Shown piece after piece: positions 1-64,000 of a stretch of 64,000 nucleotides of DNA. The notes below the pieces were generated by a model, which worked only from the letters and a program-made list of their open reading frames with translations, searched no databases and had not been told where the DNA came from. Each line of letters starts with the position of its first letter. Within the stretch, counting starts at the first letter, position 1. This stretch comes from Powellomyces hirtus (taxonomy: Eukaryota > Chytridiomycota > Chytridiomycetes > Spizellomycetales > Powellomycetaceae), in assembly GCA_025526995.1 (NCBI GenBank), contig JAHLKG010000003.1, positions 992,001-1,056,000 on the forward strand, in the 5' to 3' direction. Made by a program: the position numbers and the translations under genes.

Positions 1-57
1 GCTTTATGGTTTCACTCCATCGAAGAGCGCGGGACTGATCAGGCTGGCACCCGGTAG

Positions 58-1778
58 TCGGCATACCTAACACCTGAACAACATTATGACCTGGCATTGG
101 AACTGGTCGTGCCAGACTCGGACCGTAATTTTGAACTCGGTAAGAGGGTGGTTTCGATCTGTCACTCTGGGGTCGGTCTCACGTGGGATCCAGTCGCACT
201 AATACCTCATCGTTTACAGGCAACTTCATGGTGCGCATCGATCTATATACCAAGGATAACAAGACAACTGCATCAAGTAGTCGACCTGTAAGTATGTTTC
301 CCTTAATCAGGTGTCTTGCATGTCCGTTTGCATATGGACATCATAGCTGAGGGGCCAAGCAATGGCTTACCTCCCGTTGTTTTGTTACAGGCGACTCTTG
401 AATACCGAACCCCTCTATTGCGGACTATGCGGACGTTGTGGAACGGCCTTCCCCTTCTCCTGGGGCTGTCAAAAGAAGCTCAAACCGTCAAGTTGCTGCT
501 TCTTGAGAAGTACGAAGAAATGCAGGTAGCAGTCAGTTCCAATCTTGTACCCGAGTGAAACGCCCGCAATGACCGAAGCAATGCGGCTCTTGTCAGGCGT
601 CTCCGATTCACCACGCTTTGATACACCTATCCGATGCCCGACTCCAGTTGTATGAGACTCGCCTCCACATCGATGCTAACTTTCAAGGCCTCCGGTACTT
701 CATGTATCATTGGCAGGCGACCACCGGAGCAGTCTTCGTCGCTGGATTTATGTTCTGGGGAACTCTGATGTGCTTCATGGGCTGGCGACTGCTGCTTTCT
801 TTGTTCAAATCCAGGGACGCAACGGATGGAGGTTCTGCAAGCAGCTCGACCGGAGAACAAGGAAGCCGTACCCCAAGTGTGGAAGGAAACGCAGACCAGG
901 GTGCAAAGGCGAATGGGGAATTCATAGTGGGTGACCGCCACGACAGTGAAGACAACGATGCATTCAATCCTCCACCCAGCGTTATACACACCGCCCATCT
1001 GATGGCATCGCCACGATCGATGTCTTCCGCACCTTCGTATCATTCCGGCCACCCGCCATTTGGGTCGCCACCCCAATATGCGGTTCACACATCCCCACCC
1101 CCTTCATTTGACGGCAGAATATCTCCATATCAAGGGAGAGGCTCAGCATATTCATACGCATTTCCTTACAGCAGCGCCGGATATGCCGGGACAGGATTAT
1201 TACCGTTCACAGGTTACACTAGTGTGAGCGCTCTCCGGGCGGCTGTTGTAGGATCTGCGGATGCTGGCACATCTCCCTCAACATTCTCTGGATTGTCTTG
1301 CCCGGTGCAGTCTCTGACGCCCCTGCCACCACCTCTGACGGCACCCTTGGAGGAAACGATAGGTCACAAGTCTTCAACACACGGGTCTCATTTACCCCGG
1401 GACGACACCAATGTAACACTTGACATGCCCTTCCTCGCTGAGGATCTGAGCCTATCTGACTCATCCACGGCGGGCTTACGACTCCGACGGCGGCCAACAC
1501 TGGGTGGTGATGCAGTGGGAGGCCAAGAATCAGATGTACTATTGGAGGATGGGGGACCAAGTGGGAACTCATCAGATGCCTTCGCTCAGGATGTCCCCGT
1601 GGCCGCCGAAGACCTCAAGAATGCCGCGCATTTGGAAGACTCAGAGGCTACTCGGTCCAATATGCAGCAGCGTCCAGATGTCGAGCTCTCAGCTGATGAC
1701 CAAGTAATTGTCGTGAATGCTAGTCTGACAAGTATGGGAAAGGTCGATAACGATACCGGGACCAATGAAAATAGTTGA
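58..1778 (+). CDS. SEI1: Seipin (lipid-droplet assembly protein), 5' partial
   Basis: Seipin forms an ER ring complex at lipid-droplet contact sites and controls droplet budding and size. Exons 58-139, 220-287, 391-525 and 597-1778 join in phase with GT-AG introns. The exon at 58 directly follows a TAG acceptor (55-57), so upstream coding exons lie outside the window. Family landmarks are visible: YDLALELVVPDSDRNFELGN joins to FMVRIDLYT, the luminal beta-sandwich core; then DARLQLYETRLHIDANFQGL and RYFMYHW, which closely match the end of the seipin luminal domain. A C-terminal transmembrane segment follows (about 721-810, FVAGFMFWGTLMCFMGWRLL). The cytosolic tail of about 320 residues is Ser/Pro-rich, low in complexity and not conserved. 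Family assignment is secure; the start is not in the window. Confidence 0.92.
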
Positions 1779-3261
1779 AAGGCGTCTACGTTTCACGCTG
1801 ACGACATCACATCATTCCGCCCCTCCCCTCATTCCCGGCGCTCAATTCGGTCGATTGCCATCTGCGACGCTCCAAGTTTCCTTGTATGCGAATCACAAAA
1901 AGCGTCGAGTTTACCGATTGGCTAGAGAGCGAAGAGATCATAGTTTGCAAGAACGTACAAGGCGTGACCCGGGTTGGGAAGCGCAAAGCGTGGTTCTCGT
2001 TTTGTCGCATTAATCTGGGGCGTAGTGACCCACACCTGTCATGGATTCTCGTTCTGTCGCATCAATCTTGGGCGTACTGACCCACACCTGTCATGTATAT
2101 TATTCTTGAAATGATAGCTACAAGTAGAGCAGATGAATGTGAGGGACAAGATGCGTCCAAGAAGTCTCGGATGATCACTGATCACTGTATTAGTGGATCT
2201 ACAAGAGTGAAAGGGTGGCGTTACCACCCCTGCACCGTTACGTAAGGGGGGCATCAAGCAGCGTCAACTGCCTCGGAAAAAGAAAACTAAACTAAACTAA
2301 AACTAAAGGGCAGAGAAAAGGGGATCGCTCAGGCTAGCAAGTTCGTAGCGTCGCCGCCTCGCGCCGAATAACATCCAGCCCTACTCAGGAGCTTGCATCC
2401 CCTCCCTCCTCCATAGCGAAACGGCTTGCTTGATATTTGAGGTTTTGCGAACCCGCTGAGAGGGGAGGATGGTGCATCAGACCATGATTGTGTGCAAACC
2501 CCACCCTTGTTTTGAACTCACCAAACACGTGTGCATCTGGAAGAAGTTTTTTCTGCTCCGTGCGTGGACTGTGCAACCAAACAGAACAGAAAAAACCTCA
2601 GCGCCCAAGGCCAAGTCTCAGCTTCAGTGGGTTGTGGTCAGATGTGGTAGGTGTGTTTTGGGGTGGAAGGTTTTGTTGAAAGGTTATGTGTCTGTCAAGG
2701 GGGAGTTACTCGAAGCCCGCTTGGAGGGTGAGTCCGGGGATGCAAGTCCTCTCTTCTTTTAAATCTGTGCACGGATTCAGGTGGGGATGCCCCCACCACG
2801 GACGGATGGACTGGGATTCAGGTGCCCTTTCCAGATGTTCCAGGCGGCAGTGTGTCAGTCAGTGCACAGCCCATCTACATACGGTATGCCCTGCCAAGCG
2901 CCCAGCGCGTGAGGATCGGCGTTTAAAGAAGGTAACTAGAGGGGCCCGTTGCAACATGCAGCGGAAAAAGCACATACAAATTTTGTTTCGTCGTCGGCGT
3001 TTAAAGAAGGTAATTTGCGTTCTGTAGGTTGCCGTTTGCCCTAACGGAACGCGCTTGCATGATTAGCCAATGCTGTCATTTCATCATCTCTGATCCGGCG
3101 TTGCCGGAGGTTGTTCAATTCCGTCACCCCACTGTTCGGATGATGACGAAAACCGTCGTTACCATGGGTGGTCGCTTACAATTCATGTACATTTCATGCA
3201 CAGTATACATTCTATTCACCTGCACGGAACCAGGAATATCTCATTACAACAGATAACTCTC
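1779..3261. other. Intergenic region with short repeats, no gene recognised
   Basis: About 1.5 kb between seipin and the next gene. The open frames here are short and none shows a protein family signature. It holds a 52-bp tandem duplication (1992-2095), an A-rich AAACT run near 2282-2306, and a 20-bp direct repeat (2916-2935 and 2994-3013, spaced 78 bp). It presumably contains the seipin 3' end and the promoter of the gene starting at 3262. Confidence 0.6.
1992..2095. repeat. 52-bp tandem duplication
   Basis: Unit 1 (1992-2043) and unit 2 (2044-2095) are both 52 bp and differ at only a few positions. Each ends in CCCACACCTGTCATG. They lie about 210 bp past the seipin stop. No coding or structural role is evident. 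Confidence 0.85.
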
Positions 3262-5485
3262 ATGGCCTCCCGCTATCCACACCATACCGCATCAAATGCA
3301 AACAGTCACGTCAATCTAGATATGCTCAGCACCCCGGCCATACTCGACAAACGGACTTATAGCACCACAGACCTGCCGTTTTCCGCTTCCGCCTCGTCCC
3401 TCCGGAGTCGAGCATCCTTCAAAGACGACTTGCTGCCAATGGGAGCACACGCACTTCCCGGAGCGCCGCCGCCCGCGGAAGACATGAAGGGTTCCAACAG
3501 AAGTTTGTTTAAACCACCATCTATCAAAACAGATCCAGATGCCGGGCCCAAGATATGGACATTGAAGGCGATTTTGACTGAGATGGTTGCTCTGCCTCTC
3601 ACTATGTTCATCTCGTTGTTTTCCTACTGCCCGTTCTGCATTGCGGTGGTGGTCCAATCAACCATAACAAAACATGCCGTCGACACGGATAAATGGCAGG
3701 ACGAGATGAAGGGCTGGGCGTGGATCATTGGATTGCTGACCTTCTTCGGACTGCTGCTATACCCTACTGGAGTGGTCTCTTGGATGGAAGACGCTCCGAT
3801 CCCCGTTGTCCGAGCGACCATTGCAACCTTCCTGGGTGTCCTGGGAGTTGTGCAGGCTTTGACGATAGCTTATGCCTTCCTGAAACCTGGACTGGGAATG
3901 GTCACAGTTCCTGCGGACCAAAAACTAAATGTGCTGCATTGGAGAAACATCCTGGTTCTCGTAGCTCCATTGGCCGAATTTCTTCAATTCACGGCTCTAG
4001 CGTTCAAGACGCTTCCGGATTCGTGGCTATGTATCACCGGATTCGGTACAGCCGTACGAGCTTTCACCCGCGGCGCCGGATTGCGATTGAACAATTTGAG
4101 CTGCGACAGCGAAAGTGCTGAAACGGATTGGCAAACACCTGATATGATGCTCGACTCCGCAATGTTGGCTTTCAGTCTATCACTAATCTACGCTATTTGT
4201 CTGGGGTACGCAATTGCGAAGCTTTTGCAACCAGGTCACTGGCTGTGCGCAATGGTGTTTGAGGTGTTCGCCGGAATAGGCTACATACCGATTGTCAGTC
4301 GTCTGATGTCTCTGCTGTCTTGCCACTCCGAGGTGATGTCATTTGCGTGTTGGTTTATGATTTGGATTTGCTCACTGCCCTTTCTATACGTCTACCAAGG
4401 TAAACGCCGATGGCTCTACTTCTCTATACCTTTCCTACGCCGAATCGAACAGACCATCTTTAGATGTTCCTTGCTGGACCGGGCGTCATAAGAAGTATGG
4501 TGCCATGGCATTCGCCGGCTTGCTGCTGTTCGGACTGTCTGCCACTTTCGTGGGATCTTATAAAGGTGAGCAGCATTAGGCTCTAATCCCTGTTCTAGCT
4601 AGAATTCACAATCGGCACCATTCTCTACTAGCGGACAAGCACGTCCGGCGATCCGCAGTAACTTTCATTCCACGACTCGTCGTCATCAGACGGACGCTGA
4701 ATTCGACATTGCTGGGTAAAATCAGAGGTTGCATTCTTTCTGACGACGCGCTTGATCTGATTTGAGGATGTCTGTTTTTAGCGGTCAATCTCTTGTTGAC
4801 CTACGCGGTGAAAGATCCAGTCTCACTGGCACATGCCACGCAAGCCTCAGGAATGACGGTGCTTTGCGCTCTTCTCGTTCTTGACACATCCTTCAACTCG
4901 TGTACGTTTCACGAAATCCGGTTATTAGCAACTGGGGCGCATTTAGCCGCTTTGTGGTCTTATATCACAACATTGGTGGTGGGAACCAACAAATGGGCAT
5001 GGAAGACCTCAGTGATCGTCCTGCTATCGGGTTGGTTTGTTGTTGCTGCTGGTGTGGCCGCTGGCCTGATATGGACGAACAAAGCGAGCGAATCCGATGC
5101 TCTGTTCAAACACCCGGAAGATGGGCGGTTGGCAGGGAGTGGTGAAACCACATTCAAGGTCGTAACTCTCAGGCGAAGATTGAGAGTCGTCGTCAAACCC
5201 GGAGATGATGCCGAAGAAGAGCAGATCATCGCGGCAGCAATTTATGGAGGGCATGAAGTGCCCATGGCAGACCTAAAAACGCTGCAGCATATATCGGAGG
5301 CCGCGCGGCAAACCTCCACTTTCAAGCGACCCCTTACCGTCAGAAGCCAACCCCTTGAGGACGGCAGCTCTCGCTCTCCATCTATCGATAGGCCGCCCTC
5401 ACATGGGCCAGCAACCCTTGAACGTTCGCCAATGGCGCAGCTAGCGGACGAACGTCGTGATCGACGGCGAAGTACAAGAGCATGA
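3262..5485 (+). CDS. Multi-pass membrane protein of unrecognised family (~647 aa)
   Basis: I do not recognise the family. Exons 3262-4399, 4464-4565 and 4782-5485 keep phase and give about 647 codons. The ATG at 3262 (CTCTCATGG) is preferred to the upstream in-frame ATG at 3196 because of its context. About 95 Ser/Pro-rich residues precede roughly eleven hydrophobic segments, for example LTMFISLFSYCPFCIAVVV, WIIGLLTFFGLLLYPTGVV, FCWFMIWIC-type stretches near 4340-4390, GAMAFAGLLLFGLSATFVG and VIVLLSGWFVVAAGVAAGLI. The first splice creates DVPCWTGRHKKYG, a Cys/Trp/His-rich loop that could be diagnostic. The C-terminal ~150 residues are hydrophilic, basic and Ser/Pro-rich, so probably cytosolic. 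A transporter or receptor role is possible, but nothing in the sequence decides it. Confidence 0.75.
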
Positions 5486-5894
5486 AGTAAGAAGAATGAA
5501 GAGCTCGGTAGCATCTCTTGATAGCGTGCATCATTAATCCAAGTCGTAAATGCCACTCCCGCTACGAAATGCCCACATAGACTTTACAAAAGAACTCCTT
5601 GTCGGCGACATTCTTGAACAGGCGACCATGCTGTCCCGTGCTCTATGTTCTCGCCTGGCCATTCCCCTTGCTGCTTTGGATTTGCCCTTCCACTGCAAAC
5701 ACCCCATTTTTTTAGAACACTTGCTATTCCATGAAAATGCAGCCGCGCGCGAGTTCGCGTTCGTGCTTGTTGCTGGGGCAACAGTGTGATTGCTGACGCA
5801 CCCCTCTCTGCTCTCTGCGGGCACATGCGAATACTTGCTAGCTAGAAGGAGATCCGCTATCCCAATATTTCTTTGTCCGTGCTCTCTAGCAACA
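5486..5894. other. Intergenic, nothing recognised
   Basis: 409 bp between the membrane-protein stop and the U1C start. An 80-codon open frame (5550-5789) has no family resemblance and is probably fortuitous. No repeat or RNA gene was seen. Confidence 0.5.
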
Positions 5895-6882
5895 ATGCCG
5901 AGATATTATTGTGGTGAGCAGTGTCGTTTTGGTATTGGAAAAGGGGCATAGTTCGCCAGAGTTAGACCGAATAGCTGTGCTTTGCAACGTGGACACTAAC
6001 AACTATCACCTCCCTTTTTCCAGACTATTGCGACATCTTTTTGACGCACGATTCGCCTTCAGTCAGAAAGGCGCACAATGCGGGCTGGAAACACAGAATG
6101 CACGTGCAGAATTACTACTCTGGTAAATGACCGTTCTATTCTGCTGTTTTCGGACAGTTTTCTCACAGATTCGCAGCACTCGCACCAGAACAGGTGGAAC
6201 AGATTATTGAAAAGCTGATGATAGCGTACGATGGTGTTCCGGGCGCTCCAGGTAACGGCTCGACGGAAAGAGATTTTCCGCATAAGTAGCAGTGGAGGAT
6301 CGCCTTGACACTTAAGGAGGATTGCTTAAGATATTGTTTCTACTTTTAGACTTCCACAACCAAGGGATGGGAGGCCAAATGGAAGGATCCTATGGAGGTA
6401 AGACACTATCCCCGGTATTTGGCATTTTTTGTTTGTTGTTTTGTTATTTACGGGTACGCGGTTGCCACAGTGCCTCCGCACATGATGAGCCGCCCGCCTG
6501 GACCCCCCGGGCCGTATGGTCCACCGCGACCAGGGTTTCCAGGACCACCTCCAGGTCTCCATGGTCCACCTCCGTTTGGTAGACCTCCTTTCCCGGTCCC
6601 ACCTGGCGGTTTCCGGCCACCGTTCCCGCCCGCTCCATTTGGTGGCGCGGGAGGTCCACCTCCGCCGCCCATAGGTTGGATACCCCCTCCCGGCGGCCTT
6701 CCACCTCCACCACCACACGGCCATGGCATGATGGCACAAGCGGAAGGCTCGCATGATGCTCATGGTAATCACAGTGTTCTGATTGTTTCCCTTGCGCCTC
6801 TTCTGACACGGTTGCCTTTGTAGGCAAACGCCGATACGATGAAAACGTTGAGAACATTGGAAAACGAGTTCGAGCCGATTGA
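5895..6882 (+). CDS. YHC1: U1 small nuclear ribonucleoprotein C
   Basis: U1-C stabilises base pairing between U1 snRNA and the 5' splice site in early spliceosome assembly in the nucleus. Exon 1 (5895-5913) joins exon 2 at 6024 to give [20 protein letters not shown] and then [13 protein letters not shown], the family's signature matrin-type C2H2 zinc finger (CDYC...H...H). Later exons give [17 protein letters not shown] (ending 6251), 6350-6397, a Pro/Gly-rich tail (6471-6764) of repeated PPG/GPP motifs, and 6824-6882 ending KRVRAD before TGA. All introns are GT-AG. The join between exons 2 and 3 is ambiguous. The only fully canonical in-phase solution I found uses a GTGCAG donor at 6104 and acceptor at 6157, which removes the family's usual Tyr-Tyr segment (see findings). 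Identification is secure. Confidence 0.93.
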
Positions 6883-7204
6883 GATCATGGTCGTTAACGC
6901 CAGTGCAATGTGCGTAATCTGCCCATCAATTGTACATAGTTCATAATAGGATAATTGCCGGCAGTCAGATAGACGCTGCAGATGCCTTCTGAGCAGTGGA
7001 CCTCTTGCTGCATCATGCAAAAATGTGAAATACCAAGCCAAATCGGCGAAGTAAATGCCTTCCGAACATGTAAGGAGTCTACTTACTATTTATTACAGCG
7101 GCCAATCGCATTTTCATTGTGTTTATTGAGGTTTAAGAAGTGTAATCATTTTCAGCTTCCGACATAACGTCGCTCAAGGAGTCATAGCCCTTTGGAAGTC
7201 GCTT
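6883..7204. other. Convergent 3' regions, nothing recognised
   Basis: 322 bp between the stops of the U1C gene (+) and the seven-TM gene (-). AT-rich stretches probably hold both 3' UTRs and poly(A) sites. No gene or repeat was seen. Confidence 0.5.
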
Positions 7205-8089
7205 TTAGACTCCGGGGTCCTCGCTCTTTGTAACGGTTCCGGTTTGCTTAGCTCGCATCTTGCTCGAGGATCCGGCAGTGTCTGTTTCCTTGAAACCGCT
7301 GCCAGACGTGCGTGGGGCATGGTTCACAGAGAGCTTGGCCATGCATTCTTGGAAACGGGTGGAATCTGTTAGGACGATCATGAGGAGAAAAGCGGGGCAG
7401 AACATCGGGTAGTTCCAGTTGACCAGATAGGGCAGCCAGTTTCCGAGAGCGATGTAGATGAGGACGATGTTCAAAATGTACGCAAAGCTTCGAATGCTGC
7501 CTTTGAGGTAAAGCAATAGTTTGATCTTGAACATTTCTGAGTCCCCTTTCTTCACAATGACGCTCTTGACTTGAATGATCTTGTATTGCGTCAAGAGGAA
7601 CAGCACGCTCTCCACGACCGAGTAGTAAATAAGGATCGCAATTTCAAATCTGCTGCTGATGACTGAGACTTTGGTTCCGTAGTTGTCCATGATATTGCTT
7701 CCCCAGTAGTAGGAGGCGGACCCATGAATGAAGCATTGTGTCAATGTAATGGGGATAGCGATCCGGAGGGGAGAGGCAAAGTGCGGGGCGGATATCATGA
7801 CTGTGCGGTACGTGCTGTGGAATATCAGGCAGGTGAACGCTCCGACATAGAAGAATTGTGTTGCGATCATCCGACTGGCAAATTGAGGCAATTCTCCAGC
7901 GATCATACGGCGCCAAGCTTGGTTGGAACAGATACAGGCGCTTGTCATCATGGCGCTGTAGCCCAGGATGGAACAAAGAAGGAATTTGTTCCGAATTTTC
8001 TCGATTTGATCGATGAAAGTGACGGTCGTAACCAGCATGGCAATCATTCCGCCGATTGACATGTTGGCAATGTGCTCGAAGTTGTCCAT
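7205..8089 (-). CDS. Seven-TM-like membrane protein of unrecognised family (~294 aa)
   Basis: One uninterrupted frame. The ATG at 8089 is chosen because it has a near-perfect context (GCCATCATGG) and begins directly before the first hydrophobic segment; the frame stays open upstream to 8380 with non-membrane sequence. About seven hydrophobic segments are visible, for example IGGMIAMLVTTVTFI, LLCSILGYSAMMTSACICS, TQFFYVGAFTCLIFHST, IAILIYYSVVESVLFLL, FAYILNIVLIYIALGNWL and YPMFCPAFLLMIVLTD. The C-terminal ~45 residues are hydrophilic and basic. This organisation resembles orphan fungal 7-TM proteins, but no motif lets me name a family. It lies downstream of the EDEM gene on the same strand and converges with U1C. 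Confidence 0.7.
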   Translation of the reverse strand: MDNFEHIANMSIGGMIAMLVTTVTFIDQIEKIRNKFLLCSILGYSAMMTSACICSNQAWRRMIAGELPQFASRMIATQFFYVGAFTCLIFHSTYRTVMISAPHFASPLRIAIPITLTQCFIHGSASYYWGSNIMDNYGTKVSVISSRFEIAILIYYSVVESVLFLLTQYKIIQVKSVIVKKGDSEMFKIKLLLYLKGSIRSFAYILNIVLIYIALGNWLPYLVNWNYPMFCPAFLLMIVLTDSTRFQECMAKLSVNHAPRTSGSGFKETDTAGSSSKMRAKQTGTVTKSEDPGV

Positions 8090-8605
8090 GATGGCCGACG
8101 AGTGGCAGATAATTGCGAGAGTGCGATGAACAGTTTCGGATACTTTAAGGCCTGGGATAGTTCGGCGGATGATTTGAGACGGGAAGCAGAGCGGAGACCA
8201 ACGCCCTCTCTTATAACTCTGATCAGGGCGCTTACATCCTAAAGAGGGTCTGGGGCATGATGTCACCTCTCTTTCTTCGCACGCTTCGCCCAGTGGCATT
8301 GCTTGGCATCTATACAATCGCCGCGTCGCGACCATCCATTCATCTTCCACCTTGTGAATGCGCTTATAGGTATAATTCATCCGCAGCTAGGAGATTTAGG
8401 ACCAATTTATTGTTATTCGACGGTGAAATGCAACTATTATGCTCAAACCGGACCCATGGGCGGATCGGTTACCGGTAAGGTGCGACGAGCTACTGGTACA
8501 TGTGGAAAGTAAAAGAAAATTTGCGTGTGACGGGACTGGTATATTAATTTTGCACCGACGGAAGCAAAGGAAATTTTCGGATGGCGGAGCAGCCGGAGGT
8601 TTATA
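8090..8605. other. Intergenic, probable promoter of the 7-TM gene
   Basis: 516 bp between the EDEM stop and the 7-TM start, both on the minus strand. Part of it (8090-8380) stays open in the 7-TM frame but codes nothing membrane-like. No other feature was recognised. Confidence 0.5.
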
Positions 8606-11600
8606 TCACCAACATTTTGTACGTGTAACGCCACAATGTCTTAAGCCCCAAAATCCTGTTCCAATATCAATCAAACTTCGACCGCGAGTATCTCTCCTTC
8701 CATTCATGCCGCCTTCTCCTTTCTTCCTCCATAGTTTTACAACGTGGATGTTTTTGATGGGCCGTCCGCCAAACTGTATTTGCGTTTCCTCGAGGACCCT
8801 GTCAGTGTCCGGACCTTTCAACACGATTGGAAGCTGCCCATTCCCTTTGCCAAGTTCTTTGTGTATTGTAGAACCTTCGTTGGCGGATACCATGATACTA
8901 GGAATGGAAAAGGTATCCACCTGCTCGCCTGTAGGAGCCATCGGGAAAATGGAGCTGCCCTCGTTATTGGCAACAATAAGCCCAATACTTCCTGCGATTT
9001 CTGCCCATTCGGACTTCTCGGAAAAGGAACAACCTCCCCGACTCACAAGCAAAAACTTGCCCTCGATACGTGATGACTCGTCAGGAGTGTAAGGATGACA
9101 TCCCGTGGGAAGCGATGTGCGATCCGTGGACAAGACCATTCCATCAATTTGTTCCCCAGCGCCAAGTACGGGTCCATAAGCAGCCACTGCCACAGGAATT
9201 GGCTTCATTCCTGCGATGATCAACTGCGCCAAAGGGCTTGCGAAGCTGTCAGCGACAGCGTTTGAAGGATCATCCGTTGAACCAAGGAATGATACACCTT
9301 GTTTCGGCACCGTGATCGACTCGTCGGGTGAGAGTTCCATGTCGTCGATCGCCGTCACTCGGAAATCCTCTTCATCCGCTATGATCTGTAAGATAACCCC
9401 GGCAAGATGATTGGCGAAATATCCTGTCGATGTCTAAGCAGGCAACGCGTCGATGTTGAGCGGCACGAAGCGAAATAAAACATCGAGATACTTCGCATTT
9501 GATCACATACTTTATCTATTTGTGAGGGCGGATACGCTATTCCGTCCGATGGTTGCACCCTAACCATACGTTTGAGAACAGCAGCATTCAAGGTTTTGCT
9601 CATTTACGGCCGTTCCTCATACTTGACTTTATGGATCTTTTCCAAACCGGTGACATCGAAAGCAGCAACGTCATTGGCATCCGGATCGTTTCCGACCAGT
9701 CGGTTGATAAGCTCAATTTGTTCGAGCGGCAATGGTATCCGGGTGCGCGAACCAGGAAGCCTGATTCGGAGTTCCAAGGGTATAGCCTCATACCGATGAC
9801 ATATCAATGGCGAGGGGTGCGGTTTCTGATCTCGTTCTCCAGCAGATGCACCACTGTGCTTCAGAAGCTGATAAGGGAGCATCAGGAGGTGTCCTTCTGT
9901 TGTGAACACATGGTTCCCGTGCACTTGATGAACTATGTTATCTACGATGGCCATAAGTCAACCGCGAAATAGGCAAATGACATACTTAGAAGTCACCTTC
10001 ATCAAATAGGAGATAGAGGTACTTCAGAGTTTCACTCAGAAAGAAGCTCTCCATTCGATCATCATGTTTTCCTTGAACAACGTCAGAAAGTGTAGCGAAT
10101 CCACACGGTACCCGGGCCATTTTCTCCAGATCATTCAAAATCCGTTCTCCCACTTCCAGATAGTAATGATCACCAGTGGCCTTTGAACACGAAAAATGAA
10201 TTACTTTGTACCTTTGCTTACTCTCAACCACGAAAGTACCTGGTACAGCATGTAAGTCGACTCGATGAGTTCGGGCCCTGTCATAATATACTCATGAACA
10301 AAAATCCCGCTTGTGATGTGCTATGAATCACGTACGAAGTGGGTAGGAGCTGATAGCAGGCGCCCGTGTGCTAAAATCAAAGCGCTCTGGGAGAGCACTA
10401 TAGCGGGTCCATATCGCAACGTACAATTGGTGCAGAGCCGCAGCGTTCGGCAAATCACCGACCATCACCTAATGTTGCTCAGTACAAAAGCCACGTTGTT
10501 GTGATACAAAAAACAACAAAGCAAAAGCAGCCAGCTTCTCACCTGTAATCCGGGGAAAAATGCTGCAAGAGAATCTATCCATGAAGCTGCTAATGCCCCC
10601 GTATCCATGTTTACATTTTTGTAGACAATCCCTTTCTCATCCCGCACATACTTCATCAGTGCGCGATAGGCAACTTCGAAGACATCATAATACTCTTGTT
10701 CGCCGAACAGCACATATGCTTTGAACAAATACTGGAAGACGCATTGTATGAGGCTGAGCACCAGGTTTTTTGTGTGCTCCAGACCTTACCTCGTAAAACG
10801 AGTCGATTCCTGCCCCGATTCCCGCTAGTTGGTTGTACCACTGACATAAGTCAGGCCGCAGTTTAATGATACTTTGCGCATGAGAGAGATGTACCTTTCC
10901 ATCAAGAACGCCGACTGTGTTCCCAACCAAATCCAACGGGGATCGTCTTTCCCAAACGGCCCATAATGCCTAGCAGATTGCATCTGAGCTGAGTCAACGG
11001 CACGAACATTGGTCAAGTATTCGAACCTGTTTGGCGGCATCCTCGTATGACGAATTCCCGGTCAAGCGGCTCAGAATACCAAATTCAAGGATGAGTGTGC
11101 CGGCGCCGGCGGAACAGGTTGTATCCGCCTCGTAAGGCAACACACCAGTTTTCAGATTGACCTACAGAAGAAAGTACTCAGATTGAACTCTCGCCTCGTA
11201 GATGGCGAAATCGTCCCGGCTGCATAATCGTACCCTCGGCCAAGGTATCCCTGTCGGCGTGTCAAATGCGGGCATCAGCTTGTCCCCCAGCTGTCGCGCG
11301 AGATTCAGGAGCTCCCCTCGATACCATGGTATCTGAAAGCCTAGATCTTCATCCGTGGCCAGGATGTGGGCTGACAAAAGAGCTCCAAGAACTCGAATCG
11401 TAACTTCAAACACCTGCACGCGCGAGTCCAGATCGAAGGTAACATGTTCGATCACAAGAGCAACGCTTTTCTCGAATTTGGCGTGATCGTTCATAATTGC
11501 ATGGGTGTCGAGTGCGTCCACCAACGTCAGAGAAAAGTTCCCCAGAACGTCATTCACATTCCTTTGCAACCAGCAATCCAATTTTGTTGAGATAAAGTCA

Positions 11601-11936
11601 TTACAGACCATCTCATGCAGCTCTTGCAAAGGGTATCACCGACCCACCAGTTGTGAGGGTCATTATCCCGGGACCGTCCGGTACATGCAAGAGGGTTGAG
11701 TTCGTCTTGAGGAAAGGCATGTTCCATATAATTATTGTACCCATGGTCAAACTGCTCTTTGGCTTTATCTCTGATACACAGGTAGTTTTCGAACACTCAG
11801 TTTGGGTTATTGAATGCGAGCCCCATCCTTTTTCGTCCTACCGCAGCTCCAGTCTTCTCTCCCGAGACATTCCAGCAGTTGCCATAAGCTGGACAGCCAA
11901 CAGCAGAGACGTCAAAGGAAACCATAGCATTCGCAT
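8606..11936 (-). CDS. ER degradation-enhancing alpha-mannosidase-like protein (GH47 + PA domain)
   Basis: EDEM/Mnl proteins trim mannose from misfolded glycoproteins in the ER lumen and commit them to ERAD. Twelve exons join in phase: 11936-11842, 11770-11648, 11561-11234, 11161-11027, 10969-10790, 10731-10543, 10468-10336, 10277-10240, 10180-9997, 9941-9608, 9559-9511 and 9433-8606, about 871 residues. An N-terminal signal peptide ([17 protein letters not shown]) precedes GH47 landmarks: [99 protein letters not shown] and VFTTEGH. The C-terminal half contains a protease-associated (PA) domain around [14 protein letters not shown] sequence ([17 protein letters not shown], about 9070-9020). 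GH47 plus PA resembles EDEM3. No KDEL-type tail is visible. It is divergent from NNF1. Confidence 0.92.
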
Positions 11937-12171
11937 TTCCTAAACAATGGGCACTGTCTGTCGCAAACTGCCTGTTGCGATTGTAGTGGCAGAAGATGCT
12001 GCGACACCAAATAACGAAATGACCGTGGGCTATCTTTACCGTAATGATGCGTACTCTAGGTACAGTAATAATCCGCGTCGCGTCCGTGCACCTGGACACC
12101 ACAGCGCATACGGTATGATGTCTGTAAAAAACATCATCTGCAGAGCATCCGAACAAATAGACGTGTGAACT
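11937..12171. promoter_or_regulatory. Bidirectional promoter region between EDEM and NNF1
   Basis: Inferred from position only: 235 bp separate two divergent start codons (11936 minus, 12172 plus). No TATA box or named element stands out. Confidence 0.4.
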
Positions 12172-13109
12172 ATGGCAAGCGTGCACGACAACGAGGAGAC
12201 GTCTGACTCCGCCCGGGCGGAAGTAGAATCTCAGTATGAGGGCCCGCGAATGAAGAAGCTTCGACAAGTTTTTGACGCGGCATTGACTGCTTGCCTCAAT
12301 GGGTGTAGGTGAGGCCCTACTATATATCATCGCCGTTGAACGCAACGCATAAACAACATTATCTGATGTAGCTACGATCGACTGGCTCAGTCCTTCCCGC
12401 GAATTTCACGGGACAACCCTGAGTCTCTCCGCAGTGCTCGTGAACAACTTGTAGCGTTCATACGAGAATCTATCAAAGTAGGTGGCGGACAACTCCCTCA
12501 GTCTTTCGCATTGAAAGAAACCCGGGGAAACAAATCTCATTCATTTTATGTATAGGAAGAATTTGACGACATAAATGCCGATCGAAACGTAGCCTTACAC
12601 CTCAACGAGATTGACCGCATAATAGCAGCTGCGCATCGGAAGCTCAAACAGGAGTATGAGGAGGGCCAACAGCAAACAACCACGAGAAGCAGGGCGGTAG
12701 GGAGTCAGGCCCACGTCCACTGCTTACATTTCAGGTAATGCTTGCGCACTCCTATCTTTAACGAATCCCTTGACCAATGTTACATCCAGAGTTACCGCCG
12801 ATCAAGCCGTCAGAGCTCATGCGGTCGAAGCCAAGCGAGGAGAAGTGGAACGGCTAAGGGCACAGCTAAAACAGGTACTTCGTGACGCTCCTCACTTTCC
12901 TCGTCAGTAAATATTCTGATATGGTCACATGGAAGATGCACACGGCCAATGACGCTATACAGACCGACATAGCGCAGTGTCAAGCGGAAACGGGGAACGT
13001 GCAGTCAGAAATAGAGTCGCTGATAACAAATCTTTTACCGCCGCGGAACCTCCTGGATGCTTTACACCAAGAGGCAGGCGTAACGCATTTACCCATGGGT
13101 GTTGCGTAA
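12172..13109 (+). CDS. NNF1: Kinetochore protein Nnf1 (MIND/Mis12 complex; PMF1 homologue)
   Basis: Nnf1 is one of the four subunits of the MIND/Mis12 complex, which links inner-kinetochore CENP-C to the Ndc80 complex. Exons 12172-12308, 12372-12477, 12556-12734, 12790-12874 and 12936-13109 stay in phase and give 226 codons, normal for the family. Conserved features include KKLRQVFDAALTACLNGC joined to SYDRLAQSFPRISRDNPESL, then RSAREQLVAFIRESIKEEFD and LNEIDRIIAAAHRKL. The remainder is heptad-like, coiled-coil sequence. The last splice uses a GGAAG acceptor and is the least certain. The gene converges with the JmjC gene; the two stops are 111 bp apart. Confidence 0.88.
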
Positions 13110-13220
13110 ACACATGGGCACAACTGTACATAATTATAATCGGCCTCGCCAATCGCCGCGCGGCTCAAACCGCGGTCGGACAGCTTACTCTATTCACCAC
13201 TTGATTGCTCAGAGCATGTC

Positions 13221-16200
13221 TCAGCGTCGCTTTTTCGTCATTAATTTGCTCAATCGTTGCTGTACATTTGCAGGTTTCTTCTTTTCCTTCAGCACGGGCT
13301 GGTTCAGGGCCGGAACCTTCAATGGTTCAGGGGTGTGATTCTCAACCCCAGCATCCCCTTCATGGGTGCTTGCGATACTGGTCGGGACGGCTGGCGGCAC
13401 GGTTTCGATGGTCGTCGGTGTTCGGGCCACATTGTCCAGTGCTCTGATGACCACAGAGGGATCGGTTGGAGATGTGGAATGATAGCCGCCCATTGAACTC
13501 TCGTGGATCGGGCGGTTTACCTCCGACACAGATGAATCTGATTTCAGTCCAGATTGCATCTGCGCTGACGGAAGAGATTCTGACAGCTCTCCCCCTATCT
13601 GCCTTTCAGATACCTGTGGATGGCCCGGGATCGCTTCACTGGTTGAACCCACACTATGTGCAGATATGGGACTTGCAAATGCCTTCGTACTTCGGTCCGC
13701 GAGTTCTCGCTTTAGCTTCTTGTTGAACTTCCGTGGCGGCACGAGCACTTCACCAGGAATTATCTCCGCTGTCGCCAAAGTCTCGGACTTATGCTCCGGT
13801 AAAGTTTTGGTGCGGCGCCTTTTACGTTGAGGCTTCCCAACATCGCGTCTATCTGAGGGATCATTCTCAGACATGAGCGCATCTTCCGATTTCCTTTTCT
13901 TTACGGTCGTTTCCATTTCTGGGATGTAGGCTTGTGCATCTTCATCATCGGCAGATGTATTTAAATCATCGGCCGAAGTATACGAGACGTCGTCGTTCGA
14001 GGCTTCCGTATCATCAGAGTCCAAAAACTCTTTCTCGCTCACTTCTGACAACCATTCATCCGGATCCTCTCCATCTGATATCGGTTCCGCATGATTGAAT
14101 AGATTGGTCAAGATGTCAGGACCTGATTTTGACACGTTCGATGTTGACAAGTCCGTCGAGTCGCTTAGCTCCCTGGGTTCACTTGTTGCGGCGTTATCCG
14201 CAACGTTGTTCAAGCTCCCCGAGAGGGACTCTTCTTGTTGTGAAGCTGAAGACGGTGATTGCAGAGACTTCCTCTTCAGCTTGGCAGCGTCCAGATGCTC
14301 GGAAAACCTGTCCAGAAGCTTGTGAACATTCTTGATGTCGCTCGGCACATGTCTTCTCCTTTCCTTTCTGTCTTCTTTCTTTACATTCTCCACTAGTGGC
14401 GTCGCGCGTCAGAGCTTGGTGTATGTGTCCATTGGAAGAAACCGCAACTTACCATCTGTCATCTGCGTCGCCGCAGATCGCAGAAACGAAATCAGGCTAT
14501 TCAAACCATCCAACTCCCAAGTTGATAATGTTTCTGGCGCATCTAAACAAGAATGACCATAAGCCATATTTTGACCAGAGTGATTATACTAATCGCAACT
14601 TACATTTGGCAACGGCCATGTAGCGTCGAGCTGCGTACCTGAGGCAGATATGTTCAGCTGTGATCGCCAACACACCATTTTTGCGATGCCTTACGACTTA
14701 CCATTGCATTCTCTCAAAGAATGGAAACCTATTCGAAATCTGAAATTTAGTACTCGTGTCACAGACGACATAAGAAAGCGCTGCTCACCTAAACTTTGGC
14801 GGAACATTAGTACGCTGTTCCACCCCGTAGATTTCAAGTTGGCCCTGTATATTGAGACCTGGTTTTTGTAACAGTTGCAATTAGCCGTGGTTCTATTAGC
14901 ATCCGCAGTATTGATGGTACCTTGGAGGAAATTGCCACCAATGACGATGGAATCTGCCGGGGTATACACGGCGTGGATCTAAGAGTCCATATAAGTTAGA
15001 AGGGCACACAGTCCGAGCATTGCAATCTGTCTGAAAGCCTTACCCAGCCAGTTGGTATAATCATACTAAGTAAGAGTTGCGTGTGAGAAGATAACAGGAA
15101 TCATCTGTCTCTCAAAGGAATGGTAGCTTACGTGTTCCCAGCATAAAGATGCACTTCAATAGCACCACCTTTGATCTCGTCGCTCAGGAAAATGTTTGCT
15201 TGCTCTGCGGATGATGACCATTTCTCATACTGCGTATGAAAAAATTAGATCTTCGATACCAGACGTATGTCTTTCAGTAAGTGCTCAACCTTTTTCAAAT
15301 TCGTCTTCGTAGGGGGGATGAAGTAAAAGACTTTCTGACCGGAAAGGAGGTGGTAAAACACAGAGGACCCTCCGAAATCTATATGAAAACTTAACGCAGA
15401 GTCAGAAATCAGCCACGAGCTCAGCAGTCTCATTAGTTGGCGGACTTACTCGGTATAGCTGTCTTTGACACTCATCAAACAGTACAGCTGTACTCTCGGG
15501 TACTCGTTGGCAAGCTTTTTGTCTCTGGGCCAGACGTTGTCGGTCCAGTCCAGATCACGCACCAAGCGTGGTCTGCGAATCTGCTCCGCCAGCGGAGTCT
15601 GACTGATTTCGAGACTAATCACCTTCAAAAACGCGCGAGTGTTATATCTTCAACAGATCACAAACTGCTTACGCGGCCACAACATACATTTAAAATGCGC
15701 TTTCGTTTCTCCGGAGGTTGATGGAAGTATTTGGCCCATTCATCTAAGGTCATCATCCGCTCTGACTGTGTCGAGACTTCGATGGCGTCCACCTGCCGGG
15801 TCCGTCCACATATGTTGGCCACTTGGTCAACCTGAGTGACGTTCGCTTATGTGAGTGCTGCACTGGAGTTAATGTAATGCCCGGAGCTACGTACGATGAG
15901 GCGCTTATCAGGCATCTGGATATCCAGGCCCTCCGGAGATTCGATTATGACTGGCTCCCTCAGGCCATCCTTTCGGGCCCATTCCAATGTCAAATCCTCC
16001 CCTTTTAAACGTTGGAATGACTCTTGTGCGAATTTTCGTGCTTGAAGTATTTTGGTGAAGCGGTACTCTTCTACCGCAATGCCCTCATTCAGCTCATTGT
16101 AATTGACTTGCGTTTTGTCCCGAGTAGATTTTCTCGTGGGCTCCTTGACTAGATTTCCTTAAGGTAAGCAGTGGCTCTTGCACTGACTGGACAGACTACC

Positions 16201-16629
16201 GCTTTGGCTAACTTACATACACTTTTGCCATGTTGCGGCTCACACTGATCAGGAGGCAATTTCAGATTTCCATAGCAGTATTGAAAGGGTCATCCACTAT
16301 CCACCATACCAGTTTGCAAAAGAACTTTGTGAGGTACTGGGTGTCTTCCTTCGCCATGGGCGGATCTATGCACCTTCCGTGATACCAATTTCGGCAACCA
16401 TCACATCTTCCACAAAAGCAATCAATCAATGTTCTGCAACAGAACAGCACCGCTACAAAAAAACGGTTTGGGACTATCGGCTAAAAACTCACTGTATCAT
16501 GAACTGCCCGTCCTTGCCATCCGAAAGACAATAACAAAACAGAGATCGTTCTTCTTGAGCAAGGGATTTTTTTTTCCCTGGTACTGCCATTTCAGAGCCC
16601 GCTAAAGCGCTCTGATCTGTCATGAGCAT
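13221..16629 (-). CDS. JHD1: PHD-JmjC histone demethylase (Jhd1/KDM2-KDM7-like)
   Basis: JmjC demethylases of this class remove methyl groups from histone H3 lysines (H3K36 for Jhd1/KDM2) using Fe(II) and 2-oxoglutarate. An N-terminal PHD finger is assembled across introns: [15 protein letters not shown] joins [16 protein letters not shown] and ends FFCKLCEP, a complete C4HC3 pattern. A JHD1-type stretch follows ([29 protein letters not shown]). The JmjC core is [20 protein letters not shown] near 15330-15390, with the HxD iron ligands, and GWIHAVYTP near 14960, with the distal His. The last ~390 residues (14393-13221) are acidic and Ser-rich with basic nuclear-localisation clusters such as KRKS and KRRRTK. 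The start is uncertain: in-frame ATGs occur at 16629, 16623 and 16590. PHD plus JmjC matches fungal Jhd1, but exact substrate cannot be read from sequence. Confidence 0.85.
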
Positions 16630-17388
16630 TTGTTTGCGAGTGTTTGGAGAAGTCGTGCACTCTGAACAGCACTCAAATGAAAGCCGAGGCGACAGAATGA
16701 CAGGATGGGGGGGTTTGATTCCTGGCGCAAGCGCAGTCAGCAGCGTTGACAGTCTCACGTGACTTATACTACGACCAGCTGCTTTTGCTGCGCACACCAT
16801 GGACGGCTTGTAGTCTAATTAGTACAGAATAGACTGTCACTTGTGTTCTTGCATATCTTGTATAATAACGTTGACGTCAGACGCTCGGATTTGGGCAGGG
16901 GATGACGTTGTCCGTAGCATTCTCATATCGGCTTCAAGTTGCGAAGTTGAATGCCTCGGGATGACAACACGCCACAAAGTGTGCCAACTGTGAGAAGTTG
17001 TTGACCTTACGGAGGCAGTGATGTCATAAGTGCGCGGAGTCCACTGCTCCGAAACAAACAAACTCAGTCATCAGACTCATCACTCTAGCCGTTCTGTCCG
17101 GATGAAAAGGGGATCGTCGAAGGAGAGAACTTGAAGTGAACACCGGATTACAGGCACTGCATTATGGAGCACAAAGTGGACCCGTGGCATTTGCTGCTGT
17201 TTGCTGGTATTACTACGTAGTATGTGCAAATGTGCAGACACTGATGTCATTACAGTCGTTGCGAGTCTATAAAAAAGGAGACCCACTTCCCCAATTTCCA
17301 CTGTCATCTCTTCCAACAAAGCATATACAACTACCAATTCGCAACAGAAACCTCCCACTCTCTATCACTCTCTCCATCTTCTCTCAAA
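16630..17388. promoter_or_regulatory. Divergent intergenic region with a TATA box
   Basis: 759 bp between the divergent JmjC gene and the small gene at 17389. A clear TATA box (TATAAAAAA, 17268-17276) lies about 115 bp before that ATG and is followed by pyrimidine-rich sequence (CTCTCTATCACTCTCTCC) typical of a strong fungal initiator. Nothing else was recognised. Confidence 0.6.
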
Positions 17389-17742
17389 ATGCACGGCGAG
17401 AAAGTTCACAAGCACACCACCACCACCTCCACCACCACGCGTCAGGAGGTGCACAAGGAGCCCAACCGATTGCACGCCAGCGTTACCGGGTTGGTCGGAG
17501 GCATCCAGGTAGGAATACAGAAAATCTCAAACTTAAACTTAAATGGAACGCGCATTGACAGTGCTTTGCTGAGTTAGTCCTCCATCGGTCGCATGACAAA
17601 ATCTCCGGCAACTGTTATTAGCGGAGAGAGGAAGAAAGTGGCCGCCCGTGCTGAAGCCGATCTCGCCAAACTGCACACTGCTCAAAAAGTCACCAACGCT
17701 GCTACGCACATGTCCAAGAGCACCTCGGGCAGCAAGCGGTAG
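17389..17742 (+). CDS. Small hydrophilic protein, possibly CsbD/stress-related (94 aa)
   Basis: Two exons (17389-17508, 17578-17742) split in phase 0 at GGIQ/SSIG encode 94 residues rich in His, Lys, Thr and Ala with no hydrophobic core. The middle (NRLHASVTGLVGGIQSSIGR) and the Gly/Lys/Ala helical tail (ERKKVAARAEADLAKL) loosely resemble small CsbD-like or hydrophilin stress proteins, but I cannot assign a family. The strong TATA box and CT-rich leader suggest high or inducible expression (inference). The ATG context CAAAATGCAC is acceptable. Convergent with the PPR gene. Confidence 0.7.
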
Positions 17743-18253
17743 AAACGCACGATATTCTCGGCTCCCCATGTCCTGAAATCTTCCTTGAACATTCTGTAAA
17801 TACACCTCATCACAAAAAATCTGTAGTTTTGTAATATACCATCAACTCGTTTCGTATACTTGGGTGCATGACCCTTAACTTTCCTTCACCAATGGCGCGC
17901 TGCACATCGAGGCAGCGCTTCGTGCCAGTTGATCCCACCCAGGATGGCTTCTGATCTCCAACACAAGCCGAACATAGAATCTGACGAGCGGCGACTCATG
18001 CTCAGCGACAGGGGATGAAATGGAAGGAAATTTGTCGTTCCTCGGCCTCAGCGTCAGGAGAGCTCACAAATCGTGAGATGAGTGCAACAAAATGTCTATT
18101 GTATGCGAATATAGTGTTTCGCGGACGCGCGATAGGGGGAAACAGAATATGAATATATAGGAAGGAGGTACTAGTTGACCAGTGAGTCAGAAGCTAGAGT
18201 CATGCGAGAAGTTGCGCCTAACTACAATGCAATATGGATGTGGGATCGTTAAT
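17743..18253. other. Convergent 3' region, nothing recognised
   Basis: 511 bp between the stops of the small gene and the PPR gene. Stop codons interrupt all frames and no repeat or RNA gene stands out. Confidence 0.5.
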
Positions 18254-21200
18254 TTACGTGCTCTTCAGGATTTTCTCAAGCTCTGCTACTTTCACTTTCG
18301 ATATCCCGTTACGGCTTTTCATTTCTTCAAGGTATGTGTTGGCCAATGCTGTCCTTCCAGCAGCAGCGGCGGCTGGAATAATAAGTGAGTAGGTTTTCTC
18401 GTCGCGAAGTGTGATTGGAGTGCTCTCGAAAAGGTTGTTCGCCGCGACAAAATCGTTCATGACAAGATACCCTGATATCATGGCGTTCTCAATGTGCGTT
18501 GTAGGTGCTGTCAACAGAAGTTGCAATAAAAAATACAGTTTAGCCGCGTCGAGTGAATTAAATCGGAACTCAATAGACGCATTTCCTTACGTAGTCGATG
18601 TTGCTTCAGCAAGCTCCGGTAATGACGCGCGACATTCATGTTCTGTTCTGAAGCAAAGGCTTCGATCACTATTTCCAGAAGTTCAACCGAGGGCAGGACA
18701 CCTCGAGCAGCAGCGTCGTTCATTAGCTCCTCCACCAACGCTAGATCTTTGGGGGACGCATCGCATGCGCCTTGTACCAGAGCTTTATACACGGATTCCG
18801 GAATGCGGAATGCCATGTCCGCCATCTTTTGCTTAATGCTGAGAGCTTTCCCAATCTGATTTTTGTCACGCGCTAGTCCAGAAATAACCATCTCGTACGT
18901 TTCGGTGGTCAAAGGGAGCTTTCGGTTTTCTGCAATTTGGTACACGCGATAGGCTTCCCCGGTCTTTCCGGCGAGGGTGTAGGAAGCCATCATGGCGTTG
19001 AGGACCACGATGTCCATGTTGGCCCAATGTTCCTCCACGTAATGCTCAAAGACGGCCTCAGCCCCCTTGACGTCCCCCGCGCTACCAAGCGAAACGATCA
19101 CATCGTAGGTATCTTCGGTATCAAGCGCGATTTTCTTTGCCACCATCTCCTTCCAGATTTTGAGAACCTCCTCGGAGCGTTGGGCCTTCTGCATCACCCT
19201 CATAACTCTCCGGTAGATTTGCGATGTTTCACTGAAATTTCGTCGTGCACGAGTGCTCAACAACTGTTGATAATGTGCGAAGGCCGACGAAACCATCTCC
19301 ACTCCTTTAGCGGTCAATTTAACCTTCCGTTGGGCGCAGTCGAAAAATTGATTGTATTCCCTTTCTCGGAAGGGATTACGGTTCCAGGCGGCGGACGTTT
19401 TAGTCATGATCGTATAAGCCTCTTCCAGCCATCCACATTGTATGTACGCGTTGAATGTCGCTCGCGCGGCACAATCCTGATATGCCAGCCTAGCTTCATC
19501 AGGCATTTCTGACGACAGACGGACGGTGGTTTCCAGAATGGTGGTGACGGTATCGAAGTCCAATGCTCTGCCGCACAAGCGGATCATGGTTTCGACAGTG
19601 TAGGACCGTGGCAGCCTGCTCTTCTCCGCCAGAGCATGGAATATTTCCATGGCCTCCTTGGTTTGCGCGTTCTGACAGAAATTCAGCATTTCCTGCTCCA
19701 TGGCCGCCTGTTTGATCGGAGTGAGAACATCTCGATGTTCGGCTGAGATCTCCGGCGTTTTGATACCCAGTTCCGCCATTTTTTCTTTCCATTGATTTAG
19801 TGCAGGAATCATGCGTCGCCGCTCCAATTCCCTCAGGACAATATCACTGATTGCTCGAGTTACTTTGAGATCTTTGGCCAGCATGTCTTCGAGGAATCGA
19901 AATATGTACTTGTGCATGGTTGGAATATGCGGTTGACCTAGGATAGGTCCCAGGAATGTAAAAAGAGTCTCAAACAGGAGAGAATAATTTGAAGCCGTCA
20001 ATTGCAGTTGTCCTCCCTGAGCATCATACTCCCGCAGTAACATCTCGCGCGGTTGCCCTCGTAGTCCAAAGATGCGGAGTTGATTTGTGACTTGTTGCAA
20101 TTTCAACAACAAGGCCATGTTGCCTTCCGCTACACGGGTGACTGCTGGGATCAAGCGCTCGAAGTTGTTGTCACGTACTCGTCGTGAGGGTTCGAAATGG
20201 AAGAAAGCTTTCTCAAACAAGTCGATCATTGCAGATTTATTCTTCACAGAATCTAAGGTCTTGAGTAGCGCATCTGTGAAAGATGGATCCGGAAACCCGT
20301 TCTTGTCGTAGCACAGGTTGTACACAGAAACCGCATCATCCACCTTGCCGTGCTCAATGCACAACTGCCCATAAGCAGAAAGAGTGTGGGAACTTTGAAA
20401 TTTGGGATCTAAGAGAAGCTTTGAGAACACGTAGGTTGCGAATGGGAACTCTTTTCTCGCGACGGCCCTCTCGAACACCATATCATATGTACGGAAATCT
20501 GGTTTCGGGGTATTCGCGTCTGTTTCCATTCGGAGCAGGACCTCCTTAGCTTCAGACGCTTCTCCGTTCTCAATCAGCAGTTCCATCAGGGTAGTGTATG
20601 TGCTCGTTGTCGGGGCCACTTTGTGCTCTATCATCGTCTTTTCAAGAACCTCCCGCGCTGCAGAGACCCGGCCTGCACGGCCGAGTGCCTCCGCGAATGC
20701 TGTATAGACCGGCTCTACGTGGGCAATGTTGGCTTGTAGGTAGTTCTCAAACCACTTTTGAGCATTGTATTGGTCACCAGTGCGCCCGTAAGCTCGAATG
20801 ATGAGCGCATAAGTCATAGCCGTAGGCTGAACCGAAGAATCCCCAACAATCTGGATCCAGCGCTCAACAGCGGCAATATCCTGACGGTTGCCAAGCATTC
20901 GGAACAAATAATTAATGAACCACGTGCCCCGCTCATCCGACTTCAACATTTCTTGAGCGAGAGATTCGGCTTTTCGAATGAAGTCTTTGTTTGAGCTCTT
21001 GTACACTTCGGTTTGAAGACGTGACATGAGGGACTTTGTTTTGTCGTCGCGCTGATTTTCCGGGACCTTGCGTAGCACGTCCATTCTCTCCGAAGCACGG
21101 AAGAAGGTGACCGCCATTTTCGCATCCACATCGGCGTAAATCGACATCAGATCAGAGGCAGTACGTTGAAGGATTCTGACGTGATTCCTTAGCATGGTGT

Positions 21201-21669
21201 CATGGATGTAGAGGAACATTCTTCCATCTTTGACAGGTCCCTTCGCCATTTCGGAGACAAATCTCTGATAATCGGTCGCGGACCAGTCTTTCAGCTCCCC
21301 AGCTTCGTTCATGGAGCGGAACTTTTCAAATGCATCGATTTTGCTAGTCGCCGAGAAAAGCCCATCTACATTCGGTCGAGGGCCTCCTTCGGAAAGATTG
21401 TGCGTGGTATCCTGTTTGTGCGCCGTGTCTAGAAAATCTGCCTCTGCCTCTGTGGCGTCCTGCTTCGTCGCGGAGCCTTTTATACGATCTATGTCTGTTA
21501 CTGGGGCTGCAGCTCCTGGAGTGTCTGAGACTGTGCTTGTGTTCGCGTAATGTCTCGGCTTCAGCAGAACCGACGGCGAACATGCCCGAACAGCGGACAT
21601 TCCGCGTGGCCTAAGCTGAAAGGTAGTGCTCGTCCGCCGGACCGTCCTATTGAGAGTTGCGCGAAGCAT
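18254..21669 (-). CDS. Mitochondrial pentatricopeptide-repeat (PPR) protein (~1110 aa)
   Basis: PPR proteins bind organellar RNAs and act in their stability, processing or translation. Exon 1 (21669-18591) and exon 2 (18507-18254) join in phase across an 84-nt intron. The N-terminus (MLRATLNRTVRRTSTTFQLR) is rich in Arg/Ser/Thr, lacks acidic residues and looks like a mitochondrial presequence. From about residue 240 on, many tandem ~35-residue helical repeats are visible, for example AMTYALIIRAYGRTGDQYNA, TTSTYTTLMELLIENGEASE, VVLNAMMASYTLAGKTGEAY and ETYEMVISGLARDKNQIGKA. The last exon carries one more repeat (IENAMISGYLVMNDFVAANN). Length and repeat number are typical of large fungal PPR translation factors, but the target RNA cannot be inferred. 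Confidence 0.85.
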
Positions 21670-22843
21670 TGTCCTAGAGTAAAAACAACTTCAACCGAGG
21701 CCCTACCGTCCAAAGCAGTGTCAATGTGCGGGAACCTGCATTCTAGACATCAAGCAAAGACTGAGCGTACCAAGTACTTGAACGTTCAATTCTATCTTGC
21801 GCCACTGACAGAACCGGCTAGTCCAGCGTGATAGCAGACAATGCTGCGTGGTAATTGCCGTTTTCGCAGATCGGAATTTTTCGCCTGTCACTTTTGGCGA
21901 GGAGGTGAGTTGGGAAGCGCGCCGTGGCACAGTCATAGTTGCTACATGTAGCCCCCCTTTCTCCATCATCACGACTTCTGGAAGGGAAAAAAAAAAGAAA
22001 CCATACGTGACAGTCCCAAGAGAATATTGTTCTTTTTGCTGGCCATTTACAGACAATAGCTTTGAAGAGGGCATTTCCAAAAACAGCAAGGTCAGACAGA
22101 AAACCGTGTGGCACATTCTTAAAAGGTATGGCAGTCTAGAAAAGATCAGAAACCAGGACTCGATCAATTTAAGAGCATAGTATACTACCATAACAACAAA
22201 TAAAAGTCACACATTCAGTTTTACAGAACTGTTGTATTATGACACTTTTTGTTTAGTTTACTATCAAGGGCTTTGCAATGGGAATAAATTCAACTTCAAA
22301 CACTAGCTTACGAACTGGGTCACTTTTATCACAAAGAGATTTAGGAGCATATCTTTAGCCTTATTCGAGGGCCTCTCCGATGACGGAGGGCAAGAAAGAG
22401 AGTTTGGTGGCGATGCTCTCCGAACGTACGGCAATAGTACAGTCCAACGACATACACACTACACTGTACATTCGTCAACGGAATATGAATGCGGTAAACA
22501 GACGACCGTTTCCGCCGGGTGTGGGTCTTCTTTGCTTTTTGGGTTTTGCTTGGCGCGGGAGATGTGGCGTGAGGCTTGCAAGGCGTCTCGCTTACCCAAG
22601 CCACGACGGCCTGACGGTTTCCCCACTTCAGTTGTGTGCTGATATATATGTGTGTGTGTGTGTGTGGGCCGTGCACGTAAAAACTACAAAGAAAAAGTGG
22701 ATTTCGCAAGTGACAACCAAGACAAGTGGCGGAGCGGTCCGGAACCCGCATCATTCAGTTGAAAGTGCATTGCTGAACTCAACAGGGCCCGAATGCGGTT
22801 GTATAACTGGCAGTAACCCTGAAACCCTTCCGTGGAGATTGTC
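21670..22843. other. Divergent intergenic region with a TG microsatellite
   Basis: 1174 bp between the PPR start (minus) and the kinase start (plus). Contains an (AT)n/(TG)9 microsatellite (about 22641-22666) and an A10 run near 21989. Open frames up to 157 codons exist on both strands but lack family features. It presumably holds both promoters. Confidence 0.55.
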
Positions 22844-26523
<3,680 letters not shown>

Positions 26524-27009
26524 ACTTGCAGTTGCGTTTCGCTCCATCTTCCAGCGATATCAGCCACTAACCGCCTCGTGCCCGCACCCTCGAAGGTGCC
26601 CTGTACTCCTTTTTCTGCTTCATACTTCTGATTCTTCACCTTCTTTCGAGTAGTATTTCTTGTACCATATTGTTTTCCACGCACATAATACCAAACTTCA
26701 CTCTGCTACTATTTTCATTGTCCTGGTTGCCGCTTTCATCAGGCGGAATTGTGGGAGTGAAGCTGAGCCGTGACTCTTCTAATCATTGCTGCGGCATTGT
26801 GTCGACCTGCTTGCAGCTCCTCATGCAAGCCTCCATGGTTCCAATTGGAACCGATCGTCGCCTCTGGTGATATAGACGAGTTGAGCAACTCGATAGCCTG
26901 TCTGACGTCTTAGTACCAAACGTGCAGCATCCGCCTGCTCTCGCGTCGCGTCGTGGCAAGCCATACATTTTTGACCTAATACATTCGCTAACCAGACACA
27001 TCTGACATC
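26524..27009. other. Intergenic, promoter of SEM1
   Basis: 486 bp between the kinase stop and the SEM1 start, both plus strand. CT-rich stretches occur near 26560-26760. Nothing else was recognised. Confidence 0.5.
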
Positions 27010-27548
27010 ATGGTTGCACCTGCCAAACAAGCCCCACCGTCCGAAAAGTCCACTTCCGAGAAAGCAGAGGACAAGGAGGCCGCTGCGGCCAAGCTCAAGA
27101 ACGGAACCGCTGCGATAGCGTTGGAGGAAGATGATGACTTTGAAGATTTCCCGGCGGATGGTGAGCTTGGCGCTGGCAGTCCCCCTACTTTCCCGCACCG
27201 TGGACAACCCAGAAGGGATCCGACCAAAAGCTGAGCCTGCGGTGCTGGAACAATTCGGATTCTGCTGATGTCCTATGCTGTCCCTACGGTTGGCTAAAGA
27301 CTTACCGCGTTTTCCTTTTGCGTTCGAATGTCAAGCTTGGGAAGAAACTGAAGAAGATCAACTAAACTCTCATCAATGGGAAGACACTTGGGCAGACGAC
27401 GACGAAGCGGAGGATCTTGCAGTGCAACTCGAGTGAGTTTATACCATTCGATCGCTTCTTTTTTCGGACGTTTCGCTAATCACTTCGATGTGCGCCCTTA
27501 AGGTCGGAGACAACGAAGCGGAGTGGAACGCAACCAATGAAATTGTAA
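27010..27548 (+). CDS. SEM1: Sem1/Dss1, 26S proteasome lid and TREX-2 subunit
   Basis: Sem1/Dss1 is a small acidic intrinsically disordered protein of the proteasome lid (Rpn15); it also acts in TREX-2 mRNA export and with BRCA2-type proteins. Exons 27010-27160, 27336-27432 and 27503-27548 join in phase to give 97 residues. Both hallmark acidic/Trp motifs are present: LEEDDDFEDFPAD followed by AWEETEEDQL, then SHQWEDTWADDDEAEDL. Length is slightly above the usual 70-90 because of a Lys/Ala-rich N-terminal extension. Convergent with the 5MP/BZW gene. Confidence 0.93.
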
Positions 27549-27862
27549 ATCTGCGGTGTTTAAACAATCGTATTCCCAAAGCTTCCCCGGCGGAAATCCG
27601 CCTATCTACATACATGGGAATGTAAAGACATCGAACTGAAACATAGCCATGTGACTTCCCAACGAGCGTGTTTTTTTTTTTAATGTGAAGTACATATGCA
27701 GACATGATTTCTGCGACTCTCTCGCGGCAGGAGTAGATTCGAGCATTTACATTCAGTTCGAACCGGTTTTCATGTTTCACAGAAGCTCACTGTCCCTGGG
27801 GAGTCCGCCCATCATTGTGGCCGGTTCCAGTGTTTTGGGCAATCAGGCACGGATTTTCGCCT
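27549..27862. other. Convergent 3' region, nothing recognised
   Basis: 314 bp between the SEM1 stop and the 5MP/BZW stop. Includes a T11-12 run near 27670. No gene was seen. Confidence 0.5.
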
Positions 27863-29538
27863 CTAAGCCTCCTCCTCCTCCTCACTGTCTTCGTCATCTT
27901 GGCTCTTCAGCCATTGCACGAGAGGCTCCAATTGCTTTTGGAAGAGAGTCTTGCCTTGTTGTCCGGCACCCTTCTCAAACCAGTAGAGAATGGCGCTCTC
28001 GGAAACGACGTCCTCGTCATACAAGCATTTCACGATAGTTCGGAACTGCTTTTGGAAACGCCCATCTTCATAGCACATTTGCTGCACCTTGAGAAGCAGT
28101 GAAATTTCGGTTTTGGCTGATGTGCAGAACACAGCCAGAACTTTTCCAAATTTCTTGAAATGCAAATCAAGTTGTGAAGCGATGAGTATGACGTCTGGCA
28201 ATTGAATCCGAAGAGAGCTTCGTACACACCGTCAAAACACTCTTGATTTGAGCTTCGAGTTGTTCTGGACGACTGGCCCACTCATTGGCGGCGATCAGGG
28301 AATCCCAGATGATGGGAACAACGTCGGTCTCGCTCCAACCGTTCGCAGCAATCTGCTGTTTGACGTACGAAGCCGCCTAATCATACACAGAACACAAAGA
28401 TGATGAATCAAACTGATCTCTCTGCGCACGACCTGTCAGAAAATGTCAGAAATGACTACACACCGCTTGTGGCGTTCCATCAACGAAAGTTTCCTGCAGT
28501 TTAGCGGCAACCTGTTCTTTCACGGCTGATTGTTGACGTTTGTTGAAGTACTCCACAAGTGGCTTCAGGCCCTCTGCTTCGAAGTGCCGCGCAACATACT
28601 CGGCCTCGCGCTTTCCGGGAGGGAAGAACTCCAGGAGTCGCTCGTCCAAACCACCCTTCTTGATGGTGGTGCTCAATTGGTCAATCTTATTGTCCTCCAA
28701 GTAGCTTCCAAAGACTCCTGTGACGAATTGCAAAGAGGCACCTAGAAGAGGAGGGCAATTCAAGTCAGATTATGGCATACGGTCTCCGATGGGTGGGATG
28801 GATTTTTTGAGTGTACCATCTTTGACCAAGTGATCTTTGATCAAGTTGGACAGAACGGAAATGGGCAAAAGCTGCATGGTAATGAGTCTTCCCGTCGCTC
28901 TGGCCAGTTTAGCTGTGTTGTCACCAAACTTGTTGACGTATTGCAAGAGATGTCCCATGCATTCTTCCAGGCGGCGTTGGAGGTACTTGTAACGCCGGAT
29001 CAGCTTGCTACCATTGCAAGAACAAGATTAGCCGTCTAATCAAAGGAATGATTGCCACATCGCCAGAACAACTGCGCGACGGAGAGATGTGGCCGTACTT
29101 CATGATATCAACCCTGGCGCGTATGTCTTCTGGCGTATCCTCCCCCGCGAATATACTGAATGGGTTCTGACGCGCGCCATCTTCGAGTATTCCACCGGGG
29201 GCAATAAGACCACCAACAATCAGAAACTCAAAGAACGGTTCGCCGTATCGTTTGTAGTCGAGCTTTGATTCATTCAGCTCCAGGAGTGAGGCGTATTTTT
29301 CGAATTCTTCCGGGTTTTCAGGAATAATTTTCAACAAGGAGTCCCGGAAGGCTTCTGGTTCATACTTTGTGACAGTCTCTCTCTGATAGGGAAGGGATGT
29401 GAATACCCAGCTGAAATCATGTTTACAAGCCTACATCTATCGGCGGACCGTAATGATGCAAGATCACTTGCAGAATCCAAAACCCACCTTACGCTGCTTG
29501 AGCTTAAACTGAGGTGCAGGGGCGGGTTGAGCAGACAT
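27863..29538 (-). CDS. eIF5-mimic protein / BZW-type W2-domain protein
   Basis: 5MP (BZW1/2) proteins resemble the C-terminal half of eIF5, bind eIF2 and eIF3, and adjust start-codon stringency. Several exons on the minus strand: exon 1 29538-29488 (MSAQPAPAPQFKLKQRK) joins exon 2 at 29382 (RETVTKYEPEAFRDSL). Typical landmarks follow: LDYKRYGEPFFEFLIVGGLI, APGG, a spliced NKLIRRYKYLQRRLEE, and a terminal W2 (eIF5C) domain (about 28200-27863) with SLLLKVQQMCYEDGRFQKQF, the acidic/aromatic box SAILYWFEKGAG and an EEEEEA tail. The helical middle part (LDERLLEFFPPGKREAEYV) also matches 5MP. No GTPase-activating N-terminal domain of eIF5 is present, which separates it from eIF5. The single short introns are GT-AG. 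Confidence 0.88.
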
Positions 29539-29828
29539 ATATTGATTTCTATTTGCCAGCTAGCTTGCTTGAAGTAAGATTTAGATGGATGGTCAGTTGA
29601 GACAAGGATAGTTGCTTTGGTTTTGACAGCACAGCTGAAAGGGTGGCTGCAAAGAGAACGGATGGGCACTGGAATGCACTTCATAAATGATAATGATGAC
29701 GTCATGGTGCGCTGTGGCTTAGGGTGAGCCGCGTCGCTTGTTGAATTACGCAGTTATCTAGAGATGGGTCTACTCTGTTCTACGACTGCAGTGAGGTTAG
29801 GCTGGATAGTGTTTGTCTGAGGAGCGGT

Positions 29829-32800
29829 TCAATTATCTAATCCATCAAATACCCAGTCAACCTGCACCAGAACTGCTTCAACGAGAAGATTCTGATAGCT
29901 CATGTTCAGAATGGTGTTGTATCCACTTTGAGCACCATTCTCCGGGGCTCGGATCAACGTGGGTCCGAAAACGATGGCAAGGTTACTTGGTTCCATTTTA
30001 TTTTCTGCTGAGTGGGAGGTCACTCTACAATAGACAAGAGAACCAATTAGCGCTTACAGTCCCAAGGTTTCCGTTGAGATGATGGAGCAAAAGGGGTCCG
30101 CACTTACCGAGCGAGGTGGCGAATGATATATTCGAAGGTATCGTAGTTAGGGCGTGGCAGAGCTTGCACCAAGTTCTTCAGCTCAATCAGCCGGGTATCA
30201 TAGTCGTCAAGTTCTGGAGAGAGCGAGGGCAGCGAGAGGATGGGCGAGAAACGTGGCGCTCCAATCAGAAACAGCGCATTGCTTCATGAAACATGCTGCG
30301 AAAACGTACTTGCGGCAGCAATGAATCGATCATAGAATCCAAAAGGAACGAGTGGGTCTTCCAGTTCCCGGAAATATACTGGAAGCAGCAGATGGAGGGG
30401 TTGGACACCATAGTAACCACTCTCAACACGAGTCTCGACGGCCTACCACCTACATTTCAAAGTGCTGGCGACCACATTGATGTCCATGTCATCGTCTGAC
30501 AAGTCCACCGGTTCCTCTGATTTGGGTTAGTCAGTAGCTTATGGGACAAAGATGAGAAGACTGATTATACTTCTCATACTTGAGTTGAACTGCAATCGCA
30601 ATTTTTGAACTGTGGAGGCATTGCCGGACAGTCGATAGATTCCTTGCGACGTCAGCCCTTTAGCGAAAGTACCAAAGTGTCATTCAGCAAAGTCAAGCAT
30701 AGACCTTGTGGACCAAATGATGCGTCACCAATACCTCGTTTATCAACTTCTTCAACGCATTTGCGCACCACCGGAGGTATTGGCTGAGCGCTGTGTTCGA
30801 CCTGGTGCGCCAGACTTCCGCCAAATATGACGTCTACCGACAAAAAAACAGCAGATCACAATCAGCACATCCATTGAATGCACTATTTTGTAGCCACCTC
30901 ACCTTCGTCCTTGATGATCCCTTGCTCCTTCAGTTTGTCAACACTAGGCCGCTTGAACAGAAATGCGCCAATCTTGGTTTTGACACTTTGCTTGGCTTGC
31001 TTGCCTTCGTACGACAGATCATCCACTTCACCACTTGCTTTAGCGCCAGCAGTTGGACGACGAGATCGATTTCTATCTGAGGATTTGCCGGCGACCGGTG
31101 TGCTGGCAGTCGCGGGTGAATTTACTGTGGATAGATTTGAGCTGGATCTGGTTGCGTGTGCCGAGCCGGCTTGCCGTTCAGAGCCACTTGTAGCTGGGAG
31201 GAGCTTCGAAAGCGCATTTTCGTACTGGCGTGTCATGATCCCAACAATGTGGGCATTTGAGCCTTTTAGCTCTACGTCAAGGACACGTTAATTCTGATTA
31301 CATACCTCTGGTGTCGTACTTTTTTGTCTACTAGCTTCTTTCACAGAGTCCATCCATTCCCACATTTCCCCCTCTTTTCCAGGCTGCAGCAGCCACACGA
31401 CGCCTGGTTCAAGTTCTAGCCTAAATGCCCCCTTCTTCTTTGTCATTTCCTTTCCGACCTCATCTACGGACACCACGTCCAGCCTGAGAACATGGAGAGG
31501 TCTTTTTGTCGACGTTTTCGTAGCCTGGTCCTTGAACAAGAATAGGAAACCCACGCACAGAACGGCCCAATGTTGCACCCACGACGAGGATTGCTTCTTT
31601 GATGCCAGACCGTGACTCTTTTTCTTGGTGAGCAGATAACCCTCCCTACGAATTATGCTTTCTGGGACGCTTTCAATTCGGGATAGTGCGGCTAACTCTG
31701 GATCATTTGGTACGGCTCCAGACATGGGGGGCGGGAACTTCATCACTGGTGGCAATGGCGGCGGAGGGGGCGGTCCAGAGGACAGAAGCTCCGGGATTAA
31801 TGCCGCTTCTGTAGAGTAGCTGACGGCGCTCATTGGCGTAGCAGTGCCAGGGACTTCTGCTTTCGGCATTGCAAGACCCATCATGCTACTTGAAAACGAA
31901 GAATGTATGGAAGACTAGGAGATCATTAGATAGGTACGCAAAATGACGTCCGCAGGTTGGCGGATTTTGATACGAACCTCACCCGCCACCTCAAAATCAT
32001 CCAACACTTTTGTCAAGTCCTGCATGAGATCGCCTGTACCGTCTTGGATCGGGTGTTGAGCTCCAGCTGACTCCCGCTCTGCATCAGAGCTGGCCGTGAG
32101 GACACCATTGGTTCCGAAAGGCGATGTCCAAGAGGTTTCTCCTGTTTTGGTGTTCCAGTAGTACTCATGCCCTTCTGAGTTTTCGACGAGCTCCCATGTC
32201 GCTTCGTGTTTCGAGGCATCGTCAATGAGACTAGTCCGTGTCCGCTGGGCATCAGAGTCGCGATCCAACGATTCATGGTTATCGATAGAACTCAAATTGC
32301 CGGCATCATTCCCAATAGTTTCCAGAGTGCTCCGTGCTTTTGGAGGTGAGGAAGCAAGCTGCGCGGCCGCTGGTGAAGGCTCTGTAACTGCGGGGGCACT
32401 GGGAGGCGTTGAGGCAACATTTTGTCCAGCAGCTGCCGGGGACCGCTCTGCTATGGGTGGTTGTGGGTTTTTGTCTGCTATAGGCGTCTGTTACCGAAAA
32501 GTGAGATTGGGGCGTCAAACAAGTAGACGGACGAAGAAGCGGCACGCGCGGCGAACAACAGGGTCATTCTCATTCACGGCGGCTGTCCTGCAAAGCTAGC
32601 GTTCCTTCCTTCGCCAGCAATATCCACCAAGCGTCTCGGCCCAGCTTGGCGGAAGGACGCACACCAACATACCTCAATGATCCAGACCCTTGTGGCAGGA
32701 AAGTATCCTACGAATTGCGAATTCCCGTCGCGAGAACCCTCGTTTGCCAGTCTACCCTCATACCAGTCGGTGTTGCATCGGTCGAGAACCTCTATTATGT

Positions 32801-33008
32801 CACCAACCACAAAGGACAATTCATTGTCCTCGATGGCAATGTAGTCCCATATTGCCCGCGCATACAAAGGTTGGGCCCCGCTGACGGGCCTTGGGCCCGG
32901 GGTCGAAGGTGACTGACGCTGGCGCGGGTGGTCGAGGCGTTCTGGCGGCTGTTGTTGTTCTTGTTGTTGGATTTGCGATGAGGACGAGTCTACGGCTGCA
33001 GCAGCCAT
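29829..33008 (-). CDS. SH3-WW-PH-RhoGAP protein (ARHGAP12/27-like architecture)
   Basis: RhoGAPs speed GTP hydrolysis by Rho-family GTPases at membranes and cytoskeleton. Reading from 33008 on the minus strand: a Gln/Ser/Pro-rich start; an SH3 domain (LYARAIWDYIAIEDNELSF ... VGYFPATRVW, about 32870-32680); a linker; a WW domain (TWELVENSEGHEYYWNTKTG then ETSWTSP, about 32215-32110); a PH domain (REGYLLTKKKSHGL ... MWEWMDSVKEA, about 31660-31340); and a RhoGAP domain (VIFGGSLAHQVEHSAQPIPP; after a spliced intron GLTSQGIYRLSGNASTVQ with the catalytic arginine finger in GIYR; NLAIVFGPTLIRAP near the end). The stop is at 29829. Several short introns separate domains. This order matches the animal ARHGAP12/15/27 group. 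Substrate specificity cannot be read. Confidence 0.88.
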
Positions 33009-33691
33009 AAAGGGCGGGGCTTATGCTTTAGAGGAAATGATATGGTCGCCTCCCAACCGTGGTGTGGCCTGGGCTGGGGTTAACTACAATGCGAGAGACG
33101 GTTTGGGGTTGTTAGTGCACTTTCGTGTAGTGGTTGACGCGCGACGGGACCATCCATCCCATCACCAACCCAAACCCCACCCGACCACCCACCTTAAGTG
33201 GTATGTTTTCGCCCTTCCTTGGGATATTGTAGTTGAGATAACTAGTCGCAGAGGCTAACAGGTGCAAAGGACGAGGCGAGGCCGGTAGGGATTTCCGAGG
33301 GCAGTAATTAGAATAGTTGGTTTTGATAGGAACAGGAGGGTTTACATTCAACTTACAGAACGGACAGGCGGACGGGACGAGGCGCGGCGCCACGAAGAGT
33401 CAGCAACTCCCCTACATATCTATATCTAGTCTACTGTGAAAGCTCAGGCACTATATTTAGTATAACAGGAGTACTCTATATCTAGTAGGCTGAGCAGACA
33501 ATCCCGAGCGACGGGTCTCTGGTAAAGAACGTACAGTAAGTAGAAAGACGGGCGCCTCATCTCTCTGCCTTTCTTTTCCGTTCTGTTTGTTTTTTTTTTT
33601 TTTTTAATATTTATTTTGTTTTGTTTCTTCTGTCGGGCACTGCTAGCACATCTGTCCCTTTCTTTCTCGTCGCTGTCCTTGTCCGTCCGGC
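33009..33691. promoter_or_regulatory. Divergent intergenic region with poly(T) tract
   Basis: 683 bp between divergent RhoGAP and ERV2 genes. A T14-15 run (about 33591-33605) and CT-rich sequence lie within 100 bp of the ERV2 start; poly(dA:dT) tracts commonly exclude nucleosomes in fungal promoters, which is an inference here. Confidence 0.5.
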
Positions 33692-34520
33692 ATGCCATCA
33701 GTACAGGCAAAGGCTCTATTCGCGTTGGCATTGCTTGTCGTCGCACTTCTCACCCTCGGCCTGGCACACACCTCCTCATTCTCCCCTCGCACAATAACCC
33801 ACCATACCAATACCGCCGCCGAACCGCTTTCCACAATACCACAGTCCTCCTCTTTTTCCTCCGTGCCATCCTCATTCTCGGCGCCCGCCGGCGGTACAGG
33901 CATAGGCATAGGCACCGGCACCGGCACCGCCGGTCTCAAAGCGGGAAAACCTGGCGATGTTGTGATGAGCAAAATGGGAAACGAGACTCTCAAGTAATAA
34001 AAGTCAACCTTGCTTCGGCGCGTTACGCGGTCCGTCAGGGATTGATCCCATCCTTCATTTGCTCGTCACAGGGCCGAACTTGGACGGTCCGCTTGGCGAG
34101 TTCTGCATACTATGGCTGGCAAGTTTCCAACGGAACCCAACCTGGATGAGCAACAGGCAATGCAAGACTTCATATATCTGTTCGCACGGCTGTATCCATG
34201 CGGCGACTGGTATGTGTTCACAGTTCTTGTGGAGGGCTGACTGATCGACTCATACCTTTACCCGCTTTTCCAGTGCGCGGCACTTCAAAACGGTGCTAGA
34301 GGAACACCCACCAATCGTCACGTCCCGCACCACAATCACACAGTGGGCATGCGATGTGCACAATGTTGTCAATAAACGCTTGCATAAGCCAATATTCGAT
34401 TGTGCAAAAGTCTTGGAGCTTTGGAAATGCGGATGTGCAGAGGACGCTCTGGGTACAAACAGCTCCCTCTCCACAACCAGTAGCAGCCCAACCTCACATC
34501 CCACCACAATTTCCATATAA
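33692..34520 (+). CDS. ERV2: Erv2-like FAD-linked sulfhydryl oxidase
   Basis: Erv/ALR enzymes pass electrons from thiols to oxygen through FAD, creating disulfides. Exons 33692-33993, 34072-34209 and 34274-34520 join in phase. An N-terminal signal anchor (ALFALALLVVALLTLGLA) places the enzyme in the secretory pathway, as for Erv2, rather than in mitochondria. A Ser/Thr/Gly linker contains GTGIGIGTGTGTAG from a 6-bp repeat. The Erv core follows: LGRSAWRVLHTMAGKFP, the redox pair YPCGDCARHF (split by intron 2), WACDVHNVVNKRLHKPIFDC and a second Cys pair LWKCGC. The Ser/Thr tail is low complexity. Convergent with CIA1. Confidence 0.9.
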
Positions 34521-34640
34521 ACCATCGTGCGTCAAGTAGTCCAAGAAGCAATAGTTGGCAGAATGCAAGCTCAAACGTGTAAATATATGTATGCAGCGCC
34601 AAGAACTCAGACCTATTCTGTATGGTTCCCATCGCATAAC

Positions 34641-36187
34641 CTAGGATGCGTAGCGCCACACGCGTACCGCTCCATCGTCCCCCGCGGTTGCGAGCAGACT
34701 TCCGAGTCCCTCACGGTCAAGAGGACACCATTGCGCACTATTCATATCGCTATGACCATGCGGCTCTCTCAAAGTCGTCGCGACAGTGAATGTGGGCATG
34801 TCCGTGGTTGTCGGTTGGACCTGATATGCGCAATGCCAGTGTGAATTAACCCAGTTCGAGCTCCATACAGAACAAAGCACTTCTTGCCCACATCCCACGG
34901 ACCTGTTCAATGATTCGGATGCAGTTGTCTGCACCTGTGGTGGCTACTCGCCCATGTACCTTTGACCAGGCAACCGAGTATATAGTTCGAGAATGATGTT
35001 CGGGTAATGTTGCAATGCAATGCCACTTGGGATCCTGCCTGTACCCAAGTGCGCTGTTGTTGTTGTCCGGCGCGCGTCGCTGCCAGAATTTGAGAGTGCG
35101 GTCATCGCTTACCGAAGCTGTGAAATATCCAATGTCAGGCACCGTCTGCAGAGCACGAGCTGCTTTGGACCTCTGAGGCCCCTATCCTTACTCACCAAGC
35201 ATGTTCCCGGTCTGATCGAAGTCTACAGCCCACACCGTTGAACCATGTCCTTTGAGAGTGTCAGAACAATACCAGTCGTCGTCATCCTCCCGCCAGATCT
35301 TGATAGTATCGTCGTAAGATGCACTTGCGAGCACCTGAACGGGGAACCACCGAAAACGTTAGAGGTGCACTTCATGATGCGTTGCCACCAATGCGGAACC
35401 AACCTCCTCGTTAGGATGCCATTTTATCATTTTAACGTCCTGCTCATGTTCCTGGAGCACACTAAGACATTCAAAGTCCGATTCCCCAACCACTGGATCG
35501 AAAATTGAAGGGTAATCAGGAGCTGGTATTTCCCACAATGGACCCCGCTACGAACACTACCTTCCCATATCCAGATGCTTTTGTCACGGCTGCAGGTTGA
35601 AAGAAGTGACCCGGAAGCTGACCATGATACGCTCTTCACTTCGTTTTCGTGGCCTTCCAAGGTTGCAATGCACTCCCAATCTGGGCAAACACATATGATA
35701 TCAGCATAAGAGCACCACAGCAAAGAGCAGATACGATCCGACAGGGTAGCAATGCGGTTAACGCCGCATAGTAGATACTATGCAAACCACCATTATCATG
35801 GATATACCTCCAGTGCTTTCATCACGCTCCCACACAGCGGTGCTGGCATCAAAACTTGCTGTGGCTAGCAACCGTCCGTCGGGCGAGAACGCGCACGAGC
35901 GAATTGTCCGCTTGTGCGCATCATCCAGGACAGACACGCAGCTCCAGGTCCCATTCCCGCCGTCCAGTTTCCACAGCCGCACCGATTTGTCCCCGGAACA
36001 GGAGGCGAAAAGCGGGATTGTTGGATGCCATGATATGCACCAGACGCGGTCTGTGTGGCCTATGTTGATAACACACCTTGTATCAATATATCACCTCTAC
36101 ACAAAGAAGGTTCATAAGAGCGTCGTCTTGCAGACACATACCTGTCAGCTCTGCAACCAACTCAAGCCGAGACCCTCGCTCGTCCAT
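34641..36187 (-). CDS. CIA1: Cytosolic iron-sulfur assembly WD40 protein Cia1/CIAO1
   Basis: Cia1 is the seven-blade WD40 scaffold of the CIA targeting complex that delivers Fe-S clusters to cytosolic and nuclear apoproteins. The ATG at 36187 (ACCATGGA) begins [16 protein letters not shown], spliced to [19 protein letters not shown]. Diagnostic blades follow: [107 protein letters not shown] and [14 protein letters not shown]. Five or so short introns are needed. The stop (TAG) is at 34641-34643, 120 bp from the convergent ERV2 stop. Confidence 0.92.
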
Positions 36188-36775
36188 GGTAGAATCCTAT
36201 ACGTGACGATATGACACACAGAATTGCTGGAAACCACTTTGATTTTGGTTGTTGCCGTGGTTACAATCGGTCACCGTTCGGCCTTCAGCCCTTTTGAACA
36301 ACGAACTGTGGACGTTTTATATTTTCGAAGTTTTTCTTTCTAGGAGAGCAACAATTGACGGACATCAAACCGATGCAGAAGTCAATCAAATGCGCTGAGT
36401 TTTGATAGTATGATAAAATTCCCTGCCTGCTTCCCACCTTTGGTCGGTCCTTGAAAGTCGAAACGGGGACAATTCGCCTAGCCAATGACAAGATTCAGAC
36501 CGCAATCTGGGAACTGCGTAAATACTGGCTATTCCTTTCGGCTAACAACCGTCAGACTGCTACGACCTTCTGCCAAATGCAAAAAATGCTTCCATTGCGT
36601 TAAGGTTGGGTTTGTCCAGTTGGGCGTGAGGCTATATGTAGTACGGGATAAACGTGGCTGCACCACACGGAGGTGACAGCAGCTGCTCCCCAGGCTGCTC
36701 CTCCCAGTCGGTTTACTTGTAGTCCCTTTGCCATCAGAATTGGGCAAGTCAAATCCAGACACAACAGTCAAGAAG
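36188..36775. other. Divergent intergenic region
   Basis: 588 bp between CIA1 (minus) and the helicase gene (plus). Presumably both promoters. No TATA box, repeat or RNA gene was recognised. Confidence 0.45.
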
Positions 36776-39700
36776 ATGTTTGCGACATCCATGACATTCA
36801 CCGACGTCCTTCGTCAGATCTTACCAGATGTCCAAAATGGTCACCCAGAGATCAACCATGGTGATATGGGGGCCGACGAGGACTGGACCTTTGATTTCGC
36901 AAAATTTCTTCCGAACTACTCAACCAAAGAGGACAGTATGGACAGAGACTGGGAACTCATCTTGGAAGATATGGACGCTGCTTTTGCCCAGCGCTATATG
37001 TATGTCTTTTGTGATCTTATCCATGCATGGTCTTGATTTGTGTTTGTTCTCGTTGGCGAGCCATTTTGACATTTAAAATATCGCCTTGTGTCTTTTGCAA
37101 TAGCGATGGCCCAGGTGATTGGAAACTGTGTTTTTGAGGCTTTAATTGCAACTGATCATCAAGTGGTCGTTAGAAGCAACCAGTGATATTGCAACATCAG
37201 AGTTCGGAGCTCAAATACCCTTCCACAACCCTTTCGCGGACCATCGGGATTTGAGCTTCAGTCCTCCGAAATGTTCACGCGACAGTGACTCTGAGACTGT
37301 CACTTTAGAGAATGAAGCCTCGTTGTATATCCAGCAGGAGCAGTTGGGCCTCATCCGCCCCACTGACCCCAGTGTCGCGTCTCATCAGTATGACCGTCAA
37401 TGGCTTTTAAGGTTCAAAAGTTCAGCGTATCATTTATATTTCTCGTCGTGTATCTGATTGATCATCTTGCGACAGTCTTTGTGAAGCTCATATTGAGCAG
37501 GAGTGCATTGAACTTACGGCTATGCAACTCTGCACTGATGTATTTGGCATACTACGGTCTGACAAAAACGGTAGGAGCGCCAAAGCACAAGACAGTGTAT
37601 TGTCACTACTTATGTCGACACATATGTTTGTGTAGACGACGACATCCAGAGCGCCTTGATTGATCTCTTGGGTTATGCGAATCTGAACTTTACGCACGAT
37701 TTACTCAAGCATCGTCGTCTGATTGTGAAGACAATCACAGAACAGGTACCGTGCTATCAGCACGCGGTCAGAGTAATTCCATCATTAAGCAGCTTCTAGG
37801 CTGCTGAGGCTCAGCCAGAGTCGTATGGCTTTGAAGATGCCCCCATACCTACCTATCAAAACCGGGGTCCGGCTTACGGGGCTCAGGTGACAGTGCTCTC
37901 TGAATCCGAAAAGCTGCAGATGAAGCAACAGAGAAAGGAATGGAGAAAGAAAAGCAAAAACACTAGAGGTGATACAGATCACGCGCATGTACCGGTGGAA
38001 TACCCTAATCATCTCCTGTTCTGCCAGAGGAGAGTGACACGATGGCTGCGGCTGCAATGCTGGGCTTTGAAGGGGAGCACCTTCGCAAAGTTCGGGAAGA
38101 ACAGCTCCGCGCCGCCGGCACGGCGGCGATGGACACGAATTTTGTAATTACACACGAAAGTTACAGCCCGACCTGGAATTGTTGTTAATGCTCTGCTGCC
38201 AGAGTGTGCCCGCCCCCCCGCCGGAAGAGTATCCTAACGTCTATCGATCCGGGGGAGGTGGTGCTACCTTGTCCACTTTTGGCACCAAATTTGCTTTACC
38301 GGTCGGCACGGAAAGGGAGGAATACCAGGTGCCTATGCATTGTGTTATGCAATTCGTCTCCCATGAATGCTTAGATTTATCTGGTGAAGGACTATGAAGA
38401 AATCATAATTCCCGTCTCAAAGCCGGCTCCAGTCCGGACAAGCGAAAGACGTATTGCCATCAGCGAATTGGATGAGTTCACTCAAAAGGGCTTCAAAGGC
38501 TACACTGGGTTGAACCGCGTACAATCCATCGTATTCCCGATTGCATTTGGTACCAATGAGAATATGCTTGTCTGCGCCCCCACCGGAGCCGTGAGTACCA
38601 TGTGCGTTCCATTCTAACATGCTTGATGTGCTGATTTTTTTCGATTTGGTTGATGCCTAAATAGGGTAAAACAGATATCGCCATGTTGACCATTCTCCGA
38701 ACCCTTGGACAACATCGCGAAAACGGTCGCTTGATGAAGAATGATTTCAAAATCGTGTACGTGGCCCCAATGAAGGCACTCGCCGCTGAAATCGTCCGCA
38801 AGTTTTCTTCACGGCTTGGCGTGCGAGAGCAGGATGGAGGTCTAGGGGTATCTGTCCGGGAACTGACTGGTAGGGACGACGTTGGACCGGCTTCCACAGT
38901 CATTCCGGACACTTACCGCCGATCATTTCGCTTCTTAGGTGATATGCAGCTCACAAAAGCAGAGATCGCTGCCACCCAAATCATCGTCACCACGCCGGAA
39001 AAGTGGGACGTTGTAACGCGAAAGAGTGTTGGCGATACAGAATTAGCGCAGGTGAGAGCCAATGGTAGAGCGTCGATCGATATTCCATAACTCTGATACC
39101 TTGGCATCGTTCAAAGAAAGTGTGCCTGTTGATTATCGACGAGGTTCACCTTCTCCATGACGATAGAGGCGCTGTCATCGAAAGCATTGTTGCTCGGACC
39201 TTGCGTCAGGTGAGATCATGGTGATTATCATCTGCGCCATTGTTGACTCATCATCTTTGCCATAGGTGGAGTCCAGTCAGTCTATGATCCGTATCATAGG
39301 GCTGTCCGCTACTTTACCGAACTTTGGAGACGTTGCTAGTTTCCTTGGGTAAGAATAGATCAATTGCCCTGGGCCAATGGATCGCGATGCTCATTCTGCA
39401 TTTCAGTGTGAACAAACAACAAGGGCTCTTTTACTTCGACTCTAGCTTCCGTCCTGTACCCCTTGAGCAGCATTTCGTGGGCATTAAAGGCAAAAGTGGA
39501 TCTCATCAGAGTCGGCGCAAAATGGATCAAGTCTGCTATGATAATGTGTCAGATCTAGTGCGAGATGGCGCTCAAGTCATGGTATTTGTTCATTCACGCA
39601 AAGATACCGTCAAGACGGCTATGATGCTGCGAGACGAAGCTCTGAGTGAGAATGCGCTCGGTGTGTGCTCTGTTTGAGAACCGATGTCTCAGCATGAAGA

Positions 39701-42700
39701 TATGGAGTCTTACAAATCATTCGTAGGCCTCTTTGATACATCCCAAGACCCACAGCATGGCCTAGCGGTAAAAGAAGTGCAGAAATCCAGGAACAAAGAA
39801 TTAAGGGAATTGTTTGCAACTGGATTTGGCATTCATCATGCAGGTAGTGCAAACCCTGTCCATCAAGACGTGTTCAAGCCCACTCATTTCTACCAGGAAT
39901 GTTGAGGTCCGACCGAACCATGACGGAGCGTCTCTTCGAAAAAGGTCTCATCAAGGTGCGTTGTCAGATTTTCCAAAGCCCGTCCTCAAAGCTCGAGCTA
40001 AAATGCTACCGGGCAGGTGTTGTGTTGTACCGCTACATTGGCTTGGGGTTAGTCTCCTGTTTGATTTGTGTAAAAACTCTTCTGGTTAGTAATCGGGCTG
40101 TAGGTGTCAACCTTCCGGCCTACGCGGTCATCATCAAAGGCACACAGGTGTATGATGCGAAAAAGGGTGGTTTCATCGATTTATCCATCCTTGACGTGCT
40201 TCAGATTTTTGGACGTGCCGGACGGTAAGTAAGACTGTACATTCATTTTCAAGGAACATATAACATATTCTATTCACAGACCGCAGTACGAAGACCGCGG
40301 AGTTGGCTATATCCTAACGTCTCACGACAAGCTTAGTCATTATGTGTCCTCCATGACCCAGCAGCACCCAATTGAGAGTCGTTTCGCTGAGAATCTTACC
40401 GACAACCTGAACGCGGAGATCTCCCTGGGCACCGTCACAAACGTCGAAGAGGGTGTTCGATGGCTTTCCTACACCTATCTCTATGCCCGTATGATGAAGA
40501 ATCCGTTCCAGTATGGACTCAACTGGAGTGAAGTACAAGAGGATCCAACACTCGCAAAGCGCCGTCGCGACCTGATTGAATCTGCGGCAAAAGTGCTCAG
40601 CAAAGCACAAATGATTCAGTTTGACGAAACACTTGGCTATCTTGTGCCGAAAGATCTGGGAAGAACCTCCAGCAGTTTCTATATTCAAACTGCCAGTGTG
40701 GAAATTTTCAACGCCATGATGCGACCACGGATGACTGAGGCCGACGTGTTGGGCATGTTGAGCATGAGTACAGAATTTGAAAACATCAAAGTGCGTGAAG
40801 AAGAGGTTCAGGAATTGAAGGGACTAGAAGAGGCTTGTGTCTGTGCCGTGAAGGTATTGGTCTTCCTTTCTATTTTTTGCCTTCAAGTGCATTGGGCAAA
40901 GGCTTACCTCATCGGGACTATTCAGGGCGGCACCGACACGAACTATGGCAAAACCAATATTTTATTGCAAAGCTATATTCTGCGTGCGCACATTGAAGAC
41001 TTTGCTTTAGTGTCAGATACCGCATATGTCGCTCAAAACGGGTCCCGTATACTGCGAGCACTTTTCCAGATTGCGCTAAGCCGCAACTGGGGACCGGTTT
41101 CATCCGTGATCCTGTCGATCTGCAAATCTGTTGATAAGCGCATGTGGTCTTTTGAACACCCTTTGGGCCAATTTGATTTATCGCCAGAAATTCTGCGGAA
41201 GTTGGAGCATGCTCCAAGACAGTTGACCATGGAGGATTTGAGGGAGATGGATGGCACAGAGGTTGGGCAGCTTATCCGGCATCAGAAAATGGGACCGGTC
41301 GTCATCAGATGCGCCGAACAGTTCCCATCGCTGATTCTGGACGCGACGATTGCGCCTATCACTCGTACAGTTTTACGCATAACCCTCTCAATCACTCCCG
41401 ATTTCGTATGGAACGATCGTGTACATGGCACCATGGAGCCTTGGTGGATCTGGGTCGAGGACTCAGAACATACTGAGATTTTGTACAGCGAATACTTCTT
41501 GCTGCACAAGCGTCAACAAGACCAAGAGCAAAAGATTGGTTTCACCATCCCGATCCCGACAACTGCGTCGACAGTGGACGAATTGCCACCTCAAATATTC
41601 ATCCGTGCTGTCTCCGACAAATGGATAGGAGCGGACGTCATCATCCCCGTGTCATTCAAACACTTGATCCTGCCAGCGCTCAACCGAGCACCGCATACAG
41701 ATCTGCTGGACCTCCAACCGCTCCCTGTTTCCGCGCTTCAAGACCCGGTGCTAGAGGACATTTGTCTCAAGCGCTTCGAGTACTTCAACCCTGTCCAGAC
41801 TCAGATCTTCCACACGCTGTACAAGACAACGCTTAATGTTCTTGTCGGCGCCCCCACCGGATCTGGCAAGACCGTCGCTGCTGAATTAGCTCTTTGGGCC
41901 GCCTTCCGCGATCAGTCCAAGTCGAAGGTTGTTTACATCGCGCCACTCAAGGCGCTTGTCCGAGAGCGGGTCCAGGATTGGCGCTCACGACTGACATCTG
42001 CTATGGGCCGCAGTCTGGTGGAACTAACTGGTGACGTCACACCTGATTTGCGCACCATACAAAGTGCGGATATTATCATCACTACTCCTGAGAAATGGGA
42101 TGGAATTAGTCGAAGCTGGCAGACCAGGAAGTACGTCACGGATGTCTCTTTGGTCATCATCGACGAAATACATCTTCTTGGCGGAGATCGTGGGCCAATT
42201 CTGGAAGTCATCGTGTCACGTATGAACTACATATCCGCCCAAACTGGCAAGAAGATCCGTGTTGTAGGACTCAGCACTGCACTAGCTAATGCGAACGACC
42301 TCGGCGACTGGCTCGGGATCAACGATGTCGGACTTTTTAATTTCAGGCATTCTGTTCGACCAGTCCCGTTGGAGATTTACATCGACGGCTTTGCCGGAAA
42401 ACATTGTAAGTCTGTCTGGAAGTAGGGCTTTGTTTAACAGCATAACTCACGCATGTCGTATTAGATTGCCCACGTATGATGTCGATGAACAAGCCTACTT
42501 ATACAGCAATCTTAACGCATTCACCGAAAAAGCCTGTCATTGTCTTCGTTTCCTCACGTCGTCAGACGCGGCTCACCGCGTTGGATTTGATCTCACTATG
42601 CGGCGCGGATGAGAACCCGCGGCGTTTCTTGCATATGCCTGAGGAGGACCTGGATGTATTGGTTTCGCAAGTGAAAGATCAATCACTGAAGTTGGCCCTT

Positions 42701-44532
42701 GGGTTTGGCATTGGACTTCATCATGCAGGCCTGGTTGAAACCGACAGGAAGATCTCAGAAGAGCTCTTTGTCAACGGCAAGATCCAAATTCTCATTGCTA
42801 CCAGTACGCTTGCCTGGGGAGTCAATTATCCTGCCCACCTCGTAGTCATCAAAGGAACAGAATTTTACGACGCGAAGGTTCGAGGTTACGTTGATTTCCA
42901 AATCACGGATGTCCTTCAGATGATGGGACGCGCTGGCAGACCGCAGTTCGACGATTCAGGGGTCGCCCGTATCTTGGTGCATGATGTCAAGAAAAACTTT
43001 TACAAAAAGTTTTTGCACGAACCGTTCCCCGTTGAAAGTAGTCTTCACACCTGCCTGCATGATCATATGTGTGCTGAGGTGGTCAGTGGGACGATAAGAA
43101 GCAAGCAGGATGCGATGGACTACTTGACATGGACCTACTTATACCGACGTCTCCAGATGGTACGTTAAAAAACAAGATTCATATATCGAGTTCGATCTGA
43201 TCATAAGAAACTTTGTTCTTTCTACAGAACCCAACCTTCTATGGCGTCGAAGACCCGTCCCCCGAGGGAGTAAGCACTTACATGTCCAATATTGTAGAAG
43301 ACACACTTCACGCTTTGCACGATGCATCGTGTGTGCACATCGATGGCGAGGTCAACGTCGAACCTACTACATACGGGAAGATTGCGTCATACTATTATCT
43401 TCACTACTCTACCATTCGCACACTCACTTCAAGACTGGGACCAGGTTATCGAGCGCCAACGGGGATGTCTGCAGACGGAAGGAAGGACGCTGACCACGCC
43501 GATTTCCCCGAACTACTCCGAATCCTATGCGATGTTTCGGAGTACGATGAATTGCCAGTCCGACACAACGAGGATAAGATGAACGCTGACCTGGAAAAGT
43601 CTCTTCCCGTTCCAATCAGCGCTAACGAGACACTCAAAGGTTCGCCATCCTTCGGGTCAAACCCTGCCAAACATTATGATTACGACGATCCCCACGCGAA
43701 GGCATTCTTGTTGATGCAAGGACATCTAAGTAGGCTCGGTACTATGCCGTGCGCGGACTTTTTCACGGATACGGTATCCGTACTCGACCAGTCTATCCGG
43801 GTGATGCAAGCCATGGTCGACATTGCAGCCGAGAACGGATATCTTTCCACCTGTCTAGGCATAATGCACATGATGCAGTGCATCAAGCAAGCACTATGGC
43901 CGTCAGCATCAAATCTCCTTGCGCTGCCCCATCTGGATATGAGTATCATCTCAACATTGCGACACAGAGGGCAGGCAGTAACCTCCGCCACAGAGCTCAC
44001 GCGTTTGCCGAGCCGCGAGGTAGACGACATTTTCAAAAAAGCAGGCTTGCCCTCCGCTCACAGGGAAGACATTAGAAGAGTCATTGGGACCATGCCTCTG
44101 ATCGAAATGAAATGCATCGTGGAAGGAGCCATTGAAAAGGTCCCAGGACTTTGGGGTGTGGATAGAGGCGAAGAATATGTGGTGCGCGTTGAAATTTCTC
44201 GGAGAAGACCCTTTGGGGACAAGGCAAAGGAACAGGACCAACTGCGAGTCTATTCGCCCAAATTCCCTAAGCCACAATATGAAGCGTGGTGGGTGGTTTT
44301 GGGCGACGATGCTGAAGACGAGGTGGTTGCTCTCAAACGAGTCGCCACTCCTGGCCGTGAGCGAAAAGATCGACAGATAAACGGAGGACGAAACGGTACT
44401 TCGCGAATGGCCACTGCGTTGAAATTCGTCGCACCCAACGAACCGGGAGAGGTTGAGCTTCGGTTGCGACTCGTATCTGATGCCTACATTGGTTTTGACG
44501 ACAGCTCGAAACTGCGTCTGCTGGTCAAATGA
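36776..44532 (+). CDS. SLH1: ASCC3/Slh1 double-cassette Ski2-like RNA helicase
   Basis: ASCC3/Slh1 is the helicase of the ribosome-quality-control trigger (RQT/ASC-1) complex, which splits stalled, collided ribosomes; the animal protein also acts in alkylation repair. A helical N-terminus (from ATG 36776; [16 protein letters not shown] near 37640) precedes cassette 1: [27 protein letters not shown] split by an intron (38591-38664), DEVHLL (39138), [23 protein letters not shown] Sec63 domain follows (about 40280-41550). Cassette 2: GAPTGSGKT (about 41850), DEIHLL (about 42160), [27 protein letters not shown], then a second Sec63 domain to the stop. Cassette sequences match ASCC3 more closely than Brr2. 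Multiple short introns are needed; the start and N-terminal exons (36776-37800) are least certain. An in-frame TGA at 39675-39677 needs a very short intron or another explanation (see findings). Confidence 0.9.
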
Positions 44533-44935
44533 TGATCGCCTTCCCAGTCTACAACAAATGACTGTTATCGTTCCCTGCTAGATATGGTCAACTGGGGTTG
44601 CTGCAACCAGGGCCTTTATTGCCAAAGAGCTTTTGATTGAGCTGTGAGTCTACAGATAGAAAAATACATCTCTAAATGCTTGGTAAAAGGTCTGCTCTTG
44701 CATAGCATCCAGCGCTTCAGAGAAAGAATCCATATCTGTTGTGCAAACCAGATTATACAATTCAGAGACAAGTTGTTGATATTCTTTTTTAAATTCATAC
44801 ATATACGATGGAATAAGGTTTCCACCCAAGTTGTTGGATTGTTGTTTTGATCATTGGCAAAAACTTACTGTAGTACCAAAGCTACAATGTTCTAAAGAAC
44901 ACTCAAAGCATATCAACCTATGCCTGAGACTGCTC
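44533..44935. other. Gene/transposon boundary
   Basis: AT-rich sequence marking the switch from host genes to the transposon nest. It contains the short coding-like remnant at 44650-44802 and nothing else recognised. Confidence 0.5.
44650..44802 (-). pseudogene. Short coding remnant, possibly transposon-derived
   Basis: A 50-codon frame on the minus strand reads like helical protein (YEFKKEYQQLVSELYN, then SFSEALDAMQEQTFYQAF) and ends at TAG 44650-44652. It is truncated upstream. Amino-acid composition suggests a genuine coding relic, perhaps of a DNA-transposon transposase, but no family was recognised. Confidence 0.3.
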
Positions 44936-45307
44936 TTGAAGATATTGCAGGTATTGGCGTTTCCAGTACTTTATCAGAAATGCAGAGGATTGGCCAAATT
45001 TGAGTTACACTGCTTGTATGGCCTTCGCAAAGGGGTTACAGAGCTCTTCTGTGATGTAGATGATGGTGTAATGTTGTCAAATGCATGGAGATATATGTAT
45101 AGGAATATATATTTTATGTCTCCAAGTCTTATTGGTAATTTCTCGCTTGTCAAGCAAACTTATCTACTTTTTTTTCAATCACGTGATCACACATGATCAC
45201 AATTCAGCGCTTAGCATTACCGGTATAACTTTCACATGTTCTGATCAAAGATTCCAAGTTAGGGTCTAATGTAAGGACTAGCGTTGAGTACGCAAAGCTC
45301 AACATTC
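44936..45307 (-). repeat. Diverged solo/truncated LTR of the E3 family
   Basis: Read on the minus strand, this segment aligns along its length with the E3 LTRs (58011-58376, 62680-63044): shared blocks include the GTTGAGTACGCAAAG end, ACCGGTA, the GATCAC-rich motif, AGAAGAGCTCTGTAACC and AAGTACTGGAAACGCC. Its outer TATTG end is missing where it meets the E2 LTR at 45308. The left edge is approximate. Confidence 0.75.
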
Positions 45308-45571
45308 TGTTGAGATTGGAGTTGTGAGATAAACCTGTTAAATCAACAGCGCTCCAAGACTCCACGCCACTTCTGCTGTGCACTCTATAATCCATTTAAC
45401 CGCGTATGCTTAAAGCGCTTGCACAGCCACTTTTCTTCTTTTTAGCGTAGATCTTCTTTCACTCTCTCGTTTAGACTTAACAACAACACAATACAAAGTA
45501 CCACTGTCATTGAGAGTGTCGAGCTAGCTTCCCTCTGTTGTACTACACCTTAACCGGACCTGTGCACAACA
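45308..45571 (+). repeat. E2 5' LTR (264 bp)
   Basis: Begins TGTTGAGATTGG and ends GTGCACAACA, directly followed by the PBS. Homologous to 56860-57118 and 57688-57950. Confidence 0.88.
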
Positions 45572-45585
45572 GGTTATGAGCCCTG
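45572..45585 (+). other. E2 primer-binding site
   Basis: GGTTATGAGCCCTG directly abuts the LTR. The first 12 bases are the reverse complement of GGGCTCATAACC, the anticodon arm of initiator tRNA-Met, which implies priming by an internally cut (half) tRNA as in Drosophila copia. Confidence 0.8.
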
Positions 45586-45649
45586 ATAGCCCGCTCAACG
45601 CTTAAGACCAACAGCAATCCTGTATCCTTCTTCTCGTTGTTCAATACTC

Positions 45650-46474
45650 CCCATTTGGACTAGGTCTGGAAGAAACACTGCTCCTGCGCCAACGCAGGAG
45701 TCTGCAGATGAGGGTCCTCACGGTGAGGACGACAAGGGTCGAGCAGCTCGACCCGATGCCAAGGTCATCACTAAGGAGTATTTGGAGAAGGCGCTGTTGG
45801 AATCCCAACGGATTATTGCCAAAATGCAGGAACGCATGCTGCTGGAATCGCAGCAACTTGCCGCCAAGTCACAAACGATGTCTCAGCACCTTGCAGCTGA
45901 ATCCCAACGAGAGATGATGGAAAAGATGATTTCCACTTTTGCACAAATGCAGATGCAGACGGCTGCCGCTGCAAACTCTCAGGCCTTCCTAGAAAACTGC
46001 CCACGCTCTCGTTCATCAGAGAATTCTTCTCCCATGTTGTCATCAATGAACCCCGTCGCAAAGGAGCTTCTTAAGTGGGTTCCCAACTTCAACGGCGATA
46101 TGAGTAGTTCGCAACTGCTTCTCTAATTCATTACAAAACTGGACGGCTTCTTTGAGGTTGCATACCTCCTGCCGCTTCTCGAAACAAAGATGGCAGTGAG
46201 GAAACTCACATCTACTGCTCACATCTGGTGAAGGACTCAGGAAAGCCAGGGGACTGCTCCTCAAACGTGGAACCTTCTCATAACAACACTACGCCTGAGG
46301 TTCACACCACCAGCATTCAGTTCAATGATCCGTGATAAACTGGATGATCTCTCGCAAGCCACGTCAGTTATTGCATACAACAATGCATTCAACAAGCTTG
46401 TCATGCAGATCCCTGACATGAACAAAGGAGAGATCAAGCACTGCTATCTCAAAGGACTCAAATGTCCTATGTAA
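45650..46474 (+). pseudogene. E2 gag remnant
   Basis: Coding-like sequence with a Glu/Gln-rich coiled coil (KALLESQRIIAKMQERMLLE) followed by a Copia-type capsid region (WVPNFNGD ... KLDGFFEVAYLL ... NAFNKLVMQIPDMNKGE). In-frame stops occur at 46124 (TAA) and about 46229 (TGA); both fit single C:G to T:A changes. No convincing ATG remains. Confidence 0.7.
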
Positions 46475-46741
46475 TGAGGCATGGCTCGCCATCCTAAGCT
46501 TAGACACGCGTCGGGAAGGGCTCCGCGCGAGATGGATGCTAGCGTCAGCATCCCAAAGGGTACTAGACCTCAGGGATGGCCACGGATGGCCATCACGTGA
46601 CCAGGACTGCCTCGCGGTCCAGAAGAAAAGTAGGAATACTCTGACTAGGGCGTATTCAAGATTTTGGAGACCTCACAGTAGAATTAGAGATAGGGAATTT
46701 CCGAATAGAAGACTAGACTCTGGCAACGGACCTAGTATTAT
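46475..46741. other. Unassigned segment inside E2 gag
   Basis: About 267 bp between the last gag-like codon of E2 and the E1 LTR. It matches neither gag nor any LTR in the window and may be an extra insertion or rearranged sequence. Its last 5 bp (ATTAT, 46737-46741) are the E1 target duplication. Confidence 0.4.
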
Positions 46742-46982
46742 TGTTGGTCTGAGAGTATCTGGGTAGATAGTTGAGGAAGCTTTCAGGGTAGTTGACTGAG
46801 CAAAACAATGAAGTAACTTAATCTCACTCGATTAGAGAAAAAGAGAAAAGTCCCACCCAATATACTAAGCATGGAAGGAAAACTACTTATATCGGAGTTA
46901 ATCACGTGGTTGCACATGATCGCGTGATACGCCCTGCGATGGTGCAGTTGTGACTCGATGACAGAGTCTGTACACGCTAACA
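46742..46982 (-). repeat. E1 3' LTR (241 bp)
   Basis: On the plus strand starts TGTTGGTCTGAG and ends CGCTAACA. Compared with the other LTR, one of the two CACGTG motifs is CACATG here. Confidence 0.95.
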
Positions 46983-47097
46983 CCCCCACTCAGACCTGTC
47001 AGTCTGGCAGTGAGAGAGTTGCTCTAGCTACGTTAACTACACACACCCACGCACACACCCCACACCCCCATTTATTACATTTCTAAGAATATGAGGA

Positions 47098-47784
47098 ATG
47101 GCTAGGGTACGTCTATGAGATCCGCGCAAATGAGGCGTAAGCTTTAACTATGTGCCGGTGTAGTTGTCAGGTTCGGGCAAAGCGAAGCAAACGGCAAGAA
47201 AAACGGGACCGCCGGCAGCTGCTCCTGCGGCGACCACAGCTCCGGCTGTGCCGTCGGCACTGGTGCCCTCTGCGCCAGTGGGAGGCGCACCCGCTGCAGG
47301 GTTGTCCCAAGCGGAGATTCAAACGATGTCGGCGGCGTATGCCCAACGGTTCCACCGCAAGGACCGTCAATTGGTCCTGGAACGCCATATCGAGCAAGCA
47401 AAAGACCGGGTGAAGGACCGGTCGAGGTCTGGTACGCCGCTGGGTCGCGCACGGGCGACCAGGATGCTGGATGGGCTGAGATGTGTGCTAGAGGACCGGC
47501 GGAGTCGGAAGACGGCTGTTGGGAAGGGCAAGGGTAAAGCCCAGGCGAAGAAGAAGACTGCGGACAAGAAGTCTGCAGCGGAGGTGAAGAGGATGTGGGA
47601 CATCCTGGAGCGGGAGGCTCCATATAATGATGAGGAAGAGGGGGAGGAGGGGGAATCCGAGGAGTTGGAGGGATCCCCGATCTCTCCAAGCCGACGCTCA
47701 CCCCCAAGCGATGAGGATGATGGAGGAGGGGCAGGTCCATCCTCCTTGGGGGGTATGGCTTCGGGTTCCGCAATTGCGGTGTAG
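47098..47784 (+). CDS. Antisense accessory gene of E1 (basic/acidic low-complexity protein)
   Basis: Runs opposite to E1, starting 115 bp inside its 3' LTR. An ATG in good context (GGAATGG, 47098) encodes MAR, then a GTACGT donor (47107) and TAG acceptor (47161-47163) define a 57-nt intron that joins in phase to LSGSGKAKQTARKTG. Exon 2 (47164-47784) gives about 206 more residues: Ala/Pro-rich, then a helical basic stretch (AYAQRFHRKDRQLVLERHIE; RMLDGLRCVLEDRRSRKT), then Lys-rich, then acidic (EEEGEEGESEELEG) and a Ser/Gly tail. Composition looks like real nuclear-type protein, whereas the opposite frame here is a Pro/Ser/Leu-rich run typical of a shadow. No family was recognised; chromatin or nucleic-acid binding is a guess. 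Confidence 0.5.
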
Positions 47785-50700
47785 ATGCCAAGGTAAGCCC
47801 GCGTTGTGAGTAGTTCTCCTGACATTCAGCGAGTAACACTTGGGCTGGGTGTGCTTCCGTAGGTGCGCCCTCATTGCGTATTCTCTCATCAAATATATGA
47901 GTCCCATTCATAATCTTCAGGACAGTGTCTTTATGTTTGACGGTTGGGAAAGGCTTCGTAAAGATGTCCGCCAATTGATGCTCCGTATTGGTGTCGATAA
48001 TTTCGATAATTTGCTTTGTGAACGAATCTCGTATAGCGTGGTACCGAACGTCGATGTGTTTGGTGCGTTGGTTGATAGCCTTGGTTTGAATCAAGGCCCC
48101 GGCGCTCTGATTATCGACATGGAGAGGGACCGGTCGAGATTTGAAATCCGGTTGAGGTCCCAAAACGTCCGCCAAGAGTTGGCGTAGCCATTTGGCTTCG
48201 TTGTGGCCGGTACTGGCAGCTATGTACTCCGCTTCGGTTGTACTTTGTGCGGTGCACTTCTGCTTGCTGCTTTTCCACAGAACAGGAAACCCATTGTAAA
48301 GGGCCAAAATACCTGTAGTGGACGTCCGGTCGGTGAGGTCTCCTGCATAATCCGCATCCGTGAATACGCGTAGGCCACACGGATCATTTCTTTCGGATGT
48401 AAATTTGAGGGCATAATCGCGGGTACCCTTCAAATAGCGGAAAATGCGTTTAACATTGTTCCAGTCGGAGTTGGTAGGTGCGGCGACGCGGCGCGCAACG
48501 TAACCAACGGCAGTGGCGATATCCCATCGCCATGTGATGGAGGCCCAAGTGAGGACCCCCACTGCTTCCTGATACATTTTGAGATTCGTGAATGGTGTCA
48601 AATCCTCCGGTTGTTGGTTACGCGCTGACATGGCGTACGGGGTGGAGACAGGATGGCAGTCGCTCATGCTGAATTGTTCAAGAGCGTCGTCGATGTACTT
48701 GACATTTGAGATTTTGAGGGTACGAACAGGAGAGTCGAAGTCATATTTGTAAACAAGACCAAGGTGACTGGTTACCCGACCTTGTTCCGTAAACTTGAAC
48801 TTCGAATGTAGCTCCGTTTTGCTGTTTGCCAGAATCTTCGGATCCTTCGCTGCAATAAGCAGGTCGTCGACGAAGACGAGAATAAGAACCAGGTTGTCGT
48901 TCGACGGAGGTGTACGGTCGTCTGTTGCGTACTTGAAAAAAATACACGGGCATACAGAAACCATTTCGTAGCCGAGCTTTGACAGTGCAGTCTTCAAGGT
49001 CTCATACCAAAGAAGAGGTGATTGCTTCAGGCCGTAGAGAGCTTTCAGTAGCTTCAGGACCCAATCGCCTTTGGGGTGATCCGGATCTTTGAATCCCTCA
49101 AACTGCTCGATATAGATATCCTTATCAATATCACTGTTCAGGAAGGCGGTAACAGCATCCATACTGTGGATGTCCAGCCCGTGCTGGACACAATACGCCA
49201 AGAAGAGGCATAGCGCTGTGAATGGTAGCGTAGGTGAGTATGTATCACCAAAGTCGCGACTGGGTTGTTGAGAGAAGCCTTGAGCCACGGCTCTGGCTTT
49301 GAACTTGTTAAAGGTGCCATCGTGATTGACCTTTGTTCGAAGGACCCATGTTGTTCCGATCACGCGCTTGTTGCATGGACGCTTGGTGAGCTCCCATGTA
49401 CCGTTGTCAACTAGGGATTGGTACTCAATGCGTGCAGCCTTGAGAAATTCCTCCTTCTGAGGGGTTTTCATCGCTTGCTTCCATGTCATGGCGTCTTCGT
49501 TGATCGTTGCGTGAGTCCGCGCGTGGGCGGCGTATGCAGCGATGGGGTCATTTCGTCGTGTGCCGACATTGTACGCGGCAACTCGATTCTCCCAGTCATC
49601 CAGTGCGGTAGTATCGAGTAGTGAAAGTTGGGACTCCCAAGTAGGTTCTTGATATCCCTCCCACTTAACCAAGTATTCTTTCGTGTGCACCTTACTGCGG
49701 CGCTCGTCGATAATCTCCTCCACGGTGTATTCGACGTCATCCTCCTGACTCTCCTCATCTAGGAGATCAAGATGTGCTGGATCCTGCTGATATTTGGGTT
49801 CGAGTCCCAAGTCTTCTTTGAAGATCACGTCTTGTGACACTTCGACCTTGTCAGTAACAGGATCCCATACCAGATACCCCTTGGTACCTGTGGGTCGAGC
49901 ATAGCCTACCAAGTAAGCCTTCTTTGCTTGATTCCCCATTTTATCTCGTCTTTTGCTCGTTAGAACGGAATACGCCACGCAACCGATACGCCGGAGATGG
50001 GCAACATCAGGACGCCGGCCAAACAGTATTTCATGCGGCGTCTTCTTGTTGATGCGGTTGTATGTAAGGGAATAGATGTAACCAGCTGCTACCAGTAGAG
50101 CAGGCCAGAATCTTCGGGGTAGTTTCGTATCCACAAAGGTGGCGCGGACCCTGTCCAGCGCCGTGCGATGCCATCGTTTGGCAATCCCGTTTTGCTGACT
50201 CGAATAGGCCGCGGCCTTCTGATGAGTGATACCATTTTCCAATAGGTACTCTAGAACCTCGCCAAAGTATTCGGTGCCTCGATCCGTACGTAGAATCTTG
50301 ATTTGTCGGTCAGTCTGTTTCTCAATCCAAGCCTTGTAGATAAGAAACTTGTCGAGTATGACTGCCGAATCCTTTGAAGGAATAGGGAAAACAGTCACGT
50401 ATCTGGATGCGTGTTCAATGAACTCCAGCGAATAGCGTGATCCTTTGTAACCAGGGATGCGAAATGGTTCTTGTAGGTCTGAATGAATCAGCTCACAGAT
50501 CTCCCTGGTTTCAACGTTACCAAGGGAGAATGGAAGACGAGCGGCTTTTCCTAGCACGCAGGCTTCACAATCTTTGAAGTCGCTTAGATCCCCCACTACG
50601 GACCAACCGTCCGTAACCGATGCCATCTTCTCCAGGACGTGTTTGCCAACGTGTCCAAGACGAGCATGAGCGAGTGTAGGAGAGACTTCAACAGTGCATG

Positions 50701-52672
50701 CTTCTGAATCTGACCACAGACTTTCAGACAGCAGCCTACCTTGCAGGTAATACGCGTTGTTGCAGCGTACGCCTTTGGCGATATCTTTGCCATCTTGCGT
50801 GAAAATGACGTCTCCATTCGACTTGAAGAGCACGTCAACGCCTTGATCGTTACATTTCGCTACCGATACAAGATCTCGTCGTAATCCTGGCACATGCAGG
50901 ACTCCGCCCAGCTTGAGCGGATTCGGATAGTTGTTAACTTCTACTTGTACCGTACCTCAAACTGTAGAGGATAGTGATGTTTTGTCAGCAAGCATAACAG
51001 CTCTGACATCACTGTACACGGTTGAGTGATCCAAGGTCTCTTTGTGAGGTGTCATGTGGTCCGTAGCGCCAGAGTCGATGAGTGCTTCATATGGTTGTTC
51101 TTGGCGGACCCAGACATGTAATGCTTCCACAGCATTTGTGCCAACAGCACCATCAGACGACTGCTTCGTCTTGTTCTTCTCCATCTCGGATTTGAGCTTC
51201 TTTAACACTTCGCACTCCTGTGTCCGGTGTTTAGTGTCTCCACAGGCCCAACAACCCGACTTGTGTGATTGGCCTTTGTTTGATGGAGTGGATTCCTTGT
51301 CCTTCTTGCCGTTCGTTGACTTCTCCCCGTGGGTCTTGCCACCCTTTGGTTTCTTAGAGGCGTCAGTGTGTGCGGCACCTTGTGGCGTATCCGTTGAGGT
51401 CCCGCTAGGTTTCTTAGCCATGTTGGCAGCGATCCTGGATGCAGCGGCCTGTAAACTGCTTAAATCAGTTATGTTTTCTTCATTAGCCTGAACCAAGGCC
51501 GCAAGGTCTGGTGTTAGCGCGTTAATGAAGTAATCCTGAAGGACGTAATCCGGTGTCTTCGGCAGAGAGAATGCCAGCATGTTGAACTGAGTGATGTACT
51601 CATCCATGCGGCCTTTGGGACGCAATTCCCGTAATTTCTGCAGCGAATCTCTAGTGTGGTTTCATGGCGCGAAACGCGCCAGAAGGGCGGACCTAAGACC
51701 GGTGTTGGTTCTACCTGAATCAACGTCTTTGAAGTCATGCCACGTCGTAATTTCGTTCCTTTTACTTGGGGAGAGCGACTGCCACCAAGTGTATGCCCAT
51801 CCTGTGAGTTTCGTAGCCACAAAATCCACGAGAAACTCGGGCGGAACCATTTCGTACTTCACAACTGTCTCAATCTTGTTGATGAACGTTCGAAGTTTGA
51901 CCATATTGGATTCCCCATTGTAGGACCCAATATCTTTCAGCGTTCCATCCACGAAAGCCTTCGCACCTCGACTGTCGACGATTTTGGTCGTCACGCTGTG
52001 TATGCTCGATGTCGGTGATGTAGGGCGGCGTTTGATTGGGGAACGTTGATATTCCTGTTGAGCTCCAATCTCCTGATTGTACTCTGTCCACGGTGCAGCA
52101 AACCCGTCGTTGCGAGTGGGTGATGGTGTGCATACGCGCCGTTGCGCCGTACGTACCTGAGGGTTGATCGGGATGTTCACATCCTGATCCATGCGCCATT
52201 TCATTTGGAGCATTTCCGTTAGTTGGGCTAGAGAATTCTCAAGCCGATCTATCCTATCCATGTCCGCCCCACACGGGCGTACATGCACGGTGTTCGCTGA
52301 TTCCCCACTTGGGAATGCCGCTGGAGTACTGTAGCTGATCGTTCTGTGATCATCCGTACTGCTTGATAGGGGACGGGTATCAACCTTGGCATCCCGTCGG
52401 TTGATGTTTCGGGTACGCCCTTCCAATGCGTCATCGCCCTCGTTGGCGTCGACACTCAAAGACGTTGGCTCTGCCAGTGTATCGTTACCGGCAGAGTTCC
52501 CTCCAATGCTTGGTGATGTCCATTCACCAGGCACTCGTGCGCTTTTCTTTGCGGCATGTTCTACAGCTCGTTGTAGTGTATTGGACCCTGGGGTCTTTCG
52601 ACCCACTAGGCGTCTTAGCATACTACGAGTGTACCGGGGGCTCGTTTTGTTGCCTACCATTTCAGGGCTCAT
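47144..52672 (-). pseudogene. E1 Gag-Pol polyprotein frame with two internal TGA codons
   Basis: A single minus-strand frame runs from the ATG inside the PBS (52672; MSPEMVG) through: gag (about 52672-51350), CCHC zinc knuckle CWACGDTKHRTQEC (about 51250), protease DSGATDHMT (about 51060), integrase (HARLGHV, CEACVLGKAARLPF, HSDLQEPF, RTDRGTEYF; about 50700-49850), chromodomain (49580-49729), reverse transcriptase (about 49400-48600, with FVDDLL and LYGLKQSPLLWY) and RNase H (FTDADYAGD, ADIFTKPF; to about 47900). TGA codons at 51662-51664 and 50957-50959 interrupt it without a frame change. The open sequence after RNase H (to 47144) is Pro-rich and probably only the shadow of the antisense gene. 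Confidence 0.88.
49580..49729 (-). other. Chromodomain in E1 pol
   Basis: YTVEEIIDERRSKVHTKEYL and then VKWEGYQEPTWESQ match the HP1/chromovirus chromodomain. The three aromatic-cage positions (Y of YTVE, W and Y of KWEGY) are present. It lies between the integrase C-terminus and reverse transcriptase. In HP1-like proteins this fold binds methyl-lysine on histone H3; here a role in integration targeting is inferred. Confidence 0.85.
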
Positions 52673-52676
52673 AACC
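52663..52676 (-). other. E1 primer-binding site
   Basis: Minus strand GGTTATGAGCCCTG directly abuts the 5' LTR; the same initiator tRNA-Met anticodon-arm complement as in E2 and E3. Its ATG is the first codon of the gag frame. Confidence 0.85.
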
Positions 52677-52917
52677 TGTTGGTCTGAGAGTATCTGGGTA
52701 GATAGTTGAGGAAGCTTTCAGGGTAGTTGACTGAGCAAAACAATGAAGTAACTTAATCTCACTCGATTAGAGAAAAAGAGAAAAGTCCCACCCGATATAT
52801 TAAGTATGGAAGGAAAACTACTTATATCGGAGTTAATCACGTGGTTGCACGTGATCGCATGATACGCCCTGCGATGGCGCAGTTGTGACTCGATGACAGA
52901 GTCTGTACACGCTAACA
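52677..52917 (-). repeat. E1 5' LTR (241 bp)
   Basis: Identical in length to 46742-46982 with six transition differences. Contains two CACGTG hexamers (52838 and 52848) exactly 10 bp apart. Confidence 0.95.
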
Positions 52918-55900
52918 ATTATTACATCCTATCTACTCAGCCATCATCCCAAAGGATCTTTTTGATCTGGACGTCATGCAGGAAGCTGCAATTTGTCAGG
53001 AACAGCTTACCTCAGATAAGGGCGCCCGTGCGCCCAAAACCGAGTCTCACGTTGAGGCTCATGTGATGCATGGTGACCCGGACGCCAACGCCAATGAATA
53101 CGTGCATCGAAAATCGTGGAAAAAACAACATCGTCACTCAGTTCCAGGGTCTCCCTGTGAACAAACGGGTCATTGGATGAAGGACTGTCCGAAAATGAAG
53201 GATGCGCATGAGCTTCTCAGACAACATCAGCAAGAACCCGCTGCCAAGGCAAACCTCGTTCTGGCAACTAACCACAGATCCTCGCACTCAATTGCTCTTG
53301 ATTCTTGCGCAATGTATCACATCATCAAAGATGCTATCCTTCTCACCAACCTGCGACCCATCCCGGCAGTTCAAATCAGCGTTGCAAACGGCAAAAACCT
53401 CATTGTTCCTCAAGCAGGCATGCTTACTATCAGCAATAATGACACGGATGAAGCTATAGTCTGCGTCGACGTGCTCTACGTACCTGAAGCAAGCCGCAAC
53501 CTGGTTTCCACATCACACTTGAACCAGGAGGGTTATGAAATCACGTTCTTGACTAACGGTTCCTCTATTTTAAAGGACGGCCGCGTCATCCTGCCGCTCC
53601 GCCACAACAGAAATCTGCCATTTGTTGATGGCTATGTTGAAACCACCGCAGCTGCTTTTGCGACCGAAGCTCCACAAAGGACTGCAATGTCTATAAACTA
53701 TGGCATCGAAGCTTTGGGCACATTCGACAACAAGCGTTTCAAGCTGCGAATCTGATCTATTCTCTTGATCTGCCAAACAAAATCGAACCGGAGCACGCGT
53801 TGTGCTCCGGCTGCTCTCTCAGTAAATCCACCTGGCTGCCCTTCAATGGGCAAAACCCTTGACCTGCAACCAAACCTTTTGATCGCATACATTCGGACAT
53901 CCTTGACATGGGCACCAGTCTTCTCTCTCTCTCTGGCACCTGCCACCTCCTCACGTTCATTGACGAATACACACGGTATTCCGTCATCTACCTCCTCAAG
54001 ACCAAAGATCAAACCATTGCTTACTGGCAAAACTATCGCGCGCATGCTGACCATCATCTCGACTGTAAGATCAAGGAGCTGCGCAGTGATAACGGCAGCA
54101 AATACTATCCCCTGCAGGCTGAGCTGCTCGCTGATGGGATTACATTAAACCTTACTCACCCGTACTCATCTCAGCAAAATGGCATTGCTGAACGGTTCAA
54201 CCGTACTCTCATGGGCCAGGTCCGAGCGATTGTTCATGACAGCCGTGCTCCTTTCAAACTTTGGGGAGAGCTTGCTATGGCCGTCAACTATCTGCGTCAA
54301 CGGACGCCATCAACGTCTCTCAACGGAGAGACCCCATACCAACGCTGGTTTGGGACCCCTGCCGATGTATCAAACCTCCGCACCATCTGGAGCAAGGCCT
54401 ATATGCATCAACCTGTGCACCGTCGCACACACCGCAAGCTCGGAGCTCGCGCTGTCGGACCGTTCTGGCTAGTGGGATATCACCCCACTAAACAAGGCAA
54501 CTATTGCCTTTATGATGCATTGACCGATTCAATCATCGATGCACGAGATGTCACAATCAACGAGGCTGATTACATCAGCCCTGTTGCTCAGAGCGACACC
54601 ACTCCCGAATATGTGGTTGAGCGCATCTTGCTCTCTCGCAACGGTGAAGGGGGAGAACAATTCCTTGTCAAGTGGCTTGGCTACAACGAACCAACATGGA
54701 ACCCCCTCAACAACGTCAAGGACTCAGAGGCCCTGACGTGATTCACCGGAATCGAAGATGACGGCACACCCAAAATCGCCGAACTGCATGCTGCATGCAG
54801 CACTGACATTGACGAGCCCGCCACTTACCAGGCGGCAATCAACTCGCCGTATGCGAAAGAGTGGAAACAAACAATTGACACCGAACTCTCATCTCACCAC
54901 ACTAACAAGACGTGGGACACGGATACTATGCAAACACCGCCCGGCACTCACCTTGTTGATTCTAAATGGGTCTTCAACATCAAACACAATGCTGATGGTT
55001 CCATCAAGAAGTTCAAAGCCCGCCTTGTTGCCCGAGGCTTCACGCAGCGTGAAGGCATTGACATCAACAAAACATATGCACCCGTCATCAAGTTTATCAC
55101 CTTACGGGCGCTACTTGCGCTTGCCGCTAAGCTTGACCTTCACGTCCATCAGATGGATGTCATCACCGCGTTTCTCAACGGAGATCTCGTCATAGAGAAC
55201 TGGATGCGGCTTCCAGCCATTGTCGCTGACAATGTTGTCAAACTACGCCGTTCCCTTTACGGCCTTAAACAATCGCCGTGTCTATGGAACAAGGTTCTTG
55301 ACTCCTTCCTTCAACAGCTCGGGTTTTCAGTATCAGAATTTGACACCGCGCTCTATATCAAGCGGACTGACAACACCAAGATTCTAATTGTTGCCATCTA
55401 CGTGGATGATCTCACCATTTTTGCATCAGAGCTCAATGACCTGCTCGCTCTCAAGTTTGCGCTTGCCGAACAGTTCAAGATGGAGGACATGGGGGAGATC
55501 TCTTTCCTTCTTGGTCTTCAGATTACACGCGACCAGTCAAAGTGCTGCATTACCATTGGCCAACAGAAATACATCAAAGACATGATCGACAAGTTTAACC
55601 TTAACGGCATGCGGCCGCATCACATCCCGATGGATCCGAACGTACATCCAAATGCAAACAATGGAGCCGACGCTCTCGACGCATCAGGAATCAAGGAATA
55701 TTAGTCAATCATTGAAACGCTAATGTATCGGATGTTAGGGACTCGCTCCGACCTCATCTACTCCGTCTCTTGCTTATCCCAGTTTCTGGCGACACCGACG
55801 GCCGCACATATGACGGCCGCAAAGAAGGTTTGCGCCTATGCAAACACAACTAGCGATCTCTCTCTTGTCTTCAAAGATGGAGGAGATATCATCGGATACT

Positions 55901-56376
55901 TGGATGCCGACTACGCACGCTGCACGGACACACGCCGCTCAACTTCTGGCTACGTATTCATGCTTAACGGAGCTGCCATTTCATGGAAGTCACAATGTCA
56001 AAAATCAACGGCGTTATCCACAGCAGAAGCAGAATACATTGCACTCGCGGAATGCGCGAAGGAAGCACTCTGGATCCAGGGTCTCCTATCTGAACTGTCA
56101 GCAATGGAACAGACAGCAGTTCTCATTTATGAGGACAATCAGGCCGCCATTAAGCTTGCTGCCAATCCAATGCATCACCAACGAACCAAACACCCTGACG
56201 TCCGTTATCACTTCCTGCGAGACCTCATTGGTAACGAGCGCATTCACCTACAGTACATTGAGTCCAAGCTCATGGTTGCTGATGCCTTGACAAAACCACT
56301 ACCTCGCCCATTACTTGACAATCTGCGACACCGGACTGGACTCCAAACAAAACCAGATTACGCCAATTTTCATTGA
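52918..56376 (+). pseudogene. E2 gag C-terminus and pol remnant
   Basis: Continues E2 after the E1 insertion. A degraded zinc knuckle (CEQTGHWMKDCP, about 53153; first Cys pair lost), protease LDSCAMYH (about 53305; catalytic DSG now DSC), a frameshifted pre-integrase stretch (53757-53900), then integrase (FIDEYTRYSV, RSDNGSKYY, HPYSSQQNGIAERF), a chromodomain (54610-54738), TGA 54739-54741, reverse transcriptase (LVARGFTQREGIDINKTYAP, LYGLKQSP, YVDDLTIFA), TAG 55702-55704 and RNase H (YLDADYA, STAEAEYIAL, DALTKPLPRP) ending at TGA 56374-56376. Copia domain order is clear; the element cannot be autonomous now. Confidence 0.88.
54610..54738 (+). other. Chromodomain in E2 pol
   Basis: YVVERILLSRNGEGGEQFLV then KWLGYNEPTWNP matches the chromodomain core with all three cage aromatics (Y, W, Y). 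It occupies the same site as in E1, after integrase and before reverse transcriptase, and is cut by TGA at 54739. E1 and E2 are otherwise clearly different families by LTR and gag. Confidence 0.82.
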
Positions 56377-56394
56377 TATACACCCGCCGTAAAT

Positions 56395-56835
56395 TTAGTT
56401 GAAATACACCCGCCGCAACCACCATCTCAATCGACAATCCGACTTGTTGCATTTTGGGCAGCGTATTTCTCCACTCTGATGCACCAGACCCCGTGAACAG
56501 CTCTCACACAGAAAACAGGGGTTTCTTTCTCCACAGGCGTGCGGCGTCTGACAGTCTTTCTTTTCGAAACACCTATCACACCGCCTTCTCGTTACTTTTC
56601 CTTCAAAGGGGTTAACCCACTGCTTTCTGTGCAATGCAAGATATCCATACCCTGAAACCAGCACAACACAGCTCTTTCCCTACCTGCAGATAACACATCT
56701 ACGTGCAGCATTGTCGGGTGTCACCCAAATGTACTTTAAACACCGGAAGCACAGCAGGTGCCCACAGTCCCCACAGAATTCGGCATTTCGAAAAAGGCAA
56801 ACAGGACACTTCGGAGCTCGACCGTCTTGGGGCAT
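56395..56835 (-). CDS. Antisense RING/cysteine-rich gene of E2, copy A (127 aa)
   Basis: Opposite in strand to E2, between pol (stop 56376) and the 3' LTR (56860). Exon 1 56835-56684, intron 56683-56627 (57 nt, GT-AG), exon 2 56626-56395. Exon 1 encodes a C3HC4 RING: CPVC ... CGHLLCFRC ... CVIC. Exon 2 adds a second metal-binding module: CDRC, HAC, CFLCESC, CPKC, then SDCRLRWW. The ATG is only 25 bp from the LTR edge, so transcription must begin inside the LTR. RING proteins are usually E3 ubiquitin ligases; that role here is inferred. An antisense position would let the intron survive retrotransposition. Confidence 0.65.
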
Positions 56836-56859
56836 GTTTGGTCCCCAAAGTCGGGGGAG

Positions 56860-57118
56860 TGTTGAGAGTGGACTTTTGAGATAAACCTGTCAAATCGACA
56901 GCGCTCCAAAACTCCACGTGACTTCCGCTGCACAATGGTGTTTCATCTGACCACGTATGCTTAGATAGCTTGCACAGCCACTTTTCCTTCTTCTCATTAG
57001 CGCAGATCTTCTTTTCACCATTTACATAGAACAACGATACAATCATACCACTGTCATTGAGAGTGTCGAGCTAGCTTTCCTCTGTTGCACTACACCTTAA
57101 CCGGACCTATGCACAACA
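56860..57118 (+). repeat. E2 3' LTR (copy A)
   Basis: Starts TGTTGAGAGTGG after polypurine GTCGGGGGAG and ends ATGCACAACA. Confidence 0.88.
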
Positions 57119-57224
57119 GACAAAACCGCTACCTTGCCCATTACTTGACGATCTGCGACACCGGACTGGACTCCAAACAAAACCAGATTACACCAAATTT
57201 AATTGATATACACCCGCTGTAAAT

Positions 57225-57662
57225 CTAGTTGAAATACACCTGCCGCATCCACCATCTCAATTGACAATCTGACTTGTTGCATTTTGGGCAGTGTATTTCT
57301 CCACTCCAATGCACCAGATCCTGTGAACAGCTCCCACACAGAGAACAGGGGTCATCACGCCCACAGGCGTGCAGCGTTTGACAGTCCTTTATTGTATGAC
57401 ACCTTGAACACCGCCTTCTTGTTTCTTCCCCTTCAAAGAGGTTAACCCACAGCTTTCTGTGCAATACGAAACATCAGTACCCTGTAACCAGCACAACGGA
57501 GCTCCTCCCTCACCTGCAGATAACACATCCGCGTACAATGTTGTCAGCTGTCACCAAAACGTATTTAAAACACCGGAAGCACAGCAGGTGTCTGCAGCTT
57601 CCACAGAAATTGGCATTGGGGTCAAGACAAACAGGACACTTTGGAGCTTGCGCGCGTTGCAT
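57225..57662 (-). CDS. Antisense RING/cysteine-rich gene, copy B (126 aa)
   Basis: Exon 1 57662-57514, intron 57513-57457 (57 nt, as in copy A), exon 2 57456-57225. All zinc-ligand motifs of copy A are kept: CPVC, CRHLLCFRC, CVIC, then CSRC, HACG, CSLCGSC, CPKC, SDCQLRWW. Many other residues differ, yet both frames stay open across both exons, which argues for past selection on the protein. The ATG lies 26 bp from the LTR start. Confidence 0.65.
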
Positions 57663-57687
57663 GTTCTGGTCTCCAAAGTTGGGGGAG

Positions 57688-57950
57688 TGTTGAGTTTGGA
57701 CTTGTGAGATAAACCTGTCAAATCGACAGCGCGCCAAGACTCCACGCCACTTCTGCTGCGCACTGGTGCTTCATTTAACTGCGTATGCTCAGATAGCTTG
57801 CACAGCCACTTTTTCTCCTTCTTAGCGTAGATCTCTTTCCACCCATTGTTTACACTTAACAACAACACAATACAAAGTACCATTGTCATTGAGAGTGTCG
57901 AGCTAGCTTCCCTCTGTTGTACTATACCTTAACCAGACCTACGCACAACA
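57688..57950 (+). repeat. E2-family LTR, copy B
   Basis: Starts TGTTGAGTTTGG after a GGGGGAG purine tract and ends ACGCACAACA. Followed directly by CTATCACAGC, not by a primer-binding site. Confidence 0.85.
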
Positions 57951-57967
57951 CTATCACAGCTCCTGCC

Positions 57968-58010
57968 ATGGCTGAGTCCCCTAAGGACCCTTCTAAATGG
58001 GACACTATTC
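57968..58010 (+). pseudogene. Gag remnant split by E3 (continues at 63050-63180)
   Basis: ATG at 57968 opens MAESPKDPSKWDTI, a Copia gag-like start. When E3 and one target duplication are ignored, the frame continues on the other side as zinc-knuckle sequence CPFCSATNEHNYWNC up to the next LTR at 63181. It is probably an internally deleted gag of another element. Confidence 0.5.
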
Positions 58011-58376
58011 TATTGGAATGTTGAGACTTGCGTACTCAACGTTTGGTCCTTACATTAGATCCTTACTTGGATTCTCCGACTAGAAGGCGTGACCGTCATA
58101 CCGGTAACGCTAAGAGCTGAATTGGATCACGTGTGATCACGTGATTGGAGAAAAAGTAGATTAGAACGCTCGAAGCGAGACATTACCGATAAGACTTTAA
58201 GACATAAAATACATTCACATACATTACATCTCCGTGCATCTGACAACGCTACATCGTCAACTGCATCTCAGAAGAGCTCTGTAACCCCCCTTTACGAAGT
58301 ATACTGGAGGCCACATCGAATTCGGCTAATCCTCTGCATTTCCGATAAAGTACTGGAAACGCCGATATCTCCAATA
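58011..58376 (+). repeat. E3 5' LTR (366 bp)
   Basis: Inverted ends TATTGG/CCAATA instead of TG/CA. Contains GATCACGTGTGATCACGTGAT: two CACGTG hexamers (58128, 58138) 10 bp apart. Confidence 0.93.
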
Positions 58377-58390
58377 GGTTATGAGCCCTG
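58377..58390 (+). other. E3 primer-binding site
   Basis: GGTTATGAGCCCTG abuts the LTR, identical to E1 and E2; complementary to the initiator tRNA-Met anticodon arm. Confidence 0.82.
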
Positions 58391-60220
58391 AGACTGGTCG
58401 AATTCGAATCATTCTCCCTTCGTAAAACCTGTAAACTACAAGTCTTCTGTCAAATTCAAGTGCCAAGAAAGTACCGAGCACACCGTCAAGATGCCTACTG
58501 CAAGATCTCCCATTCTAGGAGTGCAGACCCGCCAACAAGCCCGTCAAGCCACACGAGAAGCCCAACGGGGTCCTGACGCTGAAGAAGACGTTAATATCGA
58601 TGCCTCGATCTATCATGATTCCCACGACGCAGATGCCAATGTGGATGAGATGAATCATGGAGAAATTCATGCAGACTCGGCGATAGTACCGTCCAAAGTA
58701 CCGACTGACATTGTCATGCAAATTCTGCAGAGGTTCAAGATGGAAATCGACGAAAAGCTCGACCATCGGATGGACAGGTTGGAGAGGACTTTATTGACTA
58801 GTTCAAACCCTCTCGCTACAGCAACTTCCCATCAACAACCCAAGAAGTACGAAAAGCCTCATATCGGTGGTCATCCTACGACCGTTTCACCGATGAGAAG
58901 CCCAAAAGCGGGCCTTGAGTACCCTTTTCTACATCAACACATTACTCACGGCGAAGTTGAAGCCCCAGTTGCCCCTCACTTTCGTCCGTCTTCCCCAATG
59001 GAGAGCACAACAACTACGAGCAGCAGAAAGAGCAATGATCGAGACGCACAACGTACATCATTCGCATACTTCAAATCTGCAATCGATGCAGTATCTACAT
59101 TCGACGGGACGGGAAATCTCTCAAAACTCGCCGACTTCGTCGATCAACTTACTCTAATCTTTCGCCTAAAACCTGTATCTGAAGAAGAACAACTCTCATT
59201 CATCTTCACGAAGCTCTCTGGCGAAGCAAAACAATGGTATCGTAATCACCAGAAAGATGCCGAACAAGGGATGGTGGAGCCCATCACGGATTGGGAATCC
59301 TTCAAGCCTCCCTTCCTCTCGCGTTACCAACCAAGCGATCACGAAGAAACTTTGCTCACTCAACTTGAAAGACTCCGACAAGGAAGTCATTCCATCTCGC
59401 AGTACAATACCTCATTCACGAAGATCACAAGTCAAATCCCCTTGAAGGTGCCGTTCAAAATCTACAAGTGGTTTTACCTTCGCGGAATGAATGAACATCA
59501 TGCAGAGCTTGTCAGAACTCAAAGTTTCAAGGATCTCCATGGCCTCATGGCAGCTGCCAAGCGTCTGGATAACGGAAGCAACAAGAGTAACCAAAACAAC
59601 CGTTTCGCCAAGAAGAGCGAAAACATCGCGCTTGAAGCCCAACCTTCAAAGAAAGATGGCTCAAGTCACAAGAAGACCGACACGAAGAAGACCACAGACT
59701 CGAAGAAAAGACAGAACTTCCCCTGTTGGTTATGCAATTCGAATGAACATACCCCATTCAATTGTCCCCTCAAAGCCAAGGCAGTCGAAGCCTTAAAACC
59801 CGCTGCTAATGCCAACATTGCAGAAGCACATAACGCCACCACATTGGCTTACCTGGATTCGGGCTGCTCACAGCACATGACAAATGACATTTCCATTCTC
59901 GAATCCTACGAAGAGCACTCAGCGCGCGTCAGATTTGGAAACAATGCCTTTCTCGATGCCAAAGCGAAAGGGAACGCTATCTTGAAGCTTCCAGATGGAG
60001 ATGTACCACTCACCGATGTTCTCTACGTTCCGAAACTCGCCAAAACTCTCATCTCGGTCTCCGCACTCGCAAAAGATGGAAAGAGAGTCACCTTTGAAGA
60101 TGAGAGCGCTATCATTCAAGACTGCAATGGCACTACGAATGACATCACCATACCTCTCGTTCGAGGAATGTATCACATCTCGCCAACTCCGATGGCTTTC
60201 GTTACTCAAACTCGCTCAAG

Positions 60221-60316
60221 GACAAATGCGTCCAATGTACCAACACACGCGTCGAAAAATACACCTACCAAATTGACAAAATGGACAAATGCGTCCAATG
60301 TACCGACACACGCGTC
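60221..60316 (+). repeat. 34-bp direct repeat in E3
   Basis: Copies at 60221-60254 and 60283-60316 differ at two bases and encode the repeated peptide TNASNVPTHAS between protease and integrase. Confidence 0.85.
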
Positions 60317-60402
60317 CGATACATCGATTCAAGCGCTCAACCTGTCGACAGACGCTACCGGCATCACGGTCACGCGTTCTACCCCGCTCCAAGCCACGTC
60401 GG

Positions 60403-60555
60403 AGGGGCCGGCCGCCCCAAATGGGGGGCCAGCCGGCCCCATACTCTCCAGTGAGGGGGCTGGCCGCCCCAATTTGGGGCTGGCTGTGGTGGGGGGCCGG
60501 CCGCCCCAAAAGCATTGGATGATGCTGAGGATGGTGCCCCCTCGGGGGCACCATC
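60403..60555. repeat. GC-rich palindromic cluster in E3
   Basis: Several interleaved GC-rich inverted repeats built from GGGGCCGGCCGCCCC-like blocks (60403-60510), then a perfect 12-bp-arm hairpin at 60530-60555 (GATGGTGCCCCC, loop TC). It sits where the reading frame is lost and contrasts with the surrounding ~50% GC sequence. Confidence 0.75.
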
Positions 60556-62679
60556 CGCCGATGGCGCCGCCGCCGCCGCCGCTGCTTCGGCGGCTTCTTC
60601 TGGGGCTTGTTCTGGTCCCTTTTCTCCTGTCAACGAAGGAACCCTCTGGCATCACCGATTGGGCCATCCAGGCACTCACATCATGAAGCAACTCAAGCTC
60701 CCAATGACCAACGAAGTCTGCAAAGGTTGCGAGTTCGGTAAGCACAAGCGCTCACCATTCAACGGTACGATGACACGGTCCAAGACGCCACTCGATCGCC
60801 TACATTTCGACCTGAACGGTCCGCACATACCCGCGGTTGGCGATGAGAAATATGCCCTTGTTGTGATCGATGACTATTCACGATTCACATGGATCTTCTT
60901 CTTGAAGACGAAGAGTGAATCTACTGCAACATTGATTGAATTCATCAATTTCATCGAAAAACAGACCAACGAAAGGGTCAGACGACTTCATTCCGATCGA
61001 GGGGGGGAGTTTGTCAATCACGATCTGAAAGAATTCATTTCGAAAAAGGGCATTCTGCACAAACTCACCGCTGCAGGTTCCCCACAGTCCAACAGTGTAG
61101 CTGAAAGGTTCAACCTCAATCTGTTCAACACCATTCGTTCATTGGAACACTCATACGGCATCCCGAAACAACTCTGGACCGAGTTAGCGGCTACATCAGT
61201 CTACTTACGGAATCGCCTACCCCACAAGTCCAATAACAACATTTCGCCGTACAAACGGCTCAACGGCTCAAACGGTATCGACTACAACAAAACCTACGCT
61301 CCGGTTGCCAAGATAGCTACCCAACGCATCCTCCTCACTCTCGCCGCCAGCCTAGGCTTGAAATGCCATTCCTGAATGGGATTGTTACCAAGACCATCCT
61401 AATCTACGCACCTGAAGGCTCTGGCTTTCCGCCCGGGACCATCCTTCGACTCCGAAAGGCCCTCTACGGTCTGAAACAAGCCCCGCGCAAATGGTACTCC
61501 CTACTTCACAAAGAACTGAATTCTTTGGGATTCAAGCGCCTGGCAAATGACAATGCCGTCTACATCAGAACTCTACCTGAAAGTGACTCATCGCAGTACA
61601 TCTCCGTCTACGTCGACGATCTTCTCATTTTCGCAAAGACCGAATCGGAAATCTCGTCAATCAAGACATCCCTGCACAACGAGTTCAACATGACAGACCT
61701 AGGCGAAGTCAACCACTACCTAGGAATGAGAGTTTGACGCAATTACTCAAGGCACGTCATCTATCTCGATCAAGAGTCATATGTAAATGACACACCCGAG
61801 CGCTTTGGTATGCAAGATTGCAAGCCCGTCAACACTCTGATGGACCAGACCAAGCTCGAACCCTACGAAGTCGAAAATACAAAGACTTCACCTAACCCGC
61901 AAGAAGGAGAATATCGCGAAATCGTTGGTTCTCTCATGTACCTGATGATATGCACGCGTCCTGACATCGCTGTCGCAGTCAGTATGCTTTCTCGCTTTGC
62001 AAGCAATCCTTCGCCTCAACATCTGCAAGCTGCAAAGCGCGTTCTTCGCTACCTACGGGGAACATCAAATTACCGCCTCTGCATTGGCGGAAACAATGTT
62101 ACCCTTCATGGCTATAGCGATGCAGATTGGGAAAACAACATCATTGACTGACGGTCGATCACTGGCTACCTTTTCTACATTGGAAATGCAGGCCCCGTCA
62201 CATGGGCTTCGAAGCGCCAACCCACCATTGCTCTCTCCTCTACCAAAGCTAAATACATGGCCCTTTCCTTTGCCACTCAGGAAACTATCTGGCTTTGCTC
62301 ACTTCTGCAAAAACTCCAAATCCCAGAATATCTCGATGAAAATGCTCAACTCACAACGATCTACGAAGACAACCAGTCATGCATCTCATTGGCAATGAAC
62401 CCCGTTCATCATGTCCGTACCAGGCACATTGACATTTGACATCACTTGATCCGTGATCACATCAACAAGGAGATTCATCTGGAGTACTTACCCACCGCTG
62501 AAATGGTTGCCGACTCACTTACAAAGCCTTTACCGGCCCCGGCATTTAAATACCATCACGAAAGCATGTGCATCAAACACTACAATAACACCATCATGCC
62601 AATGACGAAAGCGTCCATGACGGAGCTCCTGAATGAGTAAAATCCCTTCATCGTGGATTGATTGCTCGGACAGGCAGTG

Positions 62680-63044
62680 TATTGGAATGTTGAGCCTTGC
62701 GTACTCAATGTGAGTCCTTACATTAGATCCTTACTTGGATTCTCCGACTAGAACGTGTGACCGTCATACCGGTAACGCTAAGAGCTGAATTGGATCACGT
62801 GTGATCACGTGATTGGAGAAAAAGTAGATTAGAACGCTCGAAGCGAGACATTACCGATAAGACTTTAAGACATAAAATACATTCACATACATTACATCTC
62901 CGTGCATCTGACAACGCTACATCGTCAACTGCATCTCAGAAGAGCTCTGTAACCCCCCTTTACGAAGTATACTGGAGGCCACATCGAATTCGGCCAATCC
63001 TCTGCAATTCCGATAAAGTACTGTAAGTGCCGATATCTCCAATA
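62680..63044 (+). repeat. E3 3' LTR (365 bp)
   Basis: Homologous to 58011-58376; followed by target duplication TATTC. The preceding sequence GGACAGGCAGTG is a weak polypurine tract. Confidence 0.92.
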
Positions 63045-63180
63045 TATTCCAGTCAAGGCCACTACAATTTGTCCATTTTGCTCTGCTACTAATGAACACA
63101 ATTATTGGAATTGCCCTAGAGCCTCAGACACCCAAAAGCAAGCCAAACACAATACTGCAAATTGGAATACTACCAGAAGC

Positions 63181-63547
63181 TATTGGAATGTTGAGCCTTG
63201 GGTACTCAACGTTAATCCTTACATTAGATCCTAACTTGGAACCTCCGACCAGAGCGCGTGACCACTATACCGGTAACGCTAAGTGCTGCATTGGATTACA
63301 TGTGATCATGTGGTTGAAGAAAAAGTAGATAAGCTTGCTCAACAAGCAAAACAGTACCGATAAGACAAAGACATAGAAAATATATTCCATACATACATCT
63401 CTGTGCATTTGACATTGCTACGCTATCATCTGCATCACAGAAGAGCTCTGTAACCCCATTACAAAGGCAATACAAGCAGCCTGACCTCAAATTTGGCAAG
63501 TCTTCTGCATTTCCAATAAAGTACTTGAAATGCTGATATCTTCATTA
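63181..63547 (+). repeat. E4 5' LTR
   Basis: Same family as the E3 LTR; both CACGTG motifs have become CATGTG, which fits loss of CpG cytosines. Confidence 0.85.
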
Positions 63548-63663
63548 GGATATGAGCCCTGAGAACACCGGTCGAATTCAAATCATTCTCCCTTTGTAAA
63601 ACCTTGAAACTACAAGTCTTCCATCCAATTCAAGTGCCAAGCAGTACCAAGCACACCATCAAG

Positions 63664-64000
63664 ATGCCTTCTGCAAGATCTCCCATTCAAGGAGTGCAGA
63701 TCCGCCAACAAGCCCGTCAAGCCACACGAGAAGCTGAACGGGGTCCTGACGCTGAAGAAGACGTTAATATTGATGCCTCGATCTACCATGATTCCCACGT
63801 CGCAGATGCTGATGTGGATGAGATGAATCCTGGAGAAATGCACACTCAACCGGTGACAGAACTGGCTGGACCGCAGGCTGATGTAGTCTTGCACATTTTG
63901 CAAAGGTTCAAGATGGAAATGGACAAAAAGTTCCACCATCGGATGGACAAGTTGGAGAAGAATTTCAAATCCTCTTGTTACATCATCTTCCCATCAACAC
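63664..64000 (+). pseudogene. E4 gag, 3' partial
   Basis: ATG 63664 (MPSARSPIQGVQIRQQARQA) is closely similar to E3 gag through about residue 100 (VDEMNPGEMH; LQRFKMEMDKK). Near 63967 a small deletion relative to E3 shifts the frame, so the copy is probably inactive. The window ends inside it. Confidence 0.78.

Follow-up and report, generated by a model that had tools for sequence, protein, structure and literature searches.

A probable antisense RING-type accessory gene with a short intron in a Ty1/Copia retrotransposon family of Powellomyces hirtus

Introduction

How does a gene with an intron persist inside an LTR retrotransposon, and does such a gene serve the element that carries it? The question is raised by a two-exon gene on the minus strand (56395-56835) between pol and the 3' LTR of E2, a chromodomain-bearing element in the 64,000-nucleotide stretch of Powellomyces hirtus DNA analyzed here (the window; C3:992001-1056000 of a 29.26-Mb assembly in 60 contigs, all of which was searched). 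Positions are those of the window unless a contig or locus is named.

Antisense accessory ORFs without an established function have been described in LTR elements (PMC7264820). One class, aORF-3R, includes gene23 of maize Grande and the ORFs of rice RIRE2, Silene Retand, and bean PvRetro13, and occurs in most copies of these elements (PMC7264820, PMC11963269). The antisense ORFs of Retand mostly encode TRP28, and some encode SMC and other domains (PMC11963269). The preliminary description of the locus noted antisense ORFs in some plant LTR elements, which holds for Grande and Retand, but the phenomenon is not confined to plants: Boty of the fungus Botrytis cinerea carries an antisense additional gene, brtn (PMC7264820, PMC8365987, PMC4227169). 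Among retroviruses, HBZ of HTLV-1 and APH-2 of HTLV-2 are antisense genes with spliced transcripts that arise from the 3' LTR, and HBZ and APH-2 to APH-4, antisense proteins made from spliced transcripts, lower viral expression (PMC10186651). The portion of the open-access literature covered yielded no antisense gene of an LTR retrotransposon that bears a RING or contains an intron; in the available text of the sources, the word "ring" occurs 0 times in PMC7264820, and "intron" occurs 0 times in PMC7264820 and PMC11963269.

Results

The element is a Ty1/Copia retrotransposon, as its reverse transcriptase (54928-55704, plus strand) matches RVT_2 with an E value of 2.8e-60, integrase core and SH3-like domains lie upstream of the reverse transcriptase, and LTRs are present. 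In protein comparisons the reverse transcriptase shares 84% identity with a Powellomyces hirtus sequence over about half of the query, and the best match overall has 77% identity over 94%. The 5' LTR (45308-45571, plus strand) is followed directly, at 45572-45585, by a primer-binding-site-like sequence, GGTTATGAGCCCTG, which appears a second time near 58380, close to the LTR of the next element. We take this sequence to resemble the complement of the initiator tRNA anticodon arm, making it a putative half-tRNA primer site. Further along the plus strand come a gag/protease-region piece (52976-53755; Pol_BBD, with a zinc knuckle recognized by eye), the Pfam-supported integrase core, SH3-like domain, and chromodomain (53908-54741), and, beyond the reverse transcriptase, the RNase H end of pol (55723-56376), which has no Pfam match and is named by its position.

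The preliminary description of E2 was incomplete, in that it missed two rearrangements. A second Copia element (46742-52917, minus strand; identified from repeats and Pfam) is nested in E2 and splits it, and the E2 tail, consisting of the end of pol, the RING gene, and an LTR, is present as a tandem duplicate (56289-57118 and 57119-57950). The window therefore holds two RING copies, which belong to different subfamilies, and two 3' LTRs, of which the first (56860-57118, plus strand) is the presumed origin of the antisense transcript and the one in the duplicated tail (57688-57950, plus strand) is 87.5% identical to the 5' LTR. The E2 LTRs in the window are 81-88% alike, which indicates that this copy is old and composite.

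In both Copia elements, a chromodomain (PF00385) follows the SH3-like domain of the integrase (53908-54741, plus strand, E 7.8e-8; 47144-50893, minus strand, E 1e-7). According to a 2009 survey, chromodomains in Ty1/Copia were found only in diatom CoDi-A elements (PMC2774666). E2 resembles CoDi-A in being a Ty1/Copia element with an integrase chromodomain; it differs in that its chromodomain lies 3' of the SH3-like domain, in residing in a fungal genome, and in its antisense RING gene, of which the covered passages on CoDi-A make no mention (PMC2774666).

The antisense gene is convergent with pol: 24 nt separate its ATG from the 3' LTR (which starts at 56860), and 18 nt separate its stop from that of pol (56376). 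All of its parts are on the minus strand. Exon 1 (56684-56835), recognized from the spliced frame and Pfam, runs from the ATG (56835) through a C3HC4 RING module. The 57-nt intron (56627-56683) reads GTAGGG...TTGCACAG and ends in CACAG. Exon 2 (56395-56626) encodes a C4C4 RING-like module and a basic/aromatic tail and closes with TAA (56395-56397). The spliced product has 127 amino acids. The second RING copy has the same parts, with exon 1 at 57514-57662, a 57-nt intron (GTGAGG...TACTGAT...CACAG) at 57457-57513, and exon 2 with its stop at 57225-57456.

The gene is a regular constituent of the family. A DNA search of the genome for the RING gene yielded 41 places, with scores for 40 of the 43 candidates; a search for RNase H gave 41 candidates, 40 of them scored. 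Wherever the 3' end of pol is complete, in 37 of the scored copies, the antisense RING gene abuts RNase H, and the three copies with a truncated RNase H all lack it. Distances between RING genes agree with those between the corresponding RNase H sequences (Mantel r 0.88; 31 copies), which argues that the gene was inherited together with pol inside the family. The spliced frame reads through from ATG to stop in 19 of the 40 copies aligned, including one with a 6-nt in-frame deletion, and is disrupted in 21 by stops, frameshifts, rearrangements, or loss of the start codon. Five rearranged copies (L035-L038 and L040) were dropped from the alignment, leaving 35 for site counts. A 2-nt gap immediately 5' of the first ATG is common to 8 of the 35; in six of them the start is shifted one codon downstream, and in the other two ATA stands in its place.

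Replication of the family is likely to have continued until recently, because one copy with long gag and pol frames, within a tandem array, has LTRs identical at 257 of 257 bases, although conversion could also account for this identity. At C3:1778681-1789169 (partly within locus L048), E2-type elements are arranged head to tail with shared LTRs and a period of 5116 bp.

The intron is conserved along with the exons. GT and AG are found in all 35 aligned copies and a YTRAY branch motif in 33; by these signals, it is a predicted spliceosomal intron. The branch motif is missing from L021 and from the first copy in the window, where it has been lost (TATGGAT) and the donor is weaker. Of the 35 introns, 31 measure 57 nt, three 56 nt (L021, L024, and L026), and one 59 nt (L027), and GT...AG is retained in four of the five copies that were dropped as rearranged. 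An in-frame stop lies just upstream of exon 2 in every one of the 35 copies, and in 31 the first cysteine of the exon is not preceded by an in-frame ATG. Exon 2 is constrained nevertheless (see below), and this constraint therefore implies splicing. In the genomic sense RNA, the intron would read CT...AC and stay unspliced, which explains how it persists through retrotransposition. A host helicase gene nearby has one intron candidate, of 68 nt, with CTGAT.

Averaged over the gene, selection is hard to see. A single whole-gene omega is 0.75 (dlnL 3.77 versus omega 1). Divided by branch, the RING gene gives 0.99 on internal and 0.64 on terminal branches, whereas the RNase H control gives 0.18 and 0.65, respectively. 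The 168 pooled shared changes have a ratio of 0.92 (P 0.25), so that neutrality is not rejected. We accordingly discarded whole-gene dN/dS as proof of constraint: the NG86 value of 0.59, summed over 17 chosen copies, rises to 0.92 once the base spectrum is modelled, and the internal omega is 0.99.

The cysteine codons behave differently. For the 18 cysteine codons of the window copy, internal-branch omega is 0.01 (dlnL 23.6 versus omega 1), with both exons contributing (dlnL 11.9 for exon 1 and 11.8 for exon 2). The 17 ligands of a first test had been chosen partly from the same copies, and the test was repeated with all cysteines of the window copy alone. Adding H26 brings dlnL to 25.0, compared with a maximum of 14.5 among 10000 random 19-codon sets, and the cysteines of the wrong frames carry no constraint signal. 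Smaller signals are present at His, Ser, Gly, and Trp, and the non-cysteine codons pooled have an omega of about 1 on internal branches. The expectation of dN/dS below 1 in the preliminary description is thus borne out in part, the constraint being concentrated at Cys and His. A near-neutral rate outside the cysteines would be expected if constraint on that part is relaxed or if that part follows a partner that itself changes.

Indels tell of the same constraint. The 385 exon columns (35 copies) contain 0 shared gap events, compared with 14 events in the 281 columns of the adjacent LTR (33 copies; Fisher P 4.7e-6); when overlapping LTR events are merged, 8 remain (P 9.5e-4). The cysteine constraint and the absence of shared exon indels together indicate that both modules were translated and that their cysteines mattered in the lineages that replicated. 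Randomly broken frames in other copies, named at the outset as a sign against a functional gene, are not what we see: 21 of 40 copies are broken, yet no exon indel is common between copies. A chance open frame is ruled out by the family-wide presence of the gene, by selection at the cysteine codons, and by exons without shared indels.

Module 1 has the ligands C10, C13, C24, H26, C29, C32, C47, and C50, with C3HC4 spacing, and each of the seven diverse members compared has all eight. Among the 35 copies, C10 and C24 are each changed twice, C29 and C32 once each, and the other four never. Module 2 is C4C4, and its eight cysteines do not vary across the eight diverse sequences compared. None of the sequences scanned (the window copy, another element copy, and a non-element copy on contig C1) exceeds the curated Pfam cut-offs; their matches are to zf-C3HC4_4 (window copy, module 1, E 0.017), zf-RING_UBOX (the other element copy, module 1, E 8.6e-5), and zf-C3HC4_3 (the C1 copy, E 7.9e-5, in two stretches). 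The best PDB match of the family profile is a tandem RNF4 RING construct, with an E value of 1.5e-5 that combines two stretches of 0.04 and 0.09; matches to single RINGs in the PDB lie at about 0.005-0.01. Module 2 is weakly RING-like, with the best RING model matching exon 2 alone at E 0.025, and an AlphaFold model built for this exon from two rows has a pLDDT of 40, too low to inform on the fold. Searches for homologues found none among database proteins or in IMG/VR.

Residues typical of E3-type RINGs accompany the ligands: Arg51, just after the last ligand, is present in 35 of 35 copies and Val/Ile12, in loop 1, in 34 of 35, while the C1 copy has Gln at position 51. We assume that these residues act as in RNF4-type RINGs, where a hydrophobic residue binds the E2 of the ubiquitin system and a linchpin arginine serves E2-ubiquitin engagement. 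The family resembles RNF4-like and TRIM RING E3s, which are among the best PDB profile matches, in its C3HC4 spacing, its loop 1 Val/Ile, and its Arg past the last ligand. It differs from them in that the matches are almost confined to module 1 and in having a second, C4C4 module joined directly.

Discussion

We conclude that the gene is probably a genuine accessory gene of this Ty1/Copia family, placed antisense just inside the 3' LTR and requiring the removal of one short intron. Exons, intron, family-wide presence, and selection all support the antisense RING gene with a 57-nt intron that had been proposed for E2. In the mechanism that we envisage, minus-strand transcription would begin within the 3' LTR or beyond it, the host machinery would splice the transcript, and the product would be a 127-amino-acid protein with two zinc modules. 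The data suggest that the element makes its own ubiquitin-ligase-like protein. Because Val/Ile12 and Arg51 fit E2-ubiquitin engagement, an E3 is our first choice, and on balance we lean toward a first RING that would work as a ubiquitin E3, in which case target binding would fall to the second module and the fast-evolving surface. For the target itself, a host silencing or restriction factor is a tentative proposal, and the Gag or integrase of the element, for copy control, is a more doubtful one.

Like the RING gene, the aORF-3R genes of plant elements lie antisense between pol and the 3' LTR, occur in most copies, and are thought to be accessory (PMC7264820, PMC11963269). According to the same descriptions, their products are related to SMC or TRP28 or have no clear similarity, in contrast to the RING here, and Retand belongs to a Gypsy lineage. 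Boty with brtn is, like E2, a fungal LTR element with an antisense extra gene, a comparison that draws on the descriptions in citing papers; it differs in that its host element is called BcGypsy1 (PMC8365987).

HBZ and APH-2 resemble the E2 gene in being antisense, at the 3' end next to the 3' LTR, and in having an intron, which in E2 is recognized from sequence (PMC10186651). They differ in belonging to retroviruses, in encoding bZIP or other non-RING proteins, and in that splicing of HBZ alters the N terminus (PMC10186651). The comparison is thus one of how the genes may work and not of descent, as no bZIP family is among the Pfam matches of the window, element, and C1 copies. By this analogy, the protein might restrain its own element, in copy number or latency, instead of acting on a host factor. 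The shared anatomy and the lowered viral expression in the presence of HBZ and APH-2 to APH-4 speak for self-restraint (PMC10186651), but HBZ acts as a bZIP factor and no such family was matched by the RING protein, and we consider this explanation unlikely.

The origin of the gene bears on a second alternative, namely, that the RING gene belongs in the first place to a host family, from which the element copies were captured later and with which they are still in exchange. Six RING loci lie outside E2-type elements (C1:350938, C34:35810, C17:559327, C5:626868, C3:1068874, and C11:802820/803613). The copy at C1:350938-351361 is open in both exons, and its intron, which interrupts the same codon in the same phase, has a GTGAGT donor and a length of 67 nt (counted by eye), a number not divisible by 3. 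Neither a gag-pol match of the window element types E1, E2, and E3 nor an E2 LTR lies within about 4.7 kb of this copy. These features would suit a host gene. However, the C1 copy shares only 50% protein identity with an element copy, the other five loci are fragments or broken, and the element copies track their own pol, so that a primary host family seems improbable. The host paralogue that had been envisaged thus has a candidate in one of six loci, and transfer may have run from host to element or the other way.

Other observations concern the surroundings of these loci. An E2-type LTR lies about 4 kb from the C34 locus. We considered the locus at C3:1068874 (L044) as a RING gene of a second Copia family and rejected it, because the apparent 3' LTR of that element, a many-copy repeat, separates pol from the RING. 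Dynein light chain-like frames, which we take to be LC8-like, lie a few hundred bases from non-element RING genes and in divergent orientation (L042:5521-6207 and L043:3619-4338); related DNA recurs elsewhere in the genome.

The antisense RNA might itself be the functional product, through dsRNA/siRNA or transcriptional interference with gag-pol, leaving the protein incidental. Silencing may draw on the antisense transcripts of LTR elements (PMC7264820), and the convergence with pol, at a distance of 18 nt, would favor such a role. Yet an RNA function leaves unexplained why Cys and His are under selection in one frame per exon and why an intron with a branch site is conserved, and we regard it as quite improbable as the sole explanation; RNA and protein roles could both hold. 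That a host gene fragment was trapped beside the LTR and carried without function is most improbable, for although a mean internal omega near 1, the 21 of 40 copies that are not open, and the six related loci outside E2-type elements would be in keeping with it, the cysteine omega of 0.01 already contradicts it, as do exons without shared indels and splice signals kept across subfamilies.

Returning to an accessory gene of the element, we see about an even chance that the fuller picture is correct: that a non-retroviral LTR element in an early-diverging fungus encodes an antisense, necessarily spliced RING ligase, comparable to HBZ, in which a zinc scaffold would hold a fast-evolving target surface for use in conflict with the host or in self-restraint. 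An antisense intron shows a route by which introns can persist in a retroelement. Once conserved, such an intron also points to the relevant strand and frame, and the zinc-module design is recognizable. As some forty copies of different age lie within one 29-Mb genome, the function, splicing, and target of this gene are directly testable.
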